Below are positions 1-64,000 of a stretch of 64,000 nt of DNA, in pieces. A program made the translations under genes and the position numbers. The DNA lies in the NCBI GenBank assembly GCA_036339585.1, contig JAYZAS010000007.1, positions 62,001-126,000 of the forward strand, in the 5' to 3' direction. Within the stretch, counting starts at the first letter, position 1; every line of letters starts with the position of its first letter. The DNA comes from Pseudomonadota bacterium (GTDB taxonomy: Bacteria > Pseudomonadota > Alphaproteobacteria > UBA8366). The notes beneath the pieces were generated by a model. The model was not told where the DNA came from. It saw only the letters and a list, made by a program, of their open reading frames with translations, and searched no databases.

Positions 1-195
1 ATTATACGTGAGTTCCAAAGTGGGGGATCGAACAGCCTCTGCCGATGCAATGTCATCTTTTGCAGCTAAATGCACATTTGTGTATCTACCTTTCTCGCTA
101 TCACGTCGCCTTATTTCCTTGAGTCCAAGTGTCTGAAAAAAAATCAGTGACTCCTCAAGGTTTGAAACCCTTATCATTGTGTGCAAATAGCGCAA
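1..195 (-). CDS. Glyoxalase/VOC-family protein, lactoylglutathione lyase-like (N-terminal part, runs off left edge)
   Basis: The first 65 residues are present, opening with Met-Arg-Tyr-Leu-His-Thr-Met-Ile-Arg-Val, the characteristic first beta strand and metal-binding His of glyoxalase I-like proteins, followed by LEESLIFF, a GLKEIRR stretch and an ELTYN motif that carries the family's metal-binding Glu. The reading frame is closed upstream by a stop, and the family N-terminus aligns only if the TTG at 193-195 is used; an ATG at 175-177 would cut off the first strand. Glyoxalase I isomerises the hemithioacetal of methylglyoxal and glutathione to S-lactoylglutathione in the cytosol. The gene continues beyond the window, so length and the second half of the active site cannot be checked. 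Other VOC enzymes are possible, but the N-terminal match to GloA-type sequences is good. Confidence 0.85.
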   Translation of the reverse strand, partial: MRYLHTMIRVSNLEESLIFFQTLGLKEIRRRDSEKGRYTNVHLAAKDDIASAEAVRSPTLELTYN

Positions 196-578
196 TTTTT
201 TCTCACTGGTGTTAAAGATATTATATTACTTAGGCTGTGAAAAAGTGACTATGGTACGCCGCCAATGCAGCAAAGAACGGTAAAGAATTTGATAGGTAAA
301 ATTTTTATATATTAGTATTTTCAGGCTAACAAATTGGGCATGGTGATACAAAGAACTCCTCACTGCTTTCCCCGCAGTAACCTGAGCCATGAATTTGCCT
401 GAATTAATCAGACATGACAAGTTGATTGATCTACGATCGTGGGGCAAATATGGTCGATTCAGCTTACATTAGACGCTGGAATGCATGATCGCAAACAACT
501 ATTATGGGGTGGCTGTGTGAAACCAAATAGGTACCCCTAAGCCAATCTTAGAATGAGGTCCATGGAAATGTTTTTCTC
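196..578. other. Intergenic region, no supported gene
   Basis: This 383-base spacer separates two divergently transcribed genes and presumably holds both promoters. A 73-codon open frame on the minus strand (226-447) has no recognisable motif, no convincing ribosome binding site and a composition unlike its neighbours. A small hairpin (ACTGC/GCAGT around a seven-base loop, near 360-380) is too short to call a terminator. Confidence 0.5.
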
Positions 579-1562
579 ATGAAAGTTTGCATTTTTGGAG
601 CTGGCGCTATAGGGAGCCACTTTGCCGCTCGTCTTTCGGCAATTGGTGTCGATGTTTCTTGCATTGCACGTGGCAAACAACTCGATGCAATACGTGATAA
701 CGGCATTACGTTGCACAGAGTTAATCAAGAAACGTTGCACGCAAAGGTAAATGCAAGCGATGACCCGGCTTCACTTGGATTGCAAGACCTTATTATTGTC
801 ACGGTCAAAAGTTATTCATTAAGTGATATTGTAGACCAAATGAAGGAACTTTTGGGCCCTGAGACACCGATTATTTATGCGCAAAACGGCATTCCGTGGT
901 GGTATTTTTATGGCCTTGATAAACCTTCAAAGGAGCGTAGGGTCGAGAGCTTAGATCCAGGAGGCCGCCTTTGGGACGAACTTGGTGTTCACCGTGCTAT
1001 TGGCGGCGTAGTATATTCTGCCAATACTTTAGAAAGCCCAGGTGTTGTAAGAAATACAAGCCCGGGCCGCAATTGGCTACAAATTGGTGAGCCAACAGGT
1101 TCAAAATCAGTTCGTCTAAAAAAAATTCATGATGTCTTTCATGAAGCCGATATGGGCCCGCTTTCTAACGACATTCGCTATACTGTGTGGGACAAGTTGA
1201 TGAGTAATATGGCCACTGGTTCTATTAGTTGTTTAACACATAGTACTACTGATGAATTACAGCAAAACGATGAAACGCATGCCCTTGCTATTGGAATAAT
1301 GAAGGAGGCAATGGCAATCGCGAATAGCCTAGGTACATCAATCGACATAGACCCAGTCGAACGTTTTAAGTTGACCAAGGGGGGATCGCATAAGGTTTCA
1401 ATGCTGCAGGATCTTGAACGGCTTCATCACATGGAAATAGACTCAATGGTTGGTGTCCCTCTCGAGCTAGCTCAGAAAGCTAATATTAAAGTGCCTATTT
1501 TGAGCGTGGTCGTGGCTCTTTTAAAGCACAGGGCACACCTTTTAGGGCTCTATAATACCTAG
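579..1562 (+). CDS. 2-dehydropantoate 2-reductase family protein
   Basis: The 327-residue product begins with a Rossmann dinucleotide-binding motif (GAGAIGSHFAARL, residues 7-19) and a short acidic/basic region after strand 2 (IARGKQ) as in NADPH-dependent ApbA/PanE proteins. The middle has the IIVTVKSY segment and the QNGIP motif that lies over the nicotinamide, and the C-terminal half is the helical ApbA_C domain, with conserved Lys in VWDKLMSN and the S-M-L-Q-D-L-E/GxPLELA region typical of the family. PanE reduces ketopantoate to pantoate in pantothenate synthesis. Many alphaproteobacteria have several paralogues that act on other 2-keto acids, and nothing nearby belongs to pantothenate synthesis, so the substrate is open. 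The gene ends nine bases before a convergent gene. Confidence 0.85.
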   Translation: MKVCIFGAGAIGSHFAARLSAIGVDVSCIARGKQLDAIRDNGITLHRVNQETLHAKVNASDDPASLGLQDLIIVTVKSYSLSDIVDQMKELLGPETPIIYAQNGIPWWYFYGLDKPSKERRVESLDPGGRLWDELGVHRAIGGVVYSANTLESPGVVRNTSPGRNWLQIGEPTGSKSVRLKKIHDVFHEADMGPLSNDIRYTVWDKLMSNMATGSISCLTHSTTDELQQNDETHALAIGIMKEAMAIANSLGTSIDIDPVERFKLTKGGSHKVSMLQDLERLHHMEIDSMVGVPLELAQKANIKVPILSVVVALLKHRAHLLGLYNT

Positions 1563-1571
1563 TGGATTCTA

Positions 1572-2324
1572 TCAGCACTCGTGATTGCCTTTCCTACACG
1601 GTACCCAGTTGGCTGCTCGTGATGAGGCCTCGTCAATCTGTTTTTGTGTCATGTGCGACTTCAACTGAGCATCCGTGGCCTGTGCCTCGATATTACCTCT
1701 AAAAGCAGATAGTGTATGCCATTTGTAGCTCTCAATGATGTCAAGCGTCACACCTCGGCCCTCAAAGTAAAGTTTTGCTAATCTTAACTGTGCCTCCGCA
1801 TGGCCAGTTTCTGCCAACGCTTTTATTATTTGAGCGGCCTTTCTATCGTCACCCAATCCCGTCCGATCATCTGCAACTAGGTCAGCGAGTTTTAAGCGAG
1901 CCTCGGCAACTTGAGGGGGGGGCATTTGCCACCATACTTTATCACGTTCTATTCCTGCCTTTTTACGTCCATGTAACACAGCCAAGGATAGCCATACGTA
2001 TGCGCGAATTAGGTCTTTATCAACGCCTTGCCCGTTATAGTAGAGCATTCCAAAAACATGTTGAGCAGGTGCGTAACCATTAATTGCCGCCATTTCGATA
2101 TAGCGAGCTCCAGAATTGGGATCGGACTCAGTCCCTTGCCCATTAATTTGCATTACTCCTACGTAATATTGTGCTTTTGTCATGCCATGGTTAGCGAGAT
2201 CGACCCACTGAGTAAACGCAGTTTTGTAATCACCCTTCTTGTAAGCAACAAGAGCCTCCATGGGGCCTGCGGATGCCGGCCCTAAGATGCCTAGGATCAG
2301 CATTAAGAACATAAAGTATCGCAT
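1572..2324 (-). CDS. Exported Sel1-repeat (TPR-like) protein
   Basis: The product is 250 residues. It starts with a classical signal peptide (hydrophobic FMFLMLILGILG core ending in PASAG, cleavage around residue 19), with no lipobox cysteine. It then shows Sel1-like repeats: KAQYYVGVMQINGQGTESD, PAQHVFGMLYYNGQGVDKD and EAQLRLAKLYFEGRGVTLD, each followed by the YIEMAAINGY/YVWLSLAVLHG/YKWHTLSAFRG helix. These solenoids are protein-protein scaffolds in the periplasm. The C-terminus contains two cysteines (CRKGNHEC) that could form a disulphide. Its partner cannot be told from context. It lies 30 bases downstream of the ABC-F gene and may be cotranscribed with it. Confidence 0.85.
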   Translation of the reverse strand: MRYFMFLMLILGILGPASAGPMEALVAYKKGDYKTAFTQWVDLANHGMTKAQYYVGVMQINGQGTESDPNSGARYIEMAAINGYAPAQHVFGMLYYNGQGVDKDLIRAYVWLSLAVLHGRKKAGIERDKVWWQMPPPQVAEARLKLADLVADDRTGLGDDRKAAQIIKALAETGHAEAQLRLAKLYFEGRGVTLDIIESYKWHTLSAFRGNIEAQATDAQLKSHMTQKQIDEASSRAANWVPCRKGNHEC

Positions 2325-2354
2325 TCCGCGCTCCTAGGTACTGTAATTTATAAG

Positions 2355-4232
2355 TTAACCATTTTTCTGTTGGTCCCAGTCCTCTTGCAACTTCGCCCAA
2401 GTTTTTTCAGCTTTCGCAAGATCTTTTTCGATTCGGCCAAGTTGTTTTTGCAATAGAATTGATCGATCTAAGCTATCATCATAAAGAGCAGGGTCAGCCA
2501 TGCTCATCTGAAGTTTCTTTTTTTCACTGTCTAAAGTTTCAACCATATTTTCTGCATGGGCCAGCGCTTTTTTAAGTGGTGCTAAATTAGCTCTCGTTGA
2601 GGCAGCTGCACGGCGTTGTTCTTTGCGGATATGACGTGAGCTATCTGGCCTATTAATAAAAACCTTACCACTTTGTCGGTTCAGTAACAGTTGACGGTAA
2701 TCTTGTACATCACCATTAAAATTCTTCACAGCGCCGCCTTGTACTATCCAGAAATGGTCTACCGTTAGCTCAATAACATGGGGGTCGTGGCTGACAATAA
2801 TTACAGCTCCCTCAAAGCAGTTTATTGCTTGGATTAGAGCTTGACGGTAATCCACATCAAGATGGTTAGTCGGCTCGTCAAGTAAGAGTATATGTGGTTT
2901 ATTGCAGCTCATGAGGGCGAAAAGAAGGCGCGCTTTTTCTCCACCAGACAGAGCTAAAACTTGTGTTTCTGCGCGGTCTTGATCAAAGCCAAATCTTCCA
3001 AGATGGCTTCGCAATTGAGTATCGGTATCTCTGGGCCTGTTACGGGCAATTTCAGATATGGGTGTTCCCTTAATATTGAGTTCATCAGTTTGATGTTGCG
3101 CAAAGTATCCAATGCGAAGTTTACTAGATATTGTTTTTTTTCCGGTAATGGGTTTGAGGTGTCCGGCTAGCAGTTTGATTAGTGTAGACTTGCCATTTCC
3201 ATTGGCACCTAAAATCGCGATTCTGTCATCGCTATCCAGTCGAACGTTGATATCACGCAAGACAGGCTCAGTGGTATAGCCAACATCTACTTTTTCCAAG
3301 GTTAATAAGGGAGGCGAAAGAGGGGATGGTGTTGGGAATATAAATTTTCGGTTCTGATCAGTTTGTAGATCGGCAATGGGTTGCAATCGCTTTAATTTTT
3401 TCAATCGAGATTGTGCCTGTTTTGCCTTGCTTGCCTTGTAACGGAAACGATCGATGAAGTTTTGAATATGGGCGCGCTCTTTTTCCTGTTTTTTGCGTTG
3501 TTGAATATTCTGCTCCAAGCGCATGCGGCGTGCATTTTCAAATTTGTCATAGCCACCTGAATAAAGGGTCAATTTACGCTTTTCAAGGTGGAGAATTTCT
3601 TGAACCACCAGATTTAATAAATGACGATCATGGCTCACAACTATGAATGTCCCGCGGTATTGCTTCAAAAAATCCTCTAACCATAACGTAGCCTCAAGAT
3701 CCAAGTGGTTGGTTGGTTCGTCCAAGAGCAGCAAGTCAGGTTTAACAAAGAGAAGAGAAGCGAGAGCAACGCGCATGCGCCAACCACCAGAAAATTCGTG
3801 GCATGGGCGATGTTGGGCAGCATCATCAAAGCCAAGCCCTGCTAGAATCCTTGCTGCCCTCGCCTCTGCACTATGGGCCTCTAGATCCCACAGTCGATCA
3901 TGGACTTGAGCCAGACGTTCAGGATTACTTATATCTTCAGCATCTTTTTTTAGCTTAGTTAGTTCTCTGTTTGCTGCGAGCACAGTATCTAGTAACGAAA
4001 GGCAACCTTCTGGTGCGTTTTGGGTTGTCATACCTAATTCCCATTTTTGTGGGAAAACAATGTCACCTCCAGATGGGCTTAATTGACGCATGATTAGCTT
4101 TAGCAACGTTGTTTTGCCGGTGCCATTTTGGCCAACAAGACCAACTTTATGACCAGCAGGTATGCTCACATTAACTTCGTCAAGCAATACTCTGTCGCCT
4201 ACACGATACGTTAGATTTTTTAAATTTAACAT
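2355..4232 (-). CDS. ABC-F family ATPase (ribosome-associated type, YheS/Uup-like)
   Basis: The 625-residue protein contains two ABC ATPase domains and no transmembrane segment. Domain 1 has Walker A GQNGTGKTT (about residue 36), signature FSGGWRMR and Walker B LLLLDEPTNHLD; domain 2 has Walker A GANGNGKST, signature LSGGEKAR and again LLLLDEPTNHLD. Between them lies the charged P-site-tRNA-interaction-type linker rich in Lys/Arg/Gln (RKKQEKERAHIQNFIDRFRYKASKAKQ region). The C-terminal 110 residues are strongly charged and probably a coiled coil. ABC-F proteins bind the ribosomal E site and modulate translation. Length and C-terminal extension fit the YheS/Uup branch better than EttA. A specific antibiotic-resistance role is not indicated. 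Confidence 0.93.
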   Translation of the reverse strand: MLNLKNLTYRVGDRVLLDEVNVSIPAGHKVGLVGQNGTGKTTLLKLIMRQLSPSGGDIVFPQKWELGMTTQNAPEGCLSLLDTVLAANRELTKLKKDAEDISNPERLAQVHDRLWDLEAHSAEARAARILAGLGFDDAAQHRPCHEFSGGWRMRVALASLLFVKPDLLLLDEPTNHLDLEATLWLEDFLKQYRGTFIVVSHDRHLLNLVVQEILHLEKRKLTLYSGGYDKFENARRMRLEQNIQQRKKQEKERAHIQNFIDRFRYKASKAKQAQSRLKKLKRLQPIADLQTDQNRKFIFPTPSPLSPPLLTLEKVDVGYTTEPVLRDINVRLDSDDRIAILGANGNGKSTLIKLLAGHLKPITGKKTISSKLRIGYFAQHQTDELNIKGTPISEIARNRPRDTDTQLRSHLGRFGFDQDRAETQVLALSGGEKARLLFALMSCNKPHILLLDEPTNHLDVDYRQALIQAINCFEGAVIIVSHDPHVIELTVDHFWIVQGGAVKNFNGDVQDYRQLLLNRQSGKVFINRPDSSRHIRKEQRRAAASTRANLAPLKKALAHAENMVETLDSEKKKLQMSMADPALYDDSLDRSILLQKQLGRIEKDLAKAEKTWAKLQEDWDQQKNG

Positions 4233-4740
4233 GAAGTGTTATTTATCACGGTGAAGAGTGAGCAGGAAAGAATGCATCTTGGCTTTATACTCAAAATCTG
4301 TCGTCTTTACTAAATTTCTGACAAAGTGAACGATAATATTTATGAGTTTGGGTTTGCGATTGAAAATGAGCGGGCTGACATTACTGCTCAAAGCAATCAA
4401 TCCTAAGCAAAATATAAGCGTGCAAGTTTTGACCAACAAAGTGTAGGCAGACTTTCGCGAATGTATACTGTCCAATTACAAGCAATGGCCAAAACCCTCT
4501 ACATTAAGCGCCAAAAAAGGTGTATGGAATTAAATGTAATGCTCTATCGCATTGAGCGAAGAATGTACGGTATTTGCGATGGATAAGTGGAGAATATCCC
4601 GGAAAAAAATACCAGAGCAACCCCGCTACATGAAAATGCATTCAGTGTATCGTGTGAATTTCATTAAGTATGGATTAGAGTTTTCGAGCGGTTACCTAAG
4701 CCAACGTATTATCGCAAGGTACAATAAATGATCGGTTTTT
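4233..4740. other. Intergenic region, no supported gene
   Basis: 508 bases without a gene I can support. A 78-codon minus-strand frame at 4239-4475 contains one hydrophobic stretch but no ribosome binding site and no recognisable family. The region is AT-rich and contains no convincing hairpin terminator. The promoter of the ABC-F gene must lie in its left end. Confidence 0.45.
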
Positions 4741-5166
4741 TTAGGAGTCCGGGGCCAATGCTTTTATCCAACGATCTTCAGCAATGAATTGAGGAAACTC
4801 ATCCCAATAACCATGGAAGTGTTCTACTCGTCCTTTTACAAAACGACCGTTCTTGATTTGCACTAAGATGTGGCGCAATTGATATGTTTCATCGTAACGA
4901 TTGCAAATATACCAGACGCCGATTCCCTCAAAATTAAAATTCACATCTATGTCAAGCGAAGCATGTTTGTCACTGCATTCATACGTTATAAAATCGATGG
5001 GCCCCTCGTTTGGCATGCGAGCATCATATATTGCAAAAATACAATTATCCGCGCTTGCGGTTAAGTGCTTAATTTCATCTGCAAGCAATATTTCCAGTGA
5101 ACACTTTGTTTCCAAACTTTTTATCGATGGATTTTGTTCAGAGACTATTTGATGATTTGCGAGCAT
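4741..5166 (-). CDS. Hypothetical protein, unrecognised
   Basis: A 141-residue open frame with ordinary amino-acid composition (FEGIGVWYICNRYDE, RHILVQIKNGRFVKGRVEHFHGYWDEFP). It has no signal peptide, membrane segment or motif that I recognise. The mixed hydrophobic/aromatic pattern in the second half looks like a small beta-rich fold. There is no clear ribosome binding site before the ATG, and the flanks on both sides are non-coding and AT-rich, so this could be a lone accessory gene or a fortuitous frame. Confidence 0.45.
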   Translation of the reverse strand: MLANHQIVSEQNPSIKSLETKCSLEILLADEIKHLTASADNCIFAIYDARMPNEGPIDFITYECSDKHASLDIDVNFNFEGIGVWYICNRYDETYQLRHILVQIKNGRFVKGRVEHFHGYWDEFPQFIAEDRWIKALAPDS

Positions 5167-5520
5167 ATAAAAACACCAATTTAGTAATGAACCTGATATT
5201 ACATGAATATTGGTTGTAATTCAATAAAAATTTGTACAAAATTCAAACAAAATCAAATAAAAAAAGGTAATTTACATATCTATTATTTCAATAAATATAA
5301 AATAAGAAGTTTTTTACATTTATTATATGTTCCATCCGGGTATTGTTTTGCATGTCATATGAAAGATTATGGGTCATGGATATATAAAATCACCCATTTA
5401 GACTGTGATGCTAGTTCCTCGGCTATTGGTGAATATTTAATCCCAACAACCTGCTCTCTCTCCATTATTTCTGTTATTGCTGAGGAGCAGATATATCTCT
5501 ACTTCAGGTGTCGAACTATG
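5167..5520. other. AT-rich intergenic region, no supported gene
   Basis: 354 bases, markedly richer in A+T than the rest of the window from about 5200 to 5340. A plus-strand open frame of 111 codons (5203-5538) runs through it but is dominated by Asn/Lys/Ile/Tyr as expected of random AT-rich DNA, and it overlaps the 3' end of the neighbouring pseudogene on the other strand. I see no terminator, repeat or RNA motif. Confidence 0.45.
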
Positions 5521-6236
5521 CTAGGGCATTCTCGCTAAATAGACTGTTTGGGTCTCAGTGGTGCCGATCAGCGAATTTTCAAAAGTTATTGGTATGGCAT
5601 CAGCTTTACCAACTGCTAATGCAAGCCGATTGGTAAAGGTTACATCAGGAGCATCATTGGACCAGAGCCCAAATACGCCGCCTGACAGGGGATGTTGGTT
5701 GATCGCTGTGAGGCCATTTTTCTGATAAAAAAAATAGTTAGCCGGGGCTAACCATTGTTTAGGTGAGTGATCGATGTCAACTAATATAGCGTGAAAACGC
5801 CGGCATGCATTATTAGGATCAAATCCGGTCTTTGATAGAATAAGTTCGAAAAAACTCCCGCCACAAAGCGACATCTTTGATCTAATGTTATGTGATTATT
5901 ACTCGGAATAATGTGAGCACGGTGCCAATCGATGACTGCAGGTTGTTTCTCTATTACAAGAAGGTCATGTATCTTTTAATTTTTTAGAACGGTAGCTACT
6001 GTAAAACCGAGGCCTAACCCTCCAATAACAACATTGAGACTATCTGATTTAAGTTTTTGTCGACTGAGATCCGCAAGCGCTTCTTCTGATTTATGAAAAA
6101 GACTAGTCATTAAAAAGTCATCACCGAGTTTAACTTCATAAACATCAGAATTAAGGCGTAATTCATGTCTGCGTTGCAAGATTAAATCGCCCAATAGACT
6201 TTTGCTATGACCTAATTCCTCAAAAAGCATAGCCAT
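5521..6236 (-). pseudogene. Broken spermidine-synthase-like (class I SAM-dependent methyltransferase fold) gene
   Basis: Two adjacent frames are halves of one protein. The first half (from ATG at 6236, preceded by GGAGAGA) reads MAMLFEELGHSKS..GDLILQRRHEL..DVYEVKLGDDFLMTS and reaches the SAM-binding loop IGGLGLGFT before a TAA at 5976-5978. Beyond that stop the same frame continues sensibly (KIHDLLVIEKQPAVIDWHR), then slips by one base at the A-run 5849-5854, after which the next frame gives FFELILSKTGFDPN..FHAILVDIDHSP..GGVFGLWSND..TVYLARMP, the C-terminal half of the same family. A nonsense codon plus a frameshift make the gene non-functional unless both are sequence errors. A longer TTG start at 6293 would overlap the stop of the upstream MFS gene by three bases (TTGA). 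The family is related to spermidine synthase, but a true polyamine role is unproven. Confidence 0.8.
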
Positions 6237-6289
6237 CATTCTCTCCGAAATACATTCAAATGAAGATTTCACATTACAGAATGCGACTT

Positions 6290-7498
6290 TCAAGCTTTAT
6301 TTAAACGGGCTAGTGGCCTTTCATCTATTGGTAAATGAATAATCGCACTTGCGGCAGCCAAAGCAACAGCAGTCCACCATACAATCGCATAGCTACCAGT
6401 GCTGTCAAAAATATAGCCGCCAAGCCATATCCCCACAAATGCACCTAACTGATGGCTCAGGAAAACAATCCCGTAGAGCATCCCCATGTATCGTAGTCCA
6501 AAAATCTGGCTTACTAGGCCAGATGTGGGCGGAACCGTGCTTAACCAGAGAAGACCAATAAAACAGGAGAAAACGATTACAGTTAAAGGAGTGACAGGGA
6601 ATAGAAGAAAACAACACATGACCAAAGCCCGGCCACTGTAGATTGCAGATAATAAATATTTTTTTGAGTAGCGTCCGCCCAGCCAACCCGATGTTGCAGC
6701 TCCAATCATATTACAAAATGCTATCAGCATTAATGCCGTAGCACCAAGACCTGGCGCTGCGCAACGGTCATGGACAAAAGCTGGCAAATGAATAGCAACG
6801 AAAGCTACATGGAAACCACACACAAAAAATCCGGATGTAAGAAAACGATAGCTTCTATGATAGAAAGCTTCCCGAAGTGCCTCGCGTATATTAATATTAT
6901 TATCTTTGGCAGTATCCTTGGTAATTGCAGATGATGTGGTCAATGCTATCGGCACAATCAGCATTGCTATTATAGACAGCATGAGCAAGCTAGTAGGCCA
7001 ATCAAGTTCGCTAATGGCTAGTCTACTTGCTGGGACCAATAGGAGCTGTCCCCCCGTGCCACATGTTGTGATGATACCTATCCAGAGGCTGCGTTTTTGT
7101 TCGGGGGCCACTTTGCTCACAGTTGCAAGTACTAAGGGCATCCCACATGCGCCAAGCCCGATACCCATCATAACGCCGGCGCTCACAAACATAAGGAAAG
7201 GGGTTGATGCAAGGCTCATGAGTAGCAGCCCCAATGAGAATAACAACCCTCCAACTGCTAAAGTTTTTGGCGGACCCCAACGGTCTGCTATTGCACCAAA
7301 AAATGGGGCGGCAAAACCGATGAGAAGATTTTGTGTTGCGAGAGCAAGCGAGAGAATCTCTCGCCCCCATCCCAATCCATCAGAGATAGGGCGCAAAAAA
7401 AGGCCCATGCTTTGGCGAATACCGAAGGCAGCAAAAATTATGCATGCAGCTGCAACCAGTACGAAAATGGGTCGGCGCACAAACTTTGAGTTGAACAC
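6290..7498 (-). CDS. MFS transporter, monocarboxylate/oxalate-formate-antiporter-like
   Basis: The 402-residue protein has about twelve hydrophobic segments and the MFS loop 2-3 signature (GAIADRWGPPKTLAVGG, around residue 68). The opening, with FAAFGIRQSMGLFLRPISDGLGWGRE in TM1, and the proline/glycine-rich TM5 (GTGGQLLLVPASR) resemble the monocarboxylate-type group of bacterial MFS permeases. It sits in the inner membrane and probably moves a small organic anion; the substrate cannot be read from sequence. Its stop codon overlaps the possible TTG start of the broken methyltransferase-like gene downstream. Confidence 0.85.
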   Translation of the reverse strand: MFNSKFVRRPIFVLVAAACIIFAAFGIRQSMGLFLRPISDGLGWGREILSLALATQNLLIGFAAPFFGAIADRWGPPKTLAVGGLLFSLGLLLMSLASTPFLMFVSAGVMMGIGLGACGMPLVLATVSKVAPEQKRSLWIGIITTCGTGGQLLLVPASRLAISELDWPTSLLMLSIIAMLIVPIALTTSSAITKDTAKDNNINIREALREAFYHRSYRFLTSGFFVCGFHVAFVAIHLPAFVHDRCAAPGLGATALMLIAFCNMIGAATSGWLGGRYSKKYLLSAIYSGRALVMCCFLLFPVTPLTVIVFSCFIGLLWLSTVPPTSGLVSQIFGLRYMGMLYGIVFLSHQLGAFVGIWLGGYIFDSTGSYAIVWWTAVALAAASAIIHLPIDERPLARLNKA

Positions 7499-7626
7499 TT
7501 GAGGTTCCTTCTCCTAGAACTCTCTCTGACGAGTACACCTGTCGGTTTTTACTGGCAAGTCGTTACATTTCGATGTTGGAAGGTAAGTAATGTACTAATA
7601 GATGGCTAGGCTGCTAGGATATGGGT

Positions 7627-8394
7627 ATGACAAGAATACTTCACTGGACAGACATGCATATGCGCCTCCAATTACCTGGTACGGCAAAAGATCCGTCTCG
7701 GCTTTCGCGAAAAGTTCCGGCTCTTTTAGAGCGTCTGAAGGACAGGATTTTAACTCACGCGCCCGATGTTTTGGTGCTGTCTGGTGATTTGCTCGATGTC
7801 CCGGCATCAGTAATTAATGGCAAAACACCAGATGAACGGTCTCTTAGTGACTGGCTCAACGATGTGAGATCGGACCTGATTTTTATAAAAGAATGGTTGT
7901 TGGCAGTTGGGATACCATTCGTTGTGGTGCCTGGAAATAATGATGATGAAAAATCTTTTGCAGAAGTTTTTAACGGTTACGGGTCTCCTAACGATATTGC
8001 TGGATTACGTTTCTATTGTTTTTGGGACAGGTTATCTACTGAACAGCAACCAACTCGTGATAAATTCAATGCAGCTCTTTTCCATGAAGCAATTTCAGGT
8101 GACGAGCATGAGTGTGCACAAGTGCATGTGCAGCATTACATGATACATCCGCCGGTTTTTGCAAAGAACAAGCACTATCAGTATACGACTGCTGTTGATT
8201 TAAAAAAATCAATAGATCAATCGGGTAGGGTGCTTGCCGTTCTATCGGGCCACTATCATCCTGGGACACTGGTCGAGGGAAAAGTTCTACATTCTGGCGC
8301 CCCCGCATTTTGCGAGAAGCCTTTTTCATACCGTGTGTATGATCTGGACAAACAATTGCCTGCCAGGGTTGAAACCTGCATCTTAGACAACTGA
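7627..8394 (+). CDS. Calcineurin-like metallophosphoesterase
   Basis: The product is about 255 residues. Metal-binding motifs appear in the usual order: D-x-H in HWTDMHMR near the N-terminus, GDLLD (about residue 55), GNNDD in place of the common GNHD/E (about residue 97) and GHYHPG near residue 212. The GNH to GNN change affects the residue that normally acts as acid/base in many members, so the activity may be altered. I chose the second ATG of ATG-GGT-ATG because the AGGA at 7616-7619 is then seven bases upstream; from the first ATG it would be only one base. It is the first gene of a tight three-gene operon with the GIY-YIG and GNAT genes. Substrates of such enzymes range from nucleotides to UDP-sugars. 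Confidence 0.82.
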   Translation: MTRILHWTDMHMRLQLPGTAKDPSRLSRKVPALLERLKDRILTHAPDVLVLSGDLLDVPASVINGKTPDERSLSDWLNDVRSDLIFIKEWLLAVGIPFVVVPGNNDDEKSFAEVFNGYGSPNDIAGLRFYCFWDRLSTEQQPTRDKFNAALFHEAISGDEHECAQVHVQHYMIHPPVFAKNKHYQYTTAVDLKKSIDQSGRVLAVLSGHYHPGTLVEGKVLHSGAPAFCEKPFSYRVYDLDKQLPARVETCILDN

Positions 8395-8405
8395 GGTCAA
8401 AATAA

Positions 8406-8684
8406 TTGAGCTGCTATGTCTATGTTATTGGAACTTTAGAGCGCCGCGCTCAAAGTACAAAAAGGGTATGCCGTACTTATGTCGGATGGACAAATGATAT
8501 TGATGCACGTCTGGCTGCCCACAATGCAGGAGTTGGTGCGCGTGCGACTCGCGGTCGTAAATGGAAGTTACTCTACGCTGAGAGTTACCAAAGTAAGAGC
8601 GAAGCAATGAGCCGAGAATGGCATTTGAAACGTAACCGCAAACTTCGCCGAGACATCGCTAGTGTGATGACACAGGGAGAGTAA
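8406..8684 (+). CDS. GIY-YIG domain protein (YhbQ/UPF0213-like)
   Basis: The 92-residue single-domain product has the two halves of the GIY-YIG motif, YVYVIG (residues 4-9) and TYVGW (about 24-28), then NDIDARLAAHNAG with the catalytic-region Arg and a GRKWKLLYAE.. strand and a SREWHLKRN..R basic helix, as in stand-alone GIY-YIG proteins. The start is TTG at 8406, preceded by GAGGT eight bases upstream that overlaps the stop of the metallophosphoesterase gene. These proteins are putative structure-specific DNA endonucleases; the cellular role of the small stand-alone type is poorly known. Confidence 0.85.
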   Translation: MSCYVYVIGTLERRAQSTKRVCRTYVGWTNDIDARLAAHNAGVGARATRGRKWKLLYAESYQSKSEAMSREWHLKRNRKLRRDIASVMTQGE

Positions 8685-8687
8685 TAT

Positions 8688-9155
8688 ATGTGTGAGTGCG
8701 ATATTATATTCCGTCGGGCCGTTCAGGCTGATCTCTGTGCAATTGTCAAAATGCTCTCAGACGATCCCATAGGCGTAGCGCGTGAGGTTCCAGCAGAGCC
8801 TCTCCCAAAGGTTTATTTGGATGCATTCCGAGCAATTTCAGTTGATGATAACCAGCTATTAGTAGTTGCGGTAAATAGCAAGACCATAGTGGGCACTATG
8901 CAGCTAAGCTTTATCCCGGGCATAGCTCGCACTGGAATGTGGCGAGGTCAGATAGAGGCAGTGCGGGTTTTGAAGAAATACAGAAACACAGGACTTGGCC
9001 GCAGAATGCTCTGTTGGGGTATAGAACGCTTTAAGGAAAAGGGGTGCGGCATAGTACAGTTAACAACTGACAAAAAACGCACAAACGCCCATCGATTTTA
9101 TAACAGTATGGGTTTTGTTGCGAGCCATGAGGGTTACAAGTTAGTTTTGGGTTAG
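8688..9155 (+). CDS. GNAT-family N-acetyltransferase
   Basis: 155 residues with the GNAT fold: N-terminal strand/helix IFRRAVQADLCAIVKML, the beta-4 strand GQIEAVRVLKKYRNTGLGRRML carrying the acetyl-CoA pyrophosphate loop (R-x-x-G-x-G/R, about residues 100-108), and the C-terminal AHRFYNSMGFVAS helix-strand typical of the family. A GGGAG ribosome binding site sits just before the ATG, three bases after the stop of the GIY-YIG gene, so it is the last gene of that operon. The acceptor substrate is unknown. Confidence 0.88.
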   Translation: MCECDIIFRRAVQADLCAIVKMLSDDPIGVAREVPAEPLPKVYLDAFRAISVDDNQLLVVAVNSKTIVGTMQLSFIPGIARTGMWRGQIEAVRVLKKYRNTGLGRRMLCWGIERFKEKGCGIVQLTTDKKRTNAHRFYNSMGFVASHEGYKLVLG

Positions 9156-9333
9156 ATGGGATAAATAATAAAACAAGCTCCTTTGCACTAAAATGTGTTT
9201 TAGCACTCTTTGTTATGACTGCAATTACGGTCATATTTAGGCACTCTATCAATGGCAAGTTTGATATTTGGGAGTATACACTCAAATGATGTAAGGCTCG
9301 TCGCATTGCATCGTGATGACTTCGCCAAAGAAA

Positions 9334-10044
9334 TCATAAGGTTGCCACAAATTTTTCGATTATCGGGTTTACAGTCGAAGGAGCCTCGGTCGTTGGAAAA
9401 TGCCCAGCATTTTTCAATTCTATGTATTGGGATCCTGGGACTTGCTTGTGAATTTCGGCTTCGTAGTTTGGTGGGTTGCCGTGATCATTGAGACCACGAA
9501 TAAGTAAAAGCTTTGGCCGTAAGGATTCAATGCGGTCGCGCACGTCAAAACAGTCAATAGCTTTCAGGTCATGATATTGTGAGACTGGTCCTACCTGCTT
9601 ATGGCGCTGCAGTAGTTTTCTTCTCAACGCCTTTGGCACGGCATGCATAGCTCTAACTTGGAAATCAATCCATTCTTGATAGCTTTTTTTATTCTCCACA
9701 GCATTAAGACGCATCTGGTAGGTGTTTTTTTCTCGGACTTTTGGTCTCATAGCAACAGTCATCAATATCAGGCCAGCAACTTCATCTGGATAGTCCAGGC
9801 CATATTGCAGCGAAATTGATGCGCCGAGCGTATATCCACATAGGACAAGGTTGGATTTTGCCCCGTGGGCCCAGATCCAACCGCGAACCCAATCAGTATA
9901 ACGTTCTATATTAAAGCATCGGGTTCCTTCTAAATGTCCAGGCAAGTCGGGTGCCAAAGCATCGGGGAAATAATCTAACTGGTTGACGAATGCATCAGAG
10001 CACCCACCCGCACCCGGGCCATGGATAAAAACTAGCTTTGGCAT
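9334..10044 (-). CDS. Alpha/beta-hydrolase fold protein with Thr at the nucleophile position
   Basis: The 236-residue protein has the expected hydrolase landmarks: oxyanion-hole loop FIHGPGAGG (residues 6-14), ALAPDLPGH (29-37), nucleophile elbow CGYTLGAS (69-76), an acid-loop aspartate in LLLIRGLNDHGNPP and the catalytic His in NAGHFPTTEAP. At the elbow the usual G-x-S-x-G is G-Y-T-L-G: the codon is ACG, one transversion away from the serine codon TCG. The enzyme may therefore be inactive, use threonine, or have a non-hydrolytic role. It is transcribed divergently from the next gene. Confidence 0.82.
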   Translation of the reverse strand: MPKLVFIHGPGAGGCSDAFVNQLDYFPDALAPDLPGHLEGTRCFNIERYTDWVRGWIWAHGAKSNLVLCGYTLGASISLQYGLDYPDEVAGLILMTVAMRPKVREKNTYQMRLNAVENKKSYQEWIDFQVRAMHAVPKALRRKLLQRHKQVGPVSQYHDLKAIDCFDVRDRIESLRPKLLLIRGLNDHGNPPNYEAEIHKQVPGSQYIELKNAGHFPTTEAPSTVNPIIEKFVATL

Positions 10045-10221
10045 CTTACTATCCTTTCAGACGGGGAATATTATGACGAACCAATGCATCTATAATGGAA
10101 AAAGACTCCTAATAACGAGCTTAATATTTATACTCCTTCAAAATTTGAGCATAGGCTGCCTGATCGAAAAGTTTACCGAAATGCCACCTGGTGCTAACGT
10201 TATAATCTTTTGGAGAATAAT

Positions 10222-10869
10222 ATGGGTGTGAATTTTGCCTGTCATAGGATCGATTGTGTGCCAAGACGTTGGAAGGATGCTGCAGGCTCGATCGTCACTG
10301 ATGGAGTTGAAAGAATACAAAAAGCAGGTGGATCCTTGTACGGCGTATGGCGCAGCCAGATTGGCTTGCCGCGCGACACAGTAATTGCGATTACAATTTG
10401 GCCTGACATCGAATCTGCATCTGAACATGCGAGCTTGCTTGACAGAGGATTGGCTACAGTGCGGGCGTCGGGGTATGAAATTTTACATCCAACCTCTCGT
10501 CCAAAAAATGATGAACCGCCAGAACGCCAAGGTAACTACGCATTTCGCTGGTTTGAGACGCCGACAGATAAATATGATGAATTTATGGAGCTGTGCATTG
10601 CGGCTTGGCCGGATTTCGAAAGTTCTTATGACTCGCAAGTCATTGGGTTGTGGAAGGTTAATGGAGAAGGACCAACGGTGCGCAGCTTGCTTTTGACGCG
10701 CAGGCCCGATCTCGCGATGTGGGAACGTTCTAAGATACCTGCTAACGAGATTGAATTTGAAATGCGCGAAAAGCTTAACCGCCGCTATGACTTATGCGAT
10801 TGGACAGTTGTAAACACAATGACACTAATCACTGCGACGGATAGTCAGGATAAGGTGCGTTGGGCTTGA
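10222..10869 (+). CDS. NIPSNAP-like / dimeric alpha-beta-barrel protein
   Basis: The product is about 215 residues with two repeats of a ferredoxin-like half-barrel: the first around GGSLYGVWRSQIGLPRDTVIAITIWPDIESASEH, the second around YAFRWFETPTDKYDEFMELCIAAWPDFE. This duplication, with conserved aromatic residues and a GL/GVW strand, is what stand-alone dimeric alpha-beta-barrel and NIPSNAP-type proteins show. No catalytic motif is visible. I prefer the ATG at 10222, six bases after GGAG, over an in-frame TTG at 10210 that would contain the ribosome binding site. It diverges from the alpha/beta hydrolase; a link between the two is only suggested by position. Confidence 0.6.
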   Translation: MGVNFACHRIDCVPRRWKDAAGSIVTDGVERIQKAGGSLYGVWRSQIGLPRDTVIAITIWPDIESASEHASLLDRGLATVRASGYEILHPTSRPKNDEPPERQGNYAFRWFETPTDKYDEFMELCIAAWPDFESSYDSQVIGLWKVNGEGPTVRSLLLTRRPDLAMWERSKIPANEIEFEMREKLNRRYDLCDWTVVNTMTLITATDSQDKVRWA

Positions 10870-10904
10870 ACTAGTCATGTCTAAAAAAATAAGGAAAGGC
10901 GGCT

Positions 10905-10996
10905 TAGGCTTTGAATACTCGTTAATCAAAAAGCCAATCCTTTATTTGGGCGGCACTCAGATTGGAGCTTAAGGAAATGCGACAATACTGAGTGCC
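10905..10996 (+). other. Candidate structured RNA or attenuator-like inverted repeats
   Basis: The 276-base spacer before the Ldh_2 gene contains nested inverted repeats. A nine-base perfect stem GGCACTCAG/CTGAGTGCC (10952-10960 with 10988-10996) can be lengthened by ATTG/CAAT (10961-10964 with 10983-10986) across one bulged A. CCAATC at 10934-10939 can instead pair with GATTGG at 10960-10965, which would exclude the longer stem. A third pair, GGCTTT with AAAGCC, lies just upstream. No known riboswitch class is recognisable and no U-tract follows. Confidence 0.35.
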
Positions 10997-11145
10997 AAGG
11001 TCGTAAAGGTGCGGGCCGGGATCTGGGTATTCAGTTAATTTTGCAAAATGTAATAGTCACGTAGGCTCATCTCATCTCGGCGATAACACAATCGAGCACA
11101 CAAGTCTTAAGTAGATGGCTTAACTAATTATTCGAGGCCCTTGAT

Positions 11146-12183
11146 ATGGTGATTTTAAAAAAAGGAACTTCTTTACGCGTCTCCTCAGATAACCTTCGTG
11201 CTTTAGCTGAGACAATATTTCAAAAACGCGGTGTGCCAAAGAAAGACGCGGTTTTAGTAGCAGATATATTGATAGAGGCTAACTTACGTGGGCATGACTC
11301 CCATGGCGTTATTCGTATACCAAACTGGATTAAAGGATTGGACTGTGGTGCTCTTAAACCAGCATGTCAGCCCTCAGTTGTTCGAGACAAAGGTGCAACC
11401 GCTTTGCTACATGGTGATAGTGGTCTTGGGCCTGTGGTTGCAAAAAAAGCAACAGATCTCGTACTTCAAAAGGCTAAAAACTTTGGTGTTGGGTTAGTAA
11501 GTGTGCGTAAAGCATCGCATATTGGCATTTTGCAATATTACTCTCAGTGGCTTGCCGAAAATGGCGTGATAGGAATAGTGCTAACAAACACGGAGCCTGG
11601 TGTAGCCCCTTTTGGGAGCCGACAACAAATACTCGGCACCAATCCTTTAACTATTTCTGTACCCTCGGCAGGTACTCCGTACCTGGTAGATATGTCAACA
11701 AGTGTTGCGGCTCGTGGCAAGATTGTTAACGCTCTCGAGCGTGGTGAGAGTATTCCAGATGGGTGGGCTATTGATGAAAAGGGTAATCCAACCACAAATC
11801 CAACAGACGCATTGAAAGGAGCCTTATTACCCGCGGGTGGGGCAAAAGGGTCGGCCTTAGCGATAATGATCGATTTTTTAGCAGGAGGGTTGGCCGGTGG
11901 TTCCGTAGGTACGAAAGTAAGCGGAACTATGAATACTGATCAAGAAATTACAAAAGGAGATATGTTTCTTGCTATCGATCCTGGCTCGATCGGCTCTAAA
12001 CGTAGGTTTATCGGCTGCGTAGAAGAATTAGCATCCGAAATACATCACAGTCAGCCTTTGCCAGGTGCAGAAATGGTTTTAATGCCCGGCGAGTTCGAAC
12101 AAATACAAAAAAAGAAGAACTTAAGATGCGGGATCGACATTACAAAAAAACTGCTGGCTGAAATACAAAAGCTTGCAGAGTGA
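11146..12183 (+). CDS. Ldh_2-family NAD(P)-dependent 2-hydroxyacid dehydrogenase (possible sulfolactate dehydrogenase)
   Basis: The 345-residue protein belongs to the malate/L-lactate dehydrogenase (Ldh_2) family: N-terminal VSSDNLRALAETIF and ADILIEANLRGHDSHGV, the catalytic His in VRKASHIG (about residue 126), LGTNPLTISVP, and DMSTSVAARGKI in the nucleotide-binding part. The C-terminal PAGGAKGSALAIMID, rather than the GGHKGYGLAL of many malate dehydrogenases, is the form I associate with the ComC-like subgroup that includes (R)-sulfolactate dehydrogenase. It converges on the operon encoding ComDE-like subunits and a D-2-hydroxyacid dehydrogenase, which supports oxidation of sulfolactate to sulfopyruvate. 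Malate, ureidoglycolate or another 2-hydroxyacid remain possible. Confidence 0.82.
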   Translation: MVILKKGTSLRVSSDNLRALAETIFQKRGVPKKDAVLVADILIEANLRGHDSHGVIRIPNWIKGLDCGALKPACQPSVVRDKGATALLHGDSGLGPVVAKKATDLVLQKAKNFGVGLVSVRKASHIGILQYYSQWLAENGVIGIVLTNTEPGVAPFGSRQQILGTNPLTISVPSAGTPYLVDMSTSVAARGKIVNALERGESIPDGWAIDEKGNPTTNPTDALKGALLPAGGAKGSALAIMIDFLAGGLAGGSVGTKVSGTMNTDQEITKGDMFLAIDPGSIGSKRRFIGCVEELASEIHHSQPLPGAEMVLMPGEFEQIQKKKNLRCGIDITKKLLAEIQKLAE

Positions 12184-12240
12184 CATGTTTATTTTCCCAC
12201 TTTTAAAAGGATAATAGGCTATGCAGTCTGACTATCGATT

Positions 12241-13884
12241 TTAGAAATCCCTAAAAGCCGGCGCTGCAGGTTTTCCAAGCAACATATCCGCTGCTTTTTC
12301 AGCGATCATGATTGTTGGCGCATTCGTATTTCCACCAATCTGTAGAGGCATAACAGAGGCGTCGACTACACGCAGACCTCTTATTCCATTAACGCGAAGC
12401 TGCGTATCGACCACCGCCATTGGATCATCGTCAGGTCCCATAGCGCACGTGCGAACAGGATGGTAAACTGTAGCACAATTATTTCGGACATACTGTTTTA
12501 ACTCGTTGTCCATTACAATTTCCTTCCCTGGCCGTAATTCAGGGCCGCGCACCGCGTCGAAAGCGTGAGATGCAAGTATGCGACGCGTTACTTTTATACC
12601 GGCAACCAAAGCATCTAGATCTCGTTCATCGCTCAGAAAATTTGGATCTATAAGCGGTGATGATTTTGGATCAGTATCGGCTATAGACACAGACCCCAAG
12701 CTTTTTGGATGCATTAATGATACATTGCAGCTGTAACCATGCCCGTAGGTTAGTTTGCGCCCACCACGGGCCCTAACGGCGGGCGCAAAACCAATTTGTA
12801 TATTTGGCCGGTCTAAGTTAGGCTTTGTTTTAATATAGCCTGTTGCTTCATTGATATTACTAGCAATCATCCCAGACCGGTTGAGAAGATAATCAATTCC
12901 GTGATAGACTAGTTTAGGTAAAGCTTTAAACGAAATACCATAACCCGCGATGCTCGCTGTTTGTGTAACCACACTTACAGCAATATGGTCTTGCAGGTTC
13001 TTACCAACCCCTGGGACCGACGAATTAATTGCTATGCCGTGTTTCTTCAGTTCCTCAGGATCACCAATTCCAGAACGCATAAGCACTGTGGGCGACACTA
13101 TTGAGCCGCATGAAATCAGCACCTCGCGATTGGCGTAAATGATTTGTTGCTCTCCATGCTGCAAAAATTCAACGCCTGTCGCCTTGCCATCTTGAATTAA
13201 AACCTTATTCACGTGTGCCTGAGTGAGGATTTTGAGGTTCTGTCTTCTCCGTACGGGGTCCAGGTAGGCCTTCGCCGCAGACCATCGTTTACCATTTTTT
13301 ATCGTTACTTGCCTTTCACCGAAGCCCTCCTGATCGCCATCGTTAAAGTCAAGACGGCGAGGAAATTGCATAGAATCAGTTGCTTCGAAGAGCAGATTGA
13401 GCATCTTGTTTGGCTTCTTGACCCTACTTACATGTAGGGGCCCTGAGGTTCCATGTAGTGGATCATTTCGGAAAATTTCATTATTTTCTGAACGGATGAA
13501 GTAAGGGAGCACTTCACGATATGACCAACCAACGCAGCCCGCCTTATTAGCCCAATCATCATAATCGCGTTTATTGCCACGGGCATACACCATACCATTG
13601 ATTGAGCTGGACCCGCCGATAACCCGACCTCGTGGGATTGATATTTTTCGGTTCGATGCGTTGGCTTGACCCGCAGTTTTGTAATTCCAATTCCATTTTT
13701 TATGATCGATCAGAAACATCACGCCTAAAGGTATATGAATTAGCGGTGAACTATCGCTAGCGCCCGCTTCAATTAGGCAGACGCTAGTCTTTGGGTTCTC
13801 GGAGAGCCGATTAGCAAGAACGCAGCCGGCAGAGCCACCCCCTACAATAACGAAGTCGAAGTTTTCAATAGAATCCGCCATCAA
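12241..13884 (-). CDS. GMC-family FAD oxidoreductase (choline-dehydrogenase-like)
   Basis: The 547-residue protein begins with the FAD dinucleotide motif VIVGGGSAGCVLANRL (about residues 12-27) and E-A-G at the end of strand 2. The GMC signature 1 (GRVIGGSSSINGMVYARG, around 84-101) and signature 2 (GSIVSPTVLMRSGIG, around 260) are both present. The C-terminal part has the catalytic His in YHPVRTCAMG and the closing GLRVVDASVMPLQIGGNTNAPTIM. GMC enzymes oxidise alcohols (choline, polyethylene glycol, long-chain or sugar alcohols) and pass electrons to quinone or oxygen. There is no signal peptide. It is the last gene of the comD-comE-dehydrogenase run, 72 bases after the previous gene. Confidence 0.92.
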   Translation of the reverse strand: MMADSIENFDFVIVGGGSAGCVLANRLSENPKTSVCLIEAGASDSSPLIHIPLGVMFLIDHKKWNWNYKTAGQANASNRKISIPRGRVIGGSSSINGMVYARGNKRDYDDWANKAGCVGWSYREVLPYFIRSENNEIFRNDPLHGTSGPLHVSRVKKPNKMLNLLFEATDSMQFPRRLDFNDGDQEGFGERQVTIKNGKRWSAAKAYLDPVRRRQNLKILTQAHVNKVLIQDGKATGVEFLQHGEQQIIYANREVLISCGSIVSPTVLMRSGIGDPEELKKHGIAINSSVPGVGKNLQDHIAVSVVTQTASIAGYGISFKALPKLVYHGIDYLLNRSGMIASNINEATGYIKTKPNLDRPNIQIGFAPAVRARGGRKLTYGHGYSCNVSLMHPKSLGSVSIADTDPKSSPLIDPNFLSDERDLDALVAGIKVTRRILASHAFDAVRGPELRPGKEIVMDNELKQYVRNNCATVYHPVRTCAMGPDDDPMAVVDTQLRVNGIRGLRVVDASVMPLQIGGNTNAPTIMIAEKAADMLLGKPAAPAFRDF

Positions 13885-13956
13885 AGAGTCCTTTATTTCA
13901 TTGGTCTATCAATTAAATTGATAGCGTTGTTGACATACCCAAAGTCTGGATTTTGA

Positions 13957-15000
13957 CTAATAACCGGTTACCCAATCTATTTTATTAAGCATGGGTTCTC
14001 CTGCTATAAATGCTTTAAGATTTTTGCAAAAGACTTCAGTATGGCGTTTGTGATCTATATCGGACTTCCCAGAACAGTGAGGTGTTATAACAATCTTTGG
14101 GTGATTCCATAAAATAGGCGGTGGTGGATTCTCAAATTCACCAACATAGCAATCAAGGGCAGCCCCTCGGAGGTGCTCACAATTAAGTGCTTTAACCATG
14201 GCATCCTCATCAATAATTTCCCCACGTGCTATATTGACTATAACACCCCCAGGTTTGATGGCATTAAATGCATCCTCGTTTAACAGGTGATAGGTTTCTT
14301 TTGTCAATTGACAACAAACAGCGACGAAGTGACTTTCCGCGAGAAGCTCTAAAAGGCCTGACGGATTTTTTATTTTAGAGAATCCAGTTGGAAGGGCGCC
14401 CGACGTTGATCGTTTTGTGCCAACTACTCTCATTCCAAGTCTGTCAGCGAGTCGACCTAGTTGTGAACCTATACCACCAGCGCCGACAACACATAACGTT
14501 TTGCCTTCAATTAACAAGGATTGATATTTCGATTTGTTGAAGTTTTGTTGTGCACAATCCTGTTTAGCGATATGAAAATTTTTTGAAAAGTGAAGCAAGC
14601 CAGCCAATGCAAACTCAGCAATGGCAAGGGTGTTTCCGTAACCCCGTGACGTGGTAACGATTACGTCACTCTCCCACAGGTCGCTTTTAAGAAGATTGTT
14701 TGCGCCAGCTGGTTGCTGATGGAACCATTTCAGCTTAGGCGACCGGCGGCGCATATCCAACGGGTATGGCCATCCGCCGAAAATTACATCAGCATCTGCC
14801 AAAAGAGCATCCCGTTCTGACCGTGTGGCGCAGCCTGATGCTTGAGGTGCAAGGTAGTTATCACAGCAGAACGCTGGCCACGTATCCCGGATTTCTCCAT
14901 CAAAGTAACCAGGTGCCATAATAAGTTCAACAGCTGGATGAGTGGAGAGGATATTTTGTTGTTCTGCCTCCGACAGATTCAGTAATGCGAGGATCTTCAT
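13957..15000 (-). CDS. D-2-hydroxyacid dehydrogenase family protein (possible (S)-sulfolactate dehydrogenase)
   Basis: 347 residues with the D-isomer-specific 2-hydroxyacid dehydrogenase plan: substrate loop GANN (residues about 99-102), Rossmann motif VVGAGGIGSQLGRLADRLG (about 170-188), catalytic Arg in VNIARGEIIDE, and catalytic His in ITPHCSGKS. The Glu of the relay sits in the DCYVGEFENPPPP loop region. The basic residues after strand 2 (GTKRS) suggest NADP(H). It follows comE by 29 bases on the same strand, so it probably acts on the same 2-keto acid; an enzyme of this family (SlcC) oxidises (S)-sulfolactate in sulfolactate-degrading bacteria. That specific assignment is inference. Confidence 0.88.
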   Translation of the reverse strand: MKILALLNLSEAEQQNILSTHPAVELIMAPGYFDGEIRDTWPAFCCDNYLAPQASGCATRSERDALLADADVIFGGWPYPLDMRRRSPKLKWFHQQPAGANNLLKSDLWESDVIVTTSRGYGNTLAIAEFALAGLLHFSKNFHIAKQDCAQQNFNKSKYQSLLIEGKTLCVVGAGGIGSQLGRLADRLGMRVVGTKRSTSGALPTGFSKIKNPSGLLELLAESHFVAVCCQLTKETYHLLNEDAFNAIKPGGVIVNIARGEIIDEDAMVKALNCEHLRGAALDCYVGEFENPPPPILWNHPKIVITPHCSGKSDIDHKRHTEVFCKNLKAFIAGEPMLNKIDWVTGY

Positions 15001-15029
15001 AAATTTAACAGGGCAAACTGGTTGTGTTT

Positions 15030-15590
15030 CTAATTGCGTGCCTTGACTTCAGTCATAAAACGATCGCGAATGGAAACGGGGTGAGTCAGGATATTAGGAA
15101 CAGGAACATTTCCACTCTCACATTTACAAACAATTATGGTCATTTGCTTTCCCTTAAGAGCCTTGCCAACCTCTTCCGCAGCCTCCTCTCCTTGGCATTC
15201 TACAACGTTTGCGCAGCCGCAAGCTTTCGCGACCTTGGATAAAGATGTCTTCTTTCCTGCATAGGTTGGTTGATCACCCGTCGACCCATAGGAACCATTG
15301 TCTATGATTAATAGAGTGAAGTTGTCTGCTGGATTATTTGCTATAGTGGCTAGTGTGCCAAAATTTGTAAGTACAGAGCCATCACCATCAATTGCTAGCA
15401 CGGGTGCACTTTGGTTGAGAGCTAGGCCAAGGCCTATGGATGAACAAAGGCCCATCGTTCCAAGCATATAGAAGTTGGACGGCTGATCATCGTGCATAAA
15501 TAATTCCTGAGAAGGTAGGCCAATGTTGCATATAACAAGTTCGTCGGTAATAACCGGTATTAGGGATTTGGTAACTTCGCTCCGTATCAT
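15030..15590 (-). CDS. comE: Sulfopyruvate decarboxylase beta-like subunit (thiamine-diphosphate-binding)
   Basis: The product is 186 residues from the ATG at 15588-15590, which overlaps the comD stop as TAATG, a hallmark of translational coupling; a longer frame to 15605 would lie inside comD. It has the thiamine-diphosphate motif beginning IDGDGSVLTNFGTL (about residues 75-88) and ending IIDNGSYG, plus GTMGLCSSIGLGLAL. The small size, covering only the Pyr/PP-type C-terminal half of a decarboxylase, matches ComE, the beta subunit of sulfopyruvate decarboxylase, and also phosphonopyruvate decarboxylase. The enzyme releases CO2 from sulfopyruvate to give sulfoacetaldehyde. No phosphonate genes are nearby, so I favour the sulfonate assignment. 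Confidence 0.78.
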   Translation of the reverse strand: MIRSEVTKSLIPVITDELVICNIGLPSQELFMHDDQPSNFYMLGTMGLCSSIGLGLALNQSAPVLAIDGDGSVLTNFGTLATIANNPADNFTLLIIDNGSYGSTGDQPTYAGKKTSLSKVAKACGCANVVECQGEEAAEEVGKALKGKQMTIIVCKCESGNVPVPNILTHPVSIRDRFMTEVKARN

Positions 15591-16087
15591 TATGCTGCAC
15601 TCCAAAAGCTTGCGTCGGCCAAAATGGCAGTGGGCTTGCTTGCCATAAATGTGTGATTTAGAATTGCACTTAATTCTTCAATGTCACTAGCCTTATGAAA
15701 ATGATATGACGGAATATTCATTTGTTGAAGAATTGGTTTAGTGTGCATCGCCATTTCCACTTGACATGCCACCTTTTCACCGACCTCTCCACGGTAGCTA
15801 ATCAGCATAGGCAGAGGCATCTGGTAATATTGTATTAAGGCAGCAAGTGAATTAACTGTAACTCCTAGGGCTGTGTTTTGCATAATTATGCATGGCCTGG
15901 TGCCTCCTAGAAAAGCTCCTGCACAAAGTCCCATCCCTTCTGCCTCATGATTGCATGGAACGTGATGAATTTGATCATGCTTCTCAACTGCCTCGATCAC
16001 GCCGGACAGTTGTTTGCATGGCACAGTCGTTACAAATCCAATCTCGTTATCAATAAAATCATTAACGATACGTTCGCTTATATCCAT
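15590..16087 (-). CDS. comD: Sulfopyruvate decarboxylase alpha-like subunit
   Basis: 165 residues from the ATG at 16085-16087, preceded by GGGGCAGAA; an upstream in-frame start at 16183 would add 32 Cys-rich residues not seen in the family. The protein has the thiamine-diphosphate-enzyme Pyr-domain layout: GFVTTVPCKQLSGVIEA, the conserved Glu in PCNHEAEGMGLCAGAFLGG that activates the cofactor, and QNTALGVTVNSLAAL, which matches ComD and split phosphonopyruvate decarboxylases. It must pair with the downstream beta subunit. Together with the adjoining hydroxyacid dehydrogenase it forms a two-step hydroxyacid oxidation/decarboxylation module. Confidence 0.78.
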   Translation of the reverse strand: MDISERIVNDFIDNEIGFVTTVPCKQLSGVIEAVEKHDQIHHVPCNHEAEGMGLCAGAFLGGTRPCIIMQNTALGVTVNSLAALIQYYQMPLPMLISYRGEVGEKVACQVEMAMHTKPILQQMNIPSYHFHKASDIEELSAILNHTFMASKPTAILADASFWSAA

Positions 16088-16392
16088 TTCTGCCCCAGCC
16101 AGTTTTTCTATTTTTAGTAATAAGTTCTCCTCTACAACCTTTTGTATACACGGGCAATAACAAGCTCGCAAATATCGTTTCAACGAACTGTTGGATGCTT
16201 AACAATCTTAAATGCTACTAAGTATGTAAAAGTTTAGTTGGTGGTCGCAGATTCAGTGTTTAGGCTCTGTCATGTAGATGTGCGACATTCTATTAAACAG
16301 CCGTTGATATGAATGGTAAAAATGGGCTGCCATTTTTTATAGAAAGCAAAGCGCCTAATGCTCTAGTCCAAATGCGCTAGAACCCGATAATG

Positions 16393-16427
16393 TAAAAAAC
16401 CCGCGAAGTGCAAGCTTCGCGGGTTTT
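16393..16427 (-). terminator. Rho-independent terminator of glnA
   Basis: A perfect 11-base-pair stem, AACCCGCGAAG/CTTCGCGGGTT, with a six-base loop lies 38 bases after the glnA stop. On the minus strand it is followed by a run of six T, as expected for an intrinsic terminator. It separates glnA from the comD operon. Confidence 0.93.
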
Positions 16428-16464
16428 CAATGCTTTTTACTATTTTGTATTGTACAAAAGGTTT

Positions 16465-17874
16465 TCAAACACTGTAGTACATTTCAAATTCGATTGGATG
16501 CGGCGCTTGCTCGAACGCCAATGTCTCTTCTTCCCTTAGGCTTATGTACGCATCAATTTGGTCGTTGGTCATTACATCACCAGAGGTAAGGAAGTCACGA
16601 TCGTTGTCCAACGCTGCTAACGCCTCTCTAAGTGAAGCGCACACAGTTGGAACACCCTCCAGTTCTTCGGGAGGCAGATCGTAAAGATCTTTATCCATGG
16701 GATCACCTGGGTCGATCTTATTCTGAATGCCATCAATCCCAGCCATGAGCATTGCGGAGAAAGCTAAATATGGATTAGCGGAGGGGTCGGGAAAGCGCAC
16801 TTCTATGCGTTTACCCTTTGGACTTTCAACGTATGGAATACGGCAAGATGCAGATCTATTTCTTGATGAGTATGCCAGCAGTACAGGCGCCTCAAAACCT
16901 GGAATTAACCTTTTGTAACTGTTAGTTGTGGGGTTAGTAAAGGCGTTGATAGCACGGGCATGTTTTATAATGCCGCCTATGTAGTGCAGCGCTGTTTCGG
17001 ATAGATCTGCATACCCTGTGCCGGCGAAGGTAGTATCCCCATCTTTCCAAATCGACTGATGGCAGTGCATGCCAGAACCATTATCGTTGTATACCGGCTT
17101 TGGCATAAAGGTAGCAGTCTTACCGGACTCATGCGCTACCATGTGGACGCACCACTTGTATAATTGCATGTTATCGGCAGTCCGTAAAAGTGTACCAAAC
17201 AACATACCAAGCTCATGCTGTGAGGGGGCAACTTCATGATGATGTTTCTCCATTGGCACGCCCATCTCATGGAGGGTTGATACCATTCGTGCCCTTAGAT
17301 CAGTGTTATTGTCGACTGGTGGTACAGGAAAATATCCACCCTTCGCCTTTGGACGGTGACCAATATTCCCTTCAAACATTTCTGTGCCGTTATTATAGGG
17401 TCCTTCATTCTCATCTATCATGTAGAATGAATGGTTTTGATCAGTTTGAAAGCGAACGTCATCAAAGCAAAAAAATTCTGCCTCTGGTCCAAAATAGGTC
17501 GTATCGCCAATTCCAGTAGATTTAAGATAAGCTTCCGCTTTTTCGGCAGTGGAGCGAGGGCAACGATCATATGCTTGACCGGTTGTAGGTTCCTTAACAG
17601 AGCAAAAGAGTATCAGCTGTGGTTGTTCTGTAAACGGATCCATGACTGCAGTCGATAGATCCGGCTTTAAATTCATGTCTGATTCATTTATCGCTTTCCA
17701 ACCCGCAATTGATGATCCGTCGAACATGATGCCCTCGGATAAAAGGTCCCCATCAACTGTTGAAACATGCTGTGCGGTATGCTGCCATTTTCCACGCGGA
17801 TCAGTAAATCGAAAATCAACATATTGAACATCGTTTTCTTTAATTAATTTAAGTACATTTTCTATTTCGGACAT
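16465..17874 (-). CDS. glnA: Glutamine synthetase, type I
   Basis: The 469-residue length is exactly typical of type I-beta GlnA. Visible motifs are the N-terminal beta-grasp [18 protein letters not shown], the metal/glutamate site AEFFCFDD, the [13 protein letters not shown] block, the [12 protein letters not shown] glutamate/ATP signature and the Asn/Arg-rich [10 protein letters not shown] loop. Tyr398 in [10 protein letters not shown] is the adenylylation site, so activity should be controlled by GlnE. The enzyme makes glutamine from glutamate, ammonia and ATP in the cytosol. It lies 112 bases after glnB on the same strand and ends at a strong terminator, so it is the last gene of a glnB-glnA operon. 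Confidence 0.98.
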
Positions 17875-17986
17875 GGTGTTTTAAACTCTCTCTTAGGTTT
17901 TGTTTTGCTGAAGACCATTTTAAATTTAGGTATAGATCATACTAGAAGGTTAAACACACAGGGCGCACTTTGGCTTTGACAAAAAA

Positions 17987-18340
<354 letters not shown>

Positions 18341-18399
18341 TCATTCCTGTTTACGCACCATAAATTTATGGCGCTTGGTAGCTGGACACTAGCTATATG

Positions 18400-18417
18400 A
18401 AGCATCTTGCGTGCCAA
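18400..18417 (-). promoter_or_regulatory. Sigma-54 (RpoN) type promoter of glnB-glnA
   Basis: Read on the minus strand the sequence is TTGGCACGCAAGATGCTT. The -24 GG and -12 GC doublets are separated by exactly ten bases, as sigma-54 requires, and TGGCACG matches the consensus in full; the -12 half is ATGCT rather than TTGCW. It lies about 75 bases before the glnB start codon. NtrC-dependent expression under nitrogen limitation is the expected consequence. No convincing NtrC site is visible upstream. Confidence 0.82.
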
Positions 18418-18506
18418 CTCATAAGAGATTGTTTCTAAACAAAAAAAATTGGCCTATGCGAGATGGTGAAAAAAAAGTGACTAAATAATTATCAATTGTC
18501 TAAATT

Positions 18507-20807
18507 TTATTCAATAGGAGGTCTTTTGAAGATAGTTACGCCCGGCGCTGTACCGACAAACTTTTCTACCTGTACTAGCGTTGAATGAGCCGTTGGTCCT
18601 TGAGCGAGTTTCGATGTTCCGCGGTCAGGCGTAAGCACATTGGGGTTTCCATGAACCTCGAGACTGCCCGGCTGACCCGGTATTAGTGGATCATACCATG
18701 CTCCAGTAGATAGTTCTACAACGCTCGGACGTATGGAGGTACAGATCAGTGCGCCAGCAAGTATCGCGCCACGATTGTTGAATACTTTCACTACATCTCC
18801 GGTTTGGATAGATCGAAATGCTGCATCTTGGGGGTTGATACGTAACGGCTCGCGGCCCGCAATTTTTGTTTCTTGACTGATTTTCGAATAATCTAATTGT
18901 GCATGTAGCCTATCACGAGGTTGATTAGAAACCATATGGAGTGGAAATTCTTCAGCTAGTTTACTACCAAGCCACTCCGTTGGCTCTAGCCACGTAGGGT
19001 GCCCTGGGCAATCATCATATCCAAAGCTATCTATGGTTTCAGAAAAGATTTCAATTTTGCCAGATGGTGTTTTGCGTTTGAATTTTGAGGGGTTTAAACG
19101 AAAATCTTCCATGGCCACAAACGGCTTATTCGGGGCCGGTATTTCCACAAAACCTCGAGACCAAAACTCATCAAAGGTAGGCAAAATTATATCTTTTTTA
19201 ACAGCATTATGGCAAGCAATGTCATATATTTTTTTGATCCAATCTTGCTCGCTTCTCCCTTCAGTAAAATTATCTCTCAGTCCCAAGCCCTCAGCAATAT
19301 CAGAAAATATATCAAAATCATTCCGAGCTTGATGCAAAGGTTCAACTAGTTTTTGCATCGCTATCCAAAATCGATCACGGCCGCTAGCGCCGATATCATT
19401 GCGCTCCATTGTGGAGGTCGCAGGAAGTACGATATCAGCGTGCCGCGCAGTCGAAGTCCACCAGGGTTCGTGAACGATTATCGTCTCAGGCTTGCGCCAT
19501 GCTTGTAGTAAACGGTTAAGGTCTTGGTGATGATGGAAGGGATTACCACCGCACCAATACACTAACCGTATGTGGGGATATTTGCGTTGAGTTCCATTAA
19601 AATTATAGCGTGTGCCAGGATTGAGTAACATATCGGCGATCCTCGCGACCGGGATATAGCTTTTGGTGGGATTATCTCCCATACTCATGGTGGGTGCTGA
19701 CAAGGTTAAATGAGGGTTACCATAACCGTTCATGCTCCCGTATCCGCATCCAAATCCATTCCCTGGAAGTCCGATGCGGCCCAACATTGCGGCCAAAGTG
19801 ATTGTCATCCAATAGGCTTGTTCGCCGTGATCTGTCCTTTGTAAAGCATAGGCACATCCGAGCATGGTATTTTTTTTCGCCATCTCAATGGCTAATGCAC
19901 GAATTTTTTGAGCGGGAATCTCTGAGATTTTAGCTGCCCATTCAGCGGTTTTAGGTACGTTATCTGTATATCCCATAAGATAGGAACTGAATTTATCAAA
20001 GCCGACACAATATTTGTTAAGGAACGCTCTGTTGTGAAGACGATTTTCAACTAATGTGTGCGCGAGTCCTAACATAATTGCCACGTCAGAGTTTGGGCGT
20101 GCCGGCCACCACTCGGCATTTAAGTAATCTGCGGTGTCATCTTGACAAGGCGCAACACTTACAAAACGCACCCCATTTTTCCGGAGCATCGGCAACCATT
20201 TATGTGTAGCGTGTTCACCTGCCCCTCCGGGCTCAACCTGTGTGTTCTTAAGTCCAACGCCCCCAAATGCAACAAAAAGTTCGCAATGCTGAGCGATGCC
20301 ATCCCAAGAACTGAAAGGGCCGTAACCCCCCTGACCAATAACGCGAGGAAGGATTGCATGACCCGCGGCATTCGAGTAACTGTATACTTGGTCAGTGAAA
20401 CCACCAAAGATATTGAGGAACCGTTTCAGTTGCGTTTTTGCATGATGAAAACGGCCAGCGCTCGACCAGCCATATGATCCACCAAAAATAGCTTCGTTCC
20501 CAAAGCATTTCTGCACACGACTTAATTCTGCCACAACTAAATCGATTGCTTGGTCCCACCCAATGGCAATAAATGAATCAGCACCACGATTTTCAGTGTT
20601 AGCGCCAAAACCGTTATCAAGCCAACTTTTACGAACCATGGGCTGGTGTATTCGGCATTCAGAATATAGTGCATCCTTTATTGATCCGATAATAGGCGAT
20701 GGGTACGCATCTTTACAGAACGGTTGGACGTCGACTAATTTACCGTCACGCGTAGTTCCTTGAAAAGCCCCCCAATGGGAAGAATGCATCCTTGTACCAT
20801 TTTTCAA
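18507..20807 (-). CDS. Cytoplasmic molybdopterin (bis-MGD) oxidoreductase, BisC/DorA/TorA-like
   Basis: 766 residues of the DMSO-reductase family without an N-terminal Fe-S motif and without a twin-arginine signal. It opens with HSSHWGAFQG, then SYGWSSAGRFHH (residues 111-122) in which Ser116 occupies the place of the molybdenum-coordinating serine of DMSO/TMAO/biotin-sulfoxide reductases. Later motifs include CGGNPFHHHQDLNRL, HEPWWTSTARHADIVLP and the C-terminal MoCo-binding VVELSTGAWYDP and NPNVLTPDRGTSKLAQG. The lack of an export signal favours biotin-sulfoxide/methionine-sulfoxide-type activity in the cytosol over respiratory TMAO reduction. The start is TTG preceded by GAGGAG. It needs the bis-MGD cofactor; no biosynthesis genes are nearby. 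Confidence 0.88.
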   Translation of the reverse strand: MKNGTRMHSSHWGAFQGTTRDGKLVDVQPFCKDAYPSPIIGSIKDALYSECRIHQPMVRKSWLDNGFGANTENRGADSFIAIGWDQAIDLVVAELSRVQKCFGNEAIFGGSYGWSSAGRFHHAKTQLKRFLNIFGGFTDQVYSYSNAAGHAILPRVIGQGGYGPFSSWDGIAQHCELFVAFGGVGLKNTQVEPGGAGEHATHKWLPMLRKNGVRFVSVAPCQDDTADYLNAEWWPARPNSDVAIMLGLAHTLVENRLHNRAFLNKYCVGFDKFSSYLMGYTDNVPKTAEWAAKISEIPAQKIRALAIEMAKKNTMLGCAYALQRTDHGEQAYWMTITLAAMLGRIGLPGNGFGCGYGSMNGYGNPHLTLSAPTMSMGDNPTKSYIPVARIADMLLNPGTRYNFNGTQRKYPHIRLVYWCGGNPFHHHQDLNRLLQAWRKPETIIVHEPWWTSTARHADIVLPATSTMERNDIGASGRDRFWIAMQKLVEPLHQARNDFDIFSDIAEGLGLRDNFTEGRSEQDWIKKIYDIACHNAVKKDIILPTFDEFWSRGFVEIPAPNKPFVAMEDFRLNPSKFKRKTPSGKIEIFSETIDSFGYDDCPGHPTWLEPTEWLGSKLAEEFPLHMVSNQPRDRLHAQLDYSKISQETKIAGREPLRINPQDAAFRSIQTGDVVKVFNNRGAILAGALICTSIRPSVVELSTGAWYDPLIPGQPGSLEVHGNPNVLTPDRGTSKLAQGPTAHSTLVQVEKFVGTAPGVTIFKRPPIE

Positions 20808-21011
20808 GACGATAAACTCCTCAAAGCTAGTTTCATGTCCTTAGAAAATCAAAAACCGTTTTTTCCCTCCGCCGCAATATGGGGCTACCGTAGACAATTA
20901 AACGAGTTCTCGATTCCTCGTGCTACGAAAAAACTCCTACCATTATTCTTCTTTGGAGCGGTATATTTGCGAAAGTTTTCTATATTGTTGGAATGTTAAA
21001 CGCACTGGAGC

Positions 21012-21833
21012 CTACACATAAGGCGGCATGGACCAGCCCTTTGGACTTTCAGTAAAAATCTCGAATCCTTCTGACGTGACAGCAACCGTATGTTCGAATT
21101 GTGCTGAGAGCTGGCGATCTTTGGTGACTGCAGTCCAACCATCTTGCAATATTTTTATATTAAATTTACCGGCATTTACCATTGGCTCGATAGTGAAAAA
21201 CATACCCTCCTTAAGGATTACGCCCGTGCCGGACTGGCCGTAGTGTAAAATGCTGGGCGGTGCGTGAAATGTTTTTCCAATACCGTGACCGCAGAAGTCA
21301 CGGACCAACGAAAATCGATGATCTTCCCCATGCTTTTGTATCGCTTGACCAACATCTCCTAATGTGGCTCCTGGTCTCACAACGTGAATGCCTTTCATCA
21401 TTGCTTCATAGGTCACTTGGATTAGCTTCTTTGCGCGAACACCAACTCTCTCGCCGACGCAAAACATGCGGCTGGTATCCCCATGCCATCCATCGAGAAT
21501 TACAGTTACGTCTATGTTAAGGGTATCACCATCTTTGAGGATTTTCTGAGGGTCCGGAATTCCATGACAGACAACATGGTTGACGGATGTGCAAATTGAT
21601 TTTGGAAAACCTTTGTAATTAAGAGGGGCAGGAATTGCACCGTGGTCGATAATGAAATTATGGCACATGGTATCGAGTTTTTCCGTAGACACGCCCGGTA
21701 GAACATGCGGAGTAATAAAATCAAGAACTTCTGCGGCCAGTCTGCCAGCCTTACGCATGGCTTCATAATCTTCTGAAGTATGGATTAGTACTCCAATGGA
21801 CTCTGGCTCTATTTTTAAATCCGTTTTGGTCAT
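21012..21833 (-). CDS. map: Methionine aminopeptidase, type I
   Basis: The 273-residue protein has the five metal ligands in order: Asp in NIDVTVILDGWHGDTSRMF (two Asp), His in RDFCGHGIGKTFH, Glu in FTIEPM, and the last Glu in SAQFEHTVAV. H in VCHGIP is the substrate-binding histidine. It removes the initiator methionine from nascent proteins. The N-terminal extension is about ten residues longer than E. coli Map, as usual in alphaproteobacteria. It follows sfsA on the same strand, 61 bases away, a common alphaproteobacterial pairing. Confidence 0.97.
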   Translation of the reverse strand: MTKTDLKIEPESIGVLIHTSEDYEAMRKAGRLAAEVLDFITPHVLPGVSTEKLDTMCHNFIIDHGAIPAPLNYKGFPKSICTSVNHVVCHGIPDPQKILKDGDTLNIDVTVILDGWHGDTSRMFCVGERVGVRAKKLIQVTYEAMMKGIHVVRPGATLGDVGQAIQKHGEDHRFSLVRDFCGHGIGKTFHAPPSILHYGQSGTGVILKEGMFFTIEPMVNAGKFNIKILQDGWTAVTKDRQLSAQFEHTVAVTSEGFEIFTESPKGWSMPPYV

Positions 21834-21894
21834 CTGATCTTATGCAACCTTATTACTGATCCCTCACGAATTTCCATGATGCACTTACAAAAAC

Positions 21895-22593
21895 TCAACA
21901 ATCAATGGGTATTTGACGCACAATTCTTATACTGGTAGGTGAGATATCACAGGCATAGCACACGGCCTCGACGCCAGCGTCTCGTGCTTCAAAAAAAGCC
22001 CTTGTGTAGGCGGGGTCGAGATCAGCAGCGAGCCTGAAAGAATTACAATCACCCCGTTGTACCAAGTAAAACATCAATGCTCGATTCCCATCCGCCCTCA
22101 TGCATGCCAATTCACGAAGATGCTTCTCTCCACGTTTTGTTACTGCATCAGGAAATTCTGCATGATCTTTGCGTTTTAATGTAACATTTTTTACCTCGAC
22201 GAAGCATGGTTTTTTGTCTGGTGCTTCAAGAAGAAGATCTATTCGACTATTAACGCCATACCTGACCTCACGGCGGATGTTTTTGTAGCCTCTTAATTGA
22301 GCTATTTCGTCCCCCTCAATCGCGGCTTCTACTATGCGGTTAGGATGAGAGGTATTTATACCAACAAGGTGTCCATCAGCTCGGACAAGTTCCCAGCGCC
22401 AATCGAGTTTAGCTTTTGGATTGGTGTTAGGTGACAACCATACTTCACTGCCTGGCTGCGTGAGGCCCAACATAGACCCCGAATTTGCACAATGTGCTAC
22501 TACGTTTGTCCCATTCGGCAACAACATATCGCTTAGGAAACGTTTGTAACGTCTTACGAGCGTAGCTTTTTGTAGTGGTACTTTGAATTCCAT
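21895..22593 (-). CDS. sfsA: SfsA family DNA-binding/nuclease-like protein
   Basis: 232 residues, full length for SfsA. Recognisable parts are the N-terminal RRYKRFLSDMLLPNG with VVAHCANSGSMLGL, the VGINTSHPNRIVEAAI segment, and the restriction-endonuclease-like core SRIDLLLEAPDKKPCFVEVKNVTLKR, followed by FPDAVTKRGEKHLRELACM. SfsA was found as a stimulator of maltose-gene expression in E. coli and contains a PD-(D/E)xK fold; its true function is not settled. It is upstream of map on the same strand. Confidence 0.95.
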   Translation of the reverse strand: MEFKVPLQKATLVRRYKRFLSDMLLPNGTNVVAHCANSGSMLGLTQPGSEVWLSPNTNPKAKLDWRWELVRADGHLVGINTSHPNRIVEAAIEGDEIAQLRGYKNIRREVRYGVNSRIDLLLEAPDKKPCFVEVKNVTLKRKDHAEFPDAVTKRGEKHLRELACMRADGNRALMFYLVQRGDCNSFRLAADLDPAYTRAFFEARDAGVEAVCYACDISPTSIRIVRQIPIDC

Positions 22594-22801
22594 AAAATCA
22601 AAACTTTTATATTAAAAGTTGGCCCTGTTTTGTTAAACGTGTTTCATTAGTTGGGAGTCTTATTCCTCAAATTAATACAGTATTTGAGACCGATGTACGT
22701 AACCACGGCCTTTTTAAAAAATCATAAGATCATTTGCTATTCATCCTCTCTAAGCCAAGAAAGTGCCGGGTAAAACTGGGATTTTCGCAAATATGTTTAT
22801 A

Positions 22802-24022
22802 TTAAATCACCTTTTTTTGCCGGAGTAGTTCTAAATCAGCCTCTTTTAAACCTAATATTTCTCCGTAAACCTCAGCATTATGCTGACCAAGAGCAGGCCC
22901 TAGCCATCTTATTGAACCGGGTGTCTCAGACAGTCGAGGCACGATATTTGGAACCGCCAATTTGTCTGCTCTTTCATCTTTCGGACGAGCGATATTTCCG
23001 CGGGCGGCATAGTGCTCATTTTCAAAGATTTCGTCGATCGATGCTACTATACCGCAGGGAACTTCGGCCGAATCGCAAAGTTTGATCAATTCTTTCTGAC
23101 TATGTTGCAGAGTCCATTCGGTGACAATTTTATCAACATTTTCACGGTCATTCTCTCGTTGATTTATCGAGCCATATTTCCCTTGGTTTGCCAGTTCGCT
23201 GCTGCCCATTGCCTTTGCAAGGCGGGCAAAAATTTTGTCATTTGTGCATGCGATGGCAATCCATCGCCTATCTTTAGTCGGATAATGACTATGCGGACAC
23301 ACGTTCACCGTGGCTGCTCCCATGCGTTGACGGATATAACCATGTTTATCATATGCAGGCGCTATTTCATCAAGGATACGAAAGATTGGTTCATAGAGGC
23401 CGATATCAATAAATTGTCCGATGCCCGTTGCATCAGCGTGTTTTAACGCTGCCATAACTCCGAAGCCACCGAATATACCAGCAAGGTAATCAGCGAGGGT
23501 TGCAGATCCCGGGGTTGCTGGCGCCCCATTTGGCTCGCCAGCGAGAAAAGAAATTCCACCGAATGCATTCCCAATCCGACCAAATCCTGGCTTGCTGCTA
23601 TAGGGGCCGGTTTGGCCGTAACCCGAGACACGCAGCATTACCATTTTAGGATTTATTTTATGCAAGGTTTTCCAACCCAATCCCCATTTTTCGAGTGTGC
23701 CGGGTTGAAAATTTTCTGTGATAACATCACACGTGCTAGCTAGCCGCTTGAATAAATTCGCACCCTCTTTTTTCTTTAAGTCGAGCGTAATTGATTTCTT
23801 ATTTCTAGCCTCCGATAACCAAACCAAGGTATCCCCACAGTCATCGACGGTGCCTAATTTACGACAGGGGTCCCCCACGTCTGGCAACTCCACCTTTATT
23901 ACCTCGGCTCCAAACTCAGCCATTAATGTCGCGCAAAAGGGTGAAGCAACGTATGTGGCTATATCCAATACGCGAAGACCTTGCAGAGGCCCATTTAGCG
24001 AGTAAGTGTTTGTCTTTGGCAT
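22802..24022 (-). CDS. Class III CoA-transferase (CaiB/BaiF family)
   Basis: 406 residues. LQGLRVLDIATYVASPFCATLMAEFGAEVIKVE opens the CoA-binding Rossmann-like part. The catalytic Asp is D178 in GSATLADYLAGIFG, the position that forms an aspartyl-CoA thioester in formyl-CoA transferase. GYGQTGPYSSKPGF and CNDKIFARL are also typical. The family moves CoA between carboxylic acids; the donor and acceptor are unknown. It is transcribed divergently from the ComA-like gene, so a role in the same organic-acid metabolism is possible but not shown. Confidence 0.92.
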   Translation of the reverse strand: MPKTNTYSLNGPLQGLRVLDIATYVASPFCATLMAEFGAEVIKVELPDVGDPCRKLGTVDDCGDTLVWLSEARNKKSITLDLKKKEGANLFKRLASTCDVITENFQPGTLEKWGLGWKTLHKINPKMVMLRVSGYGQTGPYSSKPGFGRIGNAFGGISFLAGEPNGAPATPGSATLADYLAGIFGGFGVMAALKHADATGIGQFIDIGLYEPIFRILDEIAPAYDKHGYIRQRMGAATVNVCPHSHYPTKDRRWIAIACTNDKIFARLAKAMGSSELANQGKYGSINQRENDRENVDKIVTEWTLQHSQKELIKLCDSAEVPCGIVASIDEIFENEHYAARGNIARPKDERADKLAVPNIVPRLSETPGSIRWLGPALGQHNAEVYGEILGLKEADLELLRQKKVI

Positions 24023-24244
24023 AATACCCTCCAGCCTCTATATGTAGCGTATAGAATGGATCATGCCGAGGGTTTAAGCTATTTAGAAACAAATTCGAGT
24101 TCGCTAAGAAAATTAAAGTTGCTTTATCAAAAATGGGAAGCAGAGATATTTTCCATTTGCCCACACAATGAATATTGCTGTCGATATATTCTGTAGGTGT
24201 TTATGTATTGCAATTAATAGGCGATTTAAGTTCTAGGGGGAAAC

Positions 24245-25066
24245 ATGGGTGATATCGATACCGACATTAACGGCTATTTCGAATATGAGCGCTTGAAGGC
24301 GCCCACGCGTCAGGGCAAACCGAGGAAAACTGGGCTAACAGCAATGATTGATGTTGGGCCTAGTGATTTTGGTTGGACAGGCCCGAGAGGACTTCGGGAC
24401 CTACTCGATTATGGGGCTGAGTTCGTCGATTACGCAAAAATATTTGCCATAAACGCTTTGGATTACCCCCCATCCTTAGTAAAGAAAATTGTGTACACTT
24501 ACAGAGATTATGGTGTCATTCCCTTTGCTGGCGGGATTCTATTTGAAACAGCCTATCATCAGAATGCAGTTGATGAATTGATTACTCATCTTCGACGATT
24601 GGACATCGATATGCTTGAGTTGTCAGAAAATTATATAGAGTTAGAGAACGATGTTAGAAAGCAGCAAATTAATTTGTTGCAGGGTGCGGGTCTTACCGTA
24701 GTCTATGAGTTTGGCAGAAAAATACCTACGTCACCTCTCAGTATCGATTTTCTAGGATCAATGGTAGAGAGTATGATGGATTTGGGTGTAGATCATATCA
24801 TTATAGAGCAAAGTGAGATTGACATGTTGGCATCCGAGAACCCCAAGGCTCTGCAGACACTTCCCAAACAATCTTGGTTTAAACACTGCGTGCTTGAGCC
24901 TGACCCATATTCTTTTCCGCAGCAACACATACAAATGATTAATGATTTTGGCCCAGATGTTAGCTTATGTAATGTGACTCCGGAACAGGTATTGAAATTG
25001 GAGGGCTTTCGTCGCGGGATCGGACGCCCCGTCCAATATTCTTTTCTCTCAGACAACCTAAAGTAA
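24245..25066 (+). CDS. Phosphosulfolactate synthase family protein (ComA-like)
   Basis: 273 residues of the (2R)-phospho-3-sulfolactate synthase family (ComA; also the plant HSA32 family). The TIM-barrel landmarks are MIDVGPSDFGWTGPRGLRDLL, the AEFVDYAKI strand carrying the conserved Lys, YGVIPFAGGILFETAY, IDMLELSENYIEL and DHIIIEQSEID. In archaea ComA adds sulfite to phosphoenolpyruvate in the first step of coenzyme M synthesis; in most bacteria the role of homologues is unknown. GGGGG precedes the ATG by a few bases. It is followed after four bases by an Ldh_2 dehydrogenase, which is the family of ComC, so the pair resembles two pathway steps. No ComB phosphatase is seen in the window. Confidence 0.8.
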   Translation: MGDIDTDINGYFEYERLKAPTRQGKPRKTGLTAMIDVGPSDFGWTGPRGLRDLLDYGAEFVDYAKIFAINALDYPPSLVKKIVYTYRDYGVIPFAGGILFETAYHQNAVDELITHLRRLDIDMLELSENYIELENDVRKQQINLLQGAGLTVVYEFGRKIPTSPLSIDFLGSMVESMMDLGVDHIIIEQSEIDMLASENPKALQTLPKQSWFKHCVLEPDPYSFPQQHIQMINDFGPDVSLCNVTPEQVLKLEGFRRGIGRPVQYSFLSDNLK

Positions 25067-25070
25067 TGAT

Positions 25071-26129
25071 ATGGTTGAAATGATTAGAGTGCCGGTTGAG
25101 GAATGTCGGACTATCTGCATTGAAGCTTACGAACGTAACGGCGTTGCACCCGAAATAGCCTCACTAGCAACGGACCAATTTATTTTATGTGATTTGCTTG
25201 GCATTCAGACACATGGAATACTGAGGTTGAGCCACTATATTGGACGGCTTCAGGCAGGAGGGATTGAACCAGCAACGGGTATAACTGTTGATCGAAAAAC
25301 ACCAGCAATGGCCATAGTAGATGGTGGAAATACCCTAGGAACGGCAGTTGCAGGTCGAGCTACTGAAGTTGCGATTGAAATTGCACAAGAAGTCGGTATT
25401 GCGTTTATAAGCGTCAAAAATAGTAACCACTTTGGAGCTAACGCCAGCTTTGGTTGGGGTGCTTGCGAAGCCGGAACGATCTTGTTGTCTGGCACTAATG
25501 GTTCACTAACGATGCCGGCAACTGGGGGAATGGCACAGGTCGTCGGCAACAATCCGATTGGTTATGCTGCCCCTCGAAAAGGTGGTAAACACTTTATCCT
25601 CGATTTTGCGCTAAGTGTCCAATCACGCGGCAAAATAAGACGTGCTGCAGAATTGGGCGAGCCTATTCCCGAAGGCTGGGGGCTTGACTCAAATGGCATG
25701 GATACGAAGGATGCGGCGAAGGTGTTGCAAGGATTTGTCCTGCCCGTTGGTGGACATAAAGGATATGGGCTTGCTTTGGCAGTAGATATGTTGACTGGTG
25801 TTTTGAGCGGAGGGAATTATGCACCATTAATCAAATCCCAGTTTTATGAACCGGATAAACCTTCGGGCATCTGCCACTATTTTATTTGTATTGATCCGGA
25901 TAAACTAATCGGTCGTGACACGTTTCAAGCTCGTCTAGAGGACTACTGTTCGTGGATAAAGGAACAACCCTCAATCGATCCAAAAGTGCCCGTCCGAGTT
26001 CCTGGAGAAAGGGCTGCTGAGGCATATGCAGAGAATCTTCGCAAGGGTATATTGGTTGACTCTGATCACCATAAGCGCAATCAAGGCCTTGCCAAAGGCA
26101 CTGTGAAAGGGGTTATTCCGGAGGGTTAA
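25071..26129 (+). CDS. Ldh_2-family 2-hydroxyacid dehydrogenase
   Basis: 352 residues of the malate/L-lactate/sulfolactate dehydrogenase family. Motifs are LLGIQTHGILRLSHYI, the catalytic His in VKNSNHFGANASFGW (about residue 122), VVGNNPIGYAAPR, LDFALSVQSRGKIR and the C-terminal GGHKGYGLALAVDMLTGVLSGG. This is a different subgroup from the paralogue at 11.1-12.2 kb, whose C-terminal motif is GGAKGSALA. It is separated by four bases from the ComA-like gene and must be cotranscribed with it. By analogy with ComC it could oxidise sulfolactate to sulfopyruvate, but the substrate cannot be read from sequence. The C-terminal 25 residues are polar and basic. Confidence 0.85.
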   Translation: MVEMIRVPVEECRTICIEAYERNGVAPEIASLATDQFILCDLLGIQTHGILRLSHYIGRLQAGGIEPATGITVDRKTPAMAIVDGGNTLGTAVAGRATEVAIEIAQEVGIAFISVKNSNHFGANASFGWGACEAGTILLSGTNGSLTMPATGGMAQVVGNNPIGYAAPRKGGKHFILDFALSVQSRGKIRRAAELGEPIPEGWGLDSNGMDTKDAAKVLQGFVLPVGGHKGYGLALAVDMLTGVLSGGNYAPLIKSQFYEPDKPSGICHYFICIDPDKLIGRDTFQARLEDYCSWIKEQPSIDPKVPVRVPGERAAEAYAENLRKGILVDSDHHKRNQGLAKGTVKGVIPEG

Positions 26130-26132
26130 TCG

Positions 26133-27719
26133 TCACACGGCAACAGTGGCTGAGGTGGGGGTCATGGGGTGTGTGAATCCTGCAAACTCCCCTGAAGGCT
26201 CAATTAATGCGATGTTAGGGCAGGCATATAATGTTGGGAAAACTGAATTTTCGCCAACTACGACAGGCATTCGTTTTTCTATCGCATCACGTATTTCTAT
26301 CCCTAATTCTGGATCTACAGTGCATCGACCCTCTCCACTTACGTCAATGCGCGGTTGGTGGGCAGCGGCATCCAATTCCATTTCCAAAATTCCTATCATT
26401 GATATTAGCTGAAATACAGCCGGCATAATTCGCCGTCCACCAGATGCACCTATTGCGAAATAAGGTTTCCCATTCTTTTCTACGATTGCTGGGCACATAT
26501 TGCAAAGTGCCCCTTTGTTTGGTGCAAGTGAATTTGGTTTGTTGGGGAGTGGGTTAAACCAGTATATGCCGTTATTCATGAGTATTCCGGTTTCTGGCAA
26601 GGTCACACGACTTCCGAAAACAGAGAGCAAAGTTTGCGTTAGGCTTACCAAATTCCCGTGTTTGTCCGCTATGCTGATATGAGTAGTGCATCCATTTGAG
26701 TCAATCGTATCACCCATGGTTGCTAGTCGCTCATTATATGCCTGCTCCAAAGAGCTAGCCCAACATGCGTAAGTTGATGCCTCTGGGGTGCCTTTTCTTT
26801 GCACCAAATCTGCGGCTAAATCCACTACACGCGCCATTGTAGGCCCTGCAGTCAGGTGCGGCGTTGCATGAACAGTTATGTCGCGGTAAGGAATTGCGAG
26901 ACTATCGGTTTCTTGAGCATTATACTCGGACAGATCGGTCGCGGTTATGGTATTTCCACCATCCCTAAGGTCTGCAATTATCGTTTGAGCTATGTCACCA
27001 CGGTAAAAATCATCCGCACCCGCTTCGGCAAGGCGTTCAAGTGTCATCGGCAACTTTCCTAGCGGCGATAGCGGAAGGTCCTGGCCCTGAATTGGTTGTA
27101 GTGGAAGGTCGTGAGCATCAAGATAAATTTCTCGTGATGTATTAAACTGCTTTAATTCCTTTGCCGCACCTAGACATCGAAGCGACATGCTCCAGGTGAT
27201 TGGTAACCCGCGTTTTGCTAAATCAATTGCCGGCTGTAGAAGCTCTCTCCACGGCATTGTTGCGTAGCGAGCATGAGCTTTGGCAACACCTGCAATCTGT
27301 CCCGGTACCGCTATTGAGTGAAAACCAACGATATTTCGGTCTTCCAAAACACTTGGCCATGAAAAGAGGTCCCCGCTAGATAAATTCCCTTCTGCAAGAG
27401 GATAATAATCAGTATCAATTTCACTTGGCGAACGCATCCCAAAATGAAAAGTTCTGTAGTTTGTTGCTTCGTCGGCGAGGGCTACTTGCATATAGCCACC
27501 GCCACCAAGGCCGCTCATCCATGGCTCAACGACTGATACCGCAAAGGAGGTTGCGATCGCAGCATCAACGGCATTGCCGCCAGCGCGAAGAATTTCAGCG
27601 CCAACTTCTGAGGCCAGATAGTGCTGGCTGGATACGACGCCATTAGCCCCCCTAACAGTCTTTTTTTTTAATTCCCATTTTTGGTGATAAAGCAAAATCA
27701 GCATCCTTAAAAAATTCAA
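26133..27719 (-). CDS. ggt: Gamma-glutamyltransferase family protein
   Basis: About 528 residues. The start of the conserved part is VRGANGVVSSQHYLASEVGAEILRAGGNAVDAAIA, then EPWMSGLGGGGYM. The precursor self-cleaves before the nucleophile Thr345 in GCTTHISIADKHGNLVSLTQT. The small subunit continues with SLFGSRV-type VFGSRVTLPETGILMNNG and ends GASGGRRIMPAVFQ. Family members cleave gamma-glutamyl bonds of glutathione or, in some lineages, related amides. No signal peptide is visible, which makes a cytosolic enzyme likely, unlike E. coli Ggt. The first one to three codons are uncertain because several ATGs are in frame and the region before residue 20 is not conserved. Confidence 0.9.
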   Translation of the reverse strand: MNFLRMLILLYHQKWELKKKTVRGANGVVSSQHYLASEVGAEILRAGGNAVDAAIATSFAVSVVEPWMSGLGGGGYMQVALADEATNYRTFHFGMRSPSEIDTDYYPLAEGNLSSGDLFSWPSVLEDRNIVGFHSIAVPGQIAGVAKAHARYATMPWRELLQPAIDLAKRGLPITWSMSLRCLGAAKELKQFNTSREIYLDAHDLPLQPIQGQDLPLSPLGKLPMTLERLAEAGADDFYRGDIAQTIIADLRDGGNTITATDLSEYNAQETDSLAIPYRDITVHATPHLTAGPTMARVVDLAADLVQRKGTPEASTYACWASSLEQAYNERLATMGDTIDSNGCTTHISIADKHGNLVSLTQTLLSVFGSRVTLPETGILMNNGIYWFNPLPNKPNSLAPNKGALCNMCPAIVEKNGKPYFAIGASGGRRIMPAVFQLISMIGILEMELDAAAHQPRIDVSGEGRCTVDPELGIEIRDAIEKRMPVVVGENSVFPTLYACPNIALIEPSGEFAGFTHPMTPTSATVAV

Positions 27720-27776
27720 AGTATCTCGATTTTCGAATTTAAAGCCTATACTGTAGCGATAAAAAGGAGAAGCGAT

Positions 27777-29177
27777 ATGAATACAGCATCCGATGAACAG
27801 TCAGTCGCATTGTCGCCTACTTCGATTTTGGCAAAGTTTGCGAGCGGGCTTAGCTATGAGGACATAGACGATGCAAGCATAAACACGGCTCGGCGTCATA
27901 CTTTAGACACAATAGGCGCAATTTTTGCCGGGAGTACACAACACGCAACTATTGCAGCTGCTAGAGCTTTTGATACTCTTTGTTTATCTGGATCGGTCCC
28001 GGTGCCAGGATTTGAAAAATGTTACGATCCCATGTCAGCCGCTTATGTCTCTGGCACTGCGGCGCATGGATTGGAACTTGATGATGGTTATCGCGCTGGA
28101 TCGGTTCATCCGGGCTGTGTCGTAATTCCAGCCCTCATTAGCGCTGCCTCAATTGGGAAGTACGATGGCAAGCAGTTCATTAGTGCAGTGGTTGTAGGTT
28201 ACGAAATTGTTTGTCGCCTTGCAGCTGCTATGCACCCTCATTCTCGGTATCGCGGATTTCACAATACACCGGTTATGGGGGTGATGGGAGCAGCGGCGGC
28301 TGTAGGAGCATTGCGCAACTTTAATGAACGTCAAATGGCTGATGCTCTTGGTATTGCTGCCAGCAGTGCTAGCGGAATCTTTGCATTTCTTCGTGGTGGA
28401 GGGGAGGTAAAGCGAACTCACCCAGGCCAAGCAGCGCGCGAGGGTTTGCAAGCGGCACTTAACGCCGAGCACGGTATGGTTGGTCCGAAAAATGTTCTGG
28501 AAATTGAGGAAGGCTACTTTGATACCTTTGCGGGGGATGTAAATTTAAGTGCTGTCCTAGATGGGCTTGAAGATGGACCGCGATCAGCAAAGCTTGTAAT
28601 GGCGGGTTGCTACATCAAACCCTACGCCGCTTGTCGACACATACACCCAGGTATTGACGCAGTTGTCGATATTCGTACAGCTGAAAACATCGACCCAACA
28701 AAAGTGGCCAATGTAGATGTTGGCACCTACGAGATTGCTGTTGGGCATGCCAATGCCACTTACGAAGATATGCTTTCTGCACAAATGAGTTATCAGTTCT
28801 GCATTGCGACTGCTTTGGAGCGAGGTGCGGTAGACCTTGAACATTTCGATGAAAACGCAAGGTTTGAAAATAATGTTATCCGGCATGTCCCCAAAATACA
28901 CGTATCTGTCGATAAAGAGTGCCATGATGCATATCCACGGTTAAGGGCAGCTAAGGTTACAATTGAAATGCAAGACGGGACCCGATTTAATCGGTCCGTC
29001 GAGGATCCTTATGGAAGCGCGGGTAATCCGCTTCCAGACGATGCGTTGCAAATTAAATTTAATGGTCTTGTTCGGCCTTTGACTGATGATATTAAGGCCC
29101 AAGAGATCGAAAGATTAATTTGGGGCATCAACGAACTCGACGATGTAGGTGATTTGCTGACTAAATTAAGCCCTTAA
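27777..29177 (+). CDS. MmgE/PrpD family protein
   Basis: 466 residues. The all-helical first domain includes ARRHTLDTIGAIFAGS, AAYVSGTAAHGLELDDGYRAGSVHPGCVVIPALIS and the GYEIVCRLAAAMHP..FHNTPVMGVMGAAAAVGAL block; the second includes GCYIKPYAACRHIHPGIDAV. These are hallmarks of the 2-methylcitrate dehydratase/cis-aconitate decarboxylase/immune-responsive family. No PrpB or PrpC is nearby, so methylcitrate dehydration is unlikely to be the specific role; paralogues of this kind often sit beside catabolic genes. It has AAGGAG immediately before its ATG and its last 17 bases overlap the 3' end of queC on the opposite strand. Confidence 0.9.
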   Translation: MNTASDEQSVALSPTSILAKFASGLSYEDIDDASINTARRHTLDTIGAIFAGSTQHATIAAARAFDTLCLSGSVPVPGFEKCYDPMSAAYVSGTAAHGLELDDGYRAGSVHPGCVVIPALISAASIGKYDGKQFISAVVVGYEIVCRLAAAMHPHSRYRGFHNTPVMGVMGAAAAVGALRNFNERQMADALGIAASSASGIFAFLRGGGEVKRTHPGQAAREGLQAALNAEHGMVGPKNVLEIEEGYFDTFAGDVNLSAVLDGLEDGPRSAKLVMAGCYIKPYAACRHIHPGIDAVVDIRTAENIDPTKVANVDVGTYEIAVGHANATYEDMLSAQMSYQFCIATALERGAVDLEHFDENARFENNVIRHVPKIHVSVDKECHDAYPRLRAAKVTIEMQDGTRFNRSVEDPYGSAGNPLPDDALQIKFNGLVRPLTDDIKAQEIERLIWGINELDDVGDLLTKLSP

Positions 29178-29910
29178 ACAGAGAAAGAGATGGGTCGGTT
29201 TTTGCAGCCTCAGCGAAGCCTTTTGCGCGTAACTGGCAGCTGTCGCACTCACCACATGGTATTTTGCCGTCGTTATAACAGCTCCAACTTAGTTCGATGG
29301 GGGCATTATTTTTGAATGCTGTGCGAACGATATCTGCTTTGCTCATAGTAATCAGCGGTGTTTCAATGCGAAAAGGAATACTGTACTGAGCCCACAGTTT
29401 GCTGCCTTTTTGCAGGGTTTGAGCTGCTAATCTGTAAAACTCAGGCCGGCAGTCCGGATACCCGCTATAATCGATGGCGTTTGCAGCTATAAATATTGTT
29501 GCTCGCACATCTTGAGGTTGTGCGGCGCGTGTTTCGATCGCCGTTAGCGCCATACTCTCAAGGCGGGCTGCAGCAAGTGTTAAGAAAAATGTATTACGTA
29601 ATGGCACATAGCTGATGGGGATGTCTGTCTCTATTTCCTCCTTGCTGCGTCCTTTTGGTAACTGATGCGCCGTTGAATTGGTCAGTGCAGAATGGTTTGC
29701 AAGCTCCTTATAAAAAGAAACATCTACGGTCACCTGAGTGATACCTAACTTCGAAGCTATTGCTTTTGCGGAGTTGATTTCATGCCTATGGTTTTGGCCA
29801 TAGTCAAAAGTTAACGCTAAAAGTTCAATATCCTCTTTCACCGCCATAGAAGCGAGCGTTGTTGAGTCTAACCCGCCAGACAAGAGTATTATACCGAAAT
29901 GATGTGTCAT
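29161..29910 (-). CDS. queC: 7-cyano-7-deazaguanine synthase
   Basis: 249 residues. The PP-loop ATP motif is LLSGGLDSTTLAS (residues 9-21). The C-terminal zinc site is formed by the cysteines of SWSCYNDGKIPCGECDSCQLR. QueC converts 7-carboxy-7-deazaguanine to preQ0 in queuosine synthesis. Its ATG overlaps the stop of the upstream phosphotransacetylase-like gene (ATGA type, four bases), so it is translated from the same message. No other que gene is in the window. Confidence 0.96.
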   Translation of the reverse strand: MTHHFGIILLSGGLDSTTLASMAVKEDIELLALTFDYGQNHRHEINSAKAIASKLGITQVTVDVSFYKELANHSALTNSTAHQLPKGRSKEEIETDIPISYVPLRNTFFLTLAAARLESMALTAIETRAAQPQDVRATIFIAANAIDYSGYPDCRPEFYRLAAQTLQKGSKLWAQYSIPFRIETPLITMSKADIVRTAFKNNAPIELSWSCYNDGKIPCGECDSCQLRAKGFAEAAKTDPSLSLFKGLI

Positions 29911-30842
29911 TTTCTCTTACTGGCTTTGCCTGCTTGGGCGACAATGTTAGCAAGAGCGGCAGAAGCAACTCGTGCCTCTGGCGGGTCAGCGCGACTTGTC
30001 AAAATTATTGGCACCTTGGCTCCTAGAACAATTCCGGCCGCACAGGCGCTCATGAAATAAACCATCATTTTGAAAAGTGCATTTCCAGTTTCGATATTTG
30101 GGACTAAAAGAATATCGGCATTTCCAGCGACCGGGTGGTCTATTTTTTTTAGGTTGGCAGCTTTGGTTGAAATTGCATTATCAAAAGCCAATGGCCCGAA
30201 AACTTGGCCGCCAGAAATTTCATTTACGGCTCTCTTAGTAATTTCTACTGCCTCAATACTGCTGGGCATACTTTTGATTGGCGACTCAGTTCCGGAGAGG
30301 ACCGCGACTTTAGGGTTATCATTCCCCAATATATGGGAAAGGTCGATTGCATGCTGGGCTGCTTGAAGTCGGGTATCAATTGAGGGGGCTACATTAACTG
30401 CACCATCTGTGATCATGAGAGAATTATTATGCTCGGGTAGCGTCATGTGAAAGATGTGGGTTAAGCGGCGATCTGTTCGCAAGCCGGCCTCTCTTCTGAG
30501 GATGCCATGCATAAATTCGTCAGTGTGTACCTGGCCTTTCATCAGAGCTGCAACCTCTCCATTGCCGGCTAACACAGCGGCAACATCGGCGGTATCTTTA
30601 TCCGTTTCGGTATGTATGATACGCTCCACGTTTATATCCCAATCTAAATCTTCAGCTATCTTTAGAATTTCAATTCTATGTCCAACAAATACGGGTGAAA
30701 TAAGTTTCTGCTCTTGAGCAAGCTTTGCACTTTTCATTGGCAGCACGCTATGAGCCCCAACTATAGCTGTCGGTGTTGGGCTTAGTGAACCCGCTTGTTT
30801 CATCAAAGATACGGGACATTGATATGCATCTGTCTTAAGCAT
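29907..30842 (-). CDS. Phosphate acetyl/butyryltransferase-like protein
   Basis: 311 residues of the PTA/PTB family. Recognisable parts are TAIVGAHSVLPMKSAKLAQEQKLISPVFVGH, AALMKGQVHTDEFMHGIL, ITDGAVNVAPSI, AVLSGTESPIKSMPSS and GPLAFDNAIS..AGNADILLVPNIETGNAL. The length is that of the short PTA or of the C-terminal half of enoyl-CoA hydratase/PTA fusions; here it stands alone. It would interconvert acyl-CoA and acyl phosphate. An acetyl-phosphate producer such as Xsc could feed it, but no Xsc or acetate kinase is visible. It is followed by queC with a four-base overlap. Confidence 0.88.
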   Translation of the reverse strand: MLKTDAYQCPVSLMKQAGSLSPTPTAIVGAHSVLPMKSAKLAQEQKLISPVFVGHRIEILKIAEDLDWDINVERIIHTETDKDTADVAAVLAGNGEVAALMKGQVHTDEFMHGILRREAGLRTDRRLTHIFHMTLPEHNNSLMITDGAVNVAPSIDTRLQAAQHAIDLSHILGNDNPKVAVLSGTESPIKSMPSSIEAVEITKRAVNEISGGQVFGPLAFDNAISTKAANLKKIDHPVAGNADILLVPNIETGNALFKMMVYFMSACAAGIVLGAKVPIILTSRADPPEARVASAALANIVAQAGKASKRK

Positions 30843-30975
30843 GATTGACTTTAGACGCCGAGATAAATTATTGCACCAAATTTTACCCCGTTATGATAAA
30901 AGACACTTTTATTACCTATCGGTTTTCTATCCTGTTACAAAAGATCACAGCGCCGTAAAACGGAGAAAAAGTTAG

Positions 30976-32286
30976 ATGACTAACCTTGCGAATGATTTCC
31001 GTAATCATTGGATGCCATATACTGCTAACCGAGATTTTTCTGAAGCACCGCGGTTGGTTTCGGATGGGCAGGGTATACAATTAAGGAAAACGGATGGAGA
31101 GATTGTTCTTGATGCTGTTTCGGGTCTTTTTTGTACTCCTGCAGGATTGGGAAGAACTGAGATTGCAAACGCTGTCGCAAAGCAACTAGAGACGCTTTCG
31201 TATGTAACCAGTTTTCAACATGGGCATGGAAAATCATTCGATTTGGCAAGGCGTATAGCCAGCCTTACTCCCGGTGATTTAGATCATATTTTTTTCAGCA
31301 ATTCTGGGTCAGAAGCAGTAGAAACGGCTTTAAAAATTGCACTTGCTTATCACGCTGCCAGGGGCGAATCCGGAAGAACACGACTTGTTGGGCGTGAAAG
31401 GGCGTACCACGGTGTCAACTTTGGTGGCCTATCTGTGGGCGGTATTGCGCGAAATAAGCATGGCTTCAGTTTGTCTCTGCCGGGGGTGCTTCATTTACGT
31501 CACACTTGGCTTGATGAAAATCGCTTTACCCGAGGCCAGCCAAAATCAGGGGTGGAGCTAGCAGATGATTTGCAAAGGTTTTGTGATACCCACGGCTCAA
31601 ATTCCATAGCGGCATGTATTGTTGAGCCAGTAGCGGGGTCGACGGGCTGCTTGCCCCCACCGCTCGGATATCTTGAGCGGCTACGCAATATCTGCGACAC
31701 AAATGGTATTCTGCTCATTTTTGACGAAGTTATTTGTGGCTTTGGTCGCATGGGCACAAATTTTGGATCGGATCGTTTCAAGGTTGTGCCAGATATGATT
31801 ACCATGGCTAAGGCACTTACGAACGGAGCGATTCCAATGGGGGCCGTGGCCGTGGCCAGCAAAATTTACAATACGGTAATTGGTGAGGCTCCTGACAAAT
31901 CAATAGAATTGTTCCATGGTTACACGTATACAGCTCACCCCGTTGCGTGTGCTGCGGCGCTGGCATCTCTTGATATATATGAAAGTGAAGGTCTTTTTGA
32001 AAGATCCGCCGCCCTCGAAAAGCCCTTCTTGGAGGAGTTATTTGCATTAGCAGATCTGCACTTAGTAAAAGACATTAGAGGAATAGGGATGCTTGGGGCG
32101 GTTGACTTGGATTGTGATGAAACCGTGGGTAAGCGTGGTCATCGTGCTTTGAAGGCGTTTTTTGATGCCGGAGTTTTAGTTAAAATGACCGGTGATACCA
32201 TAATCATAGCGCCGCCATTTATTTCTAGTGAAGCCGATCTTGGCTCAATGTTTGGCAGAGTACGCAGCGTGCTTGAGAACATTTAG
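30976..32286 (+). CDS. Class III aminotransferase (omega-amino acid:pyruvate type)
   Basis: 436 residues of the fold-type I PLP enzymes. FRNHWMPYTANRDF at the N-terminus is characteristic of beta-alanine/omega-amino acid:pyruvate aminotransferases. SGSEAVETALKIALAYH binds the PLP phosphate, D250 in LLIFDEVICGFGRMG contacts the pyridine nitrogen and K279 in MITMAKALTNGAIPMG forms the internal aldimine. Substrates of this group include beta-alanine, taurine and other omega-amines with pyruvate as acceptor. The presence of ComDE-like genes in the window makes a taurine/sulfoacetaldehyde role worth testing, but sequence alone does not show it. Confidence 0.92.
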   Translation: MTNLANDFRNHWMPYTANRDFSEAPRLVSDGQGIQLRKTDGEIVLDAVSGLFCTPAGLGRTEIANAVAKQLETLSYVTSFQHGHGKSFDLARRIASLTPGDLDHIFFSNSGSEAVETALKIALAYHAARGESGRTRLVGRERAYHGVNFGGLSVGGIARNKHGFSLSLPGVLHLRHTWLDENRFTRGQPKSGVELADDLQRFCDTHGSNSIAACIVEPVAGSTGCLPPPLGYLERLRNICDTNGILLIFDEVICGFGRMGTNFGSDRFKVVPDMITMAKALTNGAIPMGAVAVASKIYNTVIGEAPDKSIELFHGYTYTAHPVACAAALASLDIYESEGLFERSAALEKPFLEELFALADLHLVKDIRGIGMLGAVDLDCDETVGKRGHRALKAFFDAGVLVKMTGDTIIIAPPFISSEADLGSMFGRVRSVLENI

Positions 32287-32289
32287 AGT

Positions 32290-32664
32290 TCATTCCGGCA
32301 AATTTATTGATACGAGCTCTCCAGGCTTTACTTGTGCCAAGTCAAAGACCTCAGTGCCTGCTTTCCCCCAAATGTTACATGGACTAGCAAGGCGTATTTC
32401 ATTGCCGACTGAAATTGGTGTGGGTCCGAAGCCTATAGCAATCGCATTTCCGGCAGGCCAATAGGCTATCTCGCCGGGTACAACTATAGATTTTGCATTT
32501 GGTTCGAGGGTGGTTTCAACTGGCGTTGAAAAATAGACCTCTTCTCCCCACGTCATAGCTGAAGACGTGAATGGGAGACAAGCGAGAATTGATTTTGCCG
32601 TTTGGGTATCAAACGTTTCCACCTCAATAAAAATTTTGCTGAAAGATATCCGCAATCTCGTCAT
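32290..32664 (-). CDS. Cyclophilin-like fold small protein (TM1367-like family)
   Basis: 124 residues rich in short beta strands: RISFSKIFIEVETFDTQTAKSILACLPF, WGEEVYFSTPVE, VVPGEIAYWPAGNAIAIGFGPTPIS and SPCNIWGKAG. The W-G-E-E-V-Y-F and G-E-I-A-Y-W-P-x-G-x-A-I-x-I-x-F-G-P-T-P motifs mark the cyclophilin-like TM1367/DUF369-type family. Members lack the prolyl-isomerase active site and their role is unknown. Its stop is three bases from the stop of the convergent aminotransferase gene, and its start overlaps the hpnM stop, so it is cotranscribed with hpnM. Confidence 0.75.
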   Translation of the reverse strand: MTRLRISFSKIFIEVETFDTQTAKSILACLPFTSSAMTWGEEVYFSTPVETTLEPNAKSIVVPGEIAYWPAGNAIAIGFGPTPISVGNEIRLASPCNIWGKAGTEVFDLAQVKPGELVSINLPE

Positions 32665-33302
32665 TTTGATTTGCTATTTTGAGCTTTAATGACAATGGTT
32701 TTTTCTTTTATGCGCTCTATTAAACCATTCAGGCCACTCTTTTTTGCAATTGCATTATATTCAGACCGTTTTGTTGCTAATTCACTGATACTACCTTTTA
32801 AAAAAATATCAATTATTTGCCAACCGCGCTCATTTTTGCGCAGAAGGTAATTTAGTTTTATTACAGATCCATCTTGCTTGACTAATTCAGTTTTTACTAG
32901 CTTTGTGCCACGAGGCCCATCTTGTTCATTTTTGCTCTCAATTTTTTCACCTGAATATCCATTGAAACGGTCTGCATAGGTGGCTATCGTGAAATCAGTA
33001 AACGCTTCTATTAAATTTTGTTTTGGGTTTTTTGTTAATTCTTTCCAAGGTTGCCCCACGGCATATTTTATCATGAAGGAGAAATCAAAAGCTTTTAAAA
33101 GCACGGGTTTGAGTGTTTCATAACGCCCACTATAATCTAAGCTCTTTGCATTTTTCATCACGTGTAACAGCGTCGAGTTAAAGTCCTTAATGACTTGTAT
33201 TGCCGAGGGTTTTGTTGTGGTCTCTTTTGAAATGCACATGTTTGGAGCGATTAATAAAAAACTTAAAACCGCTGGTGCCCACAACTTTGTAATTTGTTTC
33301 AT
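32661..33302 (-). CDS. hpnM: Hopanoid-associated MlaC/Ttg2D-family periplasmic protein
   Basis: About 213 residues from the ATG at 33300-33302, which gives a proper signal peptide (KLWAPAVLSFLLIAPNMCIS) and has GGGA upstream; a longer frame adds 20 Tyr/Asn-rich residues. The mature part has the MlaC/toluene-tolerance features: FNSTLLHVMKNAKSLDYSGRYETLKPVLLKAFDFSFMIKYAVGQPWKEL, then FTDFTIATYADRFNGYSGEK and the GWQIIDIFLKG strand. HpnM is the hopanoid-cluster member of this lipid-binding family and lies divergent to hpnN, as in other hopanoid clusters. It probably carries lipid across the periplasm. Confidence 0.87.
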   Translation of the reverse strand: MKQITKLWAPAVLSFLLIAPNMCISKETTTKPSAIQVIKDFNSTLLHVMKNAKSLDYSGRYETLKPVLLKAFDFSFMIKYAVGQPWKELTKNPKQNLIEAFTDFTIATYADRFNGYSGEKIESKNEQDGPRGTKLVKTELVKQDGSVIKLNYLLRKNERGWQIIDIFLKGSISELATKRSEYNAIAKKSGLNGLIERIKEKTIVIKAQNSKSK

Positions 33303-33384
33303 TAAATATATCCCAATCCCAATCTTGTTATACTCATAATTGTATGCGGCGTATCGGATCAATCAAAAAAATAAGGACTAAGAC

Positions 33385-36039
33385 TTGATTAAGGACATTT
33401 TGAGGCGACGTAGTGACATTTTAGTGAGTGTTGCGAACTTTTGCGCAAAGCGAGCCCTTTTCGTTATCTTCATTTTGGGAATCTCATCAGCGGTAGTTTG
33501 TCATTATGTAATCCAGAATGCTCAAGTGAATTCTGATACGAGTGAAATGTTGTCACCATCGTTGGATTTTAGGCAGAAGTTCAAGGCTTTTAAAGCCGCC
33601 ATGCCGGCCGTCGGCCCTTCCTTGGTTGTCGTGATAGAGGCGCCAAATCCTGACCAAGCAGAAGATGCCGCGCGACTTTTGTCCCAAAGGCTGAGAAATA
33701 CCGAGGGTATAAAGGGACCGGTCAAATATCTCGCTGCCGACCCTTTCTTCGCAAATAATGGACTTTTATATCTTAAGCGTTCGGAACTTGATGAGTTAGC
33801 AAATCGTCTATCCGATGCGCAACCCTTATTAGCTAGTCTAAGTGCAGACCCGAGTCTGCGTGGCTTGTTTGAAATATTGAGCCTTGCTCTTCAAGAAGTA
33901 TCCAAAGGAGGGAGGCCCCCTGAAGGGCTAAATCTGATCTTAGATAGTATTGCCTCCGTTGCCGAAGCCAGAGCACAGGGGAAATCAGACGAACTCTCGT
34001 GGCGGCGTCTTATATCGGGAGGACTGCAAGATGTTGGCGTTGCTAGAGAGTTCATTCGAGTTGGTATTGATCTTGACTTCTCGGGTCTTGGGCCTGCGCA
34101 GAAATCTATGGATTTGGTGCGCAAAGTTGCCGAAGTAGCTGCCCTTACTCCAGAACATGGGGTTAGTGTGCGGATCACGGGTGGAGATGCAATGTCAACG
34201 GAGGAGCTTGCGAGTGTTTCTGCAGGAGCTGCAAAAGCGGGATGGATTTCACTAATTGTGGTCACGATTCTATTGTTCCTTGCTCTAGGGTCATTGCGTC
34301 TTGTAGTAGCAACCTTATTAACCTTGGTGACTGGCCTCGTATTCACTGCTGGCTTCGCCATCGCGTTCGTCGGGTACTTGAACCTCATTTCAGTGGCATT
34401 TGCTGTTCTTTTTATTGGCCTTGGAGTGGATTTTGGAATTCATTTTGCCCTACGATTTCGAGAAGAAATTGTAGCAGGCAAGTCTCAGTCTGAGGCATTA
34501 ACTACCGCAACGCAAGATTTAGGTGGGGCGCTCACACTCTGTGCCGTTGCTGCGGCAATCGGGTTCTTTTCGTTTTTGCCAACAAACTATAGTGGATTAT
34601 CTGAACTAGGTTTGATCTCGGGCATCGGTATGTTTATAGCGCTGGTTGCCAATTTTACTTTATTGCCAGCATTGTTGAGCTTGTTGCCATTCAAATCTCC
34701 TTTGCGCCCATCGATAATACCAATTGTTATACCCGATTGGATTATTTATCGTTTCGGAGGTAAAGTAGCGGCTGTCGCGGTTTTTGCCGGTGTTGCCGCC
34801 GCAGCGTTTCTGCCGCAGGCACGTTTTGATTTCAATCCACTTCATTTAAAAGACCCAACAACGGAGTCTGTTCGTACTGCAATTGACCTAATGGCCGATC
34901 CAACTGTCTCGCCTGAAACTATTTCAGTTCTGATTGATCGAAATGAGAATATCTCCAAAATTATAAAAAATTTAACCGACATACCTGAGGTGGACCGTGT
35001 TGTTTGGCTCGATAATTTCGTGCCGTCGCATCAAGATGAAAAGGTGTCAGTTATTCAGAATATTGCTTTTACTATGTATTCCGTATTTGATCCCGCAAAC
35101 AGAAAGGATCCCCCTGGTAAAGAGGAACTTCAACGAGCTACGGGGCAGTTTCGCCAGCATTTATTAGCAACTGCAAGCCATCGTTATGCAGATCCCTTGA
35201 TCGCAGTTAGTGCCGAACGTTTGGCCAAAGCACTTACACCCTACATGAGTTTATCCCGTGATCTAAAGCGTTCAGTCAATGACCTTCAAGATGGTTTACT
35301 CGCGCGCTTTCAAGGTCGTTTGGAGAGGTTAAAAAAGTCGTTTAATGCCGCACCGTTCTCCGAAGCGGATATTCCAAGTGTTCTTAGAGGCAGATATGTC
35401 GCTCGTGATGGTCGCCTGCGACTCGAGATTTACCCAAAAGATAATGTGACTGACAATTCTGCAATGGAGCGTTTCGTATATGCAGTTAGTGACCAGTTAC
35501 CGACAGCTACAGATACGCCAGTAGTTTTGGTCAGATCTGGCAGTGTAGTCATGGGAGCTATAATACAAGCGACGGTAACGGCAATATTTTTCATTTGTGC
35601 ATTGTTGGCTTTTGTCTTGCGAAAATTTTGGGATGCGGTGCTGGTATTATTGCCATTAGGTTTGGCTGCACTTTGGACTGTAGCTGCCTCTGTTATCCTA
35701 GATTTGCCTTTCAATTATGCAAATGTCATCGTTGTTCCGTTATTGCTTGGTTTGGGCGTTGCCAGCGGAATACATTTAGTTATGCGTTCGCGGCTTGGAT
35801 TGAGCGAGCGCGAGATGTTAAAAACTAGCACGCCACGAGCCATTGTATTTAGTGCCTTAACAACCATCGGTTCGTTTGGCAGCCTCGCAATTTCGGATCA
35901 CCGCGGAACGGCAAGCATGGGCGAACTATTGATGGTTGCAATCGGCTTCACTCTAATTTCCACTTTGGTTATTCTGCCCTCTTTGATGGGATGGTTGAAC
36001 AGCCGAGGACTTCGTCAGACGGGATTGGTCCAGAAATGA
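33385..36039 (+). CDS. hpnN: Hopanoid transporter, RND family
   Basis: 884 residues. A first membrane segment near residue 30 is followed by a large periplasmic domain beginning NSDTSEMLSPSLDFRQKFKAFKAAMP, then five or so membrane segments (GWISLIVVTILLFLALGS..., LISVAFAVLFIGLGVDFGIHFALRFREE), a second periplasmic domain and a second bundle (about residues 720-880) with VIVVPLLLGLGVASGIHLVMRSR. The two-fold repeat and the GLGVDFGIHF / GLGVASGIHL motifs are the RND/MMPL hallmark. HpnN moves hopanoids to the outer membrane in Rhodopseudomonas. The start is TTG, with AAGGA six bases upstream. Its stop overlaps the hpnA start (ATGA). Confidence 0.94.
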   Translation: MIKDILRRRSDILVSVANFCAKRALFVIFILGISSAVVCHYVIQNAQVNSDTSEMLSPSLDFRQKFKAFKAAMPAVGPSLVVVIEAPNPDQAEDAARLLSQRLRNTEGIKGPVKYLAADPFFANNGLLYLKRSELDELANRLSDAQPLLASLSADPSLRGLFEILSLALQEVSKGGRPPEGLNLILDSIASVAEARAQGKSDELSWRRLISGGLQDVGVAREFIRVGIDLDFSGLGPAQKSMDLVRKVAEVAALTPEHGVSVRITGGDAMSTEELASVSAGAAKAGWISLIVVTILLFLALGSLRLVVATLLTLVTGLVFTAGFAIAFVGYLNLISVAFAVLFIGLGVDFGIHFALRFREEIVAGKSQSEALTTATQDLGGALTLCAVAAAIGFFSFLPTNYSGLSELGLISGIGMFIALVANFTLLPALLSLLPFKSPLRPSIIPIVIPDWIIYRFGGKVAAVAVFAGVAAAAFLPQARFDFNPLHLKDPTTESVRTAIDLMADPTVSPETISVLIDRNENISKIIKNLTDIPEVDRVVWLDNFVPSHQDEKVSVIQNIAFTMYSVFDPANRKDPPGKEELQRATGQFRQHLLATASHRYADPLIAVSAERLAKALTPYMSLSRDLKRSVNDLQDGLLARFQGRLERLKKSFNAAPFSEADIPSVLRGRYVARDGRLRLEIYPKDNVTDNSAMERFVYAVSDQLPTATDTPVVLVRSGSVVMGAIIQATVTAIFFICALLAFVLRKFWDAVLVLLPLGLAALWTVAASVILDLPFNYANVIVVPLLLGLGVASGIHLVMRSRLGLSEREMLKTSTPRAIVFSALTTIGSFGSLAISDHRGTASMGELLMVAIGFTLISTLVILPSLMGWLNSRGLRQTGLVQK

Positions 36040-37034
36040 CTACATTTTTGACAGGCGCCACCGGATTTGTCGGATCAGCTGTCTTACGCCAACTGCTGGA
36101 GAGGAGACTGGATGTAAGAGTACTCGCAAGGCCAGGAGGAGATAGGCGTAATATTGAGGGTTTAGTCTGTGAAGTTGTGGAAGGCGATCTAACAGATACA
36201 TCAACGTACAAAGATAGACTCGTGGGTTGTACAGCGGTATTTCATGTTGCTGCTGATTATAGGCTCTGGGCACCAGATAGAGCGGCGATGGATCGGGTTA
36301 ATATAGATGCGACTCGCGATCTTTTCCGACTTGCGGCTGATAACGGGGCTGAGAGAATCGTATATACGAGCAGCGTTGCGACCCTCGGTATAAATCGCGA
36401 TAACACTCCGGCTGATGAGGAGACGCCCAGTACCTATAATCAAATGATCGGTACCTACAAAAGGTCAAAATATCTCGCTGAAGAGGAGGTTCGCCGATTG
36501 GTATTAAATGAAGGAATACCTGCTGTTATCGTCAATCCGTCAGCACCGATTGGACCCCGTGACCTTAAGCCCACTCCAACTGGTCGTATTATTGTCGATG
36601 CCGCTAATGGTAAAATACCTGCCTACGTAGATACTGGTCTCAATTTTGTGCATGTAGAGGATGTGGCCCGAGGGCACCTTAACGCTTTTGAGAAGGGTAA
36701 AGTTGGGGAACGCTACATCTTAGGCGGCCAAAATATGACGTTAGTTGATATGCTTACGATTATCTGTGATCAGGTAGGACGGAAACCTCCAACAATCAAG
36801 ATTCCTCATCAGCTTTTGCTTCCGGTCGCACACATTGCTGAGACAATCTCTGTATTTACGGGGAAATGGGAGCCTTTTGTAACGGTTGATAGTGTGAAAA
36901 TGGCTGCAAAAAAAATGTATTTTTCCTCTAAAAAAGCAGAAACGGTTCTTGGTTACAAAACACGCCCAGCTGAAACTGCGGTCATTGATGCAGTTGAGTG
37001 GTACAGGAAAAATGGTTATTTAAAGAATTTTTAA
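36036..37034 (+). CDS. hpnA: Hopanoid-associated NAD-dependent sugar epimerase/dehydrogenase
   Basis: 332 residues of the extended short-chain dehydrogenase family. The ATG at 36036 overlaps the hpnN stop and puts the Rossmann motif TGATGFVGSAVLRQLL at residues 6-21; a longer frame from 35991 lies in hpnN coding sequence. The catalytic Ser and Y-x-x-x-K are in YTSSVATLG and YKRSKYLAEEEV, and VHVEDVARGHL follows. The dihydroflavonol-reductase-like architecture and the place directly after hpnN identify HpnA. Its reaction in hopanoid side-chain formation is not firmly established. Confidence 0.92.
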   Translation: MTTFLTGATGFVGSAVLRQLLERRLDVRVLARPGGDRRNIEGLVCEVVEGDLTDTSTYKDRLVGCTAVFHVAADYRLWAPDRAAMDRVNIDATRDLFRLAADNGAERIVYTSSVATLGINRDNTPADEETPSTYNQMIGTYKRSKYLAEEEVRRLVLNEGIPAVIVNPSAPIGPRDLKPTPTGRIIVDAANGKIPAYVDTGLNFVHVEDVARGHLNAFEKGKVGERYILGGQNMTLVDMLTIICDQVGRKPPTIKIPHQLLLPVAHIAETISVFTGKWEPFVTVDSVKMAAKKMYFSSKKAETVLGYKTRPAETAVIDAVEWYRKNGYLKNF

Positions 37035-37167
37035 GTTTTTGTTGAATAGAGATGTTTTTAGTAACATTCAATATTGCTGTATTTTAGATTAAGTTTAGCA
37101 TAGGTATAGAAGGCTAGCTTGTTTACTTGTTGTGGGGTCGCTGGTATGAATTATGGATGTATCTAAT

Positions 37168-37188
37168 AGGCTTTGTTTAACAAAGCCT
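37168..37188. promoter_or_regulatory. Palindrome in the ispH leader
   Basis: A perfect inverted repeat with 10-base arms, AGGCTTTGTT and AACAAAGCCT, around a single central T, ends 28 bases before the ispH start codon. No T-run follows on either strand, so it is not an intrinsic terminator. It could be an operator or a leader hairpin. Confidence 0.5.
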
Positions 37189-37216
37189 GTAGTGATTTGA
37201 TTGGGGACTGCAGCCT

Positions 37217-38149
37217 ATGCGTGTAATTTTATCAAAGCCTCGAGGATTTTGTGCTGGTGTAACTCGAGCCATTGATATTGTTGAATTGGCACTGAAGAAA
37301 TATGGTCCGCCAGTTTATGTGCGGCACGAAATTGTTCACAATAAACGAGTGGTTGAAGATTTAAAGGCAAAGGGGGCCGTTTTTGTTGAGGAGCTTGACG
37401 AAGTGCCCGATGGCGCGCACACGGTGTTTAGCGCCCACGGCGTTTCTAAGAAGGTAGCCGATGAAGCGGGAACCCGAGATCTTCCTGTCATCGATGCTAC
37501 GTGCCCTCTGGTTGCCAAAGTGCATAAGGAAGGGCAAAGATATTCGGCCAAAGATTATGACATCATTTTAATAGGGCATGAAGGTCATCCGGAAGTTATT
37601 GGAACAATGGGCCGCATTCCTGGAAAAGTCTATTTAGTCTCGACAGCCGAAGACGTTGGCAAGCTAGAAGTGCGAGACCCTAATAAATTAGCCTATGTTA
37701 CTCAGACGACATTGAGTGTAGATGACACCAGAGATGTTATTGAGGCATTAAAGGCCCGGTTTCCGACGGTTGTAGGGCCTGATGTGAAGGATATTTGTTA
37801 TGCGACACAAAATCGGCAAAGTGCTGTGCGGGAGCTTGCGGGGCAAGTGGACTTATTGCTTGTGGTTGGGGCGCAGAATAGTTCAAATTCAAAGAGATTG
37901 AGCGAAATAGGCAAAGAATTGAATGTGCCAAGCTACTTGATTGACGACGCTTCTGGTTTAAATGAAGTGTGGTTGGAGAATATTAAAACAATTGGTATAA
38001 CTGCAGGGGCATCTGCTCCAGAGAAACTCGTTCAGGATCTAATTAAACGGTTAGGTGAGCTTGTTGATATCGAGGTAGAGGAAGTTGATGGCATCAATGA
38101 AAACGTGCAGTTTAGGTTGCCAAAAGAACTCCGCGAGGCTGCAGCTTAG
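37217..38149 (+). CDS. ispH: 4-hydroxy-3-methylbut-2-enyl diphosphate reductase
   Basis: 310 residues. The three Fe-S cysteines are in [13 protein letters not shown] (residue 12), [14 protein letters not shown] (about 97) and [10 protein letters not shown] (about 195). Other active-site parts are [35 protein letters not shown] and [11 protein letters not shown]. The enzyme makes IPP and DMAPP in the last MEP-pathway step using a [4Fe-4S] cluster. It sits between hpnA and hpnH in the hopanoid island, on the same strand, after a 182-base leader with a palindrome. Confidence 0.98.
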
Positions 38150-38227
38150 TCGGTAGAAAAAACATACTAATGGTCTAAAATACACATATTAAGCTTAAAA
38201 ATTTGATCATCGTTTAAAGAGGGTGGC

Positions 38228-39457
38228 ATGTCCGTTCCATTAATACAGCAATATAGAGTGGCTACTTACCTGATCAAACAGCGTTTGTTTGGTCGGAAAA
38301 AGTACCCTCTGGTACTAATGCTTGAGCCACTTTTTAGGTGTAATCTCGCTTGCCCAGGTTGCGGTAAGATCGACTACCCAAAATCTATCCTTAATCAAAG
38401 ACTTTCATACGAAGATTGTATGACGGCGGTGGATGAGTGTGGGGCACCGATGGTGTCGATACCAGGTGGCGAACCACTTCTTCACCGAGAAATAAAAGAA
38501 ATAGTGGAAGGCATAGTTTCCCGGAAAAAATTTGTATATTTGTGTACGAATGCCTTGTTACTCGAGAAACGGTTGGATAAATTTACTCCGAGCCAGTACT
38601 TGACCTTTTCCGTTCATCTTGATGGACTGGAGGAACATCATGACCATGCGGTTAACCAAGATGGTACATTTCAAAGAGCTATTAACGCTATAAAAGAAGC
38701 TAAGCGTAGAGGGTTCAGAGTTAACGTGAACTGTACCCTCTTTGATCAAATGACAGCGGACGAAGCAGCAGAATTTTTTGATTTTGCGTCTGATGAATTG
38801 GGTGTTGATGCGATCACCGTATCACCCGGATACGAATATGAACGTGCGCCAGATCAGGAGCATTTTCTTTCTCGAAAGAAAACCAAAAATTTATTCCGAG
38901 ATATTTTTCGGATCGGCAAAGAAAAAGGCCGGACGTGGCCATTTAGTGCTTCGCCTCTGTTCTTAAACTTTCTGGCTGGAAATGAAGAGTACCATTGTAC
39001 GCCGTGGGGCATGGCTACCCGAAATGTGTTTGGATGGCAGCGACCATGTTACCTTCTTGGAGAGGGGTATGCTGATTCCTTCAAAGAGTTGATGGAAGAG
39101 ACAGAGTGGGAAAAATATGGTACTGGAAACTACGAAAAATGTGCTAACTGCATGGTGCACAGCGGTTACGAGGCGACGGCAGTTGATGACACCTTCTCTA
39201 ACCCATTAAAAGCTTTAATGGTGGCTGTACGCGGTATTAGAACTGAGGGTGAAATGGCCCCTGAAATAGATCTTTCAAGCCAACGGGCGGCTGATTATGT
39301 TCATGATGAATTGGTTAGTGATTTTATGACTAGGCTCGAAGAAGAGGATTCAAAGCACGGAGGCGATTTGAAAAAAACACGTCTACGCGCAGCGCTAACA
39401 CCGAACAATAATCGCGACGGTGGCTCCGGGTCGGAGTCTAATATTAGAGCTGCTTAA
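38228..39457 (+). CDS. hpnH: Adenosylhopane synthase, radical SAM protein HpnH
   Basis: 409 residues. The radical-SAM cluster motif C-x3-C-x2-C is in FRCNLACPGCGKIDYP (about residues 38-45), followed by VSIPGGEPLLH (SAM binding) and a SVHLDGLEEHHD strand. A cysteine-containing C-terminal extension (CTPWGMATRNVFGWQRPCYLLGEGY, CANCMVHSGYEATA) is typical of HpnH. It couples 5'-deoxyadenosine to diploptene to give adenosylhopane. GAGGG precedes the ATG. The last 35 residues are polar and variable. Confidence 0.96.
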   Translation: MSVPLIQQYRVATYLIKQRLFGRKKYPLVLMLEPLFRCNLACPGCGKIDYPKSILNQRLSYEDCMTAVDECGAPMVSIPGGEPLLHREIKEIVEGIVSRKKFVYLCTNALLLEKRLDKFTPSQYLTFSVHLDGLEEHHDHAVNQDGTFQRAINAIKEAKRRGFRVNVNCTLFDQMTADEAAEFFDFASDELGVDAITVSPGYEYERAPDQEHFLSRKKTKNLFRDIFRIGKEKGRTWPFSASPLFLNFLAGNEEYHCTPWGMATRNVFGWQRPCYLLGEGYADSFKELMEETEWEKYGTGNYEKCANCMVHSGYEATAVDDTFSNPLKALMVAVRGIRTEGEMAPEIDLSSQRAADYVHDELVSDFMTRLEEEDSKHGGDLKKTRLRAALTPNNNRDGGSGSESNIRAA

Positions 39458-39464
39458 AGACGGC

Positions 39465-40166
39465 TTAGTAATTTCCTGTCTTACACAGAGCATTTAATGA
39501 GCTTGCAGGCATCTTTTTCAGGGCTCGCATCGCGGTGTTGCTTGTATAAGCCAGCTTGGCAACCTGTGTTAACGAACTGGGACGTTGGATAAGCTTTCTT
39601 AAAAGAGAAAGTGCGGTAGCCCTTCCATTTTTGTTCATGCCAGCGAGTGCGATTTCTGGCACGGTATCTTTGGCACTGTCGGCAATTGATCTTAATATAA
39701 GAAACGGAATGCCGCGTTTTTTAGCATAAGCAGCAATCACATGACTTTCCATGTCTAGTGCGTGAGCTCCGGTCGCTTGAAATAGTTGCATTTTTTCATC
39801 TATACTCTTAATCACTTTGTTAACCCCAAGCTGTCGCGATTGCTCTCTAGCGACGGGCCAGTTTTTTGCAACCGAGCGACGCAAAGTATCATCCGTTTGA
39901 AAAACGGCTCCATCATCGGTAACAACAGCTTTGGGCAATAGCACGGAACCAGATTTGAGTTTTGGGTCCATTCCGCCTGCAATACCAAAACTTACAATAC
40001 CCATAATTTTGTCGTTATTAAGATCATTGCACGCAACAGACACGCGATCCGGGCCGGGGCCACTGCATTTTATTAAGGGCCGAGAATCCATTCCAATGAT
40101 GCTACTCATGGAAGCAATACACCTTGCCTCCAACTGCATACCAGTGATGATTGCAATCTGGCTCAA
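39465..40166 (-). CDS. hpnG: Hopanoid-associated phosphorylase (nucleosidase-like) HpnG
   Basis: 233 residues of the nucleoside-phosphorylase fold. Motifs include IITGMQLEARCI at the N-terminus, IKCSGPGPDRV, GIVSFGIAGGMDPKLKSGSVLLPKAVV and the ALDMESHVIAAYAKKRGIPFLILRSIADSAKD block containing the substrate-binding Met-Glu and the catalytic Asp. HpnG releases adenine from adenosylhopane to give ribosylhopane or its phosphate. The start is TTG, overlapping the shc stop (TTGA), so the two are translationally coupled. Confidence 0.92.
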   Translation of the reverse strand: MSQIAIITGMQLEARCIASMSSIIGMDSRPLIKCSGPGPDRVSVACNDLNNDKIMGIVSFGIAGGMDPKLKSGSVLLPKAVVTDDGAVFQTDDTLRRSVAKNWPVAREQSRQLGVNKVIKSIDEKMQLFQATGAHALDMESHVIAAYAKKRGIPFLILRSIADSAKDTVPEIALAGMNKNGRATALSLLRKLIQRPSSLTQVAKLAYTSNTAMRALKKMPASSLNALCKTGNY

Positions 40167-42166
40167 ATTCCGTAAGAAGGGAATTTAGTGTTTGAGTTAC
40201 TAAGATTACGAAACCTACTTAGGGCCCATAGAGGAAAAAAAACACTGTAGCCGTGATAACGCAGATAAAATACCCGAGGGAAACCGACAGCGTTATAATA
40301 TTCTTCTTCCCATTTGGCGCCATCTCGCGGAGCCTGAAGCAAATACTCAACTCCGCTCTTAACAGCTTTGCTGTCGACTTCTCCGGCCGCCATTAAACCA
40401 AGAAGAGCCCATGATGTTTGGGATGGCGTGCTGGCTTTGCAGGTATCTTTGTGATCATGCCAATAACTCGCACCATCTTCACCCCAACCACCATCGGGGC
40501 GCTGTCTGGATGTTAGCCATCCAACTGCCTTTCTTATGTACGGAGCATTCATATCTTCGCCAGCCGCTTGAAGAGCACACAGGGCAGACCACGTCCCGTA
40601 TACGTAGTTGGTGCCCCAACGACCAAACCACGATCCATCATCTTCCTGCTCTTGTCGAAGATATTCTACCCCACGCTTTATTGGGTCACTTTTGGGAGTA
40701 TAGCCAAGCTGGATAAGCATGCCGATGCAACGTGCAGAGACATCAACAGTTGGTGGGTCAAGAAGTGCACCGTGATCTGCAAATGGTATATGATTAAGCC
40801 AATAATGGGTATTATCTGCATCAAAAGACCCCCAGCCACCATTTTTGCTCTGCATCCCAATAATCCACTCGGCTGCTCGCTCAAGGCATTCTTTATGCTT
40901 CGGGTCTTTTGCTCGTTCTATAGACATTGCTGCGACAGAAGTGTCATCAACATCCGGGTAGTGACTATTCCAATATTGGAATGCCCAACCCCCTGGCCTC
41001 AAGTCAGGGCGAGTGTCCGCCCAGTCACCAATAACCTCAAGTTCTTGTCGCTCCTGAAGCCATGATAATGATACGTGAGCGGCCTTTGTATTAATGTTAT
41101 CTCCAGTTTCTAGAAGGGCTTGCGCAGATAATGCTGTATCCCATATCGGGGATAAACACGGCTGGCAGTAGGCTATTTCATCCTTGATCACCAGTAATTT
41201 ATCAATCGCCTTTTTAGCCACCAAATACTGTTCACTATTTTTATCTATGCCTAAAGTGTGAAAAACCATCACAGTATTTGCCATAGCGGGAAAGATACCC
41301 CCTAAACCGTCTTCTCCATTGAGTCGTTCATTTATAAAATCGAGAGCCTTCTCTATTCCTTTTGCCCGAATGTTACGCGGCATCAAGGGATCAATCAGAC
41401 GCAGTATTTTATCCACCCAAAGAAATAACCTGCCGGCCAAAGTTCCGGTAGAATTAGCAAGGTAGTTTTTTTCCTGTTCAGGCGGAATAAGAAAAAGCTC
41501 TCGAATATCGACACAAAGGGGATTATCTGCTCGGTGTTTGTTAGTCATTAAAATTAGGAGCGGTACAATAACCGTACGGGACCAATAGGAAATCTTTGAG
41601 AAGTGAAAGAAGAACCACTTTGGAAGATGCATAATCTCTACCGGCATAACTGGAACTGCTCGCCACGGCACTTGGCCAAATAATGCTAGAGTAATTCTTG
41701 TGAATACGTTGCATTTCGCTGCACCGCCTGCATTGAGAATCGCTGCACGAGCCTTAACCATGTGCGGCGCATCAATGTCTTCTCCTGCTAGCTTTAATGC
41801 GAAATATGCTTTCACACTAGCGCTTATATCAAAGTTACCATCGTGGTAAAGAGGCCAGCCACCATGATCAGCCTGACGCTCCCGCAGGTATACCGCAATC
41901 TTTTTTTCAATAATTGGATCAATTTCACTAGTGAAATGATTTAGTAAAATATATTCCGCAGGAATTGTTGCGTCTGCCTCAAGTTCGAAAACCCAATGGC
42001 CATCATCGGCTTGCATTTGCCGGAGTCCTTTAGCCGCCTGTTCTATAACTGTGCTTAACCGGTTCTCAAAGTCTTTAGGGATAGGGTTGGGTTTATTTTC
42101 TGCCGAATTTTTTTCCGCGTCCGACGTGTGGGCACCTACGGACAAATTGTCTGTAAAAGTATTCAT
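40163..42166 (-). CDS. shc: Squalene-hopene cyclase
   Basis: 667 residues. The catalytic acid motif D-x-D-D is DVDD at residues 405-408 (PDVDDTSVAAM). Several QW repeats are visible: GLRQMQADDGHWVFEL, YLRERQADHGGWPLY, GMQSKNGGWGSFDAD, YLRQEQEDDGSWFGRWG and WLTSRQRPDGGWGED. The enzyme cyclises squalene to hopene and diplopterol at the inner membrane. It follows hpnE by 161 bases and leads into hpnG with an overlap. It is full length compared with Shc from Zymomonas or Alicyclobacillus (about 630-720). Confidence 0.97.
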   Translation of the reverse strand: MNTFTDNLSVGAHTSDAEKNSAENKPNPIPKDFENRLSTVIEQAAKGLRQMQADDGHWVFELEADATIPAEYILLNHFTSEIDPIIEKKIAVYLRERQADHGGWPLYHDGNFDISASVKAYFALKLAGEDIDAPHMVKARAAILNAGGAAKCNVFTRITLALFGQVPWRAVPVMPVEIMHLPKWFFFHFSKISYWSRTVIVPLLILMTNKHRADNPLCVDIRELFLIPPEQEKNYLANSTGTLAGRLFLWVDKILRLIDPLMPRNIRAKGIEKALDFINERLNGEDGLGGIFPAMANTVMVFHTLGIDKNSEQYLVAKKAIDKLLVIKDEIAYCQPCLSPIWDTALSAQALLETGDNINTKAAHVSLSWLQERQELEVIGDWADTRPDLRPGGWAFQYWNSHYPDVDDTSVAAMSIERAKDPKHKECLERAAEWIIGMQSKNGGWGSFDADNTHYWLNHIPFADHGALLDPPTVDVSARCIGMLIQLGYTPKSDPIKRGVEYLRQEQEDDGSWFGRWGTNYVYGTWSALCALQAAGEDMNAPYIRKAVGWLTSRQRPDGGWGEDGASYWHDHKDTCKASTPSQTSWALLGLMAAGEVDSKAVKSGVEYLLQAPRDGAKWEEEYYNAVGFPRVFYLRYHGYSVFFPLWALSRFRNLSNSNTKFPSYGI

Positions 42167-42327
42167 GGGATTTATCGATAGACTTGTTACACGTACTAAT
42201 TTGATCTTGCATTTTTGGATTGTGATTGAAAGCTAATTAACATCCACGAATCCAATGTGATACCTATATCTTTATTATCTTCTAACATCGAGAGAAAATT
42301 CTAGCAATTTTATAGAGTATCCGAAAA

Positions 42328-43587
42328 TCAATTATTTAATATTGAATCTGCAGCTGAATAACCGGACCGTATTGCTCCCTCTATTGTTGCTGGAATGCCT
42401 GTGTCAGTCCAATCGCCAGCCAATTTAAGGTTAAGGGTTTTGGTATTAGTTTTGGCACGTAACGTCAACGATTCTGGCGTCTGTGCAAATGTAGCCCTTT
42501 TTTCTTTTACAACACGAGCTTGCTTTGGTGTGTTGACATCTAAACCTAACGCACTCACCACGTCACCCCATGTTAAGTCAATAATTTCTTCGGCCGACTT
42601 GCTGACGTGTTTATCAGCAGCACTAATTGTTATAGATACAATATCTCCTCGTAAGAAAAGCCATTCAGCGGTGCCTCCTATTATACCAATAAAATTTATA
42701 GGTAAATCAGAAGGTTGACGCGAATTTAATTTGAAATGCACGTTAACGATTGGATTATGCTCCGTGGGAAACTTTACCTCCGTTAGCAGGGAGCCTGTTA
42801 TAGATGCGGGTAGGGCTAAAATGACTGCTTCATCTTTGGGTATCTTAACATTTTGGTCAGCAAACACTAAATTTTTTACGTACTTCATATCCGCACTTCT
42901 TTCAATTCTCCTTAGACGAGACCCAAATTTTATTTTTGCCTTATGCTTGGTGAGTAATGTGACCGCAGGGTCAACAAAGCTGTCTGATAGGCCTTTTCTG
43001 GCGATCATTGGCCTAGATGCACATCCGCCTCGTCCGAATGTTTCAGCAAAAACAGGCCATAAAAGAGATGCCGCTGCTTTATCAACCGGAGTATTCAAGA
43101 CTGATACTGCGAGAGGTTCCCAATATCTCTCAAAGAGCCGACCACTTGGGGATAATATCTCCGTGAGTGTTTTATTTGGCGAAGCATAAAATAATTTTAG
43201 TGCTGAGAAGTAATCAACCCATGAGCTACGAGGGACCCTTCGGTCTGCGCAAAATATCCACCAAGGTATGCGGCCCATATTCGGGCGCACGCTCCACCGC
43301 ATGCCGTCGCGGACATCGATGAACTTAAAAATAGGCTCTTTTGGTCCAATCAATGTATGTTCAGCTCCGATTGTGTTAAGGAACTTAAATACCGCGATGT
43401 TTCCGCTCAAAAGCAGGTGATTTCCGTTATCGATAACACAGTCCAGGGCAGTATCGTGGAATGAACGGCAACGCCCCCCTGCATGACTGGCGGCCTCGTA
43501 AAGCGTCACTAAGTGTCCAGCTTCGCAGAGCTTTACCGCTGCGGCTAGGCCTGCCATTCCTGCCCCAACTATATGCGTTTTAGGCAT
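42328..43587 (-). CDS. hpnE: Hydroxysqualene dehydroxylase HpnE
   Basis: About 419 residues from the ATG at 43585-43587, four bases after the hpnD stop; a start at 43605 would lie inside hpnD. It begins THIVGAGMAGLAAAVKLCEAGHLVTLYEAASHAGGRCRSF, the FAD-binding motif of phytoene-desaturase-like amine oxidases. The C-terminal motif LAGDWTDTGIPATIEGAIRSGYSAA binds the flavin pyrophosphate. HpnE removes the hydroxyl of hydroxysqualene to give squalene. It lies in the order hpnD-hpnE-shc. Confidence 0.93.
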   Translation of the reverse strand: MPKTHIVGAGMAGLAAAVKLCEAGHLVTLYEAASHAGGRCRSFHDTALDCVIDNGNHLLLSGNIAVFKFLNTIGAEHTLIGPKEPIFKFIDVRDGMRWSVRPNMGRIPWWIFCADRRVPRSSWVDYFSALKLFYASPNKTLTEILSPSGRLFERYWEPLAVSVLNTPVDKAAASLLWPVFAETFGRGGCASRPMIARKGLSDSFVDPAVTLLTKHKAKIKFGSRLRRIERSADMKYVKNLVFADQNVKIPKDEAVILALPASITGSLLTEVKFPTEHNPIVNVHFKLNSRQPSDLPINFIGIIGGTAEWLFLRGDIVSITISAADKHVSKSAEEIIDLTWGDVVSALGLDVNTPKQARVVKEKRATFAQTPESLTLRAKTNTKTLNLKLAGDWTDTGIPATIEGAIRSGYSAADSILNN

Positions 43588-43591
43588 GTAC

Positions 43592-44455
43592 TTAAAATAC
43601 CCCATATCTTAAGACGATCCAAAGCTTGTGAATCTTGGATAGCACTACTGGTTGTGTAGTTTTACTCCAGCCGCGTGCACGAAGTTTCTTTAAAATTGCC
43701 AAATAGCCATGCATCATTACTACTGCGGGTCGCATGGTTTTTCTCGAACAGCGTGCCATCGCTAATATTGCATCAGTGAAACTATTTTCCGCGATATCGG
43801 CTAAATCATTACATATGAGGTCTATCGTAGGGTGCGACAGCACTGATTTGGGATTTTCATTGCATACACCATGCTTTTTGAGTAGCTCAAGTGGCAAATA
43901 AAGCCGACCCCGGCCTGCATCTTCATGGACATCTCGAAGAATATTTGTGAGTTGCAACGCTAAACCAAGAGACCGTGCAACATCATCGCGCGCAGGATTT
44001 TTTTCGCCAAAAACTCTTACTGATAAAAGGCCAACGGCACCTGCCACTCTTGCACAATAGAGTTTTAGGTTTTCCATTGTTGGGGCACGAAAGTCGTCTT
44101 GCGCATCCATCTCCATTCCATCAATGAGGGCAATAAAATCTTCTTTTCGCAACTGGTATTCTTTGATTGGAATCAGTAGAGCTTTCGCAGTTGGTTTCGT
44201 GGGCCTGCCCTGATATAGGGCCTCTATCTCTTCTCTCCAGGCATTAAGCTGATTTTTTTTCTCCAAATATGGTAGCGGGTCATCTGCGATGTCATCAATC
44301 TCACGACAAAATGAGTAAATTGCAAATATAGCGTCGCGTCTGTCCTGAGTCAGAACCTTCATTCCGCTGATAAATGACGAGCCGGAGGCTTCTACCACTT
44401 TGTAAACGTGAGCCCAAGCTTCGCTTAATTCATCAGACTGTTTACAATTTTCCAC
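43592..44455 (-). CDS. hpnD: Presqualene diphosphate synthase HpnD
   Basis: 287 residues of the squalene/phytoene synthase fold. The two aspartate-rich motifs are CREIDDIADDP (about residues 50-60) and LTNILRDVHEDAGRGRLYLP (about 170-190). HpnD joins two farnesyl diphosphates into presqualene diphosphate. It is 33 bases after dxs on the same strand and 4 bases before hpnE. Confidence 0.95.
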   Translation of the reverse strand: MENCKQSDELSEAWAHVYKVVEASGSSFISGMKVLTQDRRDAIFAIYSFCREIDDIADDPLPYLEKKNQLNAWREEIEALYQGRPTKPTAKALLIPIKEYQLRKEDFIALIDGMEMDAQDDFRAPTMENLKLYCARVAGAVGLLSVRVFGEKNPARDDVARSLGLALQLTNILRDVHEDAGRGRLYLPLELLKKHGVCNENPKSVLSHPTIDLICNDLADIAENSFTDAILAMARCSRKTMRPAVVMMHGYLAILKKLRARGWSKTTQPVVLSKIHKLWIVLRYGVF

Positions 44456-44488
44456 TGCGTGCTCTAATACCCGTCAGTAAAAGCAGAA

Positions 44489-46408
44489 CTATGCGCGTTT
44501 AGACTGTTCTGTCAAAATCTCTTCGCCTAATGCAGCTAGAGCTGTCGCCTCAATGTGTTTTGCATTAAGTTGAGCTTCCTCATACATGTCATAAGGACTG
44601 GCTTGATCCTGAAATTTATCCGGTAATGTCATTGGACGGACTTTAAGGCTCGGACGAATAAGATCGTTACGAACAAGATGATCTAGAACCCGAGATGCAA
44701 AACCGCCTATTGAACCCTCTTCTATGGTAATTAATACTTCGTGTTCCCGCGCCAATCTTTCTAGGAGTTCGGTGTCCAAAGGCTTCGCGAACCGCGCATC
44801 CGCAATGGTCGTGGATAATCCTTTTGCCTCTAAATTATCCGCCGCCCTCTGAACCTCAACCATACGGCCACCATAAGAAAGAATCGCAAGTTTAGAGCCT
44901 TCACGCACTATGCGTCCTTTCCCGATTTCGAGAACTTCACCAATTTCTGGCATTTCCACACCAACAGACTCTCCGCGTGGAAAACGGAATGCGCAGGGAC
45001 CCTCATCATATGCAACTGCTGTCGCAACCATATGGCAAAGCTCAGCTTCGTCAGCGCATGCCATGAGAACAAAGTTAGGCAAACAGCCTAGATATGCAAT
45101 ATCGAATGATCCTGCGTGGGTTTGCCCATCGGAACCCACTAGTCCAGCGCGGTCTATTGCAAACCGAACTGGTAATTTTTGAATTGCAACATCGTGTACG
45201 ACTTGATCAAAAGCGCGCTGCAGGAATGTAGAATATATTGCGGCAAATGGCTTATAACCTTCAGCTGCCAGTCCTGCAGCAAAGGTAACCGCGTGTTGCT
45301 CAGCAATACCTACATCGAACATACGTTCTGGATGCACTTTCTCAAAAAGATCCATGCCGGTGCCATCAGGCATAGCTCCTGTAAGCCCCACAATCTTATC
45401 ATCCATATTGGCGTGTTTTATGAGGTTTTCCGCAAAAACTTTTGTGTAAGCTGGTGCATTTGATATTCCTTTATTTTGCTCCCCACTCGACACATCAAAG
45501 CTTGCAACCCCATGATAGCGATGGGTGCTATTTTCGGCGGGTTCGTAACCTTTGCCTTTCACCGTAACTGCATGAAGTAACACCGGCCCCGGCAATTCGG
45601 ATTCCTTTAAATTTTTAAGAACCGGTATTAGATGGGACAGGTTATGTCCATCTATCGGGCCGACATAATAAAAACCTAACTCCTCGAACAGTGTGCCGCC
45701 CGTAAACATTCCACGGGCGTATTCTTCGGCACGTTTAGCAGCCATTTCTATTGGGTGAGGTAACTTTTCTGCAATTTCATGACCTAGTTCACGTAACCCT
45801 CGATATTGTTTTGATGATAGGAGCCGTGTAAGATAACTGTTAAGAGCACCTACCGGCGGCGCTATGGACATCTCATTATCATTTAGAATTACGATCATAC
45901 GATTACCATTGGCGCCAGCGTTATTCATCGCTTCGTATGCCATGCCGGCAGTCATGGACCCGTCTCCAATTACCGCTACAACGTCGTTATCTTTCCCGGA
46001 AAAGTCCCGTCCTTGAGCAAAGCCTAAACCGGCAGAGATGGATGTCGAAGAGTGCGCCGCACCAAATGGATCATATTCGCTTTCTGACCGCTTAGTAAAA
46101 CCGGACAGCCCATCCTTTTGCCGGATCGTGCGGATGCGATCGCGACGGCCAGTCAATATTTTATGTGGGTAGCATTGATGGCCAACATCCCAAATTAGAA
46201 TATCGTCCGGGGTATTAAAGACATAGTGTATGGCTGTGGTAAGCTCCACGACACCAAGACTGGCCCCAAGGTGACCGCCGGTTTGTGAGACTGCATCGAT
46301 AAGTTCAGCACGAAGCTCATCAGCAATTTGACGTAAATCCTCTACTTTAAATTTACGTAAATCGGCAGGAAATTTAATTTGATCGAGTAATGGAGTTTCA
46401 ATACCCAC
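44489..46408 (-). CDS. dxs: 1-deoxy-D-xylulose-5-phosphate synthase
   Basis: 639 residues from a GTG at 46406-46408, chosen because GGGAG lies eight bases upstream and the family's N-terminal TPLLD..PADLR then begins at residue 4; in-frame ATG (46432) and TTG (46444) would add 8 or 12 residues without a ribosome binding site. Motifs are [35 protein letters not shown] (thiamine-diphosphate site) and [15 protein letters not shown] in the pyrimidine domain. The enzyme condenses pyruvate and glyceraldehyde 3-phosphate, the first MEP step. It stands between hpnC and hpnD, so isoprenoid supply and squalene synthesis are likely cotranscribed. Confidence 0.97.
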
Positions 46409-46436
46409 GGCTAATGCTCCCGCTTTTAGCATTTTT

Positions 46437-46451
46437 GTCAGCAATGCTGAC
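46437..46451. promoter_or_regulatory. Palindrome upstream of dxs
   Basis: GTCAGCAATGCTGAC is a perfect palindrome with seven-base arms around one base. It ends 28 bases before the preferred GTG start of dxs. A second, looser inverted repeat (TTTTGGT/ACCAAAA, 46469-46491) lies just upstream. Operator or leader hairpin are both possible. Confidence 0.4.
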
Positions 46452-46672
46452 GTTCAGATGTTAGTGTCTTTTGGTATATCGATAACCAAAACAGTTACCT
46501 TGCGATCATTCGAAAGTCATCTCTTTTTTAGATCCTAGCAGATATTCAACGAAAATTACTAGCAGAGATCACTCTTAATGTTGGCCTCAAAATGAAGTAT
46601 TTTTTTCTAGAAAAGGTTGGATGGTAGGGAGCGCAATGTGTTATCACGGAAAGCCTGTTCTCGCAATAATGG

Positions 46673-47545
46673 TCAACGATTTCTTAGCCCGGAAAAGAAA
46701 CCAGAAAGGCAACAACTAAAAAATTGTATTTTATTTAACTCAACTCGGGATGCGATAGGATCATTTGCGCGCAATTTTTCAGATAATTTGCATGCAATTT
46801 TAATAATAGTCGCCGATTCCATGGCTAATCGTTTACTTTTCAACTTATTTGGTAAAGTTTTCGCTTCAATAAGAAGATCATCTGTAGCATCGAGGCATTT
46901 ATCTAGCACGATCCGTAAGTTCGCAGATGTGTATTTATTATTAAGGGCATCGGGTGTTACTTTTTCTTGTGTTAGCCATTCTGTGGGAAGGTAAACACGA
47001 TCCATAAATTTGTAATCATCCGAACAATCCTGAAGATGGTTGATAACCTGTAGTGCATTACAAAGAGCGTCGCTAGCAGGATACCCGGACGGTTCTTCTC
47101 CGTGGATGTCAAGCAGATACCGTCCAACGGGTGCTGCTGAATGATTGCAATAATCGATCAATTCACTCCAGTCTTCGTAGCGATTCTTTGTTGCGTCTTG
47201 CTTGAAGGCAATAATTAGATCGCAACAATGTTGATCAGTAACCCCACATTCAATGAGGCTTTTGCGAATTGCATGCCCCTTTTGAAAAGCTGGGTCATCG
47301 TTTTTCCCACGGACAGCATCCTCAAACCCCTCTAGTCTTTGGACTTTTTCGCTAGGCGTCAGTAGTGGGTTATCCGCAACATCATCAATAGCGCGAGCAT
47401 ATGCGTAGAATATTGCTACATGTGGACGCAGTGAGGCCGGAAGGAATATAGATCCGACCGGAAAATTTTCATCATTCGGTCCTTTACCTGACGGTGTTTC
47501 GGCTGTTGTCAAAGATGTATCTGTCATGGCACTTTTACTTAACAT
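46673..47545 (-). CDS. hpnC: Hydroxysqualene synthase HpnC
   Basis: 290 residues of the squalene/phytoene synthase fold with DXXXD-type motifs RAIDDVADNP (about residues 50-59) and HLQDCSDDYKFMDRVYLP (about 167-184). Paralogous to HpnD, it converts presqualene diphosphate to hydroxysqualene. It starts the hpnC-dxs-hpnD-hpnE-shc-hpnG run, and is divergent from ispG across 57 bases. Confidence 0.93.
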   Translation of the reverse strand: MLSKSAMTDTSLTTAETPSGKGPNDENFPVGSIFLPASLRPHVAIFYAYARAIDDVADNPLLTPSEKVQRLEGFEDAVRGKNDDPAFQKGHAIRKSLIECGVTDQHCCDLIIAFKQDATKNRYEDWSELIDYCNHSAAPVGRYLLDIHGEEPSGYPASDALCNALQVINHLQDCSDDYKFMDRVYLPTEWLTQEKVTPDALNNKYTSANLRIVLDKCLDATDDLLIEAKTLPNKLKSKRLAMESATIIKIACKLSEKLRANDPIASRVELNKIQFFSCCLSGFFSGLRNR

Positions 47546-47602
47546 AAATTGTAATATGAGTATGATATCACCATTCTCAGAGCAAGACGTCAGTTTTAAA
47601 AA

Positions 47603-48895
47603 ATGGATAGGGCAGGCACGATGTCGCCAAATACAGGATTAGCGCCCCGGCGCAAAAGCGCAGGAGTTAAGGTAGGCAATGTGATGGTTGGCGGTGACGC
47701 ACCCGTCGTGGTGCAATCGATGACCAACACGGACACTGCAGATGCGGACAGTACGGCTCAGCAGGTAGCTGATTTGCATCGGGCCGGATCTGAGGTTGTA
47801 AGGATAACCGTAGATCGCGAGGATGCCGCAAAAGCGGTCCCTTACATTCGGGAGAAGCTCGATAATTGGGGCTTTGATGTCCCGCTTGTAGGAGATTTTC
47901 ACTATATTGGGCATCAATTACTGACTAAATATCCGGATTGTGCAGAAGCTTTGGCAAAGTACCGTATTAACCCGGGCAATGTTGGCCGTCGTGCTAAGAA
48001 GGACAGTCAGTTTTCGACTATGATCGACGTGGCTTTGAAGTATGACCGTCCGGTTAGAATTGGAGTTAATCTGGGTAGCCTGGACGAAGAACTCCTTGTC
48101 AAGTTAATGGATGAGAACGCCAAGGCAGAACATCCCAAAGACGCTGCAGTTGTCACGCATGAGGCATTAGTTGAGTCCGCTTTGTCAAATGCGAAGCGAG
48201 CAGAAGAACTAGGTATGTCAAAGAACAAAATCATCCTCTCATGCAAGGTTAGTGAAGTTCAGGGAATGGTGGCTGCATATCAGAGCTTAGCGGCTCAATC
48301 TAACTACGCTCTTCATTTAGGGCTTACAGAGGCCGGGATGGGTTCCAAGGGGATCGTCAGCTCAACCGCAGCTTTGGCGGTGCTTCTCCAGCAAGGAATT
48401 GGTGATACCATACGCATTTCCCTTACACCTGAGCCGGGTGGTGATAGAACCGAAGAAGTAATAGTGGCACAAGAAGTGCTGCAAACAATGGGTTTAAGGT
48501 CTTTCATGCCATTGGTTACAGCATGTCCGGGTTGTGGTCGAACTACCAGTACAGTATTTCAGACTTTAGCCGCCAAAATTCAGGCATATATCAGAGAAAG
48601 AATGCCTGATTGGCGAAATACATATCCTGGCGTTGAGGAGTTAAACCTAGCTGTGATGGGCTGTATCGTTAACGGTCCTGGTGAAAGCAAAATGGCTGAT
48701 ATTGGTATCAGCTTGCCTGGCACGGGCGAACAGCCAGCAGCGCCTGTTTTTATTGATGGCAAAAAGGCGATGACACTACGTGGTCCTAACATTGCTGAAG
48801 AGTTTCAAGATTTGGTAGAAGAGTACATCCAAAATCGTTTCGGAAACAAAAATCATGACAATGCTAGAATAGCTAGTCGTCCAGCAGCGGAATAG
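47603..48895 (+). CDS. ispG: 4-hydroxy-3-methylbut-2-en-1-yl diphosphate synthase (flavodoxin)
   Basis: 430 residues. [21 protein letters not shown] opens the TIM-barrel domain and RINPGNVG and GVNLGSLD follow. The [4Fe-4S] domain has [11 protein letters not shown] with two cysteines and [11 protein letters not shown] with the third. The enzyme makes HMBPP from methylerythritol cyclodiphosphate. The first ATG lacks a ribosome binding site; an in-frame ATG at 47621 has AGGGCAGG upstream and may be the real start. Confidence 0.97.
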
Positions 48896-48900
48896 GTGTT

Positions 48901-49371
48901 TTATTCTGCCAGGCTGATATTATTCGCTACTGTTATCTTTCCATCATTTAGTATTTCACATCTAACACCACCTTTGTCCCATAAAGCGGCTTTTAGCCCT
49001 GGCTTCCGGAGCTTGCCCTCGAGGTAGCCGCATGGCTGGCAGAGCCTATGCACTTTGAGTTCTACTGTGCCAATTGAGATAAATTTTCCGACAAGAGAAT
49101 TTAGGCGTATTCCTTGAGAAATAACATTTCTGCGACATTGCTCCGGTAAGCAGCTGATGTCTGGAAAATGTTTTAGCGCCTCTAATTCTTCAATTTCGAT
49201 AATAGTTAATTGCCTTCCCGGCTCAGATTTTTTTGAATACGTGCCTGTTCCTAATGCATAACGGTCTCCCTCTATTCCTTCACCGGCGAGACAGGATAGA
49301 TGATCTGCTGAGATCATTTTGTCCCCTCCATTAGGGGTCGTGAAGAGGGAGATGACTTTTCCATTGATCAT
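48901..49371 (-). CDS. MOSC-domain protein
   Basis: About 156 residues from the ATG at 49369-49371. The MOSC fold is shown by GKVISLFTTPNGG, AGEGIEGDRYALGTG, QLTIIEIEELEAL, CRRNVISQGIRLNSLVGKFISIG and the cysteine-bearing HRLCQPCGYLEGKL. In MOSC proteins the conserved cysteine binds molybdenum cofactor or sulfur. It ends the UbiD operon, and a molybdenum hydroxylase is encoded across the divergent spacer, which could give it a substrate. MOSC proteins also act in N-hydroxylated base reduction, so the role is open. A TTG at 49395 is an alternative start. Confidence 0.85.
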   Translation of the reverse strand: MINGKVISLFTTPNGGDKMISADHLSCLAGEGIEGDRYALGTGTYSKKSEPGRQLTIIEIEELEALKHFPDISCLPEQCRRNVISQGIRLNSLVGKFISIGTVELKVHRLCQPCGYLEGKLRKPGLKAALWDKGGVRCEILNDGKITVANNISLAE

Positions 49372-49398
49372 TTTAAAAAGTATCCTTTCTATCAATCA

Positions 49399-50634
49399 CT
49401 AGGATTTGGCGCCTTTTAGTAGATCGCGAAGTGGAATGTCATCATCTTTTAAGTCAGACTCTGAAAACGGCAGTTGTGCGCTAATCATTCTACGTGCTAC
49501 TCGCATATCCCGTTGACGATTGATTGAGAATGCCGATTTAATTACGCCACCTTCAACTTGGAATGCGGTGCAATCCCGTCCGTTGATGTCCCCCCGAATT
49601 ATGAGATTATTCCATTTTTCCGTAAAACCAGCAATCTGCAGGTTTACATCAAACTGATCTGTCCACATCCATGGTACTTTATTGTAAGCCTTGAGCTCAT
49701 TACACATCGTGCGAGCTGCTGCTAATGCTTGGTCCTGGGCGTTGAGCCATGCTTCAAGTCGAATGTGACGCCCAAGCATTGGATTAAAATGGTTTGTATT
49801 GTCTCCGGCTGCGAAGATATATGGGTTTGAAGTACGCGCGTACTCGTCCACCACGATGCCGTTATCTATCTTTAACTCGGCGCTTTCTGCAAGATTAGTT
49901 TCCGGTAAAATACCAATGCCAACTATTACAGCATCAGCAGTAATTTTTTCTCCAGAATTTGTGATCACTTCATTTACTTCATTTTTGCCAAAGAACTCTT
50001 TAATGCTTTGGTTCAATCTCACTGAGACATTATTGTCCGCATGAAGTTTTAAAAAAACATCTGATGCCTCGGCTGGGAGGGACCGCCCCATTAATCTTGA
50101 GCTGGCTTCAAATACAATAACCTCTGCTCCTCTCATGCGGGCACTGGCGGCAACCTCAAGTCCAATGAATCCTCCACCTACGACCAATATCCGTGCGCCT
50201 TCGTTGAGATTGCCCTCTACGGCGCGGCTATCTTCAATAGTCCTTAACGTTAGTATATTGTCTAATTCTGAGCCGGGGAGATCAAGCGTTTGTGGACGAC
50301 CACCAGTGGTGAGTAACAGTTTGTCATAATGGATTGATTCACCATTATTTAACAGGACAAGTTTTGTCTCAGCATCAATGGACACAGCGGTCCTTTCAAG
50401 CAAGATATCAATATTTAGGTCATTGTAATAATCGGCATCACGAATTAATTGAAATTTACTGTCGTTTGGTGAATGCAGCAAATCTTTTGAAAGGGGGGGG
50501 CGTTCGTAAGGAAATGTTGCCTCCTCTCCGATTAATGTTACACGTCCTTCATGACCAAAGTTTCGAAATGATTGCACTGCCACGCCCCCAGCATGACCAG
50601 CACCTATGACTACAAAATGCTCCTCTTTTGACAT
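49399..50634 (-). CDS. FAD-dependent ferredoxin/rubredoxin reductase-type oxidoreductase
   Basis: 411 residues. Two dinucleotide-binding motifs are present: VVIGAGHAGGVAVQSF (residues 8-23, FAD) and ILVVGGGFIGLEVAASARMRG (about 149-169, NADH), plus YERPPLSKDLL and the closing IFAAGDNTN block. This is the plan of the ferredoxin-reductase components of Rieske dioxygenases and P450 systems. No partner oxygenase or ferredoxin is in the window; the 2Fe-2S subunit of the nearby molybdenum hydroxylase is not a ferredoxin. It is fifth of six genes in the UbiD operon. Confidence 0.9.
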   Translation of the reverse strand: MSKEEHFVVIGAGHAGGVAVQSFRNFGHEGRVTLIGEEATFPYERPPLSKDLLHSPNDSKFQLIRDADYYNDLNIDILLERTAVSIDAETKLVLLNNGESIHYDKLLLTTGGRPQTLDLPGSELDNILTLRTIEDSRAVEGNLNEGARILVVGGGFIGLEVAASARMRGAEVIVFEASSRLMGRSLPAEASDVFLKLHADNNVSVRLNQSIKEFFGKNEVNEVITNSGEKITADAVIVGIGILPETNLAESAELKIDNGIVVDEYARTSNPYIFAAGDNTNHFNPMLGRHIRLEAWLNAQDQALAAARTMCNELKAYNKVPWMWTDQFDVNLQIAGFTEKWNNLIIRGDINGRDCTAFQVEGGVIKSAFSINRQRDMRVARRMISAQLPFSESDLKDDDIPLRDLLKGAKS

Positions 50635-50773
50635 ATTAATTTAATCCTCTAAACGCCGAGATTATGTCTGGTGAATGAATAATCGGAAGGTGTAACGTCT
50701 TGCCGCAGGCAAACATAACGAAAAAAAAACACTAAACAACAAGATCTTAAAACACCACTCTGAATACCTTATA

Positions 50774-52603
50774 TCAGTTTAACGCTGTACGAATATCAAC
50801 CAAAACTACGCTACCATCAATAACTTCGAGCACTGCTTTTTTGAGTGTAGGCGCTATTTCTGTTGGTTTTTTAATCGGGCCGTGCGCTTTAGCTCCGTAG
50901 GCGCGTGCGATCATGGCGAAGTCAACATCTGGGTTGATCATTTTTTGACCTATCCATGCATTCTCTTCCGGACGTTTTCGTTCGTCCGCAAGTTTACGTT
51001 GATGTTCCTCGTCATTTCCAAAGGAAGTATTGTTATGAAGTATTATTAAGGCCGGAATGTTGTAGTGGGCAGCTGTCCACAGTGCTGCGGGATTCATAGT
51101 AAAATCCCCATCCCCCATGATCGCCACGGTAAATTTTCCCATGTCGCGAGCGGCGAGAGCTGAACCTATAACTCCACCAGGACCATAACCAACCCCACCA
51201 CCGGCATTATTGCCGAGATAACGAGCACAACCATCGAACTGCCAAATTCCCTCATACCAGCTACGATAGTTACGGTTTGCAAGAATATAGTCTTTATCTT
51301 GAACGGCGTTATACACTTCATAGATTAACCGTGGAACCGAAATAGGATCGTTGTCAAAGTTATCTTCTAAGATTTTCCTTTGACGAGAACGAAGTGCTCT
51401 ATGGCGTTTTGCGAGAGCTTTGGCACGCATTGCGGCTGTATCGATCCAATGTTCATTCTGGTTTGCTCGGGATTTAAGCTCGCCAAGTAATTGCTTTAAA
51501 CCGTAGATAGGATCAGCGCATAAGTGCACATCAACTGGAGGCAAGGCGCCTCCAATAGCAGCCCACTTGTCTATTGAAAAATCATTAAGCGATAGGTCTA
51601 TAATCTTTTTATTGTGCCCTTCAGCTTCAGTAACCATTACTCCGTAACCGCCCCCGCGAGCAGCACCGTAATTCCCAAGCATGTCGGCAATATCTTGGTT
51701 GTCTACGACCAGTATTAAATCCGCCTCACTTCGAACTTTAGTCTCCTTACTAGCACCAAATCCGCCAGTCATATTTTGTGGATGATCAGTGGCTAAATTG
51801 ACTACATCTTTGCCTTCTTGGAACGCGGAACCTGTGAGCTCTACCAATTCTTTCAAAACATCAGTAGTGCCGGGTAAACGTCCGCAGCGTCCGCCCAATA
51901 CCAAGGGTTTGTTTGCTCGAATGAATAAGTCGGCTGCTGTTTGTATACTTCCTTCCGGTGCTGCAATAGGAGGAATATCAGAGTAGCGGGGTAATGCCAT
52001 ATTAGGCATTTCCAGATCCTCATCGATCGTCGCCTCTTGCAATCCGGTATCTAGCGACAAATAACTTAGCCCCATTGGGGCTGTGCAAGCTAATCGATAG
52101 GCTTTTGCAAGTGAATTGAGGACTGCTTGTTGTGTGGGAGGCTCGTCGGTCCATTTGGTATATGGTTGCATAATTTGTGATTGATTATTCGCGCTATGGA
52201 GCCAGTCAATAAAGCGTCTTTCAGCCGGATCCATTGGCCCAGAGCCGCCAATAACGATCATCGGGATTCGATCGGCAAAGGCATTCCAAAATGACATAAT
52301 GGCATGTTGAAGTCCCACTAAGTTGTGCAGTATTACGCAAGCAGGCTTGTTAGTAACCTTTGCGTAGCCATGTGCCATAGAAACAGCAATTTCTTCATGC
52401 GGGCAAAGAATCATCTCTGGCTTTTTATTGCCGCTGTAGTTTACTAACGAATCATGGAGGCCACGAAAGGTTGAGCCAGGGGTTAACGTAACGTAATCAA
52501 AACCCATCTCTCCAAGCATATCTGCCATAATGTCAGAACCGTATTGGGGGGCTATTTTTTTGTCGGGCAAATTGACGGGGATTTCTGAGGGGCGTTTCTT
52601 CAT
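50774..52603 (-). CDS. Thiamine-diphosphate-dependent enzyme (acetolactate synthase/benzoylformate decarboxylase-like)
   Basis: 609 residues with three domains. The Pyr domain contains the cofactor-activating glutamate in CPHEEIAVSMAHGYAK (about residue 70). The central domain includes ANKPLVLGGRCGRLPG. The PP domain has GDGDFTMNPAALWTAAHYN and ends HNN, the metal-diphosphate motif. It resembles the broad group annotated as acetolactate-synthase-like but lacks evidence for a true IlvB role and has no IlvN partner. It lies 30 bases after a UbiD gene and probably acts on a 2-keto acid related to the UbiD substrates. It is not recognisable as sulfoacetaldehyde acetyltransferase. Confidence 0.87.
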   Translation of the reverse strand: MKKRPSEIPVNLPDKKIAPQYGSDIMADMLGEMGFDYVTLTPGSTFRGLHDSLVNYSGNKKPEMILCPHEEIAVSMAHGYAKVTNKPACVILHNLVGLQHAIMSFWNAFADRIPMIVIGGSGPMDPAERRFIDWLHSANNQSQIMQPYTKWTDEPPTQQAVLNSLAKAYRLACTAPMGLSYLSLDTGLQEATIDEDLEMPNMALPRYSDIPPIAAPEGSIQTAADLFIRANKPLVLGGRCGRLPGTTDVLKELVELTGSAFQEGKDVVNLATDHPQNMTGGFGASKETKVRSEADLILVVDNQDIADMLGNYGAARGGGYGVMVTEAEGHNKKIIDLSLNDFSIDKWAAIGGALPPVDVHLCADPIYGLKQLLGELKSRANQNEHWIDTAAMRAKALAKRHRALRSRQRKILEDNFDNDPISVPRLIYEVYNAVQDKDYILANRNYRSWYEGIWQFDGCARYLGNNAGGGVGYGPGGVIGSALAARDMGKFTVAIMGDGDFTMNPAALWTAAHYNIPALIILHNNTSFGNDEEHQRKLADERKRPEENAWIGQKMINPDVDFAMIARAYGAKAHGPIKKPTEIAPTLKKAVLEVIDGSVVLVDIRTALN

Positions 52604-52633
52604 GTTAACGATCTTTCTGTCATTTTTATTATT

Positions 52634-54259
52634 TTAATCAAATTCGTCAGCGCGTATGGGTGTTTCTGGCAGAGAATTCGTTGTTATTCTCTGTTTGGTT
52701 ATTTCACCATTTTTGAGATAATGACCATCAGCTGCTCGCTTAGCTGCTTGGTCCCAATTATCGCTCCAATCACCCAGCGTGTATCCGTGCCAGGGGCTCT
52801 CCGGCTTTAGTGAAGGCAAGCCTAGCCTTTCCCATAAACCTAGGGCATTTTCCATATATTCTTTTTTTGGTAGGGCTAAAGGAGGTAACGGCCCCTTCAT
52901 GGTAGCATCTATTAATAACGCAGAGTCCTCTGATACCGATCGTGGCACGCGCGGTCCCTGTCCGTGGCTGCGATTATCCAAAATATGACAATCAATAGCA
53001 GGATTACAGCGGTAACCCATTGCCCAAAAAACCGCGTCACCGTTCTCAGGGTCAATATCATCATTGATAGCTATAATGAATTTTCCGACACCGCTTTGAA
53101 GCGCGGCACAGCCATAAAGAGCTCGCCAAATCTCAGTTGAGGGAGCTTCGCGCTCCATTTGTATAAAAACTATTTTCCGGAGATTGGTTAATGGCTCGTG
53201 AAGTGAAACCTTAATAACTCCATTAATTCCTAGATTATTTTTTAAATGATTAAGAAATAATGGTTCATAGGCAAGACGCTTTATCACAGAGCTTTCACTC
53301 GGTGTGACCTGACTAATAATTGATGGAATAACAGCGTTACGGCGCCGAGTAATTGCCGTCACTTGCATCGTCATATTGTAGCTTTCAAGCGCAACATAGC
53401 CGGCGCTTTCGCCAAAAGGTGCCTCTGGTTCCACGTGCTCGGTGGATATGAGACCTTCAACCACTAATTCTGACTCCGCAGGAACGTTTAATTCGATTGT
53501 CTTACATTTTGTAATGTTTATAGGTTCTCCAACGAGACCTCCCGCAATATCAACCTCATCAATGCCCATTTGTAGTTTTTGTGGTGACATAAAATTGACA
53601 GCGGGCGGGCACCCCACAACGATAGCGCACGGCATTGGTTCTTTTCGCTCTTTCCATTTTTTCCAATGGACATATCCTTCTGCTCCGCCTGGCCTAACGA
53701 CCATCCGGACTGCAAGTCGGTCGGAAGCTTTCAGGCCTGCGCGATAGGTGCCCATATTTTGTGTGCCGGTTATGGGATCCTTTGTTATGCAGTTGGTTGC
53801 GGTCAGGTAGGGGGCGCAGTCAAATCCCGGCGTTGAAATGGGTATGGGCAGTGCGTCTAGGCCACAGCCATTGCCAAGTAGATCGTTACCGGTCAACACA
53901 ATTTCATGACAAGGCGCATCTTCTATTAAACGAGGTTTCACCGGATTGGAAATTGCTCGTCCCCATGTTTCACCCACTTCATCCAGTTCACAACCTAATC
54001 CAATTCTGTATATCTCTGGATTTGTGGCCAGGGCTCCAACAATCACTGGGAGATCATACTTTCGTCCTAAGCTATCGATAATGTTAGTAAAAAGAAATGC
54101 CTTGCGATCCGCTTCAGCAATACCACCCCTAAATTGCCAACGTACCAGCGGATGCATCTCTGTGTCTTTATTTATAGGATCGTTAATTTCGATAAGTAAC
54201 TTCGACGCTCGAAGCGTTTCGATGTGTTCGTGCAAGTCTGGGTAATTGCGTTGGCTCAT
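52634..54259 (-). CDS. UbiD-family (de)carboxylase, paralogue 1
   Basis: 541 residues from the ATG at 54257-54259, preceded by GGGAGGAAGG; an earlier frame start at 54361 gives 34 unconserved residues. The catalytic Arg of NMGTYRAGLK is R173, and the two catalytic Glu of PEAPFGES are E279 and E284, the spacing seen in Fdc1/UbiD. The third domain (about residues 330-470) includes SSVIKRLAYEPLFL and VGKFIIAINDDIDPENGD. UbiD enzymes use prenylated FMN, supplied by UbiX, to decarboxylate aromatic or alpha,beta-unsaturated acids. It is the third of three tandem UbiD genes on this message, about 50-60% alike by eye to its neighbour. The substrate is unknown. Confidence 0.92.
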   Translation of the reverse strand: MSQRNYPDLHEHIETLRASKLLIEINDPINKDTEMHPLVRWQFRGGIAEADRKAFLFTNIIDSLGRKYDLPVIVGALATNPEIYRIGLGCELDEVGETWGRAISNPVKPRLIEDAPCHEIVLTGNDLLGNGCGLDALPIPISTPGFDCAPYLTATNCITKDPITGTQNMGTYRAGLKASDRLAVRMVVRPGGAEGYVHWKKWKERKEPMPCAIVVGCPPAVNFMSPQKLQMGIDEVDIAGGLVGEPINITKCKTIELNVPAESELVVEGLISTEHVEPEAPFGESAGYVALESYNMTMQVTAITRRRNAVIPSIISQVTPSESSVIKRLAYEPLFLNHLKNNLGINGVIKVSLHEPLTNLRKIVFIQMEREAPSTEIWRALYGCAALQSGVGKFIIAINDDIDPENGDAVFWAMGYRCNPAIDCHILDNRSHGQGPRVPRSVSEDSALLIDATMKGPLPPLALPKKEYMENALGLWERLGLPSLKPESPWHGYTLGDWSDNWDQAAKRAADGHYLKNGEITKQRITTNSLPETPIRADEFD

Positions 54260-54362
54260 TCTACCTTCCTCCCTGCAAGAATGTGACGCTTTCATGTTCG
54301 ATATCATATGATTTTGGTGCTTGCAGTTCCTAAAATTTTTCAGCCAATCTTGAAAGTCCAAT

Positions 54363-56423
54363 CTAATTGATTTCAGGACGAACTTGACGAAGTGGTGTTC
54401 CGGGTTTTAGACCCCTCTCGGTTTGTTGTGCGGTAAGCCTTCCATTTTCCGCATAATCTCCTTCGACAGCACGCCGAGCCATTTGTTCCCATCGGTCACT
54501 CCAGTCACCGAGATTGGGTCCATACCATGGTATTTCAGGACTGAGTGCAGGCAGTTCTAGTTCCTTCCAAATCTCCGCAGCTTTTTCCATAAATGGGCGC
54601 GTGGGGAGTGCTAAAGGTGGCATAACTTCTCCCTCCATGGTCGCGTCAATGAGTAGGCTTGAGCCTGAAGAAAATTCGAAAATTTCAGCGCCTGAGGCCT
54701 GTTTTACGTCTCCATATGTTATAATAGTGGAATCTAGCGTTGGATTACACCGGTAAGCAAATGCCCAAAAGATGGAATCAGGGTTGCAAGAGTCGATATC
54801 ATCGTCGACTGCCACAACAAGCTTAATGTTCGTGTTTCGGAAATTAGCGGTTCCATTAAGAGCTCGCCATATCTCGGAGCGCAAAGACCCGCGGTCCATC
54901 GTTAATATTACAAAATGCGGGGTAGGCTCTGGCCCTCCTACAGCAACTTTTTTGATACCTTGAATGCCTAAATTATCTTGCAGATGCGAAAGAATTGTTG
55001 TTTTTCCGGCCTTCCTAATATTCAGGGATGGTCGACATGGAATTGCGCTATTGGCTGATTTTGATTTAATGGTGGCATCAATTAGCATCGTAGAATCGGT
55101 GCTACGATTACCCTTCGGTCCATGGCCTCCAGCTCGATGTTTTAATATGTGAATATCCTGTATTGGATTTGCACGTTGAGTGATTGACCACAAGATTTCA
55201 TTGCCGTTGATTGGATCTATATCTTCGCTAACTGCTATCACATACTTTCCACAATCGGCACGGAAGTTAGATATTCCATAAAGAGCTCGCCAAATCTCTG
55301 TAGTTTTTGCTTCGCGGGCCATTCGAATGAAAGTAACTTTGCGTAAATTCGTCAAAGGTTCGTGAAGTGTAACGCTTTGGATACCTTGTATGCCAAGATT
55401 ATCTCTTAGGTGAGCTAAAAACATTGGTTCATAGGCAACCTTCTTTATTACTGAACTTTCACTGGGAGTTACTTGGCTAATTATCGAGGCTAAAACCGGT
55501 TTCGTCTTGGAAGTGATTGCTGTCACGTGCATCTGCATGTTGAATTCTTCAAGCGCGATATGCCCATGGCTCTCACCAAATGGCGCTTCTGGTTCTAAGT
55601 AGTCGGTCTCCACAAATCCCTCTATAACCAATTCAGCATCGGCAGGGACCGTAAGATCGATGGTTTTGCATCTCACAATATGCATAGGTTCGCCGGCCAA
55701 ACCTCCGGCGACCTCCATTTCATCCATATTTTTAGGTAATTTTTGAGGTCCAGTAAAAGCCACGTGTGGCGGTGCACCTATAACAAAAGCACAGGGCATT
55801 TTTTCACCGAGTTTTTTGTATTTGCACCAGTGTTCGTAACCACCAGCGCCACCAGTCCGACTGGCCATTCGAACACAAAGTCGATTGGATGATTTTAACC
55901 CAGCTCGATAGGTGCCCATATTCTGAATTCCTGTTTCTGGATCCTTAGTTATACAATTGGTTGCGGTGAAATATGGTGCGCAGTCATAACCAGGCGTCGA
56001 AATAGGTATCGGAAGTGCATCAAGCCCTTTTCCTTCCCCAACAAGTTCATCTCCTTTCCAGATAGTTTCCTGACATGGAGCAACATTTACTTCTATTGGA
56101 AGTATCGGGTTTGCAATGGCTTGTTCCCAATGTTTCCCTATCGAATCCAATTCGACATCCATACCGATTCGATAAACTTCCGGCGTAGTCGCTAAAGCAC
56201 CCACCACAACCGGCATGCGATATCTTCTACCTTTACTGTCGACAACATTTTCGAAAAACCACGCTTTGCGCTCGTATTCGGGTATACCTCCTCTAAATTG
56301 CCAGCGAACTAACGGGTGCAGCTCCGTATCTTTGTTTATTGGCCGGCTTATTTTGCGCAGCAAGCCTGCACTCTCTAACCTTAATAAATGGTCCTGAAAA
56401 TCGCTGTAATTGCGCTTTATCAT
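54363..56423 (-). CDS. UbiD-family (de)carboxylase, paralogue 2, with duplicated C-terminal domain
   Basis: 686 residues, about 120-145 longer than its two neighbours. The catalytic residues are intact: R173 in NMGTYRAGLK and E279/E284 in PEAPFGES. The extra length is a tandem copy of the third domain. Unit A (336-452) runs from AHLRDNLGIQGIQ through EIWRALYGISNF and AVSEDIDP to LIDATI; unit B (479-596) repeats SHLQDNLGIQGIK, EIWRALNGTANF, AVDDDIDS and LIDATME, joined by a 26-residue linker. The C-terminal tail PPLALPTRPFMEKAAEIW is present once, after unit B. The UbiD C-terminal domain mediates oligomerisation, so the copy could change assembly. The start has no strong ribosome binding site. 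It is the middle gene of the tandem triplet. Confidence 0.9.
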   Translation of the reverse strand: MIKRNYSDFQDHLLRLESAGLLRKISRPINKDTELHPLVRWQFRGGIPEYERKAWFFENVVDSKGRRYRMPVVVGALATTPEVYRIGMDVELDSIGKHWEQAIANPILPIEVNVAPCQETIWKGDELVGEGKGLDALPIPISTPGYDCAPYFTATNCITKDPETGIQNMGTYRAGLKSSNRLCVRMASRTGGAGGYEHWCKYKKLGEKMPCAFVIGAPPHVAFTGPQKLPKNMDEMEVAGGLAGEPMHIVRCKTIDLTVPADAELVIEGFVETDYLEPEAPFGESHGHIALEEFNMQMHVTAITSKTKPVLASIISQVTPSESSVIKKVAYEPMFLAHLRDNLGIQGIQSVTLHEPLTNLRKVTFIRMAREAKTTEIWRALYGISNFRADCGKYVIAVSEDIDPINGNEILWSITQRANPIQDIHILKHRAGGHGPKGNRSTDSTMLIDATIKSKSANSAIPCRPSLNIRKAGKTTILSHLQDNLGIQGIKKVAVGGPEPTPHFVILTMDRGSLRSEIWRALNGTANFRNTNIKLVVAVDDDIDSCNPDSIFWAFAYRCNPTLDSTIITYGDVKQASGAEIFEFSSGSSLLIDATMEGEVMPPLALPTRPFMEKAAEIWKELELPALSPEIPWYGPNLGDWSDRWEQMARRAVEGDYAENGRLTAQQTERGLKPGTPLRQVRPEIN

Positions 56424-56432
56424 AAATCCGTC

Positions 56433-58127
56433 CTATTTGTTGGACTCTGGAATACCGTCCCATTTAATTTCTTCATTAGGCTCCTCATCTCCGACACCGG
56501 GATTACCAATATTGAGTGTGCGCACTTCAGTATTCATTTCGACATCATTGCGGCGATATTTTGCGATAATTTTGCCTGTTTCCCAATAATCACTCCGCAC
56601 AGCGCGACGTGCCATGATATCTAGTTCGGCATTCCATTCGCCAAGGTCATAGCCATACCATGGACGCTCTGGTTTTATCTCGGGCAGACCTAATTCATTC
56701 CAGATCTCTGCCGCTTTTTCCATGTATTGACGCTTCGGCAGGGCAACCGGTGGCAAGTCTTCCTTCAAAGTGGCGTCAATCAGTACAGCAGAATCCTCAG
56801 AGTCAATCATACTTCGAGGGCCATGGCCCTCGTGTTTGTGGGGCAACATATGAGTGTCTCGATGGGGTTTGCAGCGATATGACATAGCCCAAAAAATTGC
56901 ATTTGCATCATCAGGGTCGATGTCCTCGTCTATGGCGACAACCCATTTTCCTTCTGCCATTCGGTGTGCGGCAGTAGCATAAAGTGCTCGCCAAACTTCC
57001 GTTCGAGCTGCTCCCTTTTTCATTATTATCAAAATCAGCTTGTGAAGAGACGTCAAAGGCTCGTGCGTTGAGACCCTTACGAGACCTTGTATGCCTACGG
57101 CGTCTCGTAGGTGCCCTAATAGCTTTGCCTCGTACGCTGGCCGTTTAATAGTAGCTGATTCGCTTGGTGTTACTTGGCTGACCCAAGAAGTAATCACTGC
57201 ATTTTTCTTACGTGTAATTGCTGTAACATCCATAAAGCCATTGTATTCCTGCAAATTGACATGTCCGTGGCTCTCACCAAAAGGAGCCTCCGGCTCAAGC
57301 CATTCGGTACTAATGAAGCCCTCTACAACAACTTCAGCGTCGGCTGGCACAATTAGGTCTATCGTCTTTGCTTTCACCATATGTAATGGTGCATTTACTA
57401 GCCCACCCGAGACATGATGCTCATCAAGTCCATGAGGCAGCTTTTGTACTGAGGTAAAAGACACAATTGGCGGACAGCCGAGAACGACGGCACAAGGCAT
57501 AGGCTCACCACGCTCTTTCCATTCGAGCCAATGTAGATACCCGCCTGTATGATGCTCAATTGAGGGGTTAAAACCTAATCGGTCTGGTGCTTTAAGTTGC
57601 GCGCGATAATTACCATTGTTGTATGACCCATCAACGGGGCTTTTTGTAATAAAGTGTGATGACGACATATAAGGGGCATTGTCCCAACCGGGGGTTGATA
57701 TTGGGACCGGTATGGAATCTAATCCATGGCCGTCCAGAAGTTGTTCACCAATAAATACTTGTTCGTGGCAAGGCGCATCATTTGATTCTAGAGTGATTGG
57801 CGGAACTGGATTATTCATTGCATTAATCCACGTGGACCCTATCTCATCGATCTCACAACCCATGCCAGTTTTATAAATTTGTCTGCTCCCTGCGAGGCCG
57901 CAAACAAGAACTGGAATATCAAATTTCCGGCCTTTACTGTCCACAACATTGGTAAACAGCCATGCTTTTCGCTCTTTATCGCTGATGCCTCCCCTAAACT
58001 GCCAGCGTACTAAGGGATGCATTTCGGTATCTTTATTAATTTCTCTATCAATTTCAATGAGAAGGTCAGCCGAACGTAATGCCTCTATGTGATCGTGCAG
58101 GTCGGGATACTGACGTTTTGCACTCAT
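56433..58127 (-). CDS. UbiD-family (de)carboxylase, paralogue 3
   Basis: 564 residues. The catalytic Arg is R175 in NGNYRAQLK and the two Glu are E280 and E285 in PEAPFGES. The domain order matches paralogue 1, with VTPSESATIKRPAYEAKLL and EGKWVVAIDEDIDPDDAN in domain three. It has the most divergent substrate-facing segment of the three (SSHFITKSPVDGSYNNGNYR against TATNCITKDPxTGxQNMGTYR), so it probably acts on a different acid. It is the first gene of the six-gene minus-strand operon and is 9 bases before paralogue 2. Confidence 0.93.
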   Translation of the reverse strand: MSAKRQYPDLHDHIEALRSADLLIEIDREINKDTEMHPLVRWQFRGGISDKERKAWLFTNVVDSKGRKFDIPVLVCGLAGSRQIYKTGMGCEIDEIGSTWINAMNNPVPPITLESNDAPCHEQVFIGEQLLDGHGLDSIPVPISTPGWDNAPYMSSSHFITKSPVDGSYNNGNYRAQLKAPDRLGFNPSIEHHTGGYLHWLEWKERGEPMPCAVVLGCPPIVSFTSVQKLPHGLDEHHVSGGLVNAPLHMVKAKTIDLIVPADAEVVVEGFISTEWLEPEAPFGESHGHVNLQEYNGFMDVTAITRKKNAVITSWVSQVTPSESATIKRPAYEAKLLGHLRDAVGIQGLVRVSTHEPLTSLHKLILIIMKKGAARTEVWRALYATAAHRMAEGKWVVAIDEDIDPDDANAIFWAMSYRCKPHRDTHMLPHKHEGHGPRSMIDSEDSAVLIDATLKEDLPPVALPKRQYMEKAAEIWNELGLPEIKPERPWYGYDLGEWNAELDIMARRAVRSDYWETGKIIAKYRRNDVEMNTEVRTLNIGNPGVGDEEPNEEIKWDGIPESNK

Positions 58128-58238
58128 TTTAAATTGCCCCCGTATTCGCTGATATTAATTCGAGCTTCTGACTAAAAACTCGTACAATATCGTCCAAGGT
58201 GGTTCAATCTCAATTTGTGTAAGTTGTGAAAATGTTTG

Positions 58239-58268
58239 CATTGACGCAGGGCAGTCAAAACGTCAATG
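58239..58268. promoter_or_regulatory. Candidate operator between the UbiD and molybdenum-hydroxylase operons
   Basis: Perfect eight-base inverted arms CATTGACG (58239-58246) and CGTCAATG (58261-58268) are separated by 14 bases, so the half-site centres are 22 bases apart, about two helical turns. Two more TTGAC half-sites (58280s and 58290s) follow on the plus strand. The divergent spacer between 58128 and 58297 would suit a regulator controlling both operons. No regulator gene is nearby. Confidence 0.5.
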
Positions 58269-58297
58269 TCTTCTTCCGATTGACAAGGGTTGACCAA

Positions 58298-59182
58298 ATG
58301 AAAGCTGCAGCGTTTGATTACATCAGGCCGGATACACTTGAAGCAGTGTTGGAAGCGTTGGACCGTGCAGGTGACGAAGGTCGCATTATAGCTGGTGGGC
58401 AAACTTTGGTTCCAATGATGGCAATGCGTTTGGTCAAAGCAGAATTATTAATAGACATTAATCATATCCAAACCTTAGCAGGTATACAGACATCTAATGA
58501 AAACCTCTCAATCAGGGCATGCACCAGGCAAGCCGAGGCTGCGGCATCTGAGAAGATTATCAATAAATTGCCTCTCCTCGCAAAAGCGTTGGAGCATGTT
58601 GGTCATACCCAAACCCGCAATCGTGGAACGGTCGGTGGGAGTATAGCCAATGCAGACCCGTCGGCAGAAATACCTATTGTGGCTCGTTGTTTGGATGCAA
58701 AGATCGTGGCACTTAGAAAAGATGGTGAAAGACAAATTTGTGCTGGTGATTTTTTCTATTCTGCTATGGATACAGCACTAGAAGATACAGAGTGTCTCAC
58801 TGAAGTACGCTTTCCGATTTGGAGTGAGGAAGTCGTTGGGAGTGGGTTCCATGAGGTGAGTATTCGCAATAGCGATTATGCACTCGTTGCAGTAGCGGCT
58901 CAGCTAGCAACGGATTTTGGGGGCAAATGCACTCGTGCAGCCGTTGCTGTAGGGGGCTGTGCCCCTGCTGCAGTAAAGATCGATGCGGTAGAAAAAGCAC
59001 TTGTGGGTAAACCTCTTTCTGATGCTGTCTTAGATGAGGCATGCGGCTTGATAATGGAAGCACTAGACCCTGATACCGATGTTCACGCTACGGCCGAATA
59101 TCGAAAACGTGTTGCGGGGAGGATTACTCGCAGGGTATTGGAGGAGGCTAGGGCTGAGGTTTATGAGGCAAGGAATGAGTGA
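58298..59182 (+). CDS. Molybdenum hydroxylase FAD-binding (medium) subunit
   Basis: 294 residues from the ATG at 58298; a start at 58226 would place the inverted repeat inside the gene. The FAD pyrophosphate motif IIAGGQTLVPMMAMR is at residues 30-44 and TRNRGTVGGSIANADPSAEIP at 106-126; both are hallmarks of the CO-dehydrogenase/xanthine-dehydrogenase flavoprotein subunit. The C-terminal CO_deh_flav_C domain starts near GSGFHEVSIRNSDYALVAVA. The subunit passes electrons from the Fe-S subunit to FAD. It is the first of three structural genes with overlapping stops and starts. Confidence 0.93.
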   Translation: MKAAAFDYIRPDTLEAVLEALDRAGDEGRIIAGGQTLVPMMAMRLVKAELLIDINHIQTLAGIQTSNENLSIRACTRQAEAAASEKIINKLPLLAKALEHVGHTQTRNRGTVGGSIANADPSAEIPIVARCLDAKIVALRKDGERQICAGDFFYSAMDTALEDTECLTEVRFPIWSEEVVGSGFHEVSIRNSDYALVAVAAQLATDFGGKCTRAAVAVGGCAPAAVKIDAVEKALVGKPLSDAVLDEACGLIMEALDPDTDVHATAEYRKRVAGRITRRVLEEARAEVYEARNE

Positions 59183-59666
59183 ACAGTATTTAAAAAAGAT
59201 AAACGTAACGGTAAATGGAATGTCTCAAGTCGCTCAAATTCCACCTCGTATGACACTTCTTGACTTTCTTCGTGACGAGCTCGATTTGACTGGTAGCCAT
59301 GCGGGGTGCGAACATGGTGTCTGTGGTGCGTGTTCGGTCATTCACGATGGTGCTCCGGTGCGCTCATGTTTAATGTATGCAGTTCAAGCAGATGGTTGCG
59401 AAGTAACCACTGTCGAGGGGCTTTCGGAAGCGGATGGCACATTAAGCATACTGCAAGATTGTTTTTGTGAAACGCACGCCATGCAATGTGGATATTGTAC
59501 TCCTGGTATGCTTATAGCAGGTCATTCTCTGCTCCAAGAAAACCCTAGCCCCAGTGAGATGGAAATAGTCGAGGCCATAGGAGGTAATATCTGCAGGTGC
59601 ACAGGTTACAGGCAAATTATCGAGGCAATTGCACTTGCTGCAAGCCGTCTTAAGGAGGCGTCGTGA
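59175..59666 (+). CDS. Molybdenum hydroxylase [2Fe-2S] (small) subunit
   Basis: 163 residues from the ATG at 59175, overlapping the previous stop by eight bases. The plant-type cluster uses C45, C50, C53 and C65 (GCEHGVCGACSVIHD...C), and the second cluster C105, C108, C140 and C142 (QCGYCTPGM and GGNICRCTGY). All eight cysteines are intact. It relays electrons from the molybdenum site to the FAD subunit. The gene ends with a stop that overlaps the GTG start of the large subunit. Confidence 0.95.
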   Translation: MSEQYLKKINVTVNGMSQVAQIPPRMTLLDFLRDELDLTGSHAGCEHGVCGACSVIHDGAPVRSCLMYAVQADGCEVTTVEGLSEADGTLSILQDCFCETHAMQCGYCTPGMLIAGHSLLQENPSPSEMEIVEAIGGNICRCTGYRQIIEAIALAASRLKEAS

Positions 59667-62050
59667 CCGAGTATCGTTACGTGAGCAAACCCCGGAGGAC
59701 AAAAGAAGACCGTCGTTTTGTTACGGGACAAGGAAGTTTTGTGGGCGACATTAAATGCCATGGTATGAAGCATGTCGCATTGGTAATGAGCCCGTTCCCT
59801 TCAGCCGAGATCAAGTCGATTGATGCTACGGAGGCGCTTGCCCTTGATGGCGTGCATTATGTATTGACAGGACTAGAATTAGAAAACGCAACCAATTCAC
59901 TGATGTCAGGTCTAGATTTGCCGAACTATCACCGTTACCCACTTGCCTCAAAGGTAACGCGCTATGCTGGGGAGTGGGTAGCCGCTGTTGTTGCCGATAG
60001 TCGTTATATTGCTGAAGATGCTGCGGAACTAGTTTATGTGGATTATGAGGCATTGGATTTCGTTGTAGATCCAGAAGAAGCGATAAAGCCAGGAGCCCCG
60101 TTGGTACATCCTGAGATCGGTGGAAATATTTTTTTTCAGCGTAAGTTTGAATGGGGCCCTGTTGATGACGATTTTGAATCAGCTGATCACGCTATTAGTT
60201 ACAGAGCCCGCTGGAGCCGTAATTCAACGGTGCCAATTGAGACATTTGGTGTGGTAGCTCAATGGAGTTCTTCAGAAAAATTACTCGATGTCTGGGCTTC
60301 GATCCAAATGCCGAAGTATCAGGAACAAATTAGTAATGCCCTAAAACTTTCATCGAATAGTGTTCGCGTTCATTATGATGTTGACGTAGGAGGCAGCTAC
60401 GGGGTCAAACGCGGTATAAAGCATTCAGTTTTAGTGGGGTATCTCTCCATGAAACTGGGTTATCCTGTGCGGTTGATAGAGGATAGGCTTGAAAATATGA
60501 TTGGCGGAGATGCTCACGGGCCAGACCGTATTTTTGATGTTGACATGGCTTTCGACGGTGAAGGAATTATCAAGTCTTTGCGGATGCGTGCATTGGATGA
60601 TGCTGGCGCGTCTCCTGGACGTGCCCCTCTTCAACTAGGAAAACCGGTTACCGCTATAGTTGGTCCTTACCGGATTGGCAGTGTCGAATATGAAGCTATC
60701 TCTGTAAGTACACATAAGACAACACAAGAGGCTGTGAGAGGATTTGGTCAGTCGCCGACAAATTTTGCAATAGAGGTTGGAATTGATAAAGTAGCGCGCT
60801 TTCTAAATTTAGATCGATTTGAAGTCCGGCGCAGAAATTTTATTCAAAAGGATGAATTTCCTTATGAAATACCCAGCGGCACCTCTTACGACAGCGGTGA
60901 TTATCATGCTGTTCTGAACAAAACCGAGAAACTAGCAAATATAAGATCGTTAATATCAAAACGCGATCAAATCCGGGCAGAGGGAAAGTTTGCAGGCATT
61001 GGAATTGCTACTTGTCTTGAGCCATCTGGAGGAAATGCAGGATTTGAGCCGCTTTTTAATGAAAAAAATCCTACAACGACTTGGATGGAAAGCTGTCAAG
61101 TTAAGATTGACCTCAATGGCTCTATCACAGGTATTATTGCGACCACATCGGCAGGCCAGGGACATGAATCTTTAGTTTCTACGGTTATTGGCGAGGTACT
61201 ACAACGCAATCCAGACTCAATTAGGGTCACACGCACGGATTCGCTCGCAAGTTTGCCGAGCAATAGTCCGGTTGGAAGCAGGATGGCAATAATGTTGGGT
61301 GGTGCGGCACAAGGTGCATCGGAGAAGATAAGGAAGCAACTTATTCGCATAGCGGCGCACAATCTTCAGCTTCCTGTTAATCAATTAGAATATTGTAATG
61401 GTGATGTTTTAGCAAGGAAAGAGCCGCACATAAAAATTGAGTGGTGCGAGCTTATTGAAATTGCGCATCGCAGATATCACGACTTGCCAGATAATATGGA
61501 GCCAGGGTTGCAAGCACGCCATGTCTGGGAAGTACCGACTGGTGGTTCAATGCCCACGCCAGACGGAAAAGTGCAAATGTACCCATGTTACTCTTTCGAG
61601 GCACACATTCCGCTAGTCTCTATCGATCCGCTTACCGGTCAGGTAACAATTCAAGATTATTACATTGGGCATGATTGTGGCACTCAAATAAATCCGCACA
61701 TTGTCCATGGTATGACTTATGGAGGCATCGCGCACGGGATAGGTGCAGCACTTTACGAAAAGTTCGAATATAACGATGACGGCCAATTATTAGCCGGTAC
61801 GTTTATGGATTACTTGTTGCCTTCTGCTCACGAGATTCCAAAAGTAAATATGGTCGACCATTGTACGCCCTCTCCCCTAACTCCTATGGGTCAGAAGGGC
61901 AGTGGGGAAGGTGGTTACCTTGGCGCTCCAGCGGCTATAGCGAGCGCAGTCAATGATGCTCTAGAACCGATAGGTAGTGAAATTTTGACACTACCAATGC
62001 GCGTCCAAGATATTGAGGAGGTTTTATGTGACGCTATCCAAGCTGGATAG
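59663..62050 (+). CDS. Molybdenum hydroxylase large (molybdopterin) subunit, not CO dehydrogenase
   Basis: 795 residues from a GTG with GGAGG upstream. Molybdopterin-binding parts are present, and the active-site loop is EAVRGFGQSP (356-365). Form I CO dehydrogenase has a Cys-containing loop there and form II has AYRGAGR, so this is neither. The catalytic Glu is E749 in GQKGSGEGGYLG. The N-terminal part reads GRRFVTGQGSFVGDI-like (DRRFVTGQGSFVGDI). Such enzymes hydroxylate aromatic heterocycles, aldehydes or similar carbons using MCD or MPT cofactor. The divergent UbiD operon suggests an aromatic or unsaturated acid pathway. XdhC/CoxF-type maturation genes are not visible here. Confidence 0.92.
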   Translation: MTEYRYVSKPRRTKEDRRFVTGQGSFVGDIKCHGMKHVALVMSPFPSAEIKSIDATEALALDGVHYVLTGLELENATNSLMSGLDLPNYHRYPLASKVTRYAGEWVAAVVADSRYIAEDAAELVYVDYEALDFVVDPEEAIKPGAPLVHPEIGGNIFFQRKFEWGPVDDDFESADHAISYRARWSRNSTVPIETFGVVAQWSSSEKLLDVWASIQMPKYQEQISNALKLSSNSVRVHYDVDVGGSYGVKRGIKHSVLVGYLSMKLGYPVRLIEDRLENMIGGDAHGPDRIFDVDMAFDGEGIIKSLRMRALDDAGASPGRAPLQLGKPVTAIVGPYRIGSVEYEAISVSTHKTTQEAVRGFGQSPTNFAIEVGIDKVARFLNLDRFEVRRRNFIQKDEFPYEIPSGTSYDSGDYHAVLNKTEKLANIRSLISKRDQIRAEGKFAGIGIATCLEPSGGNAGFEPLFNEKNPTTTWMESCQVKIDLNGSITGIIATTSAGQGHESLVSTVIGEVLQRNPDSIRVTRTDSLASLPSNSPVGSRMAIMLGGAAQGASEKIRKQLIRIAAHNLQLPVNQLEYCNGDVLARKEPHIKIEWCELIEIAHRRYHDLPDNMEPGLQARHVWEVPTGGSMPTPDGKVQMYPCYSFEAHIPLVSIDPLTGQVTIQDYYIGHDCGTQINPHIVHGMTYGGIAHGIGAALYEKFEYNDDGQLLAGTFMDYLLPSAHEIPKVNMVDHCTPSPLTPMGQKGSGEGGYLGAPAAIASAVNDALEPIGSEILTLPMRVQDIEEVLCDAIQAG

Positions 62051-62609
62051 AAGTGATAATGTTCAAACGACACATCCCTTTTGGAATTTTTCTCTCGAGG
62101 TGTATTCCAAGAAAGGAGTTTCAGATTCTTGTATTGCACTTCAAGAAAAATGCGGAGCAGATGTTAATATTCTTTTATTTTGTTGTTGGACAGCATCGGT
62201 AGGGCACCCCGTATTATCTAAGCATGAGGTAATATTATTGTGCAGAACTGCTGCAGACTGGAACAATGATATAGTTCAAAAGCTACGAAGTGTTCGCAAG
62301 AGTTTTAAAATCAAAAATTACGAATGCAATGAGGAGGAGGTACGACAGCTACAAAAACAAGTTTTGGAAGTCGAAATAAAGGCAGAACAGATTGAGCAAT
62401 TTAAATTAATGAGCACGGTTGCAGTGCTTGAAGATAATAGCGTACCAGAGATGCAGCGAATCAATAATGCATTAGAGAATATACGCTTATATTTTTCTAT
62501 GCCTGAATTATCCGCAAACTGTTACACTTCAGAGTTGTTTAATATTTTAGGGGGCGTATTTCCAAAGGTCTCTAAAACAGATATCAAGTCGGCTTTGAAA
62601 CAAACTTAA
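62028..62609 (+). CDS. TIGR02444/DUF2390-like protein
   Basis: 193 residues from a GTG at 62028, with GAGGAGG six bases upstream; a TTG at 62013 would contain the ribosome binding site. PFWNFSLEVYSKKGVSDSCIALQEKCGADVNILLFCCWTAS is the conserved N-terminal part of the TIGR02444 family, usually found as a small stand-alone alpha-helical protein of unknown function. The rest is helical and acidic. It overlaps the large-subunit gene by 23 bases, so it is translated from the molybdenum-hydroxylase message, an unusual neighbourhood for this family. Confidence 0.75.
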   Translation: MTLSKLDRSDNVQTTHPFWNFSLEVYSKKGVSDSCIALQEKCGADVNILLFCCWTASVGHPVLSKHEVILLCRTAADWNNDIVQKLRSVRKSFKIKNYECNEEEVRQLQKQVLEVEIKAEQIEQFKLMSTVAVLEDNSVPEMQRINNALENIRLYFSMPELSANCYTSELFNILGGVFPKVSKTDIKSALKQT

Positions 62610-62613
62610 CTTT

Positions 62614-63195
62614 TTATTTTGTACCAGTCTCCTTCCATCGATGAACAGTACCTGTTTCAATTCCAAATTGATCGAGCGCCCGTCCTACTGTTTGATTTAT
62701 AATGTCAATTATACTAGCGGGACGATGATAAAAAGCAGGGACCGGTGGCATTATAAGACATCCGAATTGCGCTGCCTTTACCATTAGCTCCAAATGCCCT
62801 TGGTGAAGTGGTGTTTCCCGAACCATAAGCCCTACTTTGCGACCCTCCTTTAGGCAAACATCTGCAGCACGTGTTATCAGATTATCGCTAAAACAATTTG
62901 CGACACCTGCAAGCGTTTTGATAGAGCATGGTGCAATAATCATACCTTCAGTTCTGAAAGAACCCGATGAAATGGACGCTCCTATATCTTTAAAGCTATG
63001 CACTATATCAGCTAAATTTCGCACATCATCTAAAGCGTAATCTGTCTCCGCAGCTATCGTCTGTGCCGCTGACGGTGATAAAATAAGATGAGTTTCGATA
63101 TTTGTGTTTTCTTTGAGGCATTCTAATATTCGGATACCGTAGATTGGGCCTGAAGCTCCAGAAATTCCGACGATTATGCGTTTGACGTCGATCAT
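62614..63195 (-). CDS. ubiX: Flavin prenyltransferase, UbiX/Pad1 family
   Basis: 193 residues. IIVGISGASGPIYGIRILECL at the N-terminus is the FMN-binding motif of UbiX. Other conserved parts are SSGSFRTEGMIIAPCSIKTLAGVANCFSDNLITRAADVCLKEGRKVGLMVRETPLHQGHLELM and MPPVPAFYHRPASI, which form the prenyl-phosphate site. It prenylates FMN to the cofactor that UbiD enzymes need. Three UbiD genes lie 4.5 kb away on the same strand. It is convergent with the DUF2390-like gene. Confidence 0.96.
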   Translation of the reverse strand: MIDVKRIIVGISGASGPIYGIRILECLKENTNIETHLILSPSAAQTIAAETDYALDDVRNLADIVHSFKDIGASISSGSFRTEGMIIAPCSIKTLAGVANCFSDNLITRAADVCLKEGRKVGLMVRETPLHQGHLELMVKAAQFGCLIMPPVPAFYHRPASIIDIINQTVGRALDQFGIETGTVHRWKETGTK

Positions 63196-63288
63196 AACTC
63201 ACCTTAATTGATTTGCGGACGAAGTGCTGCATAGCCTACAACTACAGTATTAAGATTCCGAGAATTTTCTTATTAACTTTCAGTAATC

Positions 63289-63552
63289 TCAGATATCATT
63301 CTCAACACCGCTCTTTTTCTTATCTGGCATCTCGTGGGGGTACTTACGCTTGATTATAATATCGCCGTTTTCATTTAGAACCGGTAGTTCGTATTGAGGG
63401 ATATGGTCTATCATAAGCTGCAGAGCTTGCATCAAATTTTTAATGCCTTCATGCGCTAGTTCCTGTGCGTTGTCTTTTGGTGTTTGAGCGTCAACGCCTG
63501 TTGGATGTGTTGTTAAAGATAGGACTACGAGACATAAAATTATGAATTTCAT
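63289..63552 (-). CDS. Small exported protein, unknown
   Basis: 87 residues with a signal peptide (KFIILCLVVLSLTTHPTGVDA, cleavage about residue 22). The mature part is a short amphipathic helix (ELAHEGIKNLMQALQLMIDHIPQYELPVL) followed by NENGDIIIKRKYPHEMPDKKKSG. I recognise the IPQYE...NGDIIIKRK pattern only as that of small alphaproteobacterial periplasmic proteins of unknown role. It could be secreted to the periplasm. The neighbours on both sides are on the other strand or far off, so context adds nothing. Confidence 0.65.
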   Translation of the reverse strand: MKFIILCLVVLSLTTHPTGVDAQTPKDNAQELAHEGIKNLMQALQLMIDHIPQYELPVLNENGDIIIKRKYPHEMPDKKKSGVENDI

Positions 63553-63665
63553 TGCAAATCACTTAAGGCTATTCAAGGTTGGTCGTATATTTTAGCGTAT
63601 ATATTTTTTAAACAAGCTCTTTTCTTGAATCTACGATTATAATTCGTGTAAGAGGAAATTTTAGT

Positions 63666-64000
63666 TTGAGTAAAAACGGAAAAACAGTTGCCGTCGCTGG
63701 TTTAGGCGCAATCGGCATTAGAGTAGCTAAAGCATTAGATGCTGGTATTGATGGTCTTTCCTTATCCGCGGTTTCAACGCGTGATATAGAGAGCGGCAAA
63801 GATCGGGTCAGTCAGTTTATTAAGCCCCCTAAGGTTATGTCGCTCGCTTCACTTGCAAAGTATGCTGATATAGTTGTTGAGTGCACACCAGCCGCAGTTT
63901 TTGATGATGTTGCAGGGCCCGCAGTAAATGCTGGCCGAATTTTCATACCCTGTTCTTGCGGCCAACTTATCGAACGGCAAGGGCTTATTGATCATGCAAA
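63666..64000 (+). CDS. L-aspartate dehydrogenase family protein (N-terminal part, runs off right edge)
   Basis: The first 111 residues are visible from TTG at 63666, with AGAGGA upstream. The Rossmann motif is VAVAGLGAIGIRVAKALD (residues 8-25), then STRDIESG and DIVVECTPAAVFDDVAGPAVNAGR, a pattern typical of NadX/DUF108 aspartate dehydrogenases. The conserved C-S-C-G-Q-L segment that follows is also usual. NadX oxidises aspartate to iminosuccinate for NAD synthesis, but many homologues lie in catabolic clusters with UbiD and TPP-enzyme genes, as here. The C-terminal active site is beyond the window. Confidence 0.85.
   Translation, partial: MSKNGKTVAVAGLGAIGIRVAKALDAGIDGLSLSAVSTRDIESGKDRVSQFIKPPKVMSLASLAKYADIVVECTPAAVFDDVAGPAVNAGRIFIPCSCGQLIERQGLIDHA

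Follow-up and report, generated by a model that had tools for sequence, protein, structure and literature searches.

The gene at positions 54363..56423 on the minus strand of the window (the whole 64,000-nucleotide stretch of DNA analysed) encodes a UbiD-family enzyme of 686 aa with two C-terminal oligomerization (UbiD_C) domains in a single chain, and trees together with gene order have shown that this fused gene consists of two formerly adjacent UbiD paralogues, here termed U2 and U3, of which U2 gave the body and U3 the C-terminal part. An earlier note on this DNA had recognized the two C-terminal domains and taken them for a tandem duplication of the protein's own domain; the observation holds, and the proposed origin is replaced by the fusion, in which the second domain and the tail descend from U3. 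This indicates that one UbiD partner could lose its catalytic part and persist within another chain as a predicted assembly module.

Layout and family membership of the fused protein

The open reading frame runs from 56423 to 54363 on the minus strand, starts with ATG and contains no internal stop. Its N-terminal and prFMN-binding (rift) domains (residues 1–318; 55470..56423, minus strand) are attributed to U2 from their identity to the U2 of genome G009 and from the N-terminal tree, as are the following connecting helix and first UbiD_C domain, or unit A (residues 319–454; 55062..55469, minus strand), from identities and the tree of C-terminal domains. A linker (residues 455–476; 54996..55061, minus strand), of which at least the second half aligns to U3 as its former connecting helix, leads to the second UbiD_C domain, or unit B (residues 477–596; 54636..54995, minus strand), assigned to U3 from Pfam, trees and predicted fold, and to a C-terminal tail (residues 597–686; 54366..54635, minus strand) assigned to U3 from identities and conserved tail columns. 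The unit limits first proposed, 336–452 and 479–596, were correct to within a few residues, and the second C-terminal domain accounts for the extra length of the protein.

Pfam places two UbiD_C stretches in the fused protein (P0001) and one in each of the two neighbouring UbiDs of the window (P0002 and P0003; paralogues U1 and U4), as the earlier note had stated. Residues 477–607 alone reached 36.6 bits against UbiD_C (curated cut-off 24.2, E 5e-9). When the protein was aligned to itself, unit A against unit B plus tail gave a Smith–Waterman score of 200 with 52 identities in 134 columns, compared with a mean of 28.7 (s.d. 4.9) and a maximum of 54 after the second stretch had been shuffled 500 times. 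Units A and B are thus homologous, and the presence of two C-terminal domains is confirmed.

The fused protein scored 164.9 bits with the Pfam UbiD rift domain, passing the curated cut-off of 23.3, and 22.6 bits with UbiD_N (PF20695; cut-off 24.3), for which the neighbours scored 22.5 and 26.4. The NCBIfam model of a UbiD subfamily, TIGR00148, gave 213 bits, below its cut-off of 244.85, as did both neighbours (192.7 and 187.1). Arg173 (codon 55905..55907, minus strand) and Glu279 and Glu284 (the first and last codons of EAPFGE, residues 279–284; 55572..55589, minus strand) occupy columns that are invariant among P0001, P0002 and P0003 and align with UbiDs in the PDB (HmfF and UbiD), so the arginine and glutamate pair noticed earlier is indeed retained; by their counterparts in Fdc1 these three residues are taken to be the Glu-Arg-Glu catalytic triad. 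By its domains (PF01977/PF20696) and triad residues the protein is a UbiD-family enzyme, with prFMN binding and (de)carboxylation predicted, and one catalytic triad is left in it. A single oligomerization domain per chain is usual in UbiDs and lies outside the Pfam definition, so that the possession of two lowers only the claim that this is a typical UbiD.

The domain order, the triad residues and a nearby UbiX-type gene are all shared with the prFMN-dependent (de)carboxylases HmfF, UbiD, AnInD, VdcC and Fdc1, and the fold predicted for unit B is that of their oligomerization domain. The described chains, in the portions of PMC8988006 and PMC8379154 available, have one such domain, whereas the fused chain has two, derived from different genes. 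As the earlier note had supposed, a UbiD with two C-terminal domains was not found described in the open-access literature, and the arrangement is new within the known UbiD family.

A full-length AlphaFold2 model built from 8 alignment rows was too poor to use (mean pLDDT 37.3, pTM 0.26). Unit B and the tail alone (residues 470–686, 11 rows) gave a moderate model (mean pLDDT 60.8, pTM 0.52), in which 7 of the first 10 ten-residue blocks averaged above 70; two scans of viral contigs found no relatives to deepen the alignment. In a Foldseek search, all of the best 50 of 101 matches at E 0.001 or better were UbiD-type decarboxylases, and the best matches had TM-scores of 0.37–0.46 by query length and rmsd of 3.4–14.6 Å over 133–193 columns. 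A second structure comparison, restricted to model residues 1–135 without the tail, returned UbiD-type structures in rows 1–49 (Z 8.5 to 15.6, one of them a consensus design) and another fold in row 50 (Z 5.5); the best match was 6h6x_B (Z 15.6, 2.2 Å over 110 residues). Within the limits of this moderate model, unit B is predicted to fold like a UbiD oligomerization domain, and a differing fold of the second unit, which the earlier note had named as a ground for abandoning its reading, did not appear.

Origin from two adjacent paralogues and spread

Genomes G005 and G009, of another genus in the same family, have a row of four UbiD genes, arranged as TPP enzyme–U4–U3–U2–U1–molybdenum hydroxylase, with U3 a complete gene between U2 and U4. 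The window genome (G000) and G001 have TPP enzyme–U4–fusion–U1–hydroxylase instead, and G002 has the same order split over two contigs; a separate U3 gene was not found in G000, G001 (84% complete) or G002. Residues 1–330 of the fusion are 76% identical to G009 U2 and 65% to G009 U3, and unit A 78% and 54%, respectively. Unit B, by comparison, is 52% identical to G009 U3 and 43% or less to U1, U2 and U4, and the tail 60% to G009 U3 and 53% or less to the other three paralogues, with 54% to the single UbiD of genome G049.

In a tree of 59 C-terminal domains, unit A grouped with U2 (100/99) and unit B with U3 (100/98); the latter grouping was recovered (98/97) in a second tree from which 9 of the 59 rows had been dropped. 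The N-terminal tree, from which 7 divergent rows and the broken row of G002 were dropped, placed the body of the fusion with U2 (100/98). The trees comprised 38 chosen fetched loci besides the genes of the cluster, with six further open reading frames, the second UbiDs of the same loci, omitted. Approximately unbiased (AU) tests rejected units A and B as sisters (p 1.3e-7), unit B with U2 plus A (p 0.0047) and, less strongly, unit B with U4 (p 0.023), a U3-versus-U4 test that is weakened by the long stem of unit B. Unit B stands beside the complete U3 genes within a set of complete UbiDs (96/95), so the complete gene is the older state. In the N-terminal tree, however, U3 grouped with two other sequences (57/87) and not with its relatives from the tree of C-terminal domains, so that an older exchange between paralogues is possible.

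These results also bear on the tandem duplication. Units A and B are clearly homologous and adjacent, as such a duplication would leave them; nevertheless, unit B is closer to the U3 of G009 than to unit A or to U2, the AU tests reject units A and B as sisters as well as unit B with U2 plus A, the linker aligns with U3, and the U3 gene is missing at exactly this place. Trees and synteny together rule out self-duplication of the C-terminal domain, and we attach very little weight to it.

In G002, directly after LIDATIKS, the linker aligns to U3 without gaps from residue 318 and through the U3 connecting helix; in G000 the alignment to U3 begins at residue 462 and that to U2 can extend to residue 472. 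Taken together, these alignments put the deletion junction between residues 454 and ~472, just after the UbiD_C domain of U2 and near a domain boundary. An in-frame deletion of ~1.3 kb in an ancestor of the genus joined U2 to U3, removing the U2 tail (~90 aa), the short intergenic gap (~90 bases) and the prFMN-binding part of U3 (~315 aa). What remains of U2 is the catalytic body and unit A, linked, at least partly via the U3 connecting helix, to unit B, and what remains of U3 is all or most of that helix, the oligomerization domain and the C-terminal tail. Subunit fusion by deletion between neighbouring genes is a general mechanism, and the likeness here is the in-frame deletion joining adjacent paralogues; the difference is that one partner, cut close to a domain boundary, has no catalytic part left and persists only as an oligomerization domain plus tail.

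The fusion is present in all three genomes of the genus examined, in two of them as an uninterrupted gene. G001 has it at full length (81% identical), and in G002 a single contig carries everything from unit A to the tail (87% identity across 367 residues), with the N-terminal 263 residues of the fused protein at the end of another contig. A misjoined contig or faulty assembly might be suspected, given that G001 and G002 are MAGs and that an apparently chimeric contig end of G002 lies inside the fused gene. However, the layout is common to three genomes at 81–89% identity, and the gene shows a signature of selection. An assembly artefact, raised by the earlier note against its own reading, is thus very unlikely, and we give it next to no weight. 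At that end (contig C2 of G002, L038:8580-9275) the fused UbiD gene runs into ~696 unrelated bases, which are AT-rich near the contig terminus, contain internal repeats and were found in neither G000 nor G001, so that this end of the public MAG looks chimeric.

A frame with two UbiD_C domains occurred in 3 of 114 relatives (searched with unit B) and 3 of 43 genomes of the order (searched with units A and B, E 1e-30), in each case only in G000, G001 and G002. Outside the window genome, among the candidates scored, no full-length match was found in 398 sampled genomes of the phylum (units A and B, E 1e-20, at most 5 candidates scored per genome) or in 385 sampled genomes of the class (P0001, E 1e-120, at most 3 per genome); P0001 was also compared with 59 relatives, where the matches listed include the full-length fusion of G001. 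These searches are sensitive for the UbiD subfamily of the fusion rather than for every UbiD branch. Two long frames were examined and rejected: a 730-aa frame of G010, which resembled a second case, contains 139 unknown residues and matches unit B in two parts, like one interrupted domain, and a 728-aa frame of G635 has a single C-terminal domain followed directly by one tail. Four other long frames (873, 609, 618 and 621 aa) have one UbiD_C stretch each, and further long frames from the search of the 114 relatives matched unit B once each. The window genome encodes a total of four UbiDs. A separate UbiD_C search of 6 UbiD-rich genomes returned 161 matches, with details drawn from part of them; four genomes of family f108 (G340, G251, G417 and G146) have a striking paralogue expansion, with 28 to 37 matches per 2.5–4.1 Mb genome.

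Gene cluster and known rows of UbiD paralogues

The fused gene lies between two UbiD paralogues with a single C-terminal domain each, identified by Pfam: U1 upstream (56433..58127, minus strand), with orthologues in G001, G002, G005 and G009, and U4 downstream (52634..54361, minus strand). The TTG listed as the start of U4 probably lies too far upstream, and an ATG at 54259 fits the start of the sequence shared with its orthologues, leaving ~100 bases after the fused gene (54259–54361). Beyond U4 the conserved cluster continues with a TPP-dependent enzyme (50774..52603, minus strand; Pfam), which adjoins U4 in G001, G002, G005 and G009, and a ferredoxin-NAD reductase-like flavoprotein (49399..50634, minus strand), assigned by Pfam and synteny and scoring below the cut-offs of the NCBIfam models listed. 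On the other side are a divergent molybdenum hydroxylase of three subunits (58226..62050, plus strand; Pfam, with NCBIfam matches below cut-offs) and a UbiX-type flavin prenyltransferase (62614..63195, minus strand; PRK06029 and TIGR00421 of NCBIfam over cut-off), whose product likely supplies prFMN. The region 48901–63195 holds, in all, a MOSC protein, the ferredoxin reductase, the TPP enzyme, three UbiDs, the molybdenum hydroxylase, a TIGR02444 protein and UbiX, and it looks like a putative pathway for the breakdown of an aromatic or heteroaromatic acid.

Rows of adjacent UbiD paralogues are known from other systems. The naphthalene carboxylase cluster of N47 has, in the accessible part of its description, four UbiD-like genes, for which a complex of approx. 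750 kDa is proposed (PMC12016498). The gene rows studied here resemble that system in the adjacency of the paralogue genes and, in G005 and G009, in their number; a fused subunit is not mentioned in the accessible part of that source (PMC12016498). Phenylphosphate carboxylase alpha/beta likewise has several adjoining UbiD paralogues, although the fused protein falls far below the cut-offs of its models (111.9 against 564.6 for TIGR02723 and 109.9 against 468.95 for TIGR02724).

Change in unit B and its possible place in the assembly

Since the fusion, the two C-terminal domains have changed unequally. On the stem of the genus in the tree of C-terminal domains, unit B accumulated 0.89 changes per column and unit A 0.20, a ~4-fold difference. 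Within the genus, dN/dS between G000 and either G001 or G002 was 0.08–0.12 for unit A, 0.13–0.16 for unit B and 0.22–0.23 for the tail; it was 0.10 for the body (G000 against G001 only, the chimeric contig end having made the N-terminal comparison with G002 unusable) and, for the linker of 22 codons, 0.55 (G000 against G002 only). The G001–G002 pair provided no codons for unit B and was not used. Between G000 and G002, unit B has 16 nonsynonymous and 25 synonymous changes, and neutrality is rejected (p 4e-7). Codon and tree comparisons thus indicate that unit B is a fast-changing domain on the stem of the genus that is now under purifying selection, the fusion being known from three genomes, one pair of which is very similar (A-domain dS 0.04).

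Among columns conserved in at least 90% of 47 relatives with a single C-terminal domain (53 rows less 6 divergent ones), unit A keeps 31 of 33 and unit B 22 of 33, and the tail of the fusion keeps 23 of 24 conserved tail columns. Seven of the 11 losses in unit B fall within two loops, HEPLT and GxGP. The earlier note had suggested a pseudo-symmetric subunit, and this stands as far as there are two homologous units; unit B, which lacks the two conserved loops, is not equivalent to unit A. Residues 574–578 of unit B (in the second loop) align weakly by phmmer (21 bits, E 0.0017) with residues 435–439 of Fdc1, an active-site loop in which F437 presumably has a role. Residues 433–436 of P0001 (window 55116–55127) form the G-H/Q-G-P loop of the subfamily, at the place of the conserved clamp leucine of other UbiDs (Fdc1 L439), in an uncertain register. 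L439 of Fdc1 is essential for catalysis, according to the available part of PMC8379154.

In UbiD oligomers, as far as the accessible portions of PMC8988006 and PMC8379154 describe them, the oligomerization domains form a core and the C-terminal helix docks on the prFMN domain of a neighbour. Opening and closing are movements of the prFMN domain against the oligomeric core, and crosstalk between neighbouring active sites is described as unsettled (PMC8988006, in part). Each fused chain would thus bring a single catalytic domain, a pair of core domains and a docking tail. In the core, unit B would be a seat without its own active site, and the retained U3 tail would dock on the prFMN domain in place of the lost U2 tail; if the core keeps six seats, it could be built from three fused chains with three active sites. 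Alternatively, the fusion may stand in for two subunits in a mixed complex that also contains U1 and U4, and such a putative U1–U4 assembly would explain why only the assembly part of U3 was kept. The reading that we prefer, with a probability of about 0.62, is that a deletion fused U2 to U3 and that the chain fills two seats of the core, the B seat probably lacking an active site. This suggests an assembly in which docking seats outnumber active sites, and the idea of the earlier note that a second C-terminal domain may alter assembly stays a reasonable conjecture.

The main rival accepts the same fusion and holds that unit B is no more than what a decaying U3 left behind, a tolerated spacer whose sole role is to carry the tail that U2 lost. 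The fast stem of unit B (0.89), the 11 conserved columns out of 33 that it no longer matches, compared with 1 of 24 for the tail, and the dN/dS of unit B and tail, above that of the C-terminal domains and tails of U1 and U4 (0.01–0.04), are all in keeping with such a remnant. Against it, neutral change is rejected at the dN/dS observed for unit B, two-thirds of the conserved columns are retained, and the A–B–tail frame is unbroken in all three genomes, where unit B has one indel of a single codon, so that we regard the remnant as unlikely, though still a serious competitor. Another reading of the same fusion, in which units A and B pair within the chain as an internal pseudo-dimer and yield a monomer instead of a larger oligomer, finds some encouragement in the existence of UbiD family members as dimers or hexamers (PMC7976604, in part); we consider it improbable, and it overlaps with the preferred reading, unit B being packed as a core domain in both, so that the odds of the two are not exclusive.

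A bolder reading is offered tentatively: a natural half-of-the-sites UbiD, in which core seats would alternate between a catalytic unit A and an attached unit B without a prFMN domain, the latter a relic of the second gene of a mixed complex. If this were true, the ancestral U2–U3 contact would have mattered enough to outlast the catalytic domain of U3. Beyond that, with two core domains and one catalytic domain per chain, the fused protein is a natural experiment in which the count of seats is uncoupled from that of active sites. The surviving part of the lost U3 is the assembly part, and this provides a hint that UbiD paralogues encoded side by side, such as those of the naphthalene carboxylase cluster, may assemble into mixed oligomers.
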